A stretch of DNA of 44,960 nucleotides from Anaerolinea sp. (lineage in GTDB: Bacteria; Chloroflexota; Anaerolineae; Anaerolineales; Villigracilaceae): contig DYID01000027.1 in NCBI GenBank assembly GCA_020723805.1, positions 1 to 44,960 of the forward strand. The letters are read 5' to 3'. This document shows, one piece after another, positions 1 to 44,960 of this stretch. The first letter of the stretch is position 1. Each line of letters starts with the position of its first letter. The position numbers and the translations under genes were made by a program. The notes beneath the pieces are model-generated. The model had not been told where the DNA came from and ran no database searches. It saw only the letters and a program-made list of their open reading frames with translations.

Positions 1-1
1 T

Positions 2-877
2 GTTGAACAGTCTACCTTGTTTAGCGTAATTGTCCAACTTTTGGGGTGCACTACACATGCCTCTAAATTAGGCGCTTATATCTTCTTTTGCCGCTGCGAC
101 AAAGAGGGATTGGGAAACTATGAAAAATGGATGATGTATGAGAAGGCAGCACTTGTTCAGGCTCTCGCAACTCCTTACATGCGATTTGATTCAACCAGCG
201 GTATTGTCGCTGGTCAAAGGATTCTGTCACGCTCGTTAGTTGATGGTTATCTGGGAATGGTCAAGCCATTAATTGATGCTAATCTGGATTTGGGTTTATT
301 TAGCAATAATCCTGCCAAATTTCCCGTAGTTGCCCAACAGGTTTTTAGAAATGCAGGACTAACTGGACATGAGATTCCCAAACCCGATGCCATTGGCAAT
401 CTGATTTCGAAACGATATTCTGTTAGAAAATGGAATAAATGGCCAACTCTACTGAAAGGCGAATATAAACACGGCCATATGCTTTTGAAGATTGCCGATA
501 CGTATTTTGATACACACTTTACCACTTGGCTAGCCCATCAGGACACATTTAACGAAGTGCTGTTTAGAGCCTTTCAAGAATTTTTAGCAAGCAAAAGGGC
601 TCCTGGAACAATAGGTATCGTAGATAAAAACGGTGTCCCAATAAAGTATGGTCGCCTTCTAAACGATCCCGCATTCAAGACCGCATATCCTGATCTACAA
701 GACGATCTTTCAAAAATACATCGGAGGCGAAATCATTTACCAAGTTCTCATGCCTATGATGAAAAGACGGGAGATAAATCGCGACCGTTGAAAAAAAGCG
801 AACGGAACGATTACAAAAAATATCTTGATGATGCTTTCAATCAAATAATCGAGATCACTGAAAGATTAGGTATATAA
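2..877 (+). CDS. Unrecognised protein, 5' incomplete, HEPN-like C-terminal motif
   Basis: The frame is open from base 2 with no stop before it, so the gene probably begins outside the window; a TTG at 17 is the first possible internal start. About 291 residues are visible. I do not recognise the family. The C-terminal 80 residues are charged and helical and contain Arg-x6-His (RNHLPSSH), resembling the R-x4-6-H of HEPN RNases; this is a weak resemblance. No signal peptide or membrane segment is seen. The gene is clearly more AT-rich than the genes that follow, with A/T-ending codons, which suggests horizontal transfer. A defence-related role (HEPN domains are common in such systems) is a guess; the sequence to the left would be needed to judge it. 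Confidence 0.6.
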   Translation, partial: VEQSTLFSVIVQLLGCTTHASKLGAYIFFCRCDKEGLGNYEKWMMYEKAALVQALATPYMRFDSTSGIVAGQRILSRSLVDGYLGMVKPLIDANLDLGLFSNNPAKFPVVAQQVFRNAGLTGHEIPKPDAIGNLISKRYSVRKWNKWPTLLKGEYKHGHMLLKIADTYFDTHFTTWLAHQDTFNEVLFRAFQEFLASKRAPGTIGIVDKNGVPIKYGRLLNDPAFKTAYPDLQDDLSKIHRRRNHLPSSHAYDEKTGDKSRPLKKSERNDYKKYLDDAFNQIIEITERLGI

Positions 878-1042
878 ACCGTGGACAATTGGAGCAAAAC
901 CTGACGCGCTTTGGCTGGCGAGGCGGGAAAGGCGTGACACGCTTTGTGTTGAGCCGGTCGAAGTGTCTCATCCTCGCCGCGGCGGACCCAAGTTTCCGCG
1001 CGGACAAAGATTCATCAGACCTTCGCAGGGCTGCTTAAAACC

Positions 1043-1068
1043 AAAACACCCGTTTTCTCGGGTGTTTT
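1043..1068 (-). terminator. Hairpin terminator after tRNA-Val
   Basis: AAAACACCCG (1043-1052) pairs with CGGGTGTTTT (1059-1068) around a six-base loop. On the minus strand, just past the tRNA 3' end, the stem ends in a T-rich tract (TTTT GG TTTT), as expected of an intrinsic terminator. The plus strand also shows a T run, so it could work in both directions. Confidence 0.7.
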
Positions 1069-1072
1069 TGGA

Positions 1073-1149
1073 TGGTGGGCGAGATAGGGCTCGAACCTAC
1101 GACCTCTGCTATGTCAAAGCAGTGCTCTAACCAACTGAGCTACCCGCCC
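1073..1149 (-). tRNA. tRNA-Val (anticodon GAC)
   Basis: The reverse complement folds as a cloverleaf. The acceptor stem GGGCGGG pairs with CTCGCCC (one G-U pair), the D arm is AGCTCAGTTGGTTAGAGC, and the anticodon stem CTGCT/AGCAG encloses the loop TTGACAT with anticodon GAC at 1113-1115. The T arm contains GGTTCGAGCC. The discriminator base is A and the CCA tail is encoded (1073-1075). A promoter lies just upstream and a hairpin terminator just downstream, so it is probably a single-gene transcript. Confidence 0.97.
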
Positions 1150-1160
1150 GGTGGAGGGAC

Positions 1161-1189
1161 ATTATAACGAGGGAGCACGGTTTTGGCAA
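1161..1189 (-). promoter_or_regulatory. Promoter of tRNA-Val
   Basis: On the minus strand TTGCCA (1184-1189) and TATAAT (1161-1166) are separated by 17 bases. This is a near-consensus housekeeping promoter whose predicted start lies about 5 bases before the mature tRNA 5' end. Confidence 0.8.
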
Positions 1190-1199
1190 TACGGCTTCG

Positions 1200-1376
1200 C
1201 TAGCCGCGCCAAGCCAGGCTGTGATACACCGCCGCCGCCGCAATAAGCAAAACAATCACCCCGCCTGTCACCTTCATCACCGGCTTGCGTTGCTCAGCAG
1301 GCTTGGCAAGTTGAGCGGCGCTCAGACGGGCTCCTACTGCCGCAGTGGCGGGAATGGCGGCACAAATCATGCACAT
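1200..1376 (-). CDS. Small single-pass membrane protein, 58 aa
   Basis: The minus-strand ATG at 1376 follows a good Shine-Dalgarno (AAGGAG, about 7 bases upstream) and gives 58 codons to a TAG. The N-terminus MCMICAAIPATAA holds two cysteines near a small-residue-rich stretch, and residues about 35-52 form a hydrophobic segment (GGVIVLLIAAAAVYHSL) likely to span the membrane. The middle is polar and basic. I recognise no family. The ribosome site, length and hydropathy support a real gene. A second in-frame ATG lies two codons in. It lies upstream of the tRNA on the same strand; its function is unknown. Confidence 0.6.
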   Translation of the reverse strand: MCMICAAIPATAAVGARLSAAQLAKPAEQRKPVMKVTGGVIVLLIAAAAVYHSLAWRG

Positions 1377-1475
1377 ACGCTCTCCTTATCTTATCAAACC
1401 GCATCGCAGGCAGCGTAGCAGTTTGTCAAACTTGATCATTTTGTTGGGATGGAGCAGGGTTGAAACTGCCGCACC

Positions 1476-1532
1476 AAGTCGGTTTCAACCGACTTTCATG
1501 AACTGAGGCGGGGATTCACCCCCCGCCGAATC
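1476..1532 (+). repeat. Family C two-hairpin repeat, copy 1
   Basis: Two hairpins are joined by a short linker. AAGTCGG (1476-1482) pairs with CCGACTT (1489-1495), and GGCGGGG (1507-1513) pairs with CCCCGCC (1521-1527). The linker TTTCATGAACTGA and the following GAATC are also seen, inverted, at 21616-21669 with changed but still paired stems. The copy lies in the 263-base gap between the small membrane protein and the diguanylate cyclase; I see no other gene in that gap. Confidence 0.7.
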
Positions 1533-1639
1533 ATGCCAAAGATTCATCGCTGACAAACCAGCGGTTTTGACGAGATTCTAACATTTTGCATCCCCATTTT
1601 GTTCTACATTACGAATTTGTGGGGCATTTACCCGCAGGA

Positions 1640-2767
1640 ATGAAGTATTATCACCCCATGCTCAAAAGACTGCTCGGCGACATCCTGACCGACCTGGGTC
1701 CCCTCGAAGGCGACTACCGCGCCGCCAACCTGAAAGGCGACATCCGCCAGGGCATCCTCTACATGCTGGTCGCCAGCCTCGGCATCCTCACACTCTTCAA
1801 CGCGGATGTCCTCCCCCCGCAAGCCCGCCCTCCGTTCACTTGGGCGACCGCCGCCGGCTATGCCGTCGTCACGGTCCTGTTTGGAGCGCTTCTCTACAAC
1901 ACCACCAAAGTCCGCGTCTATGACCGCCTGATGACTGCGTGGCTGCTCCTCACCCTGCTCTTCCGCATCGTCCTGGACTTCATCACTTCAGGCAGTTCCC
2001 CCCTTGCCTATCTCGACATCCTCCTCATCTTCATCACCTACCTCGCTTCCCCCCTTTCCTTTCGGAACACAGCCGCTATGGCGGTCGGATTTTCCGTCAG
2101 CCTGCTATACATCAACCACTTTATTCAAACCGCAGCCGGCTCACCCGCCGTTCCCATCTTTGCGCATCTCACCGCTCACCTGCTCGGCTGGCTTGCCCAC
2201 CTGCAAATGCAGACCCATCGCCGCAAATCCTTTCAAGCGTTCATAGACGAAAAAGACGCCAAGGAAATGGTGGCATTTCTTGCCAACATAGACCCCCTCA
2301 CCAAAAGCCTCACCCGCCGCCAGTTCCTCAACATTGCCGAAAGCGAATTCCGCCGCTTCCAGCGTTACCAGCGCCCGCTCTCCATCATGATCCTCGATGC
2401 CGACCACTTCAAAGCGGTCAATGACACGCACGGGCATCACGCCGGCGACCTCGTCCTGCGCAGTCTGTCGCTTACGGCGCTGGAACAAAAACGCGCCCAA
2501 GATACCTTCGGGAGGCTGGGCGGCGAGGAATTTGGACTACTTATGCCGGAGACCACCCTCGACAAGGCACGCGTCGTCGCAGAACGCATCCGCCTCGTTT
2601 GGGAAGCCTCACCGGTCAAACTGGACGGGGAACTGATTCGCTCCACCATCAGCATTGGTCTCGCCCAAGCCGAACCCACCGACCGCTCGCTCGAAGACCT
2701 CCTCCGCCGGGCGGATCAGATGCTCTATAAAGCCAAAGCCAACGGACGCAACCGCGTCGAATCGTAA
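1640..2767 (+). CDS. Membrane-bound diguanylate cyclase (GGDEF)
   Basis: The protein makes cyclic di-GMP from two GTP. The N-terminal half has about six hydrophobic segments (from GILYMLVASLGILTLF to VPIFAHLTAHLLGWLAHL), forming an unnamed membrane sensor. A complete GGDEF domain follows: NIDPLTKSLTRRQF at its start, DADHFKAVND, the active-site GGEEF, and TISIGLA near the end. RAQD lies exactly five residues before GGEEF and matches the RxxD inhibitory I-site, so product feedback is likely. The frame is open upstream from a TTG at 1586, but ATG 1640 (375 aa) or ATG 1658 fits the family better. No EAL domain or partner gene is adjacent. Confidence 0.93.
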   Translation: MKYYHPMLKRLLGDILTDLGPLEGDYRAANLKGDIRQGILYMLVASLGILTLFNADVLPPQARPPFTWATAAGYAVVTVLFGALLYNTTKVRVYDRLMTAWLLLTLLFRIVLDFITSGSSPLAYLDILLIFITYLASPLSFRNTAAMAVGFSVSLLYINHFIQTAAGSPAVPIFAHLTAHLLGWLAHLQMQTHRRKSFQAFIDEKDAKEMVAFLANIDPLTKSLTRRQFLNIAESEFRRFQRYQRPLSIMILDADHFKAVNDTHGHHAGDLVLRSLSLTALEQKRAQDTFGRLGGEEFGLLMPETTLDKARVVAERIRLVWEASPVKLDGELIRSTISIGLAQAEPTDRSLEDLLRRADQMLYKAKANGRNRVES

Positions 2768-2784
2768 CCCCTGCAAGCCTTCGA

Positions 2785-2940
2785 TTACCTTCCCCCGCTT
2801 TGCAACAACAGGAACACAATCAGCGCCGTTACCGCCAAAATGCCGATTTGCACCGAAGGGCGCATGAGCGCCGAACGGTAGCGGCGTAATTCGGGCGAAG
2901 TTCTGCGCCGCCGGCGCGGATAACCATATCTTCTCGGCAT
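2785..2940 (-). CDS. Small basic single-pass membrane protein, 51 aa
   Basis: The minus-strand ATG at 2940 is preceded by GGAGGTGAT, an almost perfect Shine-Dalgarno, and gives 51 residues. The N-terminus is very Arg-rich (MPRRYGYPRRRRRTSPELRR) and residues about 29-46 form one hydrophobic segment (VQIGILAVTALIVFLLL). By the positive-inside rule the N-terminus should be cytoplasmic. It is the last gene of the STAS-reductase-STAS run, 17 bases after the preceding stop, and is probably co-transcribed with it. I recognise no family. Confidence 0.65.
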   Translation of the reverse strand: MPRRYGYPRRRRRTSPELRRYRSALMRPSVQIGILAVTALIVFLLLQSGGR

Positions 2941-2957
2941 ATCACCTCCCTGCACAA

Positions 2958-3356
2958 TCAAAAGGATTGAAGCGCCTGCTCGAAGTCATCGTAAATCTTG
3001 AAGAACAGATTCAACTTTGCGTCTTCGAGGGCTTTTTTTACCTCCGCTTGCGGGTTCAGCAGGCGCACATGCTTGCGGGCATTGCCGCTGTGCGTAAAAT
3101 CGGGGTTCTCGTCCTCCTCCACCTTGTGCGGAATGCCGCTGTAAATCAACGCAATCTTGTGGATGGCGACCAACCCCGTACTGCTCACGGCAGGCACCTC
3201 GCTCAGGTCAAGGATGAGGTTGCGGGCGGGGTTGTTGAAAAGTTCCCGCGCTTTGTTCACCACCTCCACAAAATTCTCGGCGTTGATTTCGCCCCGCAGT
3301 TTCATCACAGCCACCGGCTGCAATTTTCCCTGTTCGACGGACACTTGAATCTCCAT
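2958..3356 (-). CDS. STAS-domain protein (anti-sigma-factor-antagonist type)
   Basis: A 132-aa single-domain STAS protein. The beta strand ILDLSEVPAVSSTGLVAIHK carries the Ser-Ser-Thr-Gly turn in which anti-sigma antagonists are phosphorylated. Between this helix and the last strand is an extra polar segment (about HKVEEDENPDFTHSGNARKHVRLLNP) that shorter SpoIIAA proteins lack. The neighbour at 4654-5064 has the same arrangement, so the two are paralogues. The ATG at 3356 follows AGAGGTG; the frame is open further upstream but would run into the reductase gene. Its start lies 8 bases after the reductase stop, so one operon is likely. The partner kinase or sigma factor is not in the window. 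Confidence 0.88.
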   Translation of the reverse strand: MEIQVSVEQGKLQPVAVMKLRGEINAENFVEVVNKARELFNNPARNLILDLSEVPAVSSTGLVAIHKIALIYSGIPHKVEEDENPDFTHSGNARKHVRLLNPQAEVKKALEDAKLNLFFKIYDDFEQALQSF

Positions 3357-3364
3357 GGACACCT

Positions 3365-4642
3365 CTACCTGAAATTGAACTCCTCGAAATGAATGTTGCG
3401 GGCGGAGACGCCTGCCTCCCGAAACCCTCGCTCGAACGCCTGAATCATCGCCAGCGGTCCGCACAAATAGACGTGATACTCCCGCAGATTCCCGCCGGCG
3501 TTCTTCAAGACCTCATCAACCGTCAGCGAACCGTCCGCCGCCGAAAGGCGGACATGCGCCTTCAGCCGCGCATGTTTCTTTGCGGCGGCTTCGATTTCAT
3601 CGAGAAACAACGCCTCTTCCCGGTGACGGACGACATAATAAAACGCCACGTCCTTCTCCAGCGCATCCATGTCGCGCAAAAACGACAGGAATGGCGTCAA
3701 CCCGATGCCGCCCGCAATCCAGATTTGCTTTTGCCCGCCGCTCTTGTAATCGAACATGCCAAACGCGCCCTCGACCACCGCCTCCATGCCGGGCTGGAGA
3801 TGGGCGAACAATGCCCGGGTGAAGTCCCCGCACGCTTTGACAGTCACCCGCAACACGTCCTCGCGAGGCGCGCTGGAGAGGGTGAAGGGATGCGATTCGT
3901 CGAGCAGTCTGCTCGAAGGGAAACGCACGAAGATGAATTGTCCCGCGCGGGGTTGGGGAATGGAGTCGCGTTTGGGGCGCAGGGTCACTTCGGTGGTCGA
4001 AGGCGAGGGATGCTTCACCGACTCCACCGTGTATGGCAGGTGCTTTTTGAAAAAACGCCCGAAGACCTCGGTGTACAGATACGAAACCGCACCGAAGATG
4101 AAAAAGACCTGCACCCAGTTGATGGCAATGAAAGCGTTGAGCGGATGCGGAACCGTCAGCGAATGCAGAAACCCTGCGATGAAAAAAATGCCGACGAACC
4201 TTTTCAGCCGCTTCCAGCCTTCGTACGTGCCGCCCGTGAGACGGTTCAGGAACGGGATGCGCGGCGAAAGGCTGACCATGGCAATGGCGACGATGCCCGT
4301 GAACGCGAATATCGCCAGATAGTTGCCCAGCGTCCAGCCGCTCAACGAGATGGGCACTGTCAGCACGTGGACGAAGATGAGCAGCAGAGCGGCGGTGGAG
4401 GTGTGACGGTGGGTGACATACATCCGATCCAGCCCGCCGAAGAACGGCTCTGCCCATTTGGGGCGCGCGGAGATGAACAACGAAAAAGCCATCAGCACGA
4501 TGTTCACCGAGCCAATCACCTCTCCGGCATAGGCGCGCACGAAGTTTTCACGCCCGTCGTTTACCGGCGGAAAGACCAGCCACACGGCAACCGTCAGCGC
4601 AACGCAGAGAACAATAAAGAAATTACCGGCATACCGCTTCAT
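3365..4642 (-). CDS. Ferric-reductase-like flavocytochrome (FRD/NOX type)
   Basis: A roughly 425-aa membrane oxidoreductase expected to pass electrons from NAD(P)H through FAD and haem across the membrane. The N-terminal half has about six membrane segments, with His in THRHTS, FVHVLT and GFLHSL as candidate haem ligands. The C-terminal half is a ferredoxin-reductase module with FAD-binding HPFTLSS, NAD-binding GGIGLTPFLSFLRD and LCGPLAM, ending in EEFNFR as such reductases commonly do. ATG 4642 sits 8 bases after GGGA; another ATG is at 4648. It lies between two STAS genes with gaps of 8 and about 11 bases. The electron acceptor (iron, oxygen or another) cannot be read from sequence. Confidence 0.88.
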   Translation of the reverse strand: MKRYAGNFFIVLCVALTVAVWLVFPPVNDGRENFVRAYAGEVIGSVNIVLMAFSLFISARPKWAEPFFGGLDRMYVTHRHTSTAALLLIFVHVLTVPISLSGWTLGNYLAIFAFTGIVAIAMVSLSPRIPFLNRLTGGTYEGWKRLKRFVGIFFIAGFLHSLTVPHPLNAFIAINWVQVFFIFGAVSYLYTEVFGRFFKKHLPYTVESVKHPSPSTTEVTLRPKRDSIPQPRAGQFIFVRFPSSRLLDESHPFTLSSAPREDVLRVTVKACGDFTRALFAHLQPGMEAVVEGAFGMFDYKSGGQKQIWIAGGIGLTPFLSFLRDMDALEKDVAFYYVVRHREEALFLDEIEAAAKKHARLKAHVRLSAADGSLTVDEVLKNAGGNLREYHVYLCGPLAMIQAFERGFREAGVSARNIHFEEFNFR

Positions 4643-4653
4643 TAGCATTCCCG

Positions 4654-5064
4654 CTAAAACGACTGCACCGCTGCGTTGAAATCGGTGTGAATTTCGAAGG
4701 CGGCGCTGAAGCCCACCATATCCAGCACGCTTTGAATTTCCTCGCGCGGGTTGAGCAGTTTGACGTGCTTTTGCACGGCTGACCTGTCTGCATTTGCAAC
4801 CGAATGAATCGCAGACCAGCCCGCCTCGGTATCGGGCAAAGGCTCGCCGCGCGCCAGCAAAGCGACTGTGTGCAGCGCCACCAACCCGGCGCTGCTGATA
4901 TACGTCAATCCGCCCAAATCGAGCAAAAAATCGCGCGCGCCGCCCTCATACGCTTCCCTCGCTGTATCAATCAGGCTCTGGTAATTCTGACCGTCCAACT
5001 GACCTTCCACCCTGAACACGGTCACCGGCACTCTCCCCTGTTCCTGTAAAACGGAAATATTCAT
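4654..5064 (-). CDS. STAS-domain protein, paralogue of 2958-3356
   Basis: A 136-aa STAS protein with LLDLGGLTYISSAGLVALHT around the phosphorylatable Ser-Ser-Ala-Gly turn. It has the same extra polar segment before KHVKLLNPREEI and the same ending (NAAVQSF here, EQALQSF in the other). The start is ATG 5064 behind AGAGGAGAG. It is the first gene of the run, with a TATAAT box at 5127-5132 upstream. Two similar antagonists around one redox enzyme suggest a partner-switching module that senses redox or energy state; this is an inference from gene order alone. Confidence 0.86.
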   Translation of the reverse strand: MNISVLQEQGRVPVTVFRVEGQLDGQNYQSLIDTAREAYEGGARDFLLDLGGLTYISSAGLVALHTVALLARGEPLPDTEAGWSAIHSVANADRSAVQKHVKLLNPREEIQSVLDMVGFSAAFEIHTDFNAAVQSF

Positions 5065-5126
5065 TTGTCTCTCCTCTGGCTGAGGCGGGCGGGACCTGCC
5101 GCGCAAAGACCCTTCCGCATTGCCGA

Positions 5127-5132
5127 ATTATA
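5127..5132 (-). promoter_or_regulatory. Likely -10 box for the STAS-reductase operon
   Basis: The minus strand shows GGGA TATAAT TCGG about 60 bases before the STAS start at 5064, overlapping the stop codon of the exonuclease gene. No good -35 is seen at 16-18 bases, so the promoter is plausible but not complete. Confidence 0.45.
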
Positions 5133-6360
5133 TCCCCGCTTTGCGGTTTAACCGTTCCAGGCGATGACGAATTTCCTCCAGCCAGTGCCGCCGCACATAA
5201 GCGGGCATCTCCGCCTGCTCCGCCTGTTTCAATGCAGATTTTGCCCACTTCAACGCCTGCTTCACGTCGCGCCGCTGATGCTCGTAAAACTTTGCCAGTT
5301 CGATGAACGCATACAGGTGACCGCGCTTTGCCGCCTGCTCCCACAAGCGGACTGCTTCATCCAGGTCGCCGCGCCTCTTTTGCAGGATGGACAAACGCTT
5401 CACCGCCACGCTGAAATCTGACTCACCCAACCCGAACTCGAGTCCACGCTCGAACAGCCGCGCCGCATCCTCCCAGCGACCCAGGTCCTCGAACAGTTTG
5501 CCGAGCGCCACAAAATCCAGCCCGTGCTGAACCTTGCCGTTGTAGGGATTTTCAAGCAGGTCGTTCATGTGCGCCAGCAAAGCCGCCATTGCCGCCACGT
5601 CCATGGCGTTGTGATAGAACACCCCCGCCAGCGGACGCGCGTCGCCCGTGCGCAGGTAATCGAAGTACAGCCAGGGAATCTCGTAGCCCGGCACTTCCTC
5701 GCTCGACCGCGTGAACCCCAGCACATGCTCCTCGAGGTACTTCAGCGCGCGCGATTCGAGCCGGTCACGCCAAAGCCGGCGGGCAAGAGGCAGCAGGTCG
5801 AGGTGCGAGTAACCGTGATAGGGAATGGGAATCTGGTGCAGGCGATAGCGCGTGGACAGCAGCGGCGCATCGAACGCCTTGCCGTTGAAGGTGACCAGCG
5901 CCTCGCACGGCGCAAGGAAACCCGCCAGCCCCTCCAGCAGAGCGGGTTCCTCAGACGGGTCGCGCATGAAGAACTGCCGCACCACAAAGGCATCGTCCAC
6001 AAAACGCGCCGCGCCGACGAGGAAGGCATACGTCCCGGTGCCGCCCGCCAGGCCGGAGGTTTCGGTATCGAGAAAGGCAAACTTCTCGAGCGGCAGGGCG
6101 GAAAGACGCGGGTCGTTTGCCCATTGAGAAATCAGGGCAAGCGGAAAGGAAGAAAGAAGAGGGGAGGCGCCGTAAAGATGCGCCGTTGAGAAGGTCTGTT
6201 CGGCGACGAACACCTCGCCGCGCGGGGTGGCGAGAAAACTCCCAGCCACGACCGAGTCAATCGAACCGGAATCAGGCTTGGGCGGAGTCGGAAGCGCACG
6301 CGCTGTCTTCACACCGAGCGATTTGAGTTTATCCGCAAGCGAGGGTTTGTCTGCCATCAT
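5128..6360 (-). CDS. YprB-type DEDD exonuclease with TPR-like tail
   Basis: A 410-aa protein. The N-terminal region is variable. The RNase H-fold DEDD domain shows FLDTETSG (Asp and Glu at about residues 98 and 100), FNGKAFDAPLL, LDLLPLARRLW and HNAMDVAAMAAL, all expected in YprB-family ribonuclease-H-like proteins. The last 130 residues hold helical TPR-like pairs (LGKLFEDLGRWEDAARLFERG and following), typical of Chloroflexota and Firmicutes members. ATG 6360 sits behind AGGATTCA, with TATAAT at 6375-6380 just upstream; a TTG at 6372 is the alternative. The substrate (DNA or RNA) is not known from the sequence. Confidence 0.85.
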   Translation of the reverse strand: MMADKPSLADKLKSLGVKTARALPTPPKPDSGSIDSVVAGSFLATPRGEVFVAEQTFSTAHLYGASPLLSSFPLALISQWANDPRLSALPLEKFAFLDTETSGLAGGTGTYAFLVGAARFVDDAFVVRQFFMRDPSEEPALLEGLAGFLAPCEALVTFNGKAFDAPLLSTRYRLHQIPIPYHGYSHLDLLPLARRLWRDRLESRALKYLEEHVLGFTRSSEEVPGYEIPWLYFDYLRTGDARPLAGVFYHNAMDVAAMAALLAHMNDLLENPYNGKVQHGLDFVALGKLFEDLGRWEDAARLFERGLEFGLGESDFSVAVKRLSILQKRRGDLDEAVRLWEQAAKRGHLYAFIELAKFYEHQRRDVKQALKWAKSALKQAEQAEMPAYVRRHWLEEIRHRLERLNRKAGI

Positions 6361-6374
6361 TGAATCCTGCAAGC

Positions 6375-6421
6375 ATTATAACCAGCCGCGTCACTTTTCA
6401 GGCGCAGGGACGTTCTATACT
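6375..6421. promoter_or_regulatory. Divergent promoter region, exonuclease / symporter
   Basis: The minus strand has TATAAT (6375-6380) 15 bases before the exonuclease ATG. The plus strand has TATACT (6416-6421) with a poor TTTTCA (6395-6400) only 15 bases away. The plus box would start transcription near 6428, which favours translation of the symporter from ATG 6443 on a short leader. The -35 elements are weak on both strands. Confidence 0.4.
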
Positions 6422-6442
6422 ATGCTACACTTGGCGACTCCC

Positions 6443-7900
6443 ATGAAGCAACCTGCGAATCAACGGCTTCCCTTCTGGCTCAAAGTGCTCTACGGCTCCG
6501 GCGACTGGGGCATCTCCAGCATCGGCATGATGCGCTCGATTTTTTACGCCATCTACCTGACCGACGTGGTGGGGCTGGAGCCGCGCCTTGCCTCCTTTGG
6601 CGCGCTGGCGGGCATCGTGTGGGACGCCGTCAACGATCCCATCATCGGCATCCTCAGCGACCGCCTGCACACCCGCTGGGGACGCCGCCGCCCCTTCCTG
6701 CTCTGGTTTGCCATTCCCTTTGGGATGAGTTTCATCATGCTCTGGTCCGCACCCGATTGGGATAGCCAGACGGCGCTGTTGATTTACGTGACGCTCGCCT
6801 TCATGCTTTCGGATACGCTGACCACCCTCGTCTCCGTCCCGTTTCTTTCCCTGACCCCGGAACTGGCGCCCGACTATGACGAACGCACCACACTGACGAG
6901 TTTCCGCTCGGTGTTTCAACTGCTGGGGGCGCTCTCGATGGTCATTGCCGCGCCCGCCATCGTGGACATGGTACTGCGTTCCGGCGGCACGCAGCAGCAG
7001 GGATTCATGCTGGTGGGCGCCATTTTCGGCTCCATCGGCGCCATCCCGCTGTTTTTGTTGGGTCTGCTAGTGCGCGAGACCTCCACGCCGGAGCAGCAGC
7101 AAAGCCTGCCTTTCCGCCAAACCCTGCGCGAAGCCTGGAAGAACATCCCCTTCCGCTATGCGGTGGGCATCCACATGCTCAACTGGTCGGCGGTGGACAT
7201 GGTGGCGGTGACGTTCCCGTATTTCCTCCTCTACTGGGTGGCGCAGGGGAACATGCTTGCCTCCATTCGTCTGTTCGGCTTCGACCTGGCGTATGAGTCG
7301 GCGTTCTTTGGCATTCTCATGTCGGTTTGCATTCTGTTCGTGCCGTTCTGGTTGTGGGTTTCCAAAGTACGCAACAAGCGCGAGGCATACATGCTCGGCA
7401 TGAGCCTGTGGGTGGTCGTGGAGTTGATGATGTTTGCCGTCCAGCCCGGGCAGACGGACATTCTGCTGCTCATCGCCGCGCTGGCAGGAGTGGGCGTCTC
7501 TGCCGCCTACGTCCTGCCCGACGCCATCTTTGCCGATGTCATCGAATGGGACGAACTGCGCACCCGCCGCCGCCAGGAGGGAATCTTCTACGGCATCCGC
7601 ACGCTCATCCGCAAGTTGACGGGGGCGCTGGTGATTTTTGTAACCCTGCAACTGCTCGGCTGGTCGGGATACGTCTCTCCGCCGGATGGCGCGGTTCAGT
7701 TTACCCAGTCCGATGCGGCGCTGAGGACCATCCGCCTGCTGGTTTCCCCGCTTGGGGCGGCGATGCTCTCCGGCGCCATTCTGCTTGCCTGGCTGTTTCC
7801 GCTCTCGCGCGAAAAGCACGGGCGAATTCAACGCCTGCTGGAACAACGGCGGACGCGCCGCATGGAGGAGGAACAAGCGTCTCTTACGCCGAGGGCGTAG
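6443..7900 (+). CDS. GPH-family sugar:cation symporter (MFS)
   Basis: A 485-aa, 12-segment transporter of the glycoside-pentoside-hexuronide family (MelB relatives), which moves sugars with H+ or Na+. The N-terminal signature is clear: YGSGDWG, then GIVWDAVNDPIIGILSDR and TRWGRRRPFLL at about residues 50-80. Further signs are the central basic loop and PDAIFADVIEWDELRTRRRQEG in the second half. ATG 6443 is preferred over ATG 6422 because of the upstream -10 box. The TAG stop sits at the edge of a family B hairpin. The neighbouring glycerate genes might suggest a sugar-acid substrate, but nothing in the sequence fixes it. Confidence 0.9.
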   Translation: MKQPANQRLPFWLKVLYGSGDWGISSIGMMRSIFYAIYLTDVVGLEPRLASFGALAGIVWDAVNDPIIGILSDRLHTRWGRRRPFLLWFAIPFGMSFIMLWSAPDWDSQTALLIYVTLAFMLSDTLTTLVSVPFLSLTPELAPDYDERTTLTSFRSVFQLLGALSMVIAAPAIVDMVLRSGGTQQQGFMLVGAIFGSIGAIPLFLLGLLVRETSTPEQQQSLPFRQTLREAWKNIPFRYAVGIHMLNWSAVDMVAVTFPYFLLYWVAQGNMLASIRLFGFDLAYESAFFGILMSVCILFVPFWLWVSKVRNKREAYMLGMSLWVVVELMMFAVQPGQTDILLLIAALAGVGVSAAYVLPDAIFADVIEWDELRTRRRQEGIFYGIRTLIRKLTGALVIFVTLQLLGWSGYVSPPDGAVQFTQSDAALRTIRLLVSPLGAAMLSGAILLAWLFPLSREKHGRIQRLLEQRRTRRMEEEQASLTPRA

Positions 7901-7921
7901 CGGATGTTAGAGAACGTCCGC
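7885..7921 (+). repeat. Family B hairpins between convergent genes
   Basis: TACGCC GAG GGCGTA (7885-7899) is followed at once by GCGGATGTT AGAG AACGTCCGC (7900-7921). The second hairpin has the family's TAGAGA-type loop. Together they fill the whole gap between the symporter stop (TAG, 7898-7900) and the kinase stop (7922-7924), and the symporter's last residues and stop lie within the first hairpin. They may act as a two-way terminator, although no T run follows. Confidence 0.65.
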
Positions 7922-9217
7922 TTACCTTGGGCTGTATGTTAGAAAGACCAAATCGTTGACATTCGTCCCCGTCGGACCGCAGCAGATTAAATCCCCCAGC
8001 GCCTCGAAATAGCGATACGCATCATTCCTGGACAAGAAGCCTGCCGCGTCCAGCCCCAGCCTTTTCCCACGCCAAAAAGTTTCCCCCGTCACCACCGCCC
8101 CTGCCGCATCGGTGGGACCGTCTTCGCCGTCCGTTGCCAGCGAGATGAGCATCGCGCCTTCCAAACCCTGCAGCTCCTCCACCGCCGCCAGCGCCAATTC
8201 CTGATTCCGCCCGCCTTTGCCGTCTCCGCGCAAAGTGACCGTCGTCTCGCCGCCCGCAATCAGGCAAAACGGACGCTCTCTTTTCGAGCGTTCGTCTTTC
8301 AGCCGCCTGGCAAGCATCACGCCGGCTTCACGCGCCTCCCCTTGCAGTTCATTCGTCAGGATTTCGCTCTCGAACCCCTCGCGCCGCGCCTGTTCCATTG
8401 CGGCTTGTGCGGCGATTCGATTGTCGCCGATGATGATGTTTTGCACGCGGGAAGGATCAAAACCAGCGGATTGTTGTCCTTCAGACTCACGCAGCCGCTG
8501 AGTTACGGAGTTCAAAACTTCTCTCTGTGTCTCCGTGGTTATGCGTGAAAAATATTTATCGAGGATTCTCAAAGCGTCCGCGCTCGTGGTCGGGTTCGGA
8601 TACGTGGGACCCGAGGCAATTGCCTCCAGCCGATTGCCGATCACGTCCGAAAGAATCAGACTGACCACCTTCGCCTTCGTCGCGCGCGCCAGCCCTCCGC
8701 CCTTCACGCGGTCCAACTGGCGGCGCAGGGTGTTGATCTCGTCAATGCGCGCGCCGCACGAGAGCAGGAACGAGGTCAGCGTTTGCAGGTCTCCCAGCGG
8801 GATGGATGGGGCGGTCATCAATGCCGATCCGCCGCCGGAGATCAGGCAAACGAGCGTATCTTCCTCGTTCAATGCAGAGACGAATTGCAAAGCGGCTTCG
8901 CCCGCGCGGAGCGAATCGAGGTTTGGGATCGGGTGCCCGCCCAATAGAACCGGAAACAGGTTTCGGTCGAGCGGCGAAGCGTGCTTGCTGATGGCGAGCG
9001 CGCCGGAGAGCGGAATCGCCTCCGCAAGGGCTGTCAGCATAGGGATGGAGGCTTTCCCAATCCCCAAGCCATAGACCCTGCCGCTCACGGCTGGAAGATT
9101 CCGCCGCACCGCCTCCGCCGGGTTCACGGCTTCGAGCGCCGCCGCCAGAACACGCAGAAGGCGCGGGTCGCGCAGGCTATGGGTGGCGAAACGGGAGGCG
9201 TCCATATCGGTTATCAT
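7922..9217 (-). CDS. Glycerate 2-kinase, MOFRL family
   Basis: A 431-aa enzyme phosphorylating D-glycerate to 2-phosphoglycerate with ATP. The family motifs are GLGIGKAS near the N-terminus, [61 protein letters not shown] and the MOFRL-domain [14 protein letters not shown] and [10 protein letters not shown]. Residues about 243-268 are encoded by a family D palindromic repeat (8487-8548) lying in the normally variable loop. ATG 9217 has no clear ribosome site; ATG 9205 is possible. It is divergent from the hydroxypyruvate reductase with a 20-base gap, and the two act on consecutive metabolites. Confidence 0.95.
8487..8548 (-). repeat. Family D palindromic repeat inside glycerate kinase
   Basis: The outer arms TCACGCA (8487-8493) and TGCGTGA (8542-8548) and the inner ACGGAG (8505-8510) and CTCCGT (8531-8536) form inverted repeats. 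On the minus strand the text reads ACCACGGAGACACAGAGAG, the same phrase type as the intergenic palindrome at 24726-24795. Here it is translated in frame. Confidence 0.65.
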
Positions 9218-9237
9218 ATCAGAAGCGAGGAATGGTC

Positions 9238-10212
9238 ATGAAAAAAACCAAAGTGTTCGTAACAAGAATCATCCCCGACAAGGGACTCGACCTGATAAAG
9301 GAATTTTGCGAGGCGGACGTGTGGGAGGGCGAACTGCCGCCTCCGCGCGAGGAACTGCTGCGGCGCGTCCAGGGCGTGGACGGTCTGCTCTGCCTGCTGA
9401 CCGACAGGATTGACGGCGAGGTGATGGATGCGGCGGGAGAGCGGTTGAAGGTCATCAGCAATTACGCGGTGGGCTTCGATAACATTGACGTGGATGCCGC
9501 CACGGCGCGCGGCATACCGGTCGGCAACACGCCCGGCGCACTGACCGACGCCACCGCCGACTTTGCCTTTGCCCTGCTGATGAGCGCGGCGCGCCGCATC
9601 CCTGAGGGTGAGCGCTTCGTGCGCGACGGCAAATGGAAGACGTGGGGTCCGATGCTTCTGCTGGGGATGGACGTTTGGGGCGCGACGCTGGGGCTGGTGG
9701 GTTTCGGGCGCATCGGCAAGGCGGTGGCGCGCCGCGCGGCGGGCTTCGATATGCGCGTGCTGTACTACGACCCTCACGCCAAGCCCGACCCGCAGCTCAA
9801 AGCAACGCCTGTGGACTTCGAAACGCTGCTCGCCGAATCGGACTTCATCTCGCTTCACACCCCGCTGACGCCGGATACGCGCCATCTGATTGACGCCGAA
9901 GCCCTGAGCCGCATGAAGCCGACAGCGGTGCTGGTCAACACCTCGCGCGGCGCGGTCGTGGACATGGACGCGCTGTACGAGGCATTGCGCGACAAGCGCA
10001 TCTTCGCGGCGGCGCTGGATGTGACCGACCCCGAACCTCTGCCTGCCAATCATCCCCTGCTGACGCTGGAGAATCTGGTCATTGCGCCGCACATCGCCAG
10101 CGCCAGCGTCACCGCGCGCGGGAACATGGCATGGATGGCGGCGAACAACCTGATTGCCGGGCTGAAGGGCGAGCGCCTGCCGCACTGCGTCAACCCGCAG
10201 GTGTATAAATAA
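9238..10212 (+). CDS. gyaR: Glyoxylate/hydroxypyruvate reductase (D-glycerate dehydrogenase)
   Basis: A 324-aa D-2-hydroxyacid dehydrogenase. The Rossmann motif is [16 protein letters not shown], the catalytic Arg lies in [10 protein letters not shown], the Glu in DVTDPEPLP and the His in APHIASAS, all in the usual order and spacing. The sequence [13 protein letters not shown] and the length fit the GyaR/GRHPR branch, which reduces glyoxylate or hydroxypyruvate with NAD(P)H. ATG 9238 has GAGG 7 bases upstream; an in-frame ATG at 9232 is too close to it. The TAA stop lies inside the left arm of a family A repeat. It is divergent from glycerate kinase. Confidence 0.93.
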
Positions 10213-10300
10213 CTCACCTTACGCAGTTTTCTCGTAGCGCGATATTCATGTCGCTTGAAAACGCGAGATGAATCTCGCGGCACCGCGTAAGGTGAGTTAT
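10209..10300 (+). repeat. Family A structured repeat, copy A1
   Basis: Terminal inverted repeats of 16 bases are perfect: ATAACTCACCTTACGC (10209-10224) and GCGTAAGGTGAGTTAT (10285-10300). Inside are a GCGA...TCGC hairpin and CGCGAGATGAATCTCGCG. The TAA in the left arm is the stop codon of the preceding reductase gene. Copies are at 13382, 31899 and 34351, with a partial one at 34471. Confidence 0.85.
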
Positions 10301-10600
10301 AGAGAAGAAAGTCTGCGTTTTCTGCGTTTATCTGTGTCCCACAAAAGTAAAACCAGGAGTTGCACATTAGGTAGAGTTTCTCATTTTTTACTCCCTCACC
10401 TCCGGGTTGTGGTGAGGGAAAATCAAGGAATCTCACATCCACAGAACTTACGCAAAGCCCGGTTTTATTCCGCCCATCCTCGCTAATCTGCACTAATCTG
10501 TTCAAAATTCGCGAAGATTGGCGAAGATTAGCGGATAAGAATGCCTGTTTGCGTAAGCCCTGATCCATTAACCTTGTTTGCACCAGATCAATGCCGAAGC
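10301..10600. other. Gene-free stretch with two further palindromes
   Basis: I see no convincing gene here. CCCTCACC (10393-10400) pairs with GGTGAGGG (10411-10418) but has no T run on either strand. CGCTAATCT (10481-10489) pairs with AGATTAGCG (10525-10533), with nested repeats of GATTGGCGAAGATTA type between. These look like degenerate intergenic repeats. A phrase near 10310-10345 (TCTGCG, TTTATCTGTGTCC) resembles part of family D. Confidence 0.5.
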
Positions 10601-10632
10601 AAAAAGACCGAAGGCGCCTGCCCTCGGTCTTT
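10601..10632 (-). terminator. Intrinsic terminator of the UPF0173 gene
   Basis: On the minus strand AAAGACCGA pairs with TCGGTCTTT (10603-10611 with 10624-10632), and the stem runs into five T residues. It lies 18 bases beyond the stop of the hydrolase gene. Confidence 0.85.
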
Positions 10633-10649
10633 CCTCTTTCTTCTTTCTT

Positions 10650-11339
10650 TTACAGCGAATAACTTTCCCCCGGCTTCAAAACGACCGCCTTCGTCTTCGT
10701 CTCTTTTTCCACGCGTTCCGCCCAGGCGTTCGCGTCCTGTGCAATCAGGTCCCAGGTGTTGTAATGGATGGGGACGACGACCTTCGGCTCGAGCAGTTTG
10801 ACGGCGCGCAGGGCATCGGCGGGACCCATGGTGTAGTTGTCGCCGATGGGGATGACCGCCAGGTCGAGCCCCTCTTCGCCGATCAACTTCATGTCGCCGA
10901 ACAGACCGGTATCCTGCGCCATGTAGATTTTCTTCCCGTCGTTCGTGGTAAGCAGGAAGCCGGCCGGGTTGCCGCCGTTCGAGCCGTCGGGAAGCGCGGA
11001 GCCGTGCAGGGCGAGCGTCAATTTGAGGTAGCCAAAGGGATGTTTGAACCCGCCGCCAATGTGCTGACCGTGAGTCTTGGGAAGTCCCTGTTTTTCCGCA
11101 AACCAGTCGGCGATCTCGAAGTTGCTGATGACGGTTGCGCCGGTGCGCTTTGCTATGGAAACCGTGTCGCCCACGTGGTCGCCGTGTCCGTGGCTGACGA
11201 GGATGAAGTCTGCCTCCACAGCCTCGGCGGAGGTGGAAGCGGCGGGGTTACCGCTGAAGAAGGGGTCAATGAGCAGTTTGTAGCCGCCGGTTTCGAGTCC
11301 CAGCGCGGCGTGTCCGTACCAGGTGAATTTGGTCGTCAT
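10650..11339 (-). CDS. UPF0173 metal-dependent hydrolase (MBL fold)
   Basis: A 229-aa metallo-beta-lactamase-fold protein. VSHGHGDHVGD (about residues 48-58) is the HxHxDH zinc motif; further ligands are expected at His in LALHGSA, Asp in MAQDTG and His in VPIHYNT. Length and order match UPF0173 (YtkL-like) hydrolases, whose substrate is not established. ATG 11339 has an excellent ribosome site (AAAGGAGG) and a good promoter at 11367-11394, with a terminator downstream, so it is a single-gene unit. Confidence 0.93.
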   Translation of the reverse strand: MTTKFTWYGHAALGLETGGYKLLIDPFFSGNPAASTSAEAVEADFILVSHGHGDHVGDTVSIAKRTGATVISNFEIADWFAEKQGLPKTHGQHIGGGFKHPFGYLKLTLALHGSALPDGSNGGNPAGFLLTTNDGKKIYMAQDTGLFGDMKLIGEEGLDLAVIPIGDNYTMGPADALRAVKLLEPKVVVPIHYNTWDLIAQDANAWAERVEKETKTKAVVLKPGESYSL

Positions 11340-11366
11340 TTCAACCTCCTTTGGAAGATTGATTCA

Positions 11367-11394
11367 AGTATAGGCAAAATCGAATGGGAGTCAA
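11367..11394 (-). promoter_or_regulatory. Promoter of the UPF0173 gene
   Basis: On the minus strand TTGACT (11389-11394) and TATACT (11367-11372) are spaced by 16 bases, about 28 bases before the start codon. Confidence 0.75.
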
Positions 11395-11400
11395 TTCCTG

Positions 11401-11429
11401 TTGGCAGGCAGGTGGAAAAAACCTATAAT
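11401..11429 (+). promoter_or_regulatory. Promoter of the channel gene
   Basis: TTGGCA (11401-11406), a 17-base spacer, then TATAAT (11424-11429). Predicted transcription start is near 11436, which rules out the upstream ATG at 11428 and supports ATG 11455 as the translation start. Confidence 0.82.
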
Positions 11430-11454
11430 GAACCAAAACAACTCGGGAGATGCC

Positions 11455-13377
11455 ATGAAACCCACCCTGCGCCAGCGCCTTCGCTATCATTTTGACAATT
11501 TGATGTCCGGCGGCACGCCCGCCATGATCCTCATGCTGTTCGTTCTGTCGCTGACCGTTGTGATCATTGCCGGCGCGGTCATCGCGCTGACGGGCATCTC
11601 GCAGGAGGGCGGCGGACGCATCCCCTTTGGCGAAGCCGTTTGGGAAAGCCTGATGCGCACGCTCGACCCCGGCACCATGGGGCAGGATACGGGTCACGGC
11701 TTTCGTGCGGTCATGCTGTTCGTCACGCTGGGCGGCATCTTCATCGTCAGCGCGTTGATCGGCGTGTTGAACAACGCCATTCAGGGACAAATCGAACGCC
11801 TGCGCAAGGGACGCTCGCGCGTGCTCGAAACCAACCATACGGTAATACTGGGCTGGTCGCATCAGATCTTCACCATCCTCAACGAGTTGATGATTGCCAA
11901 CGAAAACCAGCCTCACGCGCGCCTCGTCGTTTTGGCAGACATGGATAAGGTGCAGATGGAGGATGCCATCCGCGAACGAGTCAAGGTCCGCGGACGGACG
12001 CGTCCCATCTGCCGCAAGGGCAGTCCGCTCGACCCGAACGATCTCGAAATCGTGAGTCCTCACACTGCCAAGTCCATCATCGTCCTGCCGCCCGAAACCA
12101 GCGACCCCGACGCCGACGTCATCAAAACGGTCATGGCAATCACCAACAGTCCGAACCGCCGTCCCCAGCCATACAACATCGTCACCCAAATCCGTAAGGC
12201 AGAGAACCTCGACATTCTCCGCATCGTCGGCGAACGCGACCATTTGCAAATCGTTTTCACCGAGGAAATCATCGCCCGCGTCATGGCACAGACCTCGCGC
12301 CAGTCGGGGCTTTCGGTGGTGTACACCGAATTGCTGAACTTCGGCGGCGACGAAATCTACTTCAAGAACGAGACCGAACTGACAGGCAAGACCTACGGCG
12401 AAGCGCTGTTGATGTACGAGGATTCCTCTCTGCTGGGTCTCCGCAAGGCAGACGGCGCACTCTTCATCAACCCGCCGATGGACACGACCATCGAGCGCGG
12501 CGACCGCGTCATTGCCATCTCGGAGGATGACGACACGCTTCAACTCTCCGCCTACGCGACCTCGCTCGATGCAAGCCGCAGCCAGATTCCCGTCAACGAG
12601 CAGGTCATCTGCTCGAGCCGCACCCCGCAAAAATCCCCGCCCGAAAAATGCCTCATCCTCGGCTGGAACCGCAGCGGCGCCATCATCGTCCGCGAACTGG
12701 ACCGCTACGTTCCCAAAGGCTCGCTCTTGACCATCGTGGCAGACATCTACGGCATCGAAAAGCAACTCAAGGCGCATGGCGTCAAACTGGTCAACCAAAA
12801 ACTGGACGTGCGCGAAGGCGACACAGCAGACCGCTCCCTGCTCGACAGCCTGCGCGTCCACGAGTACAACCACGTCATCGTACTGGCATACAGCACGCTC
12901 GAACCCCAGCAAGCCGATGCCAAGACCCTCGTCACCCTTCTGCACCTGCGCGACATCGCCGGTCGCGGCGCGACACCCTTCTCCATCGTCAGCGAAATGC
13001 TCGACCTGCGCAACCGCGAACTCGCCGAAGTCACCCAGGTGGACGACTTCATCGTCAGCGACCACCTCATCAGCCTGATGCTGGCGCAGTTCTCCGAGAA
13101 CCCCGAACTCTACAATGTATTCAAAGACATCTTCGACCCCGAAGGCGCTGAAATCTACCTCAAACCCATTGGCGATTACGTGGCAGCGGGAACGCCCGTC
13201 AACTTCTACACCGTGGTCGAAGCGGCGCGCCGCCGCGGCGAAACCGCCATCGGCTACCGCATCCTCTCCGAAGCCAAAGACGCCGCCCGCGCCTACGGCA
13301 TCCACACCAACCCGCCCAAATCGCGCGAGGTCGTCTTCTCCCCCGCCGACAAGGTCATCGTCCTCGCCGAAGAATAA
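11455..13377 (+). CDS. CASTOR/POLLUX-like ion channel with RCK-type domains
   Basis: A 640-aa protein. After a short basic N-terminus there are two membrane segments, about residues 24-48 (MILMLFVLSLTVVIIAGAVI) and 80-102 (MLFVTLGGIFIVSALIGVL), with a pore-like stretch WESLMRTLDPGTMG between. Two cytoplasmic nucleotide-binding-like (RCK/TrkA-N) halves follow: HTVILGWSHQIFTILNEL and KCLILGWNRSGAIIVREL. This is the layout of CASTOR/POLLUX and related bacterial channels; ion selectivity cannot be inferred. GGGAG precedes ATG 11455. It has its own promoter, and the TAA stop is followed within a few bases by family A copy A2. Confidence 0.87.
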   Translation: MKPTLRQRLRYHFDNLMSGGTPAMILMLFVLSLTVVIIAGAVIALTGISQEGGGRIPFGEAVWESLMRTLDPGTMGQDTGHGFRAVMLFVTLGGIFIVSALIGVLNNAIQGQIERLRKGRSRVLETNHTVILGWSHQIFTILNELMIANENQPHARLVVLADMDKVQMEDAIRERVKVRGRTRPICRKGSPLDPNDLEIVSPHTAKSIIVLPPETSDPDADVIKTVMAITNSPNRRPQPYNIVTQIRKAENLDILRIVGERDHLQIVFTEEIIARVMAQTSRQSGLSVVYTELLNFGGDEIYFKNETELTGKTYGEALLMYEDSSLLGLRKADGALFINPPMDTTIERGDRVIAISEDDDTLQLSAYATSLDASRSQIPVNEQVICSSRTPQKSPPEKCLILGWNRSGAIIVRELDRYVPKGSLLTIVADIYGIEKQLKAHGVKLVNQKLDVREGDTADRSLLDSLRVHEYNHVIVLAYSTLEPQQADAKTLVTLLHLRDIAGRGATPFSIVSEMLDLRNRELAEVTQVDDFIVSDHLISLMLAQFSENPELYNVFKDIFDPEGAEIYLKPIGDYVAAGTPVNFYTVVEAARRRGETAIGYRILSEAKDAARAYGIHTNPPKSREVVFSPADKVIVLAEE

Positions 13378-13381
13378 TTAC

Positions 13382-13484
13382 CTCACCTTACACAGTTTAT
13401 TCGTAGTGCGACACATTGTCCCCGCAAGGGGGTTCATGTCGCCTGAAAACGCGAGATAAATCTCACGCTACTGTGTAAGGTGAG
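13382..13484 (+). repeat. Family A structured repeat, copy A2 (long form)
   Basis: The arms are CTCACCTTACACAG (13382-13395) and CTGTGTAAGGTGAG (13471-13484). Relative to A1, TTACGC/GCGTAA has become TTACAC/GTGTAA, a compensated change. The inner GCGACA...TGTCGC hairpin is lengthened by CCCC GCAA GGGG, a stem closed by a GNRA-type tetraloop. It fills the gap between the channel gene and pxpA. Confidence 0.85.
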
Positions 13485-13487
13485 TAA

Positions 13488-14213
13488 TCATAACGCTCGT
13501 ACCTCAATCCCAGCCGCCGCCAGCGCCTCCCGCACCCGCCGCGCATTTTCCGCCGCGCGCGGATGGTCGCCGTGCAGGCACAACGTCTCCACGCGCACGC
13601 GCCGCCCGCCGAAATCAATCCCTTTTTCGACAAGTTCCAGCGCATGAGCCGCCACCTCTTCCGGCGACTCGATGATGGCATGAGGCTCGCGGCGCGAGAC
13701 CAGCGTCCCATCGGGATTGTAGCGCCGGTCTGGGAATCCCTCCTGGGCGACCCTCAAGCCGGCTTCGATCCCCGCTTCGACCAACCCGGAACCTGCCAGC
13801 CCCACCAAAACCAACTCCACACTGACAGCCTTCACCGCCCGCGCGATGGCGTTTGCCAATTCCCGCTCCCTTGCCGCCTGGTTGTACAACGCCCCATGCG
13901 GCTTGACATGGTGCAGCGCCGCGCCCTCAGCGCGCGCAATCGCCGCGAGCGCCTCCACCTGCTCCCGCACAAGCGCCTCTACCTCCTCCGCCGGCAGAGT
14001 CATCTCCCGCCGCCCGAACCCCTCGCGGTCGCGCCAGCCCGGATGCGCCCCCACCGCCACGCCAAACCGCTTTGCCAATCGCACGGTCTCGCGCATAGTC
14101 TCTGCATCGCCCGCATGGAATCCGCAAGCGATATTCGCGGACGTGATGTGCGGCATGATGTCCGCGTCATTGCCGGCGCCTTCGCCCATGTCACAGTTGA
14201 GGTCAATGTACAT
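13488..14213 (-). CDS. pxpA: 5-oxoprolinase subunit A (LamB/YcsF family)
   Basis: A 241-aa protein opening with the family signature MYIDLNCDMGEG, followed by NIACGFHAGD, GAHPGWRDREGFGRR, VKPHGALYN and LCLHGDHPRA. PxpA works with PxpB and PxpC in ATP-dependent opening of 5-oxoproline (pyroglutamate) to glutamate. The start ATG directly follows the TGA of pxpC (zero-base gap) with GGAG just upstream, which implies coupled translation. All three subunits are present in the cluster. Confidence 0.95.
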   Translation of the reverse strand: MYIDLNCDMGEGAGNDADIMPHITSANIACGFHAGDAETMRETVRLAKRFGVAVGAHPGWRDREGFGRREMTLPAEEVEALVREQVEALAAIARAEGAALHHVKPHGALYNQAARERELANAIARAVKAVSVELVLVGLAGSGLVEAGIEAGLRVAQEGFPDRRYNPDGTLVSRREPHAIIESPEEVAAHALELVEKGIDFGGRRVRVETLCLHGDHPRAAENARRVREALAAAGIEVRAL

Positions 14214-15158
14214 TCACTCCTCCACAATCCGTTCCAATTTGCTCATCATCTCTCTATATTTCTTTTGCGCCTTCGCAACCGTCGTCCGCCGAAAGCGGAT
14301 TTTGCTCCTACCCGGCACACACTGCGCCAGCAGGGGCAGGTCGGCGCTGATGACCGTCCCGATCTTGGGATAGCCGCCCGTCGTCGGGCAGTCTGCCATC
14401 ATGATGATGGGCTGTCCGCCGGCGGGGACTTGTATCGCGCCCATCGTCATCCCCTCGGAGAGAAGTTCGGTCCCGCCGCGATGTGTCAGCGCGGGACCTT
14501 CGAGACGGCAGCCCATGCGGTCGGATGTTGGGCTTACGGTGTAATCATGCGCCAGGAACGCCGCGGTGCTTTCGTCTGTGAAATACTTGTCCTGTGGTCC
14601 CATTATGACATCGAGGGTTGGAGTGTCGGAATAGGCGGGTCGCGCCTCGGCGGGCAGCGTCCGCGCGGCGAGGTCGGTCAAGGGACGGGAGGGTGCGCCG
14701 CATTTCAGCACATCGCCGGTTTGCAAACGCCTGCCGTCGAATCCGCCGAAGGGACCGCGCAGATAGGTGGAGGCAGAACCAAGCACCGGCGGAGTCTGAA
14801 CGCCGCCCGAAACGGCGAGATACGCCCACATGCCGGAGTCCAGTTTGTCGAGTCGAACCGTCCAGCCGCCGCGGACGTAGTACGAACTCCAAAGCGGAAA
14901 GTCCCAGATGTAAACTGAAAGAGAATATCCGACACCCGCCACCGCGATGACGCAGTCGCGCAAAGCACGCAGGACAATGCCGCCCATGCCAATCTCGAGG
15001 GCAGCGGCGTTGAGGTCATTGCCTGCCAGGCGGTTCGCGGCGCGAAAGGCAAACCAATCCATCGGACCCGAAGCCGGCACGCCAAACTTCCTCCAGCCTG
15101 TGCGACCGGCGTCCTGAATCGTGGCGAGACCGTTGACTTCGAGGATTTCGAGTGACAT
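14214..15158 (-). CDS. pxpC: 5-oxoprolinase subunit C (carboxyltransferase-like)
   Basis: A 314-aa member of the biotin-dependent-carboxyltransferase-like family. Diagnostic stretches are NGLATIQDAGRTGWRKFGVP, GPMDWFAFRAAN, DVIMGPQDKYF, DRMGCRLEG, MGAIQVPAGGQPIIMMAD and TTGGYPKIGTVI. The frame is open upstream to 15242, but ATG 15158 starts the conserved region; its ribosome site is weak. It is separated from pxpB by 217 bases holding a family B element, while these genes usually abut. Confidence 0.94.
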   Translation of the reverse strand: MSLEILEVNGLATIQDAGRTGWRKFGVPASGPMDWFAFRAANRLAGNDLNAAALEIGMGGIVLRALRDCVIAVAGVGYSLSVYIWDFPLWSSYYVRGGWTVRLDKLDSGMWAYLAVSGGVQTPPVLGSASTYLRGPFGGFDGRRLQTGDVLKCGAPSRPLTDLAARTLPAEARPAYSDTPTLDVIMGPQDKYFTDESTAAFLAHDYTVSPTSDRMGCRLEGPALTHRGGTELLSEGMTMGAIQVPAGGQPIIMMADCPTTGGYPKIGTVISADLPLLAQCVPGRSKIRFRRTTVAKAQKKYREMMSKLERIVEE

Positions 15159-15341
15159 CGAATTCACGCACCAAAGTTTTGCGCCTCTCCCGTTTCTGGC
15201 GGGATGAGTGACAGGCTCACAATCTTTAGCCACAGATTGCACGGATTTTCACTGATGTTCCTTGTAATCCGTGTAAATCGGTGGAATCCGTGGCAAGGTT
15301 TTTGGAATTTCCCGTTATAAACAGTGGAGTCCGTTTTGTGC

Positions 15342-15386
15342 AATCCGCGCTCTCCAGCGCGTAAGAGAACGCGCTCTACGCGGATT
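15342..15386 (-). repeat. Family B hairpin pair between pxpB and pxpC
   Basis: The outer arms AATCCGCG (15342-15349) and CGCGGATT (15379-15386) enclose GCGC TCTCCA GCGC (15347-15360) and GCGCGT AAGAGA ACGCGC (15357-15374). The two loops are complementary (TCTC and GAGA), and the hairpins share the middle GCGC so they may alternate. The stop codon and last residues of pxpB are encoded by the right arm. The rest of 15159-15341 contains only GATTGCACGGATT / AATCCGTG-type inverted repeats. Confidence 0.7.
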
Positions 15387-16032
15387 TCTCCTCAACAAAT
15401 TTCACTTCATCGCCCGGTGCAAAAAGGAACGGCGACTCGGCGCGAGGGTCGAACAGCGTCAGCGGCGTCCAGCCGATGAGATGCCAGCCGCCCGGCGAAT
15501 CGAGCGGGTAGATGCCGGTCTGTGCGCCGGCAATGGCAACCGTCCCCGCACGGACACAGGTGCGCGGCGTCGCCAGGCGCGGCATGACCAGCGCATCGTC
15601 GAGTTTGCCCATGTAAGGAAAGCCCGGCGTGAAGCCCATCATAAAGACGGTGTAGGTTCTGCCGCTGTGCAGGCGGATGACCTCTTCCACCGTCAAGTGA
15701 AGATGATGAGCAACGGCTTCCAGATCCATGCCGGCTTCGCCGCCGTATCGCACTGGGACCTCGATCCGCCGCGGCGTGCGAATCGCAGCCGCCTCCGCCT
15801 GGGCGAGTTTCTCGCGCAGAAAATCTTTCACCTGCGCAAACGAAACGATGAGCGGGTCGTAGTGAACGAGCAGGGCTGCGTAGGCAGGCACGGTTTCGAC
15901 GATGCCGCTGAATGGAGAAGCCTCGATAAGTTGCGCCAGCGCGTGAATGCGCCGATTGACTTTGAAATCCATCTCGTTCCCCCATTGAACCAGCATGGCA
16001 GAGTCGCCGAGCGGCAGGATGCGCGGCTTCAT
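15376..16032 (-). CDS. pxpB: 5-oxoprolinase subunit B (KipI/allophanate-hydrolase-1 family)
   Basis: A 218-aa protein with ILPLGDSAMLVQWG at the start, VPVRYGGEAGMDLEAVA, the strongly conserved MGFTPGFPYMGKLD, and TVAIAGAQTGIYPLDSPGGWHLIGWTP near the end, where the conserved GG.hIG is intact. ATG 16032 overlaps the stop of the rlmD-type gene by four bases (ATGA), which implies translational coupling. The final KSA and the TAG stop derive from a family B repeat arm, so the C-terminus may have been reset by that element. Confidence 0.94.
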   Translation of the reverse strand: MKPRILPLGDSAMLVQWGNEMDFKVNRRIHALAQLIEASPFSGIVETVPAYAALLVHYDPLIVSFAQVKDFLREKLAQAEAAAIRTPRRIEVPVRYGGEAGMDLEAVAHHLHLTVEEVIRLHSGRTYTVFMMGFTPGFPYMGKLDDALVMPRLATPRTCVRAGTVAIAGAQTGIYPLDSPGGWHLIGWTPLTLFDPRAESPFLFAPGDEVKFVEEKSA

Positions 16033-17306
16033 CGTTCGAACAGGCTGACGCTCTCGATGTGATACGTGTGCGGGAACATATCGAACGGCGTGACATCCTT
16101 CAGTTTGTATCCCCCCTTGATCAGCCGCGCCGCATCGCGCGCCAGCGTGGACGGGTCGCACGAGACATAGGCAACGAGGCGCGGATTCCACTTCAGGATT
16201 CCATCCACGACCGCCTTCTCCAAGCCGGCGCGCGGCGGGTCCACCACGACGACATCCGGCTTCGCTTCGAGGTGCGGAATCACCGCCTCCGCCGCTCCCT
16301 CGTAAAGCTCCACGTTGTCGAATTCATCCAGATTGAACGCGAAATCCTCGCACGCAGACGGCGACGATTCGATGCCGATGACGCGCCTGCACTTGGGGGC
16401 GAGAAAGGCACTGAAAAGACCGACGCCGCAATAGACATCGAGGACGGTGATGGAGTTGGTAATTGGTAATTGGGTAATTGGTAATTGGGCAATCAGGTGT
16501 TCCACCATCTTTTCCGCCATGAGGGTGTTGACCTGAAAGAACGACGCGGCAGAGACTTTGAAATCGCGTCCCAGCACGCGCATGAAGAGATGGTCATTGC
16601 CCGCCAGAACCACCGCATTCCCCTCGTAGAGATGCACCACCGAAACATCCGCTTCGATTGCCAGATCGGGCGGTTCGGGAGAGTCGGATTCGAGGATGAG
16701 CATCCGTTCGCCGTCCGCGCCGAGGCGCAGGGCGACGCGCTCGATGCCCGTCTCCGCCTCGAAGTCGAGTTGAGTCCAGAGTTCGTTGAGGGCAGATTCG
16801 GGAAGATGACATTCTTCGATGGGAATCACCTGGTTTGAATTCGGCGCTTGAAAACCCAGCCTGCCCTCATCAGTCAATGAAAACTGCACGTGGTTGCGGT
16901 AATTCCATGGGCTGGCACAGGCGACCATCGGCTGAACCGGCGGGTTCTCGATTTTGCCGATGCGCTGAAGTTGGTCAATGAGGATGTCCGTCTTTGCCTG
17001 TAATTGTTTTTCGTAAGGGAGGTGCTGATAATGGCATCCGCCGCATGACCTCACCCCCGCCCCCTCTCCCATAGGGAGAGGGGAGAAGAAGTGTTTGCAT
17101 CTTGGGGCAATTCGCTCCGGCGAGGCTTCGAGAATCTCGACAATCTCGCCCCGTGCGAAATTCTTTTTCTCCTCCACCAGCCTCACGCGCACGCGCTCGC
17201 CCGGCAGCCCAAACGGGACGAAGACCGCGCGGTTATCGGGCAGGCGTCCCATCGCGTCGCCGCCGTAGGTCAGTTTTTCGAGTTGAAGGTCGAAGGTGGG
17301 GGTCAT
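16029..17306 (-). CDS. rlmD: 23S rRNA (uracil-C5)-methyltransferase, RlmD/TrmA family
   Basis: A 425-aa enzyme methylating a uridine C5 in RNA with SAM. An N-terminal TRAM domain is followed by the iron-sulfur cysteines (RCKHF, then SCGGC, then EECHLP), SAM-binding VLDVYCGVGLFS, VVVVDPPRAGL, the catalytic Cys in YVSCDPSTLARD and the base HIESVSLFER. Two repeat insertions are translated in frame. One (17049-17083) stretches the first Cys spacing from the usual C-x6-C to C-x17-C; the other (16456-16489) adds AQLPITQLPITN before the SAM motif. The frame stays open through both. Whether it acts as RlmD, RlmCD or TrmA cannot be decided. Confidence 0.92.
   Translation of the reverse strand: MTPTFDLQLEKLTYGGDAMGRLPDNRAVFVPFGLPGERVRVRLVEEKKNFARGEIVEILEASPERIAPRCKHFFSPLPMGEGAGVRSCGGCHYQHLPYEKQLQAKTDILIDQLQRIGKIENPPVQPMVACASPWNYRNHVQFSLTDEGRLGFQAPNSNQVIPIEECHLPESALNELWTQLDFEAETGIERVALRLGADGERMLILESDSPEPPDLAIEADVSVVHLYEGNAVVLAGNDHLFMRVLGRDFKVSAASFFQVNTLMAEKMVEHLIAQLPITQLPITNSITVLDVYCGVGLFSAFLAPKCRRVIGIESSPSACEDFAFNLDEFDNVELYEGAAEAVIPHLEAKPDVVVVDPPRAGLEKAVVDGILKWNPRLVAYVSCDPSTLARDAARLIKGGYKLKDVTPFDMFPHTYHIESVSLFER
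16456..16489 (-). repeat. TTGGTAA-type direct repeat inside rlmD
   Basis: The plus strand reads four tandem units of (G)GTAATTGG type over 34 bases. On the coding strand it gives the duplicated peptide QLPIT-QLPIT. It is a short-period repeat within the coding region and is potentially variable in copy number. Confidence 0.75.
17049..17083 (-). repeat. GC-rich palindrome inserted in rlmD
   Basis: CCCCTCTCCC (17061-17070) and GGGAGAGGGG (17074-17083) form a perfect 10-bp stem around ATA, flanked by CCTCACCCCCGC. On the coding strand it encodes SPLPMGEGAGVR, exactly between the first cysteine and the CGGC of the iron-sulfur motif. Confidence 0.8.
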
Positions 17307-17337
17307 TGTCGAAGGTCTAACGTCGGAGGTCAGTGAA

Positions 17338-17368
17338 GGAGCCTGATGAATTCAACTCACCAGGCTCC
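17338..17368 (-). terminator. Hairpin after the aminotransferase gene
   Basis: GGAGCCTGATGA (17338-17349) pairs over 12 positions (one G-T) with TCACCAGGCTCC (17357-17368). It sits between the aminotransferase stop and the rlmD start. No T run follows on the minus strand, so it may attenuate, pause or stabilise rather than terminate. Confidence 0.5.
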
Positions 17369-17391
17369 GACGTTTCACTTTTGACGTTCGA

Positions 17392-18459
17392 CTACTGCTT
17401 CAAATACTCTTCCATCGCGGCGAGCAGCTTTTCGATGTCGCTCATCTGGGTCTCGCCCATGTGCGCGATGCGGAAGGTGGTCTCCTTGATGGGACCGTAG
17501 CCGCCGGCGATGCGCATTTCGCGCTGTTTGAGGAAGGCGTTCAAATCCGAGACGTTAATGCCGCGCTCGTTCTTGATGGTGGTGACTGTCTGCGAACGGT
17601 AACCGGGCGGGGCGTACATCGAGAGGTCGTGCGACTCCGCCCACTCCTGCACGCGCTTTGCCATCGCGGAGTGACGCGCGAAACGGTTATCGAGTCCCTC
17701 GGCGAGGATGCGGTCGAGTTGGAAGTCGAGGGCGAAGATGAGGGACATGGCGGGCGTGGCGGGGGAGGAATCCTTCAGGCGGTGCTTCTCCATGCGCACG
17801 AGGTCAAAGTACCAGCCGCGGTTTTCCACGGTTTTGGCTTTTTCCATGGCGCGGTCCGAGACGGCGCCCAAGCCCAGACCGGGCGGCAAGGCAAGGCACT
17901 TCTGCGAGGAGGTCAACACCATGTCGAGCCCCCAGGCGTCCATTTCGATTTTTGCGCCGCCGAGGGAGGAAACCGCGTCCACGAGGATGAGCGTGTCGGG
18001 CGAGACGGCTCGAACCGCCTCCGCAATTTCCTTTACGGGATTCTGCATCCCGGTGGAAGTCTCGTTGTGGACGACGGTCAGGGCTTCGAACCCGCCTTTT
18101 CGGACGGCATCCGCTATCCGTTCGGGAGAGGCGGGCGTGTCCCAATCGAAGGCAAGTTTTTCGGCTTCCTTTCCGTTCGAAACAGCGACCTCGTACCAGC
18201 GGTCTGCAAATGCGCCATTGACCACCGACAGCACGCGCCGCTGGACGAAGTTGCGGATGGCGGCTTCCTGCAAGCCGGTGCCGGAAGAGGCAGTGAGGAA
18301 GACGCGGTATCGCGTGTAGAAAACCTGCTGCGCCTTTTCGGCGGCGCGGCGGTAGATGGCTTCGAATTCCTTGCTGCGATGCGGCAGCATGGGCGCGGTC
18401 TGCGCCTGCAGCACCTCGTCGGCAACATCCACCGGACCGGGAACAAACATGCGGGACAT
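17392..18459 (-). CDS. Class V aminotransferase, serine-glyoxylate/alanine-glyoxylate type
   Basis: A 355-aa PLP enzyme. Family signs are FVPGPVDVADEVL and PMLPHRSKEFEAIY at the N-terminus, FLTASSGTGLQEAAI for cofactor phosphate binding, VVHNETSTGMQNPV, ILVDAVSSLGGAKIEMD and the Schiff-base lysine in LTSSQKCLALPPGLG. Members exchange the amino group between serine or alanine and glyoxylate. ATG 18459 has GGAG 5 bases upstream. With the hydroxypyruvate reductase and glycerate kinase elsewhere in the window it could carry serine to phosphoglycerate; phosphoserine or other donors are possible. Confidence 0.9.
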   Translation of the reverse strand: MSRMFVPGPVDVADEVLQAQTAPMLPHRSKEFEAIYRRAAEKAQQVFYTRYRVFLTASSGTGLQEAAIRNFVQRRVLSVVNGAFADRWYEVAVSNGKEAEKLAFDWDTPASPERIADAVRKGGFEALTVVHNETSTGMQNPVKEIAEAVRAVSPDTLILVDAVSSLGGAKIEMDAWGLDMVLTSSQKCLALPPGLGLGAVSDRAMEKAKTVENRGWYFDLVRMEKHRLKDSSPATPAMSLIFALDFQLDRILAEGLDNRFARHSAMAKRVQEWAESHDLSMYAPPGYRSQTVTTIKNERGINVSDLNAFLKQREMRIAGGYGPIKETTFRIAHMGETQMSDIEKLLAAMEEYLKQ

Positions 18460-18470
18460 GATCACTCCAT

Positions 18471-18496
18471 GTGGTGCGACATGAATGTCGCACCAC
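18471..18496 (-). repeat. Perfect hairpin GTGGTGCGACA / TGTCGCACCAC
   Basis: An 11-bp stem closes over TGAA, lying between the small membrane protein stop and the aminotransferase start, just before the GGAG ribosome site. Its core GCGACAT...ATGTCGC is the same as the first inner hairpin of family A, so it may be a reduced relative. Confidence 0.7.
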
Positions 18497-18500
18497 GTTC

Positions 18501-18668
18501 TTATTTCATGAAGAACGAGATGACAATCAGGACGACGATAAAGAAACCAGCCAGCGTGCCGATGCGGGCGAGGTCTTTTTTCACGTCCGAGTAATCGGGG
18601 TTGAACTCAGTGCGGCTCGGTGTGGAAGTCACGCTGACCGCCGGGGTTCGTTTGTTGTTCTTTGCCAT
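18501..18668 (-). CDS. Small C-tail membrane protein, 55 aa
   Basis: The minus-strand ATG at 18668 is preceded by AAGGAG at good spacing and yields 55 residues. A basic start (MAKNNKRTPAVSV) is followed by EFNPDYSDVKKDLARIGTLA and then one hydrophobic segment at about 40-54 (FFIVVLIVISFFMK), so it is probably tail-anchored with the N-terminus in the cytoplasm. It follows the sortase gene by 9 bases and precedes the aminotransferase by about 40. I think similar small proteins occur in other Anaerolineae, but no function is known to me. Confidence 0.7.
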   Translation of the reverse strand: MAKNNKRTPAVSVTSTPSRTEFNPDYSDVKKDLARIGTLAGFFIVVLIVISFFMK

Positions 18669-18677
18669 TTTTACTCC

Positions 18678-19565
18678 TTAATTTTGTAACCGCGCAAAGA
18701 CGACAATGCGCTGTTTGTTGACAAGATACGGATAACACGAAATTAATGTCGCCGTTGGGCTGCCGGTGGGCGCCATCACCTCCACAGCCGTCGGTTCGAC
18801 GATGGCTGTGCGTTCCACCACATACACATACTGCCGCTGCTGGGTGTAGATGATGATTTGGTCGCCGGGCGCCAGGCGGTCGAGGTGGCGGAAAATCTCG
18901 CCATAGACATCGTTATGCGCCGAGAGCACCAGGTTGCCGTTCTGCCCCGGGTTTGCCGAGCCGATGTTCTGCCCTACGCCCTTCTTCAATTGCTCCCAGC
19001 CGTCACCCTGCACAATCGGCGCATCCACGTTGATAGCGGGAATTTGAATGCGGATCGCTTGGTCGGGCGCGGGCGTGGGAATGGGCAGGTTCGCCAGCGA
19101 CTGCACCATCGGGCGCAAATGTTCGGGGATTTCGGCGTCGTTGGGGCGGGTGTTGCCGAAGGCGTCGGGCGGCGTATGTCCCGAAGGCAGGACAACCGCC
19201 ATCACCAGCGGCGTGGGCGTGAACGTCTCCTGAATCAGGGCGGAGGCGACCTCCTCGTTCAACACACGCAGGATGCCAAAACCACTGATGAGGACTCCCA
19301 CGAGTCCCATCACCGCCAGGACTTCCACCGCCAAAAGGAGCCGGTCAAAGACCCGGCGGCGCGTCGAAACCTGGACCTGAGGCTGGTCGCTGGACCCCTC
19401 GAGCGTATCCACCACCGGAACGACGGGCTCCGGTTCCACCGCCACCACGCGTCCAGTCCGTTTGAAGTGTTCCAAGCGTTCGCGCCGTGCGCCGCGTCGT
19501 TTTTCGATGAGCAGGCGGCGCAGTTCCTCTACAGAAAGTTCTTCGGGGGCTTTTCGTCTTGGCAT
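18678..19565 (-). CDS. Sortase (class D/E type)
   Basis: A 295-aa membrane-anchored transpeptidase. A long charged cytoplasmic N-terminus (about 70 residues) leads to one membrane helix (LLLAVEVLAVMGLVGVLISG), a Pro/Thr linker, and a sortase domain. The catalytic residues are His in VLSAHNDVYGEIF, Cys in TLISCYPYLVN and Arg in KQRIVVFARL, in the correct order. Class D and E enzymes share this layout. No LPxTG-like substrate is seen in this window, although the giant surface protein at 38251 is cut off before its C-terminus. A TATAAT lies only 10 bases before ATG 19565. Confidence 0.88.
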   Translation of the reverse strand: MPRRKAPEELSVEELRRLLIEKRRGARRERLEHFKRTGRVVAVEPEPVVPVVDTLEGSSDQPQVQVSTRRRVFDRLLLAVEVLAVMGLVGVLISGFGILRVLNEEVASALIQETFTPTPLVMAVVLPSGHTPPDAFGNTRPNDAEIPEHLRPMVQSLANLPIPTPAPDQAIRIQIPAINVDAPIVQGDGWEQLKKGVGQNIGSANPGQNGNLVLSAHNDVYGEIFRHLDRLAPGDQIIIYTQQRQYVYVVERTAIVEPTAVEVMAPTGSPTATLISCYPYLVNKQRIVVFARLQN

Positions 19566-19595
19566 GGCGAGGGGATTATACCGCTGTTACCTGCC

Positions 19596-20027
19596 TTATC
19601 GTTTCCAGTTCAGCATGACCAGCCCAATGAAGCACACAACAATTCCAGCAACATTCACCCACGAAATTTTGTCCCTGAACAAGAAAACCGCCAGCGGCAA
19701 CAACACTAACGATGCGACCACATTGACCAGGACGGCGGCAATTCCAAGGTTCCAACCGGCGCGGTAGGTGAGCAAAAATCCGTATTCGATGCCGACAATG
19801 GCGATAGCAAGCCCGATGGAAGCCCAGTTAAGTTTGGTCAATTCGGCTTTGATACCGCCCGTGACGGGAAAGAAGAGGAAACCCGCCAGCGTAACGACAA
19901 AGGCAACGGCGTAGGTCACCAGTAATGAAACGGTGAAATTGACATTCGACGGCGTACTTCGTGCGACAAAATGATAGAGCGCGCTGGAGGCAATGGCGAG
20001 AGAAATGGAGAAGTAAAAGAGGAACAT
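19596..20027 (-). CDS. Small EamA/DMT-like membrane protein, 143 aa
   Basis: Five hydrophobic segments fit half of a drug/metabolite transporter: FLFYFSISLAIASSALYHF, SLLVTYAVAFVVTLAGFLF, IGLAIAIVGIEYGFLLTY, IAAVLVNVVASLVLLPLAVF and VNVAGIVVCFIGLVMLNW. The ending matches the EamA helix 10 pattern. Such half-size members usually work as dimers. ATG 20027 is chosen because the upstream extension encodes repeat-like sequence; no good ribosome site is visible. The substrate is unknown. It lies between the glycosyltransferase and sortase genes on the same strand. Confidence 0.72.
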   Translation of the reverse strand: MFLFYFSISLAIASSALYHFVARSTPSNVNFTVSLLVTYAVAFVVTLAGFLFFPVTGGIKAELTKLNWASIGLAIAIVGIEYGFLLTYRAGWNLGIAAVLVNVVASLVLLPLAVFLFRDKISWVNVAGIVVCFIGLVMLNWKR

Positions 20028-20147
20028 GTGTTTAGTCGCATAGTTCAATAGTCTGATAGTCACATAGGCTGCCTGCCATTGCAAGATGGCGCTCCTCCTC
20101 GAATGCAATCCTTACCAACGAGGAGGTTGCTTCGCATCGCAACACCA

Positions 20148-21590
20148 TCACGAATTCAACACTTTTAGAATAAACTCCGCTGTTCTCTTTCCAGCACTCG
20201 CATCGGTGTAGGTGATTTCGTCTTCGATGAATTTGCGGCGTTCGGCGGAGTCGAGTTGCGGATTCTTGAGATAGGCATTGACTGCCTCGCGCAGTTCCGC
20301 CTCGTTTGCTGCCACGCGTCCCGCCTTTGCCTCGCGGAAGCGTTTGTGCGTGGGCCAGTCGCCGATTTCCTTCAGCGAGAGGGAGAATTTGGTCGGGTGA
20401 TTCCAACCGTTCGGCGAATCAATCACCGCCGCAACGATGGGCGTATCATGCACGGCGGCTTCGACCACCATCGTCGAATAGACCGTGACGAACACGTCCG
20501 AATACGCGAGCATGGAGGCTTTCTCGTCCATGTCTTCGCCGCCGTAGTAGCCGAGCGAGCCGCCCAGCGGCTTGGGCTGAACGACATGGACGTGCGGATA
20601 CTTCTTCTCCAACTCGAAGACGCGGGCGCGTTCTTCGGCGAAGATTTTGGGTTTGTCCTGAAAGTGACTGGGGTGCAGGCGGATCAATAACTGCGAAGGC
20701 TCCGCCAGCGCATCGGACGAGACCAGTTTCGCCAGCGCTTCGATATTGGGATAGTTCGGCGCAAAATGGACGAAACTGCTGGCATACGAAATCAACTTAC
20801 GGTTGGGGTCGAGGTTGTGCAGTTTGAAGTACTCGTCACGCGGCATGAGCCACTGTTTGCGGAAGTAGCCGTCATAGGAGGGGATGCCGCCGATGTGGAC
20901 ATGCCCGGGGTCCCAGTCGGAACCGAGGACGAGTTCGTCCTTTTGCAGTTGAGACCAGCACGTCGCCCATTGCACGTCGGCACCGGAGATGTTGTAGGAG
21001 GAGGAGTTGTCCCAGCCGACGATGACGGTCATGTTGGGGATGCCGCGGCGGGCGGATTCGCGCAGGAGGTAGCGATCCAGCCTCCAGCCGGGAGTCGAGG
21101 CGATGACCAAATCGGGCTGGTATTTGTCGAAGAGGTCGGTGTAAATTCCAGGGTCGGGGGTGAAGCGGTTTTGCATCCGCACGAGGAGTTTGCGCGCCCA
21201 GGCGAAATTCCGCAGGAGGAGAATCGCCAGCGCGGAGGGAATCCAAATGCCGAGGCGGAACTTCCACGAGTTCTCTGCCCAGACCTCCCAGATGTGGCTG
21301 TCCATGGCTTCGGTGTTGATGCGGCGCGAACCGCCCACGCGGCGAAGATAAGCGAGCAGCCATTGGATTCTTGGCTGGACTTTCTTTGCATACTCATTCG
21401 CTTGTTTGAGGCGCAAGCCTTCGATGGTTAATCCGTGATGTGTAAAGCGTGATTTGAGTTGCGGAACGATTTCGTCGTCGGTGAGGAGGACGACTTCAAT
21501 GCCTGCATCGAGCAGCGTCGGGACAACGTCGCTTTGCAGGAAGTAGATGATTGCCATGCCGTGATCGGCGCTGATAAAAATTCGTTTCAT
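20148..21590 (-). CDS. GT-B glycosyltransferase, CDP-glycerol-transferase-like
   Basis: A 480-aa protein opening with MKRIFISADHGMAIIYFL and a Rossmann-like first half. The second half resembles CDP-glycerol glycerophosphotransferase/UDP-sugar epimerase folds: YQPDLVIASTPGWRLDRY, NMTVIVGWDNSSSYN, LLIRLHPSHFQDKP and MLAYSDVFVTVYSTMVVEAAVHDTPIV, where the Ser-Thr-Met-x-x-Glu loop normally binds the nucleotide donor. No membrane helix is certain, although SALAILLLRNF is hydrophobic. It probably modifies a cell-surface glycan or teichoic-type polymer. A partial copy of its first 15 codons lies at 21724-21768. Confidence 0.78.
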   Translation of the reverse strand: MKRIFISADHGMAIIYFLQSDVVPTLLDAGIEVVLLTDDEIVPQLKSRFTHHGLTIEGLRLKQANEYAKKVQPRIQWLLAYLRRVGGSRRINTEAMDSHIWEVWAENSWKFRLGIWIPSALAILLLRNFAWARKLLVRMQNRFTPDPGIYTDLFDKYQPDLVIASTPGWRLDRYLLRESARRGIPNMTVIVGWDNSSSYNISGADVQWATCWSQLQKDELVLGSDWDPGHVHIGGIPSYDGYFRKQWLMPRDEYFKLHNLDPNRKLISYASSFVHFAPNYPNIEALAKLVSSDALAEPSQLLIRLHPSHFQDKPKIFAEERARVFELEKKYPHVHVVQPKPLGGSLGYYGGEDMDEKASMLAYSDVFVTVYSTMVVEAAVHDTPIVAAVIDSPNGWNHPTKFSLSLKEIGDWPTHKRFREAKAGRVAANEAELREAVNAYLKNPQLDSAERRKFIEDEITYTDASAGKRTAEFILKVLNS

Positions 21591-21615
21591 GGTCAGTGGA
21601 TTTTACCCGCTTTGA

Positions 21616-21669
21616 GATTCGGCGGACTAAAATCCTGCCTCAGTTCGTGGAAGTCGGATAAATCTGACT
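21616..21669 (-). repeat. Family C two-hairpin repeat, copy 2
   Basis: Read on the minus strand, AGTC..GAC and GGC.GGA..TCC.CC hairpins flank the linker TTCCACGAACTGA, followed by GAATC. The order and linker match copy 1 at 1476-1532, while the stems differ in sequence but still pair. Next to it, 21680-21695 holds GCCC TTCG GGC, a stem with a TTCG tetraloop. Confidence 0.65.
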
Positions 21670-21723
21670 CACGCCGTCAGCCCGAAGGGCTTCCATGTGC
21701 TGAGCAAGCGGCTTTAGCCCTGC

Positions 21724-21768
21724 GATTGCCATGCCGTGAGCGGCGAAGAGGAAGATTCTTTTAGTCAT
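21724..21768 (-). pseudogene. N-terminal fragment of a glycosyltransferase paralogue
   Basis: The minus strand from ATG 21768 reads MTKRIFLFAAHGMAI, matching MKRIFISADHGMAII of the gene at 20148-21590. After these 15 codons the similarity stops and the frame runs into a family C repeat, ending at a TGA near 21640. It is best explained as the remnant of a duplicated or replaced gene start interrupted by the repeat. Confidence 0.6.
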
Positions 21769-21770
21769 TT

Positions 21771-21802
21771 AGTCTGATAGTCTGATAGTCTGATAGTCGG
21801 AT
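21771..21802 (+). repeat. AGTCTGAT short tandem repeat
   Basis: Three exact 8-bp units AGTCTGAT are followed by a fourth with one change (AGTCGGAT). A degenerate version lies near 20045-20065. Slippage-prone; no coding role is seen. Confidence 0.8.
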
Positions 21803-21857
21803 GATTGGGTGGTCAGAGGCAGAAGTGAAAGTGCGACAAAACATAGCCCATTGTATC

Positions 21858-21898
21858 TTGACATTTTACGCTTTCCGCTGTACAGTATTCCTGTACAG
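21858..21898 (+). promoter_or_regulatory. Promoter and operator of the toxin-antitoxin operon
   Basis: TTGACA (21858-21863), a 17-base spacer and TACAGT (21881-21886). Over the -10 lie two copies of the palindrome CTGTACAG (21878-21885 and 21891-21898) separated by TATTC. This fits the paired sites by which Phd/YefM antitoxins repress their own operon. Confidence 0.8.
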
Positions 21899-21913
21899 AT
21901 TGGAGCATCCCTT

Positions 21914-22204
21914 ATGACCATCGAATTTACCTATACCAGTGCGCGCGAACAACTCGCCAGCCTGCTCGACCGTGTCACCAAGGACCGCGAAATTATCATC
22001 ATACAACGACGCGGCTCCGAGGATGTCGCCATGATTTCAGCGGATGAACTTGCCAGCCTGACCGAAACCGCTTACCTCATGCGCTCGCCGCAAAACGCCC
22101 AGCGGATTTTGTCCGCTTTGGCGCGGGCGCTAAAGAATGAAGGTCGAGCCATGAGCATGGACGACTTGCGCCGCGAGGTGGGGCTTGAAAGCGAAAAAGC
22201 GTGA
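21914..22204 (+). CDS. Antitoxin, Phd/YefM family
   Basis: A 96-aa protein with the family start MTIEFTYTSAREQLASLLDRV, then DREIIIIQRRGSEDVAMISADELASLTETAYLM. The N-terminal half binds DNA, and the C-terminal helices (NAQRILSALARAL and following) should wrap the toxin. ATG 21914 has GGAG upstream; the frame runs further up but through the promoter. It overlaps the toxin gene by 20 bases. Autoregulation through the CTGTACAG palindromes over the -10 is likely. Confidence 0.93.
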   Translation: MTIEFTYTSAREQLASLLDRVTKDREIIIIQRRGSEDVAMISADELASLTETAYLMRSPQNAQRILSALARALKNEGRAMSMDDLRREVGLESEKA

Positions 22205-22460
22205 AGCGGTCTTCCAGCCTGAGTTCATTGAAGACCTGCGCCATTGGGTGGAAACCGACCGCAAACTTGCCTTGCGCGCCTTTGAATTGATTGACGCCAT
22301 CCTGCGTGATCCATTCGAAGGCATTGGTAAACCCGAACCGCTCAAATACCTCGCGCCTGGCTGTTGGTCCCGCAGGCTGACACAGGAACACCGCATTGTC
22401 TATCTTGTGCGCGAGGAGCGGATTGATTTTCTGCAAGCGAGATACCACTACAGCAAATAA
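22185..22460 (+). CDS. Toxin, YoeB/Txe family mRNA interferase
   Basis: A 91-aa RelE-superfamily toxin that cleaves mRNA on the ribosome. FQPEFIEDLRHWVETDRKLA, PFEGIGKPEPLKY, CWSRRLTQEHRIVYLV and the C-terminal ARYHYSK are diagnostic, with the catalytic Glu, Arg and His present. It starts at TTG 22185 (GAGGTGGGG upstream) inside the antitoxin gene, so the toxin is translationally coupled and kept low. A terminator follows at 22475. Confidence 0.94.
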   Translation: MKAKKREAVFQPEFIEDLRHWVETDRKLALRAFELIDAILRDPFEGIGKPEPLKYLAPGCWSRRLTQEHRIVYLVREERIDFLQARYHYSK

Positions 22461-22474
22461 AGTGTAACTGATCA

Positions 22475-22509
22475 CCCGCTGGTCGAGCAAAGCCAGCGGG
22501 GTTTGTTTT
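22475..22509 (+). terminator. Terminator of the toxin-antitoxin operon
   Basis: CCCGCTGG (22475-22482) pairs with CCAGCGGG (22493-22500), followed by GTTTGTTTTTAT. It also faces the end of the GT2 gene on the other strand. Confidence 0.85.
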
Positions 22510-22511
22510 TA

Positions 22512-23462
22512 TCACGAATAATACCAACTGAAAATCCGGTTATACACCGCCAGTAATATCTTCTTGATAAATCCAATTTCCAGTACGCGCTTCCCAAAGC
22601 CCACTTTCGTCTTTCTTCTTTCCTTTTTCTTCAACTCTCCTCTCAAATACCCCAGCGTATTGGACAGGTTCATCGCCAGCGGGTCGGAGACCATCAGGCG
22701 CAGCAAGCCCGCTTCGTTCATGCGCTGATCCAACTGGCGCACCTGTCCCATCGGCTTGTCCATGTCGAAGGGCAGGAATTGCTGAAGCGTGGACTTGTAG
22801 GCGGTGAACTGCCAGTGCGAGGCGCCTGCCATTGCGGTCATGCCTTTGTATTGGATTCGCCAGTCCCTGGTCTCCGCATAGACTTTCTTATTTTCTTCCT
22901 CCGTCTGCCCGAGCGAAAGATTGAATTCGAGGAAGGTCTCCCAGGGGATGAATTGACCCTCTTCGAGCGTCGCGTTTTTCCGCGCCCAATCGAGCGTGGC
23001 GGAATAGAACTCCGGCGGCGTGCGGAACGGACGCGCCGTCACCATGCCGACGTTTGGGAAGGTTTCGAGGATTTCCACCGAACGCGCCAGCCAGCCGGGG
23101 GAGAACAGCACGTCGCTGTCGGTGTAGGCGATGATTTCGCCCGGCGCGCCGCCGAAGATGACATTCCACGCGCCGCCCTTGCCCACGTTCTTCTCGGAGA
23201 GAATCAGATACTGGATGCGCCCCTCTTCCTTTTCCTTGATGAGAAAATCTCGAACTTCGGCGCACGAGCCGTTGTCGAAGACCATCAGGTCGAAGGGCAG
23301 ACCCGCGTCCCGGCGCATGGATTCGAGGCAGACCTTCAGCACATCGAGAGCCTCGGCGTAGAAGCCGCTCAGGAAGGGAATGTAGTTCAACAGCGCGGCG
23401 GTGATGCGCTGAGGTTTGGCAACGGTTTTGACGAACTTGGCGGGGTTTTGACCTTTTCTCAT
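22512..23462 (-). CDS. Glycosyltransferase family 2 protein
   Basis: A 316-aa GT-A enzyme. MVFDNGSCAEVRDFL, NVGKGGAWNVIFGGAPGEIIAYTDSDVLF (with the DxD-type TDSD), a central WETFLEF region and a later acidic DMDKPMGQVRQLDQRM are as expected. It probably adds a sugar to a surface glycan or lipid. ATG 23462 is chosen over the upstream frame, which lacks conserved sequence; the ribosome site is poor. It is convergent with the toxin-antitoxin operon, and the terminator between them serves the latter. Confidence 0.82.
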   Translation of the reverse strand: MRKGQNPAKFVKTVAKPQRITAALLNYIPFLSGFYAEALDVLKVCLESMRRDAGLPFDLMVFDNGSCAEVRDFLIKEKEEGRIQYLILSEKNVGKGGAWNVIFGGAPGEIIAYTDSDVLFSPGWLARSVEILETFPNVGMVTARPFRTPPEFYSATLDWARKNATLEEGQFIPWETFLEFNLSLGQTEEENKKVYAETRDWRIQYKGMTAMAGASHWQFTAYKSTLQQFLPFDMDKPMGQVRQLDQRMNEAGLLRLMVSDPLAMNLSNTLGYLRGELKKKERRKTKVGFGKRVLEIGFIKKILLAVYNRIFSWYYS

Positions 23463-23605
23463 ATCGGGTTCAGGTTCCAGTGTTCGGGTTTCAAGTCCGC
23501 ACAGTATACATCCCGTTTCGTGAATTCTGCAACTTTTCCGCGCCTGCCGCATCCAAAGGATGATTACCTAAACCACCTTTTCCGACAAGGAGCATCAGAT
23601 TTCGT

Positions 23606-23998
23606 ATGGAAATGATTATTGACTTCCCCGGTGACTTGCGTGTGGATGCACACTTTGGACATTTCACTGTCCACACCGATCAACCCCCCGCTGCCAGCGC
23701 CCCAACACCCTTTGCAGTTTTCCTCGCCTCGATTGGGACCTGCGCCGGCATCTACGTCCTGGGCTTTTGCCGCCAACGCGGCATTCCCACTGACGGAATG
23801 CGTATTGTACAGCGCATGCACAGCAACCCCTTTACTGGTATGGTCAGTAAAATTGACCTGGACATTCAGGTCCCTGCCGGCTTCCCCGACAAATACCGCG
23901 ACTCGCTCATTCGCGCGGCGGAATTGTGCGCGGTGAAAAAGCACTTTGAGAACCCGCCTTCGTTCGAGATCACGACCACCAAAGTCGAGATGGCGTAA
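23606..23998 (+). CDS. OsmC-family protein
   Basis: A 130-aa protein of the OsmC/Ohr fold. The two cysteines expected of thiol peroxidase members are Cys in ASIGTCAGIYVLGFC and Cys in AAELCAVKKHFENPP. The order TPFAVFLASIGTC, then RMHSNPF, then ELCAVKK places it in the YhfA-like OsmC branch rather than classical Ohr. The only ribosome-like site (AAGGAG) is about 14 bases from ATG 23606. It heads a set of thiol-redox genes on the same strand. Confidence 0.88.
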   Translation: MEMIIDFPGDLRVDAHFGHFTVHTDQPPAASAPTPFAVFLASIGTCAGIYVLGFCRQRGIPTDGMRIVQRMHSNPFTGMVSKIDLDIQVPAGFPDKYRDSLIRAAELCAVKKHFENPPSFEITTTKVEMA

Positions 23999-24042
23999 TT
24001 CTCAAGGCGCACCAACCGTATTAGCAGATAAGGAACAGAAAG

Positions 24043-24711
24043 ATGGAAAGAGTTCTCAACGACCAGATTATCAAGCAAATCAATGAAGTATTCGAAGGCT
24101 TGCAGGAACCCGTGCAGGTGTTGTACTTCGGCTCGAAAGACAACTGCGATTACTGCGACGAGACCCGTCAACTGCTCGAAGAAGTAAGCGCCCTGAGCGA
24201 CAAAATCGAGTTGAGCGTATACGACGTGAATGAAAACGCCGACGTGGCGAAGCAGTTCAACGTCGCCTATGCGCCGGGCATCGTCATCGCCGCCAAGGAC
24301 AACGCCGAAGTGACCAACCTCGGCATCCAGTTTTCCGGCATCCCGTCCGGTCACGAATTCAGCACCCTCATCAACGACATCATCATCGTCTCCAAACGGG
24401 ACTCCGGGCTGGACCCCAAAACCCGCGAATATCTCAAAAACCTCGACAAGCCCCTGCACCTGCAGGTGTTCGTCACGCCCACCTGTCCGTACTGTCCACG
24501 TGCGGTTCTGCTCGCACATCAGATGGCGATGGAAAACCCGAAGATGATTCGCGCCGAAGGCGTGGAAGCGACCGAATTCCCCGAACTGGCAGATCGCTTC
24601 AACGTGCGCGGCGTGCCGCAGACCGTGATCAACTCCGGCGCAGGAATGGTCGTCGGCGCAGTCCCCGAACAGAACCTGCTGGCGGAGATCCGGCGCGCGC
24701 TGCAAAATTAA
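24043..24711 (+). CDS. Protein disulfide oxidoreductase, two thioredoxin/glutaredoxin domains
   Basis: A 222-aa protein with two fused thioredoxin-fold domains, each with a redox site: CDYC (about residue 35) and CPYC (about 148, in TPTCPYCPRA). The cis-Pro motifs are YAPGIVI and GVPQTVI. This layout matches the PDO proteins known mainly from thermophiles and also found in Chloroflexota, which form or reshuffle disulfides in the cytoplasm. AAGGAACAG precedes the ATG. No signal peptide is visible. Confidence 0.93.
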   Translation: MERVLNDQIIKQINEVFEGLQEPVQVLYFGSKDNCDYCDETRQLLEEVSALSDKIELSVYDVNENADVAKQFNVAYAPGIVIAAKDNAEVTNLGIQFSGIPSGHEFSTLINDIIIVSKRDSGLDPKTREYLKNLDKPLHLQVFVTPTCPYCPRAVLLAHQMAMENPKMIRAEGVEATEFPELADRFNVRGVPQTVINSGAGMVVGAVPEQNLLAEIRRALQN

Positions 24712-24725
24712 TTATCCAAGATTTC

Positions 24726-24795
24726 ACCACAGAGATCACAGAGGTCGCGGAGATTTTTATAAAGCAAACTCTGTGTTCTCTGTGCGCTCTGTGGT
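24726..24795 (+). repeat. Family D CACAGAG palindrome
   Basis: ACCACAGAG (24726-24734) pairs with CTCTGTGGT (24787-24795), with further ATCACAGAG / CTGTGTTCTCTGTG pairs inside. It fills the gap between the PDO and TlpA genes and resembles the sequence translated inside glycerate kinase (8487-8548). Confidence 0.75.
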
Positions 24796-24812
24796 ACCGA
24801 TTGGGCGTTGAC

Positions 24813-25397
24813 ATGGCAAAATCACAGAAGAAATATCGCCGCAAGCAAAAGAAGACTTTCCCCATCGTGCCGGTGGCGGCGGGATTGTTCCTGATCGGCT
24901 TTGCCGTTTTGGCGCTGGCATCTCCCAAAGCGGATGTCAATGCCGGAACGCAAAATTCGGTCGTGCCGATGGCGGTTGAGTTCGAAGCGCCGGAACTTGC
25001 CCTGCAAACCCTGGAAGGCAAGACCGAGGCGCTGGCAGATTACCGCGGACAGGTTGTCCTCGTCAACAACTGGGCGACTTGGTGCCCGCCCTGCAAAGCG
25101 GAAATGCCCACCCTCGTGGCATATCACAACAAACATGCGGCAAAGGGCTTCACCGTCATCGCCATCGAAGCGGGCGATCCGGCAGAGGAAGTTCGGCAAT
25201 TTGCGGAAAGGTACGGCATGACCTTCCCCGTCTGGCTCGACCCGGGCGGCGAGGCATTGAAAGCATTCCGAAATGGAACGCTCCCCAACTCCTACGTGAT
25301 AGACCGCACAGGAACCATCCGCCTGGCATGGACGGGCGAAATCAGCATGGAAATGCTGGAGAAGTACGTCACACCGTTGATTGCAGAAGGCAATTAA
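24813..25397 (+). CDS. TlpA/ResA-type thiol-disulfide oxidoreductase
   Basis: A 194-aa membrane-anchored thioredoxin. A basic start (MAKSQKKYRRKQKK) precedes one membrane helix (FPIVPVAAGLFLIGFAVLAL), with the thioredoxin domain outside. NNWATWCPPCKAEMPTL carries the CPPC redox site, and PNSYVIDRTGTI holds the cis-Pro region. Such proteins reduce extracytoplasmic disulfides, often for cytochrome c maturation. ATG 24813 is preferred over TTG 24801; the ribosome site is weak. The glutaredoxin gene follows after 28 bases. Confidence 0.92.
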   Translation: MAKSQKKYRRKQKKTFPIVPVAAGLFLIGFAVLALASPKADVNAGTQNSVVPMAVEFEAPELALQTLEGKTEALADYRGQVVLVNNWATWCPPCKAEMPTLVAYHNKHAAKGFTVIAIEAGDPAEEVRQFAERYGMTFPVWLDPGGEALKAFRNGTLPNSYVIDRTGTIRLAWTGEISMEMLEKYVTPLIAEGN

Positions 25398-25425
25398 ACC
25401 AAGTCCACAACGTTTCGAGGTGCAA

Positions 25426-25680
25426 ATGACAGAAACCAAACCCCAACCCCGCGTCATCATTTTCAGCACGCCCACCTGCTCTTTTTGCAACATGGCAAAA
25501 AAGTATTTTCGCGAAAAGGGCATCAAATTCAAGGACGTGGATGTAAGCCGCGACCCCGTCGCCGCGCGCGACATGGTGCGCCGCTCCGGTCAACAAGGCG
25601 TGCCCGTCATTGACATTGGCGGAAAAATCGTGGTCGGCTTCGACCGCGTAAAAATCAACAAATATCTTGGCATTCAATAG
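25426..25680 (+). CDS. Glutaredoxin-like protein (NrdH/Grx type)
   Basis: An 84-aa glutaredoxin with FSTPTCSFCNMAKKYF (CSFC site), the cis-Pro in QGVPVIDIGGKIVVGFD and no membrane segment. It would reduce cytoplasmic disulfides. GAGGTG sits 4 bases before ATG 25426. It is probably co-transcribed with the TlpA-like gene. Its 3' end overlaps the promoter of groES. Confidence 0.93.
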   Translation: MTETKPQPRVIIFSTPTCSFCNMAKKYFREKGIKFKDVDVSRDPVAARDMVRRSGQQGVPVIDIGGKIVVGFDRVKINKYLGIQ

Positions 25681-25695
25681 CCATTAGCATAAAAT
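25667..25695 (+). promoter_or_regulatory. Promoter of groES
   Basis: TTGGCA (25667-25672), a 17-base spacer and TAAAAT (25690-25695), lying across the glutaredoxin stop codon. No CIRCE inverted repeat is present. Confidence 0.75.
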
Positions 25696-25744
25696 ACACT
25701 CTCGCGTCAGACTTTATCTGTAACACCAACCTCTGGAGGTAAAC

Positions 25745-26023
25745 ATGTCGAAAAAGATCAATCTTCAACCCCTGGGCACGCGCGTGCTCGTCAAACCGCT
25801 CGAACAGGAAAGCAAGACCGCTTCCGGCCTGCTCCTGCCCGAAACCGCCAAGGAAAAACCGCAAACCGGCATCGTTGTAGCAGTGGGCGATGACGAAGAC
25901 ATCAAACTGCAAGTCAACGACAAGGTGCTGTTCGCCAAGTACAGCGGCACCGAATTCAAACTGGACGGCACGGATTATCTCCTGCTCGAAGCCAACGACG
26001 TGCTGGCAAAATTCCTGAACTAA
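25745..26023 (+). CDS. groES: Co-chaperonin GroES
   Basis: A 92-aa GroES/Hsp10: LQPLGTRVLVKPLEQESKT at the start, the mobile loop ASGLLLPETAKEKPQ, then GIVVAVG, VLFAKYSGTEFKLDG and LLLEANDVLA. It caps the GroEL chamber. TCTGGAGG gives a strong ribosome site, with its own promoter and a terminator at 26048. No groEL follows, so the chaperonin gene must lie elsewhere or this is a second GroES. Confidence 0.97.
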   Translation: MSKKINLQPLGTRVLVKPLEQESKTASGLLLPETAKEKPQTGIVVAVGDDEDIKLQVNDKVLFAKYSGTEFKLDGTDYLLLEANDVLAKFLN

Positions 26024-26047
26024 TCCTCTGGAATTCCAGTCCGCAAA

Positions 26048-26076
26048 AATCCGAAGTCTCGGCTTCGGATTTTTTG
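26048..26076 (+). terminator. Terminator of groES
   Basis: AATCCGAAG (26048-26056) pairs with CTTCGGATT (26063-26071), followed by a run of T. Confidence 0.9.
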
Positions 26077-26179
26077 TTTTCCCAAATCAGGTATCATCAA
26101 GGCGTAATTGGCGGTCTCTACTGCCAGATTGCATACATCTTGCAATTCGTTGATCAACCCACTAATAAAGAAGGACACC

Positions 26180-26617
26180 ATGGAAACGATCCTCATCATC
26201 ATCCTCATCGGTCTGGCGGGCGGCGTGGCAGTGGGACTGCAAAGCCCGATGGCGAGTCTCCTCACCCAAAAACTGGGTCTCTTCGAAAGCGCCTTCATTG
26301 TCCACATCGGCGGGGCGGTGATGGCGCTGATTCCCATCCTGTTTCACAGTGGCGGAAGGTTAAGTCAGTGGCGCAGTGTGCCGTGGTACACGCTCGGCGC
26401 GGGCGTCTTCGGGCTGGTGGTCATCGCGGCAATCAGTTACACGATTCCCCGTGTGGGCGTGGCGGCGGCAATTGTCACCGTCGTGGCAGGACAAATTTTG
26501 ACGGGCGTCGTAATTGACCATTTCGGGCTGTTGAATTCCACACTGCGCCCGCTCGACCTCAGCCGCACCATCGGGCTGGGCATCGTCCTCTTTGGGGTCT
26601 GGTTGACGGTGCGCTGA
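26180..26617 (+). CDS. YdcZ-type (DUF606) DMT transporter
   Basis: A 145-aa membrane protein with five hydrophobic segments: ILIIILIGLAGGVAVGLQ, SAFIVHIGGAVMALIPILF, LGAGVFGLVVIAAISYTI, AAAIVTVVAGQILTGVVI and TIGLGIVLFGVWLTV. The pattern GLQSPMASLLTQKLG and DHFGLLN are typical of YdcZ half-size transporters, whose substrates are unknown. AAGAAGGA precedes ATG 26180. Confidence 0.87.
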   Translation: METILIIILIGLAGGVAVGLQSPMASLLTQKLGLFESAFIVHIGGAVMALIPILFHSGGRLSQWRSVPWYTLGAGVFGLVVIAAISYTIPRVGVAAAIVTVVAGQILTGVVIDHFGLLNSTLRPLDLSRTIGLGIVLFGVWLTVR

Positions 26618-26633
26618 GTTTCACGCGTATAAT
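26603..26633 (+). promoter_or_regulatory. Possible promoter of polX
   Basis: TATAAT (26628-26633) lies 17 bases before the polX ATG. TTGACG (26603-26608) is 19 bases further up, a rather long spacer. Confidence 0.5.
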
Positions 26634-26650
26634 CGCCGTGGAGGTGTCGC

Positions 26651-28378
26651 ATGATGAACAACCGTCAACTGGCAGACACGTTCACCCTCATCGCCAATTT
26701 ACTGGAGATCAAGGGCGAGATCATCTACAAAACGCTGGCATACCGCAAGGCGGCGGAAAGCCTCCTCAGCCTGGGGCGTGAAGCCTCTGAGTATTGGAAG
26801 GAGGGCAAACTCGAAGACATCCCCGGCGTGGGCAAAGCCATCGCCGAAAAAATTGACGAACTGCTCCGCACCGGCAAACTCGAATTTTTGGAAAAACTCA
26901 AACAGGAAGTGCCGGAAGAACTCGCCGCCTGGCTTGCCGTGCCGGGATTGGGACCCAAGAAAGTTGCCCTCATCTGGAAGACGCTCGGCATCACGGCTCT
27001 TTCGGACCTCGAAACTGCTGCGCGTGAAGGGAAACTGCGCAACCTCCCCGGCATGGGCGCCAAGTCCGAGAGCGCCATCCTCGAAGGGATTGCCTCCCTC
27101 GCCCGCAGGTCGGGACGGATTCCCCTCGGGCGGGCATACCCCCTCGCGCAGGACATCATCAGAATCCTCAAAGGGGTGAAGGGAGTCGTCGCGGCAGAAC
27201 CAGCCGGCAGTTTAAGAAGGATGCGTTCCACCGTCGGCGATTTGGATATTCTGGTGGCGGCGAAAGAGTCCGCGCCGGTGATGGAGGCGGTCGTCAATCT
27301 GCCCGGCGTTTCGCGCGTGCTGGGCAAAGGCGAGACCAAAGCCTCCATCGAATTTGCGGATGGAGTCCGCGCGCAGGTCTGGGTGCATCCGCCGGAACGG
27401 TTTGGCACGGCGCTGCAATACGCCACCGGCTCGAAAGACCATAACGTGCAGTTGCGCCAGCTGGCACTCGAAAAAGGGCTGTCGTTATCGGAGCATTCGT
27501 TTACCAAGGTGAAGGGCGGAAAAGAAATCCTGTGCGCTACGGAAGAGGAAGTGTATGAAACGCTGGGCTTGCCGTGGATTCCGCCCGAACTGCGCGAAGA
27601 CCGCGGCGAAGTGCAGGCGGCAAAGGCAAACAAACTCCCCAAGTTGATCGAGGTCAAAGACATCAAAGCCGATTTGCAGGTGCATTCCACCTGGAGCGAC
27701 GGGAAACTCTCGATGCTGGAGATGGCGCGCGCCGCGGCGAAACGCGGCATCAAGGTCATTGCCTTCACCGACCATTCCGTGAGTCTCGGCGTCACGGGCG
27801 GCTTGAGCATCGAACGGCACAAACAGCAAGCCGCCGAAATCAAAAAGATTCAAAAACAACTTGGCGATGAGATTTTGATTCTGCACGCCTCGGAAGTGGA
27901 AATCAAAGCCGACGGCTCGCTCGATTATCCCGATGAATTCCTCGCCAGCCTCGACCTGGTGCTGGCTTCGATGCACACTTCGCTCAGACAGCCGCGCGAG
28001 AAGGTGACCGAGCGTATGCTCAACGCCATCCGCAACCCGCACGTGGACATCATCGGTCATCCCACGGGACGGCTGATCCCCGACCGCGAAGGCGCGGACC
28101 TCGATATGGACGCCGTGCTTCAAGCCGCCGCTGAAAGCGGCGTGGCGCTGGAAATCAACGCCCATCCATCCCGCCTCGACCTGGACGATATGTATGCCCG
28201 CCGCGCCAAAGAGTTGGGCATCCCCATCAGCATCAACACCGACGCGCACTCCGAAGGCGACTTCGACATGCTTTTCTACGGCGTCGCCATCGCCCGCCGC
28301 GCCTGGCTGACAAAGAACGACGTGATCAACTGCTGGTCAACAGACAAATTGCTGAAGTGGTTGAAGAGTAGAGGGTGA
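26651..28378 (+). CDS. polX: X-family DNA polymerase with PHP domain (PolX)
   Basis: A 575-aa repair protein. An N-terminal 8-kDa-like domain with helix-hairpin-helix motifs (DIPGVGKAIAEKI, VPGLGPKKVALIW, LPGMGAKSE) leads to a nucleotidyltransferase palm with GSLRRMRSTVGDLDI (Asp 197 and 199) and ALQYATGSKDHN, then a C-terminal PHP phosphoesterase domain (DLQVHSTWSDG, FTDHS, ASEVEIKADGSLD, ASMHTSL, HPTGR, INAHPSRLD, NTDAHS). The third palm Asp, usual in VDLRVV-type strands before PPE, is Gln 242 here (RAQVWVHPPE), so polymerase activity may be weak or lost while the exonuclease domain looks intact. A strong GGAGG ribosome site precedes the start. Confidence 0.94.
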   Translation: MMNNRQLADTFTLIANLLEIKGEIIYKTLAYRKAAESLLSLGREASEYWKEGKLEDIPGVGKAIAEKIDELLRTGKLEFLEKLKQEVPEELAAWLAVPGLGPKKVALIWKTLGITALSDLETAAREGKLRNLPGMGAKSESAILEGIASLARRSGRIPLGRAYPLAQDIIRILKGVKGVVAAEPAGSLRRMRSTVGDLDILVAAKESAPVMEAVVNLPGVSRVLGKGETKASIEFADGVRAQVWVHPPERFGTALQYATGSKDHNVQLRQLALEKGLSLSEHSFTKVKGGKEILCATEEEVYETLGLPWIPPELREDRGEVQAAKANKLPKLIEVKDIKADLQVHSTWSDGKLSMLEMARAAAKRGIKVIAFTDHSVSLGVTGGLSIERHKQQAAEIKKIQKQLGDEILILHASEVEIKADGSLDYPDEFLASLDLVLASMHTSLRQPREKVTERMLNAIRNPHVDIIGHPTGRLIPDREGADLDMDAVLQAAAESGVALEINAHPSRLDLDDMYARRAKELGIPISINTDAHSEGDFDMLFYGVAIARRAWLTKNDVINCWSTDKLLKWLKSRG

Positions 28379-28416
28379 TCATCATGAAATGCTCTGTTAC
28401 AAGCATTCAAAAAACC

Positions 28417-28476
28417 TGCATAGTTTGCGCTCTCTTGCGCAAACGAAGGCGTTAGAGAACGCCCGGTACGCATCCA
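28417..28476 (+). repeat. Family B hairpin pair after polX
   Basis: TTTGCGC TCTCTT GCGCAAA (28424-28443) and GGCGT TAGAGA ACGCC (28448-28463) lie 5 bases apart, with complementary loops (TCTC and GAGA). The flanks GCATA and TACGC resemble those of the copy at 34562. It sits between polX and the small gene at 28502. Confidence 0.75.
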
Positions 28477-28501
28477 AAAATATCCTTACAACGGAATAAC
28501 C

Positions 28502-28756
28502 ATGAAGAACCCCTTCGGCGACCAGCCAGTGCCCGGCTCGCACCACAACCTGCCGGAACGTCTCTACAAAAAAGTCTCGGCAACTGTCGGGGAGCAGGTC
28601 TTCGAGACGATGCTGAAGGCTTGCGAAAACGCGCTGGACGAGGAGCATGTCGCCTTGTCCCGCGCGGAACGGAAGCGCCTGTTCTCTGAGGTTGTAAAAA
28701 GAATGATGGAAGAGATGAGCCGGAGGCTTGACCCGCCGTCGAAAGATGTGGGGTAA
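28502..28756 (+). CDS. Small helical protein, 84 aa, unknown
   Basis: I do not recognise this family. After a Pro/His-rich start (MKNPFGDQPVPGSHHNLPERLY) the rest should form two or three amphipathic helices (VGEQVFETMLKACENAL, RAERKRLFSEVVKRMMEEMSRRL). It is charged, with no membrane segment. The ribosome site is weak (CGGAA). Codon use resembles the neighbours, and it is separated from polX by a family B repeat. Its length and even charge pattern make a real gene more likely than not. Confidence 0.6.
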   Translation: MKNPFGDQPVPGSHHNLPERLYKKVSATVGEQVFETMLKACENALDEEHVALSRAERKRLFSEVVKRMMEEMSRRLDPPSKDVG

Positions 28757-28859
28757 CAAAACGGTTGCTAGCCGGTTGTTTTAGTTTTCCTATGGGGGGG
28801 AATATCCATCCGACATATCTACTCACCTGGCTTGTTGGCTGTCGGGCGATTTTCCAGCC

Positions 28860-28894
28860 TTGACAGCCACACTTTTTGTGATTATATTCACAAA
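28860..28894 (+). promoter_or_regulatory. Promoter with CRP-type palindrome over the -10
   Basis: Consensus TTGACA (28860-28865), a 17-base spacer and TATATT (28883-28888). Covering the -10 is TTTGTGA (28875-28881), six bases, then TCACAAA (28888-28894). This contains TGTGA-N6-TCACA, the consensus of the CRP/FNR regulator family. A site placed here would be expected to repress. Confidence 0.75.
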
Positions 28895-28925
28895 TAAGAC
28901 CTGAATAGTCCACAAAGGAGGCGTC

Positions 28926-30410
28926 ATGTCTGGCAGAGTTTTATTGATCAATCCGGCGCGTCACTTCATTGCCAACCAAAATGGATTGGGCTATCTCGTT
29001 CCTCTTGGTCTCATTTGTATCGGAGGTCCATTGGTTGATGCAGGCTTCACAGTCAAATTGATTGACCATGACGCCTACGGATGGTCTTTCAAAAAACTAC
29101 GCAGGGAAGTGGGGAAGTTTCAGCCGGATTATGTACTGCTCGGACATTCAGGCTCAACGGCGGCGCATAAAACTGCGCTAGAAACGATTCACGAAATCAA
29201 ACAAACATTTCCACATGTCAAAGTGATTTATGGGGGCGTTTATCCATCTTACGCCGACCAAAGTATCTTACGCGACTGTCACGAAATAGATGTCATTGTG
29301 CGCGGTGAAGGGGAGCAGACCAGTGTTGAGTTAATTCGTGCTCTCGAAAATCGGGAAGACCTTGAACAAGTGGAAGGAATCACATGGAGGAAGGGGAGCC
29401 AAATCATCGTCAATCGTTCGCGTGCGCCGCTCCAAAATCTCGATGCTTACCGTCCTGGATGGGAATTGGTGGACTGGTCGCTGTATCGAATGTTCGGCTT
29501 CAAACGCGCCGCCGGACTTCAGTTCAGCCGCGGCTGTCCGCTCACATGTGTGTATTGCGGTCAATGGCTGTTCTGGAAAAAATGGCGGCACCGCAGTCCC
29601 GAAAACATCGTCGAACAATTGAAAATACTTTCGACGGAGTATGGCGTTGATTACGTTTGGTTTGCAGATGAAAATTTTGCCGCGGACAAAGATACCGTCA
29701 AACGTCTATTGGAGTTGATCATCGAGGCAAAACTAAATCTCAGCCTTAATATCAATATGACTGCGGCGTCTGTGGTTCGCGACGCAGACATCATCCATCT
29801 CTACAAAGCCGCGGGAATTGATTATGTGGTCATGGGCGTCGAGGCGCTCAAAGACAGCGTGATTACCAGCATCCGCAAGAACAATCCGTTCGAAACTTCC
29901 AAAGAAGCGGTTAGGCTGCTGCGACAAAACAACATCCTGAGTCTGACAAATATAATTTACGGGTTAGAAGACGAAAGTTGGAAGACCTTATGGGAAAAGT
30001 TTACAGGCTTGCTCGAACTGGATTCGGACATTCTCAACGCCATGTATCTGACGCCTCATTTCTGGACGGCGCAAGGGAAAACGACCAAGCCATCTGACGT
30101 GATTCAAAGCGATTTGGACAAATGGTCGTACCGAAATCAGGTGATTGCCACGCCGCATCTCAAGCCATTGGAATTGTTCGTTGGGGTTAAAATGACCGAA
30201 ATTCTCTTTCACCTGCGTCCCAAGGCATTGAAGCGCATCCTCTTCGGCGGGGATAAGAGATACCTCAAGATTATGCGCTCTTCCATGTGGATTGGTGTTA
30301 AGGTCATTCTGGCGGAAATTTTCGAATTTGTTTTCAAAACAAAATTTGTCGTGCAAGGAAGTCTGAAAAAATTACCCGGGCATGAAACGCATTTGCCTGT
30401 TTTGAAATAA
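28926..30410 (+). CDS. B12-binding-domain radical SAM enzyme
   Basis: A 494-aa protein. The first 150 residues form a cobalamin-binding-like Rossmann domain (VLLINPARHF, GGPLVDAGFTVKLIDHD, YVLLGHSGST, VIYGGVYPSY, IDVIVRGEGE) without a DxHxxG motif. The radical SAM domain has FSRGCPLTCVYCGQW (C-x3-C-x2-C), YVWFADENF and GIDYVVMGVEALKDS. The family includes BchE-like cyclases, methylases and tailoring enzymes; I cannot name the reaction. A perfect ribosome site (AAAGGAGG) and its own regulated promoter precede it. The GC content is lower than in neighbouring genes. The C-terminal 100 residues are basic and hydrophobic, perhaps membrane-associated. Confidence 0.87.
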   Translation: MSGRVLLINPARHFIANQNGLGYLVPLGLICIGGPLVDAGFTVKLIDHDAYGWSFKKLRREVGKFQPDYVLLGHSGSTAAHKTALETIHEIKQTFPHVKVIYGGVYPSYADQSILRDCHEIDVIVRGEGEQTSVELIRALENREDLEQVEGITWRKGSQIIVNRSRAPLQNLDAYRPGWELVDWSLYRMFGFKRAAGLQFSRGCPLTCVYCGQWLFWKKWRHRSPENIVEQLKILSTEYGVDYVWFADENFAADKDTVKRLLELIIEAKLNLSLNINMTAASVVRDADIIHLYKAAGIDYVVMGVEALKDSVITSIRKNNPFETSKEAVRLLRQNNILSLTNIIYGLEDESWKTLWEKFTGLLELDSDILNAMYLTPHFWTAQGKTTKPSDVIQSDLDKWSYRNQVIATPHLKPLELFVGVKMTEILFHLRPKALKRILFGGDKRYLKIMRSSMWIGVKVILAEIFEFVFKTKFVVQGSLKKLPGHETHLPVLK

Positions 30411-30428
30411 ACTGTTGGGGTGGGCAAA

Positions 30429-30899
30429 ATGACTCTCCTCAAAACCATCCTCTTCCTCTGTCTCGTGCCGGGTCTGCTGTTGGGGTATCTTCCCTATCGC
30501 GTTGCCGCAGCAGATGTGGAACTCTTCGCGCCGGGCGTTCTCGCCTGGCTGGCGTTTCCCTTTTGGCTGTTGGGCGGCGCTGGCGTGCTTTGGTGTGTTT
30601 GGAATTTTCTCTTTTACGGCAAAGGGACACCCGCGCCAATTGACCCGCCCCGCAAACTGGTGACGGTGGGACTCTACCGCTTCGTCCGCAACCCGATGTA
30701 TGTTTCCGCCATCGTTGCATTACTCGGCTGGAGTCTTTGGTCGCCGTCCGTGCCGCTGCTCGCCGCGCCGTTCCTCTTCTTCACAGCGGCACATCTGTTT
30801 GTGACCGGCTACGAGGAGCCCACACTGAAGAAAAAGTTTGGCGCGGTATATGAAGACTATTGCAGACTTGTTCCGCGCTGGATTCCAAAATTGAAATAA
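30429..30899 (+). CDS. Isoprenylcysteine-carboxyl-methyltransferase-like membrane protein
   Basis: A 156-aa protein with about four membrane segments and the ICMT/PEMT signature: LVTVGLYRFVRNPMYVSAIVALLG in the middle, and EEPTLKKKFGAVYEDYCRLVPRWIP at the end, which form the SAM-binding region. In bacteria these enzymes methylate lipids or small molecules; the substrate is unknown. ATG 30429 has GGGGTGG upstream and starts 18 bases after the radical SAM gene, so the two are probably co-transcribed. Confidence 0.87.
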   Translation: MTLLKTILFLCLVPGLLLGYLPYRVAAADVELFAPGVLAWLAFPFWLLGGAGVLWCVWNFLFYGKGTPAPIDPPRKLVTVGLYRFVRNPMYVSAIVALLGWSLWSPSVPLLAAPFLFFTAAHLFVTGYEEPTLKKKFGAVYEDYCRLVPRWIPKLK

Positions 30900-30938
30900 T
30901 CTCCCAATTGTCATTTCCCCACCAAAGGATACCTTCCC

Positions 30939-31835
30939 ATGAATTTCATCGGTGAAATCGCCGGGCTTGCAACGTCTTTCTTCTTCTCCATGACGGCAAT
31001 GATATTTGCCTCCGCCGGGCGCATGGTCGGCTCGCAGGTGACGAACCGCATGCGCCTCGTGTTCGCGCTGTTTTATCTTGTCATTCTCAATACGCTCCTC
31101 TTCCGTGAACCCCTGCCCTTCTCCGCCGACCCATCACGCTGGATGTGGCTGGGAATCTCCGGGGTGATCGGGCTTTCGCTGGGAGATGCATTCCTGTTTC
31201 AGACGTTCGTCCTCGTGGGAGCCCGCCTCGGCAGTCTGCTCATGAGCCTGGCTCCCATTTTCGGTTCGGTCATCGCCTGGACCTTTTTTGGCGAAACGCT
31301 TACATTGCTGCAAATCATGGGAATTATCCTTGCCCTATCGGGGATCGGCTGGGTGGTCATGTCACATGAAGAACCGCCCGATACGCCTCATGGACACACC
31401 CGGCGCGGCGTGTTCTTCGGCGTATTGGCGGCGCTCGGTCAGGCAATTGGGTTGGTATTTTCAAAACAGGGGGTGTTTGGGGATTTCTCCCCTTTTCAGG
31501 CAAATGCGATTCGCATGTTGGCGGCAGCATCCTTCACCTGGGCATGGACCGTCTTCGAGGGCAAGGCGGGAACGACCCTTGGAGCACTGCGCGCCAAACC
31601 GCAGGTTCTTTGGCTGCTGGCGCTGGGCGCGCTGGTGGGACCGGTGCTGGGCGTCTCTTCATCCCTGCTCGCCGTGCAGTACACGGAAGTCGGTGTGGCA
31701 AGCACGCTGATGGCGCTTCCGCCGGTGATCATCCTGCCGATTAGTTACTTCGTCTTCAAGGAAAAGGTCGGCTGGCAGGCAGTGGCAGGGACGATCCTTG
31801 CCATTGCAGGCGTGGCGGTTTTATTCCTCGCATAA
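30939..31835 (+). CDS. EamA-family drug/metabolite transporter
   Basis: A 298-aa full-length DMT protein with ten predicted segments and two EamA repeats, each ending in the usual motif (GETLTLLQIMGIILALSGIGWVV and KEKVGWQAVAGTILAIAGVAVLFL). The substrate is not predictable. AAAGGA lies 11 bases before the ATG. It follows the methyltransferase-like gene on the same strand by 39 bases. Confidence 0.9.
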   Translation: MNFIGEIAGLATSFFFSMTAMIFASAGRMVGSQVTNRMRLVFALFYLVILNTLLFREPLPFSADPSRWMWLGISGVIGLSLGDAFLFQTFVLVGARLGSLLMSLAPIFGSVIAWTFFGETLTLLQIMGIILALSGIGWVVMSHEEPPDTPHGHTRRGVFFGVLAALGQAIGLVFSKQGVFGDFSPFQANAIRMLAAASFTWAWTVFEGKAGTTLGALRAKPQVLWLLALGALVGPVLGVSSSLLAVQYTEVGVASTLMALPPVIILPISYFVFKEKVGWQAVAGTILAIAGVAVLFLA

Positions 31836-31898
31836 ACGTCATCTTTCAAATCCCGTAAAGTCGGTGTAAGATGGGGTGGCTCGACAAGGATATCCTTA

Positions 31899-31981
31899 CT
31901 CACCTTACGCAGTTTTCTCGTAGCGCGACATTCATGTCGCCTGAAAACACGAGATAAATCTCGCGCTACCGCGTAAGGTGA
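31899..31981 (+). repeat. Family A structured repeat, copy A3 (short form)
   Basis: CTCACCTTACGC (31899-31910) and GCGTAAGGTGA (31971-31981) bound an inner GTAGCGCGA / TCGCGCTAC pairing and the hairpins GCGACATTCATGTCGC and CGAGATAAATCTCG. It lies 63 bases after the EamA gene and just ahead of the PRPP synthetase leader. Confidence 0.85.
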
Positions 31982-32008
31982 CATCCTTAGACAGAACAGG
32001 AAGGTAGA

Positions 32009-32983
32009 ATGTCCCATACCTCGATTCCCCCGCAGGAAGTCCGTTTTTTTAGCGGAAGTTCGAACCGACCGCTGGCAGAAAATATCGCCAGCGCGCTCGG
32101 CGTCCCTCTCGACGAAACCCACATCACCCGCTTCAGCAACGACAACCTCTACATTCAACTCGGCGCGACGGTGCGCTACCGCCGCGTGTACATCGTCCAG
32201 TCGCTTTCCCAGCCGGTCAACGACCACTTGATGGAACTGCTGATGATGCTCGACATTGCGCGCGGCGCGGCGGCATCGGAAGTCCATGCCATCATCCCCT
32301 ACTACTCCTTCGGGCGGTCCGATAAAAAGGATGCGGCGCGCATCTCCATCACCGCCCGCCTCGTCGCCGACCTGATCAAGACCGCCGGCGCCACGCATGT
32401 GATGAGCATGATGTTCCATTCGCCGCAGGTGCATGGCTTCTTCGCCATGCCCACCGACCCCCTCAGCGCCCGCCCGGTCTTCCGCGAGTACCTTTCCACC
32501 CGCAACCTGAACGACTGCATCGTCGTCGCCCCCGACATGGGCTCGGCAAAATCCGCCGCCCGCTTTGCTAAAAGCCTGCAACTGCCCATTGCCGCCGGCA
32601 ACAAGGAACGCATCTCCGACACGCAGGTGCGCATCAGCGGGCTGGTCGGCAATCAAGTGCGTGGACACAAACGCGCCCTGATTTACGATGATGAAATCGC
32701 CACCGGCGGCTCCATCGCGGAATTGAGCCGCGTGCTGATCGAGGAAGGCGTGGAGGACATCACCGTCGTCTGCACGCACGGCGTTTTCACGCGCGGCGGG
32801 CTGGAACGATTGGCGGAGATTCCGCAAATCAATGAAATCATCACCACCGACACGGTCTATATTCCGCCGGAAAGACGCCACCCCAAGTTGAAGATTCTTT
32901 CGGTCGCGCCGGTCTTCGCCCACGCCATTTACAACAACCTGCATCACGAGTCCATCAACGAATTGTTCGTGTTTGGGGAATGA
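32009..32983 (+). CDS. Ribose-phosphate pyrophosphokinase-like protein (divergent)
   Basis: A 324-aa PRPP synthetase homologue: FSGSSNRPLAENIASALG, FSNDNLYIQLG, VQSLSQPVNDHLMELLMMLD, IIPYYSFGRSDKKD and VVAPDMGSAKSAARFA follow the family order. Several key motifs are altered: the usual PYARQDRK is PYYSFGRSDKK, the KRR of the flexible loop is NKERIS, and the PRPP loop DDIxDTGGT is DDEIATGGS, losing one acidic residue. It may be a divergent PRPP synthetase or a related phosphoribosyl enzyme; a regular prs gene elsewhere would support the latter. GGAAGG precedes the ATG. Confidence 0.82.
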   Translation: MSHTSIPPQEVRFFSGSSNRPLAENIASALGVPLDETHITRFSNDNLYIQLGATVRYRRVYIVQSLSQPVNDHLMELLMMLDIARGAAASEVHAIIPYYSFGRSDKKDAARISITARLVADLIKTAGATHVMSMMFHSPQVHGFFAMPTDPLSARPVFREYLSTRNLNDCIVVAPDMGSAKSAARFAKSLQLPIAAGNKERISDTQVRISGLVGNQVRGHKRALIYDDEIATGGSIAELSRVLIEEGVEDITVVCTHGVFTRGGLERLAEIPQINEIITTDTVYIPPERRHPKLKILSVAPVFAHAIYNNLHHESINELFVFGE

Positions 32984-32995
32984 CGTATTCTCCTC

Positions 32996-33044
32996 TTGAC
33001 AACTACTTCCCTATATGCTATTCTTCCGTTGGAAGAATAGCATA
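32996..33044 (+). promoter_or_regulatory. padR promoter with 31-bp operator
   Basis: TTGACA (32996-33001), a 17-base spacer and TATTCT (33019-33024). A perfect inverted repeat of 14 bases per arm runs from TATGCTATTCTTCC (33014-33027) through GTT to GGAAGAATAGCATA (33031-33044), covering the -10 and the start site. This is what an autorepressor's operator looks like. Confidence 0.85.
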
Positions 33045-33055
33045 CGGATTTAATA

Positions 33056-33454
33056 ATGACAAATCGAATCAAACCGGATGTTGATGAATTGCTGAAAACG
33101 TGGGAGGAAAATTACAAGAAGGGACTGCTCACCTTCTGGCTTCTTCTGTTCCTGCACGAGAGACCCGCCTACGCATACGAAGCAGGCGCCGCCATCGAAG
33201 CATTAAGTCAGGGGAAAATCCTTGCCGATGAGAACAGCATCTACCGCGCCCTTAACCGCTTCGAAACACTGGGCATTGTCCAAAGTGAATTACAGGCATC
33301 CAAAGTGGGTCCGCCACGGCGATATTACACTCTCACAAAAGCGGGAGTCAGATTGCTGGCAAAGTTCATCCAACGGAACATTTTGATTTTCGAAGATGCA
33401 TCCATTGTCGAACGCATCCAGGCGGTCATAAAAGACGCCGCGGAACTCCCCTAG
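33056..33454 (+). CDS. PadR-family transcriptional regulator
   Basis: A 132-aa winged-helix regulator. LLTFWLLLFLHERPAYAYEAGAAIE, then ENSIYRALNRFETLGIVQSELQ and GPPRRYYTLTKAGVRLLAKF, carry the PadR recognition helix and wing. The C-terminal helix should mediate dimers. The 31-bp palindrome over its promoter makes autoregulation likely. The ribosome site is poor. The next gene starts 11 bases later, so the regulator and a membrane protein form a unit, a common arrangement for PadR proteins that control export or stress genes. Confidence 0.92.
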   Translation: MTNRIKPDVDELLKTWEENYKKGLLTFWLLLFLHERPAYAYEAGAAIEALSQGKILADENSIYRALNRFETLGIVQSELQASKVGPPRRYYTLTKAGVRLLAKFIQRNILIFEDASIVERIQAVIKDAAELP

Positions 33455-33465
33455 GAGGCGCAGCT

Positions 33466-33879
33466 ATGATACCCGAACAAATGGAAGGACAGCTTGAGGG
33501 ATTGAAAAAATTCCTCCTTGTTGGCGTTGGAGCAGCATTTACCCTGCTCGCGGTTACCATCATGGATATTTTGGATGGGAACACGACAATCAGAATAGAC
33601 CCGCTGTGGTTCATTCTGCAGGTGGCATTCACCCCCATCGGGTTTTACTTGTTGACAAGCAAAGCCTGGAAAATCATACCGCTTTCCGCACGCATCAACA
33701 CCGCCTTTGGCTACTTGGCGATCGGATGGGTATTGCTCCTCGCGCTGGGATTTTCAACAGCACAAGACGGGAGCAACGAATTGAACGTTCTTGTGCTTCT
33801 CAGCGGCATAGCGCTTGGGGCGTCTTACCATTACCTCAAAAAAATACACATGCGCGTCTCGGAAGACGTATTCCCCTAG
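33466..33879 (+). CDS. Four-segment membrane protein, unknown
   Basis: A 137-aa protein with hydrophobic stretches FLLVGVGAAFTLLAVTIM, PLWFILQVAFTPIGFYLL, TAFGYLAIGWVLLLALGF and LNVLVLLSGIALGASYHYL, giving four membrane helices. I recognise no family. AGGAGG sits at the right distance before the ATG. It is co-transcribed with padR and so is probably under the same operator; it may be the regulator's effector or target. Confidence 0.8.
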   Translation: MIPEQMEGQLEGLKKFLLVGVGAAFTLLAVTIMDILDGNTTIRIDPLWFILQVAFTPIGFYLLTSKAWKIIPLSARINTAFGYLAIGWVLLLALGFSTAQDGSNELNVLVLLSGIALGASYHYLKKIHMRVSEDVFP

Positions 33880-33962
33880 CGTGACTTTTAAGTCCTGCTT
33901 CAAATGACGAAATATCGTGCCATAGGATCTTCGCGGTTGCGGTCGATTTTCACCAATAACAC

Positions 33963-33983
33963 CATAGCCGCCTTAAGGCTATG
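33963..33983 (+). promoter_or_regulatory. Hairpin covering the ykvA ribosome site
   Basis: CATAGCC (33963-33969) pairs with GGCTATG (33977-33983) around GCCTTAA. The only Shine-Dalgarno-like bases (AAGG, 33975-33978) lie in its loop and 3' arm, and the start codon follows 2 bases later. The fold would lower translation unless opened. Confidence 0.5.
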
Positions 33984-33985
33984 CC

Positions 33986-34354
33986 ATGTTCGAAAAGTTT
34001 AAACAACGCGCCCGCGCCTTGAAACAGGAAGCCCTTGCCGTCTATCTGGCGGCAAAAGACCCGCGCACGCCCTGGTACGTGAAGGCGTTAGTCTTCTTCG
34101 TGGTGGCGCACACCTTCAGCCCCATAGACCTGATCCCCGATTTCATTCCGGTTCTCGGCTATCTCGACGACCTGCTCATCACACCGGGCGGACTCTGGCT
34201 GGCGGTCCGTCTGATTCCGCCGGAGGTGTTGGCGGAGGCTCGGGAACACGCGGCAGGTTCAGGCGTGGAAAGAAGCGTGAAGGCAGCCGGGGCGGCTGTT
34301 ATCTTTTTGATCTGGGTCGTTGTCATCCTTCTCTTCGTCAGATGGCTTATATAA
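33986..34354 (+). CDS. YkvA-family (DUF1232) membrane protein
   Basis: A 122-aa protein with the DUF1232 core [20 protein letters not shown] after a membrane segment ([14 protein letters not shown]) and a C-terminal helix ([19 protein letters not shown]). The N-terminus is basic and helical. The function of the family is not established. The ribosome site is inside a hairpin. The TAA stop lies in the left arm of family A copy A4, so the last residues (WLI) directly abut the repeat. Confidence 0.87.
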
Positions 34355-34461
34355 CTCACCTTACGCAGTTTCTTCGTAGTGCGACACATTGTCCCCGCAA
34401 GGGGGTTCATGTCGTCTGAAAAGGCGAGATAAATCTCGCGATACTGCGTAACATGAGTTAT
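34351..34461 (+). repeat. Family A structured repeat, copy A4 (long form)
   Basis: ATAACTCACCTTACGCAGT at the left and ACTGCGTAACATGAGTTAT at the right, with two mismatches. The inner hairpin carries the CCCC GCAA GGGG extension as in A2. The stop codon of the YkvA gene (34352-34354) is part of the left arm. Confidence 0.85.
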
Positions 34462-34470
34462 ATAAGTAGT

Positions 34471-34521
34471 TTTCCCGCAGCGCGAGACAAATCTCGCGCC
34501 ACCACGTAAGGTAAGTTATAC
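34471..34521 (+). repeat. Family A partial copy (right half)
   Basis: GCGCGAGACAAATCTCGCGC and ACGTAAGGTAAGTTATA match the right half of family A, directly after A4. The remainder of the 301-base gap before ferritin holds a TATAAT at 34540-34545 and a family B element. Confidence 0.7.
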
Positions 34522-34561
34522 AATTCTCATCCAAAGCCGTATAATCAGTAAGCCGGGAACG

Positions 34562-34618
34562 CTCTGCGTAATTTGCGCTCTCCAGCGGAATGCGGCGGTA
34601 GAGACCGCCCAATACGCG
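34562..34618 (+). repeat. Family B hairpin pair before ferritin
   Basis: CGCT CTCC AGCG (34576-34587) and GGCGGT AGAG ACCGCC (34594-34609) are flanked by TGCGTA and TACGCG, which also pair. The layout is the same as at 28417, with different, still paired stems. Confidence 0.72.
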
Positions 34619-34655
34619 CTTTCGTGAAGCACTGACAATGAAAATGGAGGACCCT

Positions 34656-35150
34656 ATGATTCAAAAAACCGTACAAGACGCATTGAATGAACAGATCAAC
34701 AAGGAACTGTTCTCGTCGTATCTCTACCTTTCGATGGCGGCATGGTTCGAAGACCAGACCCTGCCCGGCTTTGCCAACTGGATGCGCGTCCAGGCGGACG
34801 AGGAACGCGAGCACGCCATGAAAATCTACGACCACATTCTGGAACGCGGCGGCAGGGTGATGCTCAAAGCCATCGAAGCGCCGAAGTCCGACTGGGCATC
34901 GCCGCTGGAGGCTGCCGAGGAAGTGGCGGCGCACGAGGCAAAGGTGACCGCCTCCATCCATGCGCTGTACGAACTGGCGCTCAAGGAAAAGGATTATCCC
35001 GCCCAGGTGATGCTCCAGTGGTTCATCAGCGAACAGGTGGAGGAGGAAAAGAACGCCGCAGAGATCGTCGCCCAACTCAAGAGAATCGAGGCGCACGAAT
35101 CGGCGGTGCTGATGCTCGACCATCGCCTTTCCAAACGCCAGGGCGAGTAG
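34656..35150 (+). CDS. ftnA: Ferritin (FtnA type)
   Basis: A 164-aa non-haem ferritin that stores iron as a ferric core. The ferroxidase ligands are visible: Glu in NKELFSSYLYLSM, Glu and His in ADEEREHAMKIYDHI, Glu in AAHEAKVTASIH and the pair in QWFISEQVEEEKNAAEIV. ATG 34656 has GGAGG 5 bases upstream; an in-frame ATG at 34638 lacks one. A TATAAT lies about 110 bases upstream without a clear -35. A terminator follows. No Fur-type box was recognised. Confidence 0.96.
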   Translation: MIQKTVQDALNEQINKELFSSYLYLSMAAWFEDQTLPGFANWMRVQADEEREHAMKIYDHILERGGRVMLKAIEAPKSDWASPLEAAEEVAAHEAKVTASIHALYELALKEKDYPAQVMLQWFISEQVEEEKNAAEIVAQLKRIEAHESAVLMLDHRLSKRQGE

Positions 35151-35158
35151 TTTGCCGC

Positions 35159-35192
35159 AGACCCCGAGGGCGCTGCCCTTGGGGTCTTTTTT
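35159..35192 (+). terminator. Terminator of ferritin
   Basis: AGACCCCGAGGGC (35159-35171) pairs with GCCCTTGGGGTCT (35175-35187) and runs into six T residues. Confidence 0.93.
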
Positions 35193-35244
35193 ATCGCCTC
35201 GTTTCCCTTTGTTCCCCCTTCGGCAAGCCTCAAAGCAGACTTAT

Positions 35245-35279
35245 GCCGGCGGACACGTTAGAGAACGTGTCCTACGCTT
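35245..35279 (+). repeat. Family B hairpin (single)
   Basis: GGACACGT TAGAGA ACGTGTCC (35251-35272) is followed by TACGC. It has the same loop as the other copies and a different, perfectly paired 8-bp stem. The rest of the gap before 35321 shows nothing else. Confidence 0.75.
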
Positions 35280-35320
35280 CGCCTGATTTTCGACCAATGC
35301 ATTAACCTTTCAACTTTCCA

Positions 35321-36376
35321 ATGACCACCTTCCTCCTCTACGGCTCCTACGGTTACACCGGTCAACTCATCGTCGAACAGGCGGTGAAAGAGGGATTGCG
35401 CCCTCTCCTCGCCGGACGCGACGAGACAAAACTGCGCGCACAGGCGCAGCAATACCACCTCGACTACCGCGCTTTCTCCCTCGCTGAGACCGATAAACTC
35501 GACGCCGCCCTGCTCGAAGCGGATGCCGTCTTGCATTGTGCCGGTCCCTTCGTGCTGACGTTCCGCCAGATGGCGGAAGCCTGCCTGCGGACCAGGCGTC
35601 ACTACGTGGACATCAGCGGGGAGATCGAAGGCTTCGAAGCGCTGGCAGGCATGAGCGCGGAGGCGAAGCGGGCGGGGATTATGCTCCTGCCCGGCGCGGG
35701 CTTCGATGTGGTCCCATCCGATTGTCTCGCCGCGTATTTGAAGCAGAGACTTCCCACCGCCACCCATTTCCGCCTGTTCCTGCGCGGGGTTGGCGGCGGC
35801 GTCTCGCGCGGGACGGCGCGCTCTGCGGTCGAGAACATGCACCGTCAGGGACGCATCCGCCGCGACGGGAAAATTGTCACCGTGCCGCCCGCCTGGCAGG
35901 TGTTGGAACAGGATTTCGGGCGCGGAGCAGTGCCGGTCGTCTCCGTCGGCTGGGGCGATGTGTCCACGGCGTATTACAGCACGGAAGTCCCGAACGTCGA
36001 AACGTATTTCGCCTTCCCGCGCGGTGCCATCCGCTTTTTGAAACTCTCGCGTTATGTGGGACCTCTGGTCTATTCCCGCCCCGTGCGGAACCTGCTCAAA
36101 TGGCTCATCGGTTATCTCATCCCGTCGGGACCTTCGCGCGAGCAAAACGAGCGCGGCTTCAGCCTGATGGTCGGCGAGATGCGCGATGCGGAGCGGGTAG
36201 TGCGGGCAAAACTGCGGACGCCGGAAGGCTATCGGCTCACCGCGCTGACCTCGGTCGAGATCATGAAGCGGATTTTGTCCGGCGATTTCAAACCCGGCTT
36301 CCAAACCCCGTCGCTTGCCTACGGCGCAGACTTCATCCTGCAATTCGACGGCGTGGAAAGAGAGGACCTGCCGTGA
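35321..36376 (+). CDS. Saccharopine-dehydrogenase-like NAD(P)-binding protein
   Basis: A 351-aa protein with an N-terminal Rossmann motif (LLYGSYGYTGQLIVEQAV) and the pattern PLLAGRD..KL, VLHCAGPFVLTFRQMAEACL, HYVDISGE and PGAGFDVVPSDCLA. This is typical of the short saccharopine-dehydrogenase-like or trans-acting enoyl reductase group, not of true lysine-pathway enzymes. The substrate is unknown. No clear ribosome site precedes ATG 35321. Its stop overlaps the next start (GTGA), so it begins a three-gene coupled unit. Confidence 0.85.
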   Translation: MTTFLLYGSYGYTGQLIVEQAVKEGLRPLLAGRDETKLRAQAQQYHLDYRAFSLAETDKLDAALLEADAVLHCAGPFVLTFRQMAEACLRTRRHYVDISGEIEGFEALAGMSAEAKRAGIMLLPGAGFDVVPSDCLAAYLKQRLPTATHFRLFLRGVGGGVSRGTARSAVENMHRQGRIRRDGKIVTVPPAWQVLEQDFGRGAVPVVSVGWGDVSTAYYSTEVPNVETYFAFPRGAIRFLKLSRYVGPLVYSRPVRNLLKWLIGYLIPSGPSREQNERGFSLMVGEMRDAERVVRAKLRTPEGYRLTALTSVEIMKRILSGDFKPGFQTPSLAYGADFILQFDGVEREDLP

Positions 36377-36939
36377 AGCGTATTCTGTTACTGACTGCCA
36401 TCGTTTTGTCTGCGTGCGCCGCGCCTGCAACGGCAGCGCCCGAAACCGTCATTTCCGATCCTTTGGCAATGGAGGACGCCATGACCATGCAACTCACCAG
36501 CCCTGCCTTCGCGCAGGGTCAGCCCATCCCCGTCAAATACACCTGCAAAGGCGAAGACATCTCCCCCGCCCTCGCCTGGGGCGAACCGCCCGCAGGCACA
36601 AAGTCCTTCGCCCTCATCATGGACGACCCCGATGCGCCCGTTGGGACCTGGGTGCATTGGGTGCTTTTCAACATCCCCGCCTCGGCGCGCGGACTGCCCG
36701 AAGCCTTCCCCGCCGACGCCTCCCTCCCCGACGGAAGCCTGAGCGGCAAAAACAGTTGGGGGCGCACCGGCTACGGCGGTCCCTGTCCGCCCAGCGGCAC
36801 ACACCGCTACTTCTTCAAACTCTACGCCCTCGACGAAACCCTCGCCATCAGCGCCGGCGCCGACAAAGGCGAACTCGAAAAAGCCATGGTCGGTCACATC
36901 CTCGCCAGCGCCGAACTGATGGGCACCTTCAGCAAATGA
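36373..36939 (+). CDS. PEBP (YbhB/YbcL) family lipoprotein
   Basis: A 188-aa protein starting at GTG 36373, four bases inside the preceding gene, with GAGAGGA upstream. The start KRILLLTAIVLSAC is a lipoprotein signal with Cys in the lipobox, so it should be lipid-anchored outside the membrane. The PEBP domain shows KYTCKGEDISPALAWGE, LIMDDPDAPVGTWVHWVLFN and WGRTGYGGPCPPSGTHRYFF with the ligand-pocket Asp and His residues. The family is often kinase-inhibitor-like, but its bacterial role is unclear. It overlaps the esterase gene by four bases. Confidence 0.93.
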   Translation: MKRILLLTAIVLSACAAPATAAPETVISDPLAMEDAMTMQLTSPAFAQGQPIPVKYTCKGEDISPALAWGEPPAGTKSFALIMDDPDAPVGTWVHWVLFNIPASARGLPEAFPADASLPDGSLSGKNSWGRTGYGGPCPPSGTHRYFFKLYALDETLAISAGADKGELEKAMVGHILASAELMGTFSK

Positions 36940-38015
36940 CGACGATTAACGACTCGCTCATTCAGCGTGCCTTCAAAGAGGGCAACCCCGTCATCCACGT
37001 TGACCGCGCGGTCTTCATCTGGCAGGGCGAGACAGCGCCTCACTTGATTGGCGACTTCGACCACTGGGGCGGCAGACCAAGACGATTCAAACGCCTCTCT
37101 CCTCGACTTGTGCCTGATTCGACCCAATCCATCTGGTACGCCGCCCTGACCCTTCCCCGCGACGCCTACGTCGAATATGCCTTCCGCGACCCGGTCTCGC
37201 AGGAGAATTTTCTCGACCCGTTGAATCGCAAGACTGTCCCCAACGGCATGGGCGGGCGCAACAACTACTTCTACATGCCCGAAACCATGCCCCCGCCGTT
37301 CCACCTGCGCCGCGCCGATGTGACGCCCGGCGCATTGACGAGCCATCGCGTGGAGACAAGATGGCTGCGCGACGATTACGAGCGTGAAATCTATTTCTAC
37401 CGTCCGCCGGTCAAACAGCCTGTTCCCCTGCTGGTGGTCTACGACGGGCAGGATTATCTGCACCGCGCCAAACTGAGCGTCATCGTGGACAACCTCATTG
37501 CCGAGGGACGCATCCAGCCGATTGCCATGGCGTTCCTCCCCAGCGGCGGGCGCTGGCGCAATGTGGAATACGCCTGTTCCGACGCTACGCTCCTGTGGCT
37601 CGATCAAATCGTCCTACCGCTGGCGCGTGAACAACTCAACCTGCTGGACGTGAAAAAACAGCCCGGCGCTTACGGTGTGCTGGGCGCCTCGCTGGGCGGG
37701 ACGATGGCTTTTCACACCGGCTTGCGGATGCCCGATGTGTTCGGCAAGGTCATCAGCCAGGCGGGAGCGTTCAACATCGAAAGCCGCGACTTCGTCATTG
37801 TGGACCTCGTCCGTCACGGGCAGGCGCGCGGGCTGAAGATCTGGATGGACATCGGACGGCTGGACATTCTGCTGGAAGACAACCGCTGGATATATGCGCT
37901 GTTGCAGGAGAAGGGATACAACGTGACCTGCCGCGAGTTCACGGCAGGTCATAACTACACGGCATGGAGGAATGACGTCTGGCGCGGGCTGGAGGCGCTG
38001 TTCCCAGTGGGATAA
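36936..38015 (+). CDS. Esterase, enterochelin-esterase-like (esterase D/PHB depolymerase fold)
   Basis: A 359-aa protein. The first 120 residues resemble an early-set/CBM48-like domain (FIWQGETAPHLIGDFDHWGG, YVEYAFRDP), followed by an alpha/beta hydrolase. PVPLLVVYDGQDYL, the nucleophile in GVLGASLGGTMAFHTG, Asp in WMDIGRLDILLED and His in TAGHNYTAWRN form the likely triad. Fes-type enzymes cut siderophore esters, but many relatives act on other esters. ATGA overlap with the lipoprotein gene implies coupling. No signal peptide is visible, so it is probably cytoplasmic. Confidence 0.86.
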   Translation: MTTINDSLIQRAFKEGNPVIHVDRAVFIWQGETAPHLIGDFDHWGGRPRRFKRLSPRLVPDSTQSIWYAALTLPRDAYVEYAFRDPVSQENFLDPLNRKTVPNGMGGRNNYFYMPETMPPPFHLRRADVTPGALTSHRVETRWLRDDYEREIYFYRPPVKQPVPLLVVYDGQDYLHRAKLSVIVDNLIAEGRIQPIAMAFLPSGGRWRNVEYACSDATLLWLDQIVLPLAREQLNLLDVKKQPGAYGVLGASLGGTMAFHTGLRMPDVFGKVISQAGAFNIESRDFVIVDLVRHGQARGLKIWMDIGRLDILLEDNRWIYALLQEKGYNVTCREFTAGHNYTAWRNDVWRGLEALFPVG

Positions 38016-38250
38016 AAAGCACTCAAACCAATAACGGGGGGAGAGACAGCATCCATGAAGGGATGTATCGAATTGTTTCATTTTCAAATTAATCGAACAA
38101 TGTCAACACGCTTCGTCCATATTTAAATGTAACGTCAATATAATGACATTCGTCACCGAAATTTGCCATAAATATTTGTATCCTACGGCAAAATAGATCG
38201 TCTTGTGTGCATAGTAAACGTGCATCTCTACTATTTTGGGAGGCAAAGCC
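38016..38250 (+). promoter_or_regulatory. Leader region of the giant protease gene
   Basis: These 235 bases are AT-rich and hold no gene I can support. TATAAT at 38139-38144 lies within GTCA ATATAA TGAC, but no good -35 is seen. TTTGCC (38160-38165) could pair with GGCAAA (38185-38190). GGGAGG is the ribosome site for ATG 38251. A leader of about 100 bases suggests control, but I recognise no riboswitch. Confidence 0.35.
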
Positions 38251-41200
38251 ATGTCAAATAATATCGCCAAACGTAACGCTTTGTTTTCGGCTGTTGTCGT
38301 GTTTCTGTTGCTGGTCCTTTCCATAAGCAATAGTCTCACCGTGCCAGCCAGGGCGAGGGTGGAGGATACGGCTCGATCTGAGTCATCCCCAGTAAAGACA
38401 CCTCAGCCGACAGTCGAGCCACAACGGTTGAATGCGCCGCGCGAACCCATCCCCGCGCAAGTCATCATTCAATTTGCCCCCAACACATCTGCAAACGAAC
38501 GTGCCGCCTACATTAAGTCGCTAGGCGGCACTGTGGTTAATACTATCGAAGCATTGGATACTGTTATTGTGACTGTACCAGAACAGGTGGCGAAAGAGCC
38601 GTTGCCTGAGTCTCCCGTTGTTACTGAGATGGAACCCGATTATTACGTTTCTGCGCTGGACGATTTCATCCCCAACGACCCTCGCTACCCCGAACAATGG
38701 GCATTACCCGCCATTGGAGCGCCCGAAGCCTGGGCGCAACTGCCAGCGGACGCCCCACAGGTGACCGTCGCAGTCATTGACAGCGGCATCTGCGCCTCCC
38801 ACCCCGACCTGAGCGGACGCATCCTCGACGGCTGGGACTTCCTCGAAGACGATAGCGACCCACAGGATGACTTCGGTCACGGCTGTTCGGTGGCAGGCAT
38901 CATCGCCGCCAACATGAACGACGGCATCGGCATTGCCGGTGTCGCGCCGAATGCCCAGATCATGCCTTTGCGCGTCTTGAATGCCAGCGGTCTCGGCTCA
39001 TATTCCGACGTTGCCGCGGCGATTGTGTACGCGGCAGATAACGGCGCGCAGGTGATTAACCTGAGTTTGGGCGGTTCGAATCCCTCCACGACGTTGGAGA
39101 ACGCGGTCAATTATGCGATTTCAAAGGGCGTGATCGTCGTTGCCGCCGCAGGGAACAACGGCACAGAAGGCGCTCTCTACCCTGCCGCATATCCCGATGT
39201 GATTGCGGTTGGCTCGGTTGACCCCGATTTACAGCACAGCAGTTTCAGCAACTACGGTTCGCAGATTGACATTTGGGCGCCAGGGCGCGATATTCTCACC
39301 ACCAAGCGCGATGGCGGTTATGGGCTGGTAAGCGGCACTTCCTTTGCCGCGCCATATGTAACAGGGGCGGAAGCAATTTATCTTTTAGAATCTAAGGCAA
39401 TAGTGTTAAATAATGAAGTACTGTCATTTATTGACATGCCAATATTAGTCCCAACGGCAACTCAATCCCCTACGCAAGAATTCACAGAAGAAAGTCTTAT
39501 ACAAACCACCCTCGATATTCTGGACGAGCCAAATATAGTTGTAAACATTTTTGAAGTTAAGGTTCAGGAAGGCTGGGGTATTACTCGATTTGTGTTAGCA
39601 AATAAAAACTTACCACCAGAGACAGGATATGAGCCGGGAATTGCAATAGCAAGGTGGGAAGACGATCAATGGAAAATGGCGCTGGGAACATCGGAGGATT
39701 TCTTTTCTTGGCTCCCACTATTGCCTAATGGACTAATATCTGATGAAGAGAGAGATTTTATACTCCCGCGTAGTCCAGTTATTCAGGTCCAAACAGCATT
39801 GACAGGGTATAAACTCCCATTTCCAGGAGGCACAGCTTATTATGTCACACAAGGAAATAACAGTTTGCCATCTCACAATGAAGCTAACCATTCTGTTTAT
39901 GCATTTGACTTTAATTTAAACTCCAATAGCGAACCCATTATGGCCGCTCGTTCTGGAAGAGTCTATGACTTAAGAGAGACTCAAGGAACAGGGTGTCAAA
40001 ATATTTCTTGTTGGAAAACAGCCAATTTTATAGTTATTATTCACGAACCAGACGATGGAAAAGCTGATTTATATATGCATGTTTCACAAAATAGTGTGAT
40101 ACCAGAGATTGGGGAATGGGTAGAACAAGGCCAACCGATAGCTTTTGCAGGCGATAGTGGCTATACATGCAATTCTGATTGTTCTGGACCAGGAGCTCAC
40201 CTCCATTTTCAAGTTGAAGATAAACCTACAAACCGGAGTGTGACACTTGAGGATGCTAACTCAACTTGGTGGACAAATAGCAGTTATCAAATTCAATTTA
40301 GCGATACTTCTTTATACAATGTTAATGGCATCCCTCCTAAAGGCGGCCCATATGAGTCAAGCGGCGTCACACTGTATGAGCACTTTTATGATGACAATGA
40401 TCGAACTGCCGGTGGCCGTCGCCAGACTTTTACAGGCTATATTGGCGATCTTAATAATACGTTCTTAAAAAACGATGTAGCATCATCTGTAAGAGTTGCA
40501 AAAGATTGGTCTGTTATGCTTTGGAAAGGAATAAATAAAGGGCAACCATTTTTTCGAGCTACAAGATCAAGAAGATATTTTACAGATGAATTTTGGAGTG
40601 ATAATACAGGATTAGATAATAGTGTGCGCTCACTACGGGTAGGATATGCACAATGTATTAGCCCACTTGAGGTTGAGGGTACTGCCTCAATTGAACTAGG
40701 AATTTCTGCTATGGGAGGCGGTGATAGTTGCGATCCAGTTTCTCCAACAGACACTACCCCTCCAACAGGTTCATGGTTAAATCCAAGTAACAACTCTACA
40801 ATTTCATCATCCAATGTAACTTTGTCTGTAAACGCAAGCGATAACTCAGGCGGAAGTGGCGTGCGTGAAGTGCGCTGGAGCGCGAAATGGGGCGGGAACT
40901 GGTACGGCATTGGGTCAGATAACAGCGCTCCATATTCCATGAGTTGGAATATGTGCAACTCGGGCGTGCCTAATGGTGATGTTGAGCTGGGTTTTGAAGT
41001 TTGGGATAATGCCAACAATAAATGGGTTTACAGTGAACATTACACCAATTACCACATTACCAAAAATTATAACTGCTCTCAAGGCAGCAATGACACCACA
41101 CCTCCAACCGGTTCCTGGACCAGTCCGAGCAATGGGGTAACGATCAACTCCTCCACAGTCACATTGAGTGTGAATGCCAGCGATAATACAGGGGGCAGCG

Positions 41201-44200
41201 GCGTGAAGGAAGTCCGATGGAGCGCAAAGTGGAACAATCAATGGTTTGGTGTTGGAAACGATTCGTCTGCCCCATATTCAGTAGATTGGAATATGTGCTC
41301 ATCGGGTGTCCCCAACGGGGATATAGAGCTCGGTATGGAGGTTTGGGATAATGCCAATAATAAATGGGTTTATAGTGAGCATTACACCAATATCCATATA
41401 AATAAGAACTATAACTGTGGCGGCAATGATGGCGGTGGCGATCCACTTGCAGGGGCGCCGTGGAATACCCATGCCTGGCAAAATAAATATCTGGCGGGGT
41501 ACACAAATTGGGAGGGTACTATCTCGTGGGGTACATATCCATATATCAATTTCGACTGGGGCACGGGCGCTCCGTTTGGCTGGGGTGGCAATGAGTTTTC
41601 CATGCGAATGTGGCGAAGCGTTTATTTCCCGGGCGGGTATTACTCCTTCATGACAAAACATGATGATGGGATCAAGGTTTATCTTGATGGCACTTTGATC
41701 ATAGACGCCTGGTGGGACGGAGACGGAGGTCACGATGCTGGCAGAAATGTCTCCGCAGGTTACCATGAAGTCAAGGTCGAGTATTACGAAAACCAGGGAA
41801 ATGCAAAACTCCAGGTCGTATGGTATGGACCCGGGTACCCTGCGCCGGACAATAACCCGCCTGATGGAAAGATCACATCCCCCGCGCATCTTTCTGCAAC
41901 TACCAGCAGCACGCTCAATATATCTGCAGATGCATGGGATGATGCCAGTGGTGTGGATCATGTAGATTTTTGGGCGTGGTATTGTTATCAAAACGTGTGC
42001 GACTGGAGAAAACTGGGATCCGATTATTCATCCCCCTATACTTATAGTTGGAATTGGGGGTATCTCCCCGATTTGCATGTTTGGCTAAGTATTGATGTGT
42101 TTGACAAAACGGGGAAATCCAGGGGAAGCGCAGGCGGCTGGGTCGAGGTTGACCTGGACCGCAGTAATCCGACAGCCAGCATTACTTCCCCCGCGGCGAA
42201 TAGTTACCTGAACACAAACTCGATTCCCATTACCGTTACTGCAAATGATGGTCAGAGCGGCATTTGGAGGGTCCAATTCTTTGCGGGATACAATGAAACG
42301 GCGGGAGCCGGAGCGTTGGGCGAGGAGATTCTTCCGCCAGATCCGTATTCGCCTGAAGATCTCCAGAATGTTGATTCATCCGAGGTTACAGCCCAGGATT
42401 ACTGGCATGAGATCGGCTGGGACGAGGACGGCAGTAACGGCTGGAGCTTTACCTGGAACGCCGCTTCCGCCCCAGACCAAGGCGGGGCATCGGTCTTCGT
42501 CTATGTCTACGACAAAGCTGGTAACTACCAAGGCGCTCAAGTCTGGCCCGTGATGCTGGACCGCGCCTCCCCATCTTCGTCTGTAAACCCATTATCCCAA
42601 TACATCGGCTCGACATCATTCACGGTCAATTGGGCAGGGACAGATGCCACATCCGGTATCGCAAATTACGATATTCAATATCAAGATAATGGCGGCGCAT
42701 GGACGAATTGGCTTTCCGCCACATCGTCAACCTCTGCCACCTTTACGGGAGTGTTAGGTCATACCTATACGTTCCGGAGCCGGGCGCGAGACAGGGCGGG
42801 AAATGTGGAATCTTGGCCGTCCACTGCTGATGCGCAGACAACACTAGTAACAACTCCGTCGAACAACAACTTTACCTCCGCGATCCTTATATCCGCATTT
42901 CCATACAACCATACTGTGGATACGCGAGGAGCGACAACCGCTGGAGACGATCCGACCCCCACGTGCGGTTATGGTAAAAACTCCAATAGTGTCTGGTACA
43001 AATTTACCGCCCCAAGCACGGGATTGATCGAGATTGATACATGGGGGAGCAATTACGATACGGTTGTAGCCGTGTGGAGAGGAACAGCAGGGAGTCTCAC
43101 TCAAATCGCATGTAACGATGACGCCTACGGATATCTTGAGGCATGGCTGGAAGAGGTTCCCGTCACTGCAGGAACCACCTACTACATCGAAGTGATGGAT
43201 TACGGCAATCCCGGCGGCGGGAATCTTAAGTTATCTCTCGACTTTGCCGCATCCACATCCAATAACAATTTTGATACCCCAACCATTATCAGCGCCCTAC
43301 CATATAATGTTATTCAGGATACACGTGGAGCCACTCAGGCAAGTGATGATCCATCTATATCTGCTTGTAACCGCCTGCCTGGTCAGGCAAGCGTCTGGTA
43401 TCGCTATACACCATCAACTAATGTCAACTTGCTCATTGATACCAAAGGCAGTGATTATGACACGATGCTGGCAGTATGGACCGGTTCGCGCGGCAACCTT
43501 GTCCCTGTGGGGTGCAACGACGATATTGGCTACGTGAATGGAGTTTGGGATCAGGATTCGATACTGTCGGTTCCCGTTACCGCGGGCACGACCTACTACA
43601 TCGAAGCGTCCACATATGCGGGAAAGATAGACATTAATGGCGCCTCCGCCAGCGGACTGGACGAGAAACCGGATATCGAACCGGCTTCCGTCAATGGCTT
43701 GCAGGATTTACAGGAAAAGAAAATCGAAATTGACGAAAACGGCGGGTCGGTGATGTCCGCGCAATCGGAACGCCCCGACGCCATATCCGCGCAATTCTGG
43801 GGCGGAACGCTCCAACTTCACGTCACTTTCACTCATACAATTTCAGGGAATGCCGGCATCGCAGGCGCGATCCTAAGCTACACAGACGGCACCCTGAAAA
43901 CGGTCACTGCGGATGGAAGCGGAAACTATTCCATCACCGTACCCCATGGCTGGTCCGGGGCGGTCACCCCCTATAAGACCGGATATAAGTTTACGCCGCC
44001 CATCAGGACCTACAGCAGCCTGCAGAACGATCTAACGGGTCAGGATTACACGCCGCAGGCTTGTACCGTCTGTGCCGACATTGATGTCTTGATCGGCGGG
44101 AACTCGATGGGTAGGTACACCCTGGCAGGCGGCGAGGAGAAACGCGAATACTACCCCGTCAGCGGCGGACCGGTCAAGGTGGAGAGCACCAATGGCGTGA

Positions 44201-44960
44201 ACATCGTCTCCGCCATCCGCCTGCAATCCTACGCCAATAACACCCTGTACTCCTTCGTCGAGACCATGGGCGTGCCGCAGGGACTGCTCTCGTACAAGTA
44301 CGTCTTCCCCACCTACAACAACACCTGGGCGCCGCTCAACTCGCAAATCCGCGTCAGCAACCTGGAGACCACTCCCACCACCGTGCGCATCACCATCGGC
44401 AACGACGTAGTCTGGGAACAGCAGATGCAGGGACTGGAAGAACAGCGCCTGTACTTCAACGCCAGCGGCGGACCGGTCATCGTCGAGAGCCTGGATACCA
44501 GCAAGAAGATTGTGGCGGCGATCCGCCTGCAGTCCTACGCCAACAACCTCCTCTACAGCTTCTCCGAGACCATGGGCATCCCAGACCAGATGCTTTCGTA
44601 CCGCTACTACTTCCCGACCTACAACAACACCTGGGCGCCGCTCAACTCGCAAATCCGCGTCAGCAACCTGGAGACCACTCCCGCCACCGTGCGCATCACC
44701 ATCGGCAGCAGCGTGGTCTGGGAACGGCAGATGCAGGGACGCGAAGAACAGCGCCTGTACTTCCCGGTCAGCGGCGGACCGGTCATCGTCGAGAGCCTGG
44801 ATACCAGCAAGAAGATTGTGGCGGCAATCCGTCTGCAATCCTACGCCAATAACACCCTGTACTCCTTCGTCGAGACCATGGGTGTGCCGGAAGGACTGCT
44901 CTCCTACAAGTACTACTTCCCGACCTACAACAACACCTGGGCGCCGCTCAACTCGCAAAT
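38251..44960 (+). CDS. Giant secreted S8/M23 protease with surface repeats, 3' incomplete
   Basis: I read every codon from ATG 38251 to the window end and found no stop: 2236 codons, unfinished. A signal peptide ends near PARA (residue 35). A prodomain-like region follows (PAQVIIQFAPNTSANERAAYIKS). Next is a subtilisin domain with Asp177 (AVIDSGICASHPDL), His210 (FGHGCSVAG), Asn302 and Ser364 (SGTSFAAPYVTG). An M23-like domain has His547, Asp553, His610 and the HLH pair 650/652. Then come two 114-aa Ig-like repeats, a PA14 domain (about 1071-1197), further Ig/FN3-like domains, two PPC-like domains, a carboxypeptidase-regulatory-like domain and 102-aa repeats. Residues about 377-864 use AT-rich codons unlike the rest. 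It should be exported and act on proteins and perhaps peptidoglycan. Confidence 0.9.
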   Translation, partial: MSNNIAKRNALFSAVVVFLLLVLSISNSLTVPARARVEDTARSESSPVKTPQPTVEPQRLNAPREPIPAQVIIQFAPNTSANERAAYIKSLGGTVVNTIEALDTVIVTVPEQVAKEPLPESPVVTEMEPDYYVSALDDFIPNDPRYPEQWALPAIGAPEAWAQLPADAPQVTVAVIDSGICASHPDLSGRILDGWDFLEDDSDPQDDFGHGCSVAGIIAANMNDGIGIAGVAPNAQIMPLRVLNASGLGSYSDVAAAIVYAADNGAQVINLSLGGSNPSTTLENAVNYAISKGVIVVAAAGNNGTEGALYPAAYPDVIAVGSVDPDLQHSSFSNYGSQIDIWAPGRDILTTKRDGGYGLVSGTSFAAPYVTGAEAIYLLESKAIVLNNEVLSFIDMPILVPTATQSPTQEFTEESLIQTTLDILDEPNIVVNIFEVKVQEGWGITRFVLANKNLPPETGYEPGIAIARWEDDQWKMALGTSEDFFSWLPLLPNGLISDEERDFILPRSPVIQVQTALTGYKLPFPGGTAYYVTQGNNSLPSHNEANHSVYAFDFNLNSNSEPIMAARSGRVYDLRETQGTGCQNISCWKTANFIVIIHEPDDGKADLYMHVSQNSVIPEIGEWVEQGQPIAFAGDSGYTCNSDCSGPGAHLHFQVEDKPTNRSVTLEDANSTWWTNSSYQIQFSDTSLYNVNGIPPKGGPYESSGVTLYEHFYDDNDRTAGGRRQTFTGYIGDLNNTFLKNDVASSVRVAKDWSVMLWKGINKGQPFFRATRSRRYFTDEFWSDNTGLDNSVRSLRVGYAQCISPLEVEGTASIELGISAMGGGDSCDPVSPTDTTPPTGSWLNPSNNSTISSSNVTLSVNASDNSGGSGVREVRWSAKWGGNWYGIGSDNSAPYSMSWNMCNSGVPNGDVELGFEVWDNANNKWVYSEHYTNYHITKNYNCSQGSNDTTPPTGSWTSPSNGVTINSSTVTLSVNASDNTGGSGVKEVRWSAKWNNQWFGVGNDSSAPYSVDWNMCSSGVPNGDIELGMEVWDNANNKWVYSEHYTNIHINKNYNCGGNDGGGDPLAGAPWNTHAWQNKYLAGYTNWEGTISWGTYPYINFDWGTGAPFGWGGNEFSMRMWRSVYFPGGYYSFMTKHDDGIKVYLDGTLIIDAWWDGDGGHDAGRNVSAGYHEVKVEYYENQGNAKLQVVWYGPGYPAPDNNPPDGKITSPAHLSATTSSTLNISADAWDDASGVDHVDFWAWYCYQNVCDWRKLGSDYSSPYTYSWNWGYLPDLHVWLSIDVFDKTGKSRGSAGGWVEVDLDRSNPTASITSPAANSYLNTNSIPITVTANDGQSGIWRVQFFAGYNETAGAGALGEEILPPDPYSPEDLQNVDSSEVTAQDYWHEIGWDEDGSNGWSFTWNAASAPDQGGASVFVYVYDKAGNYQGAQVWPVMLDRASPSSSVNPLSQYIGSTSFTVNWAGTDATSGIANYDIQYQDNGGAWTNWLSATSSTSATFTGVLGHTYTFRSRARDRAGNVESWPSTADAQTTLVTTPSNNNFTSAILISAFPYNHTVDTRGATTAGDDPTPTCGYGKNSNSVWYKFTAPSTGLIEIDTWGSNYDTVVAVWRGTAGSLTQIACNDDAYGYLEAWLEEVPVTAGTTYYIEVMDYGNPGGGNLKLSLDFAASTSNNNFDTPTIISALPYNVIQDTRGATQASDDPSISACNRLPGQASVWYRYTPSTNVNLLIDTKGSDYDTMLAVWTGSRGNLVPVGCNDDIGYVNGVWDQDSILSVPVTAGTTYYIEASTYAGKIDINGASASGLDEKPDIEPASVNGLQDLQEKKIEIDENGGSVMSAQSERPDAISAQFWGGTLQLHVTFTHTISGNAGIAGAILSYTDGTLKTVTADGSGNYSITVPHGWSGAVTPYKTGYKFTPPIRTYSSLQNDLTGQDYTPQACTVCADIDVLIGGNSMGRYTLAGGEEKREYYPVSGGPVKVESTNGVNIVSAIRLQSYANNTLYSFVETMGVPQGLLSYKYVFPTYNNTWAPLNSQIRVSNLETTPTTVRITIGNDVVWEQQMQGLEEQRLYFNASGGPVIVESLDTSKKIVAAIRLQSYANNLLYSFSETMGIPDQMLSYRYYFPTYNNTWAPLNSQIRVSNLETTPATVRITIGSSVVWERQMQGREEQRLYFPVSGGPVIVESLDTSKKIVAAIRLQSYANNTLYSFVETMGVPEGLLSYKYYFPTYNNTWAPLNSQ
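40750..41418 (+). repeat. Two 342-bp Ig-like repeat units in the protease
   Basis: Both units begin DTTPPTGSW and share LSVNASDN, SGSGV or GGSGV, EVRWSAKW, SGVPNGD and EVWDNANNKWVYSEHYTN. The period is 342 bases (114 aa; starts at 40750 and 41092). The first unit has more AT-rich codons at its beginning. Confidence 0.9.
42862..43640 (+). repeat. Two 133-aa PPC-like domains in the protease
   Basis: Two units start at NNNF (42862 and 43261) and share PYN, DTRGAT, SVWY, YDT, AVW, CNDD and VPVTAGTTYYIE. They look like C-terminal PPC-type domains of secreted proteases, with the internal pair CNDD and an upstream cysteine in each. Confidence 0.85.
44080..44960 (+). repeat. 306-bp tandem repeats at the right edge
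   Basis: TYNNTWAPLNSQ recurs with its first codon at 44314, 44620 and 44926, an exact period of 306 bases (102 aa). Units share SGGPV, VES, AAIRLQSYANN, YSF, ETMG, LLSY, YYFPTYNNTWAPLNSQ and VSNLETTP, and are nearly identical in DNA. The array continues beyond the window. Confidence 0.95.

Follow-up and report, generated by a model that had tools for sequence, protein, structure and literature searches.

The window analysed here comprises all of contig C15 (44960 b) of a genome of 3.69 Mb in 54 contigs. A single open frame, hereafter the S8-M23 gene, occupies its right-hand end and runs on the forward strand, like all features given below, from ATG 38251 (38251..44960; TTG 38236 is also a possible start) to the last base of the window at 44960 with no stop codon, and since the window is the complete contig, this 3′ end is an assembly end. 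The ATG is preceded by GGGAGG, and a putative esterase (36936..38015, +) is the upstream neighbour. By eye, the chain starts with a putative N-terminal signal peptide (38251..38358), seen as a hydrophobic stretch followed by AxA. In a Pfam search of the whole chain, Peptidase_S8 (E 1.4e-51) and Peptidase_M23 (9e-10, 39.1 bits against a cut-off of 28.7, and 44.3 bits in a second profile search) were both over cut-off within the single open frame. A preliminary description, made from the sequence of the window, had read an S8 serine protease and an M23-type metallopeptidase in one secreted chain, and this reading was borne out, with the positions that it gave for Asp177, His210, Ser364, His547, Asp553, His610, His650 and His652 confirmed in the ATG numbering.

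The S8 catalytic domain (38758..39381) is thermitase-like and carries its triad, Asp177, His210 and Ser364, in DSG, GHG and GTS motifs, respectively. A subtilase prodomain lies in front of it (Fervidolysin_NPro-like, 38422..38586; 7.6e-5, 23.5 bits, cut-off 21). Among solved S8 structures, the nearest by sequence are AK.1 protease (PDB 1dbi, E 2.7e-64) and thermitase (1thm, E 1.9e-60), which, unlike the S8-M23 protein, we take to be single-domain enzymes with no fused metallopeptidase. The Pfam match covers profile positions 3-253 of 288, and the corresponding match ends at 252 in an ortholog from another genus (G316) and at 252-258 in three proteins of a genome from another order (G647), both described below, so the usual end of the subtilase domain is missing or diverged in these proteins. 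Behind the S8 domain, residues about 380-836 (39388..40758) form a slot with three parts: an N-domain (39481..39768) built of a helix, four strands and two helices and common to the M23 relatives of Anaerolineales, the M23 domain itself (39775..40305), and a linker domain (40318..40758) with no Pfam match. By eye, the linker domain was taken to resemble a beta/gamma-crystallin motif; its best PDB sequence match, to the repeats of a G-beta propeller (E 0.00063), was judged to be chance.

The region behind the slot contains Ig-like domains (Big_7, 1.1e-37 in four stretches, the best being residues 952-1016), the first two of which occupy 40759..41430 with bounds set by eye, followed by a PA14 domain (41536..41844, 5e-9), an fn3 domain (42604..42825, 2e-5), a galactose-binding-like domain (GBD_T9SS_assoc, 42907..43197, 3.1e-5, below cut-off) and C-terminal repeats of ~100 aa each (44062..44960, bounds by eye) with a third-position GC content (GC3) of about 0.85. 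The Ig, PA14 and repeat domains had been recognized earlier and were found again; a PPC-like domain had also been proposed, and PPC was not among the 13 Pfam families matched by the whole chain at E up to 1, the part of the chain in question being that of the GBD_T9SS_assoc match.

The AlphaFold2 model of residues 385-715, built from 38 sequences, reached a mean pLDDT of 76, with values ≥90 at 104 residues. A LytM-type fold was observed in this model, which matched 44 PDB chains at Foldseek E ≤ 0.001, and the VIA Z scores were 14.3 with the LytM domain of DipM, 14.0 with lysostaphin, 13.3 with LytM, 11.7 with LasA and 11.3 with beta-lytic protease (BLP), so that the LasA and BLP matches rank below lysostaphin. 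Lysostaphin, LytM, LasA and BLP share this fold, have a variable H(x)nD motif and are presumably all devoid of an S8 domain. Structure prediction and the Pfam search thus both support an M23 domain, and matches in PHROGs were confined to general endolysin, peptidase and tail families. The N-domain has a cystatin/NTF2-like arrangement, with a weak best VIA Z of 7.4 that may reflect just a common arrangement, and alone it had no Foldseek match at E ≤ 0.001; it is a candidate pro-region.

Both M23 motifs are present, H(x)nD as His542(x)10Asp553 and HxH as His650-x-His652. The relatives have a His, mostly as part of SxxH, at a variable distance ahead of the Asp of YAFDF or a similar motif; a pattern search found it in 50 of 59 named loci, with His-Asp gaps of 8 to 21 residues and the canonical D-4 His in 24 of these 50, and such a His is visible by eye in the nine loci missed by the pattern. 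While the M23-like His/Asp positions of the preliminary description stood, His547 is less likely to be a ligand, its position not being conserved, unlike that of His542. The first zinc ligand is most likely His542, which makes the motif H(x)10D, with Asp553 and His652 as the other likely ligands and His610 and His650 also conserved. This placing rests on a local-pair alignment and on L156, a near relative from G300 in which H(x)10D, spaced like His542-Asp553, occurs with no second His, because another alignment method sets the conserved-His column on Ser538. The doubt about activity that had been drawn from a long His-x5-Asp spacing was not borne out, as the wrong His had probably been measured. 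Moreover, the H(x)nD spacing varies among known M23 enzymes, x12 in LasA and x7 in gp13 according to the accessible part of PMC9662197, and the spacing is therefore no argument against activity. Members of the M23A subfamily, such as LasA and BLP, have H(x)12-13D compared with n = 10 here, and the zinc ligands of BLP are given as His22, Asp36 and His123 in the accessible part of PMC9783410.

These residues bear on the possibility that the S8 domain, the M23 domain or both lack activity and function in binding or regulation, as is the case for EnvC-type LytM domains, which lack a complete zinc site and have a binding or regulatory role. The incomplete C-terminal end of the S8 profile match would agree with such a loss, as would a distant M23 family member (L038) that is devoid of the HxH motif. 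However, no expected catalytic residue is lacking in the S8-M23 protein or, by eye, in its G316 ortholog, and nearly all aligned M23 relatives retain the H...D and HxH positions, which makes inactivity improbable, and both domains are predicted to be active.

Among the matches listed from 152 genomes of the family, one other close S8 was obtained, from G316 of another genus, with 79% identity over query residues 3-290. Conversely, with the G316 sequence as the query against 400 genomes of the order, the nearest match was the S8-M23 gene (78%), and the next S8s listed had identities of ≤53%. The G316 ortholog (L154:1871-8308) is a frame of 2146 aa from the same family, which resembles the S8-M23 protein in its S8 domain (82% identity over 314 aa), in an M23 domain placed in the slot, in its Ig/PA14 parts (59.5% over 1449 columns for the region behind the slot) and in a similar C-terminus, QLRIGVP. 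It differs in that its slot holds an M23 domain of another lineage (Pfam 9.4e-18, with HxxxD), and the N-domain and the linker domain have no counterpart in the alignment. The slots of the two proteins are alignable over the M23 core only, at 24% of 143 columns. Counted per 50 residues, identical positions number 41-48 over residues 140-339, 31 over 340-389, 3-17 over 390-839 and again 41-46 over 840-1039. The conserved order of S8, M23 and Big_7/PA14 in a different assembly also answers the earlier suspicion of an assembly join between the two peptidase domains. A chimera of separate S8 and M23 genes might be imagined for a contig that ends in repeats, as several contigs of the source genome do, but the joins on both sides of the M23 region are in frame and internal to the contig, and with the ortholog in G316 such an artefact is scarcely credible.

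The composition of the gene also changes at the slot. GC3 is 0.63 in the S8 part, drops to 0.29 in the N-domain plus M23 and to 0.26 in the linker domain, and rises again to 0.49 in the first Ig domains; in windows of 60 codons, it amounts to 0.18-0.38 over the slot versus 0.62-0.80 across most of S8. Four of the five neighbouring genes have GC3 of 0.74-0.79, and the remaining one has 0.53. A similar course was found in G316 (S8 0.55, slot 0.27, Ig domains 0.48), where GC3 is already falling within the last part of S8 (0.45-0.35 in the windows that start at 301-361), and the drop over the slot in both genes was counted in favour of an exchange. The fusion is not alone in its low GC3, as the first 350 codons of the M23 gene of a further genome, G335, have a value of 0.32; in 24 relatives chosen from the 59 named ones, the M23 units range from 0.39 to 0.90.

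A maximum-likelihood tree of 49 M23 cores placed the M23 of the S8-M23 gene in the clade of Anaerolineales N-domain-M23 proteins (100/99), beside L155 and L156 (96/69), its exact place being unsure because its row is long (1.58). The G316 M23 grouped with M23-PD40 proteins of G423 and G129 (100/99), and the AU test rejected a single clade of both M23s (p 1.6e-5, the row of the S8-M23 gene's M23 being long). The difference between the slots could also have arisen by rapid divergence of one ancestral M23 with no exchange, a reading which would suit the presence of an M23 in both slots, the core still found by pairwise alignment and the long branch. Against it, identity falls sharply at the slot only and recovers behind it, the two M23s group with different families, and the N-domain and linker domain beside the M23 are unmatched in G316; we therefore consider divergence of this kind quite unlikely. 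The comparison instead suggests that the second enzyme slot is exchangeable, the closest relatives holding a different zinc enzyme there.

Consistent separation of the two halves was observed in the searches. When S8 and M23 together were used as the query against 61 genomes (the source genome and 60 relatives), each listed match outside the source genome covered either the S8 part or the N-domain-M23 part, and the sequence comparisons indicate that the S8 and M23 halves have separate histories. The N-domain-M23 unit was matched in 94 of 251 genomes of the order and was found in 59 named Chloroflexota loci, for example in Thermanaerothrix daxensis (L075, a 1290-aa frame). These proteins of Anaerolineales share the unit of N-domain and M23, with 22-31% identity to that of the S8-M23 protein for 37 of them; they contain no S8 in frame and, unlike the S8-M23 protein, carry the unit near the start of the frame, where the match begins ~80-210 residues in (less in two frames cut by contig ends). 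The scan of the genome's contigs with the gene's own M23 unit found no relative. In G016, which belongs to the same genus, an M23 unit is encoded at another place (637-aa frame, 30%). Domains like the G316-type M23 are common, so that a query with it had matches in 251 of 251 genomes of the order and served solely for finding near relatives.

G335 has a pair of adjacent genes on one strand, an S8 gene (510-aa frame) followed directly, after 108 b, by an M23-unit gene (1050-aa frame). The S8 frame has a hydrophobic segment near its C-terminus, and the M23 frame has its own signal-like N-terminus; the latter M23 is one of the two nearest to that of the S8-M23 gene in the tree. This is the sole S8/M23 neighbour pair among the M23 loci checked by blastp, and the adjacency was counted in favour of the joint function of the two peptidases proposed below.

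Among the matches listed from 400 genomes across the phylum, the next closest S8s were three genes of G647, a genome of the same class and another order, with 57-65% identity in the S8 part. Two of their products, of 3485 aa (L299:722-11176) and 1685 aa (L300:1509-6563), have S8 domains of the same clade (53% over 317 and 313 columns, respectively) with a zinc peptidase behind, which is Peptidase_M10 (matrixin) instead of M23, over the profile cut-off (5.9e-14 and 9.3e-29) and with HExxHxxGxxH motifs (HEVGHAIGLSH and HEIGHSIGLNH); the remaining domains differ. The third (C91, 478-aa frame) consists of S8 alone and has no metallopeptidase. No GC3 step was found in the G647 genes. In an S8 tree of 66 rows, made with a quick method, the S8-M23 protein, G316 and the three G647 proteins formed one clade (SH-aLRT 99). 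A zinc peptidase thus stands behind S8 in four of five clade members and comes from three lineages, two M23 and one M10, the clade being small and two of the four being paralogs of one genome (G647).

Outside the clade, the partners are of other kinds. Paired_CXXCH multiheme cytochrome modules were found behind S8 in 15 of 40 more distant long S8 frames, these 15 adjoining the clade in the tree, and kelch, CAP, one clostripain and one sortase were among the other partners in the 40 frames. Such variety would suit a protein that only co-delivers its enzymes, in which S8 and the metallopeptidase act independently on envelope proteins and peptidoglycan with no mutual maturation, any protease being able to release them. 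The S8 may then be an all-purpose N-terminal module and no activator, as many other kinds of partner, non-peptidases among them (multiheme cytochromes, kelch and CAP), occupy the same place, and the enzymes are followed by Big_7, PA14, fn3 and repeats that resemble a common stalk. Nevertheless, a zinc peptidase of three lineages in four of the five closest S8s, in a clade that is small, is more specific than general cargo would be, and we regard co-delivery alone as a possible but less favoured account.

Further S8-M23 fusions were sought from both sides. From the S8 side, M23 was absent by blastp with both M23 types from 33 S8 frames >1000 aa and from 11 further ones; the Pfam scan detected no M23 or M10 within up to 950 aa behind S8 in 40 of 41 long S8 frames, the remaining one (L192) being left out with only 207 aa behind S8. 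None of 40 further S8 loci, some of which are the same gene twice, was fused to M23, the single M23 frame near them (L152) being the separate neighbour gene of G335. From the M23 side, no S8 was found in frame in 29 loci of the order, 40 regions, 59 named Chloroflexota loci and 20 loci of other phyla, where the M23 itself was matched as a control in 29/29, 39/40, 55/59 and 8/20 loci, respectively. These sets overlap; the 29 loci are part of the N-domain-M23 matches, with ≤1.5 kb of flank on each side, and the 40 regions were picked for frames of about 690 aa or more. Among the relatives examined, only the S8-M23 gene and its G316 ortholog have both domains in one frame, in a search that is no census and leaves room for other S8 types, other M23 types and other phyla, and the earlier view of the architecture as unusual was upheld. 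In a literature search aimed at such fusions or their setting, none was found among the papers listed. According to the accessible part of one survey, M23 occurs with another catalytic domain in <1% of hits, Rpf-like, amidase, M56 and NlpC/P60 being named there and S8 not (PMC9662197), and the accessible parts of two reviews do not name a fusion of a serine protease with a peptidoglycan-type metallopeptidase. Modular secreted peptidases are known as such; an S8 with this exchange pattern of zinc peptidases is unusual.

We propose that the S8-M23 gene encodes a secreted multidomain protein in which a thermitase-like S8 stands ahead of an exchangeable slot, filled here by a LytM-fold M23 with its N-domain, and in which S8 matures or releases the metallopeptidase, a reading whose chances we put at about even. 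After export, the S8 domain would remove its own prodomain and would then cleave the linker or the N-domain, by which the metallopeptidase would be matured or released. The protein is probably associated with a surface, with the Ig, PA14 and repeat domains holding it at that of the producer or of the target, and the pair of peptidases may act on dead cells or competitors, breaking down their proteins and the cross-bridges of their peptidoglycan. That the S8 is conserved while the zinc peptidase behind it varies fits an activator that is carried in one chain with its client. That one domain could mature the other had been suggested before, and the M23 and M10 partners within the same S8 clade lend support to what we still only infer. 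Matrixins depend on other proteases for their activation, and the S8 convertase furin is one of these. As far as the accessible part of PMC8715609 goes, subtilisin E matures itself, M23A enzymes such as BLP need other extracellular proteases, and LasA and BLP are matured by separate proteases.

On a wider and more tentative reading, which we hold to be clearly less probable than the one above, this small Chloroflexota subtilase clade is a chassis with an exchangeable zinc-metallopeptidase cassette, the S8 being a built-in activator of any metallo-zymogen placed behind it. By analogy, this would be a cis version of the action of furin-type S8 convertases on matrixins and of other proteases on LasA-type M23 enzymes. 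Three zinc-peptidase lineages in one slot would, if true, amount to a natural experiment on modular enzyme evolution, and the design of the protein makes cis-activation testable through one active-site residue. It could also yield self-maturing forms of bacteriolytic M23A-like enzymes, whose production has been difficult since they lack self-maturation, as stated in the accessible part of PMC8715609, and the protein adds to the little-known extracellular enzyme set of the mostly uncultured Anaerolineales.

The surroundings of the gene were compared in four genomes of the same genus (G014, G007, G001 and G006), in all of which similarity to the window stops where the esterase gene finishes (3′ end, window about 38002). 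The S8-M23 gene is absent from the locus there, none of the frames in the 8-13 kb examined in each genome matching its product. In the near relative G014 (polymerase X 96%, esterase 90%), the sequence after the esterase corresponds in the source genome to C18:40651-43008 (-). Read on this strand, contig C18 opens with the C-terminal repeats seen in the S8-M23 gene; it shares an overlap of 520 b (96%) with the window end, and its frame closes at a stop codon that follows QLRFGVP. Given the overlap, the shared repeats and an end like the QLRIGVP of G316, the S8-M23 gene most likely continues onto C18. The join of C15 to C18 and the repeat number are provisional, since the genome has such repeats at 14 places, window included, and those of two other genes are 97-99% identical. 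The best G316 match to the neighbouring esterase has 46% identity versus 82% for S8, and this contrast, which rests on one gene, fits a transfer of the S8-M23 gene between genera.

An unfused arrangement of the two peptidases was observed in G335, where an S8 gene lies adjacent to a gene encoding the N-domain and M23 peptidase on one strand (contig C151, L155:1646-6433), and separate export features were recognized by eye on each of the two genes. This gene pair is an unfused counterpart of the window gene. The Peptidase_S8 match in the G335 protein extends to profile position 288, while the matches in the window gene (38758-39381), its G316 ortholog (L154) and the three G647 relatives (L299, L300 and L301) stop at profile positions 252-258 of 288, as if this S8 clade had lost the final portion of the subtilase domain or that portion had diverged.

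Other long S8 proteins carry different partners. A scan of 40 such proteins revealed multiheme cytochrome c modules (Paired_CXXCH_1) C-terminal to the protease domain in 15 (L161-L166, L168, L169, L171-L174 and L176-L178), all 15 of which belong to genomes of the window's family and adjoin the window's S8 clade in the S8 tree. Fusions of S8 with clostripain (Peptidase_C11; L185, G344), sortase (L186, G044) and a CAP domain (L305, G542) were also found. Among the distant relatives of the M23 unit, L038 (G171) and L046 (G192) harbor an insertion ahead of the HxH place; HLHF is retained in L046, and L038 is without the HxH motif and may lack activity.

The C-terminal repeat stalk of the window gene (44062-44960) recurs at 97-99% identity in two further proteins encoded by this genome (G000), of which one carries Chlamydia-PMP repeats and the other GSDH and glycoside-hydrolase-like domains. 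The observation covers contigs C36, C18, C30, C35, C23, C25, C32 and C44, and several contigs of this genome terminate within such stalk repeats. In G316 (contig C41, L154:1-10847), frames flanking the ortholog terminate in the QLRIGVP repeat stalk that it also carries.

The stretch 3′ of the upstream esterase (36936-38015, forward strand) differs within the genus (L240-L243). Going by names assigned by eye, it holds pentapeptide-repeat-like and coaBC-like genes in G014, a coaBC-like gene shortly after the esterase in G006, and other genes in G007 and G001.
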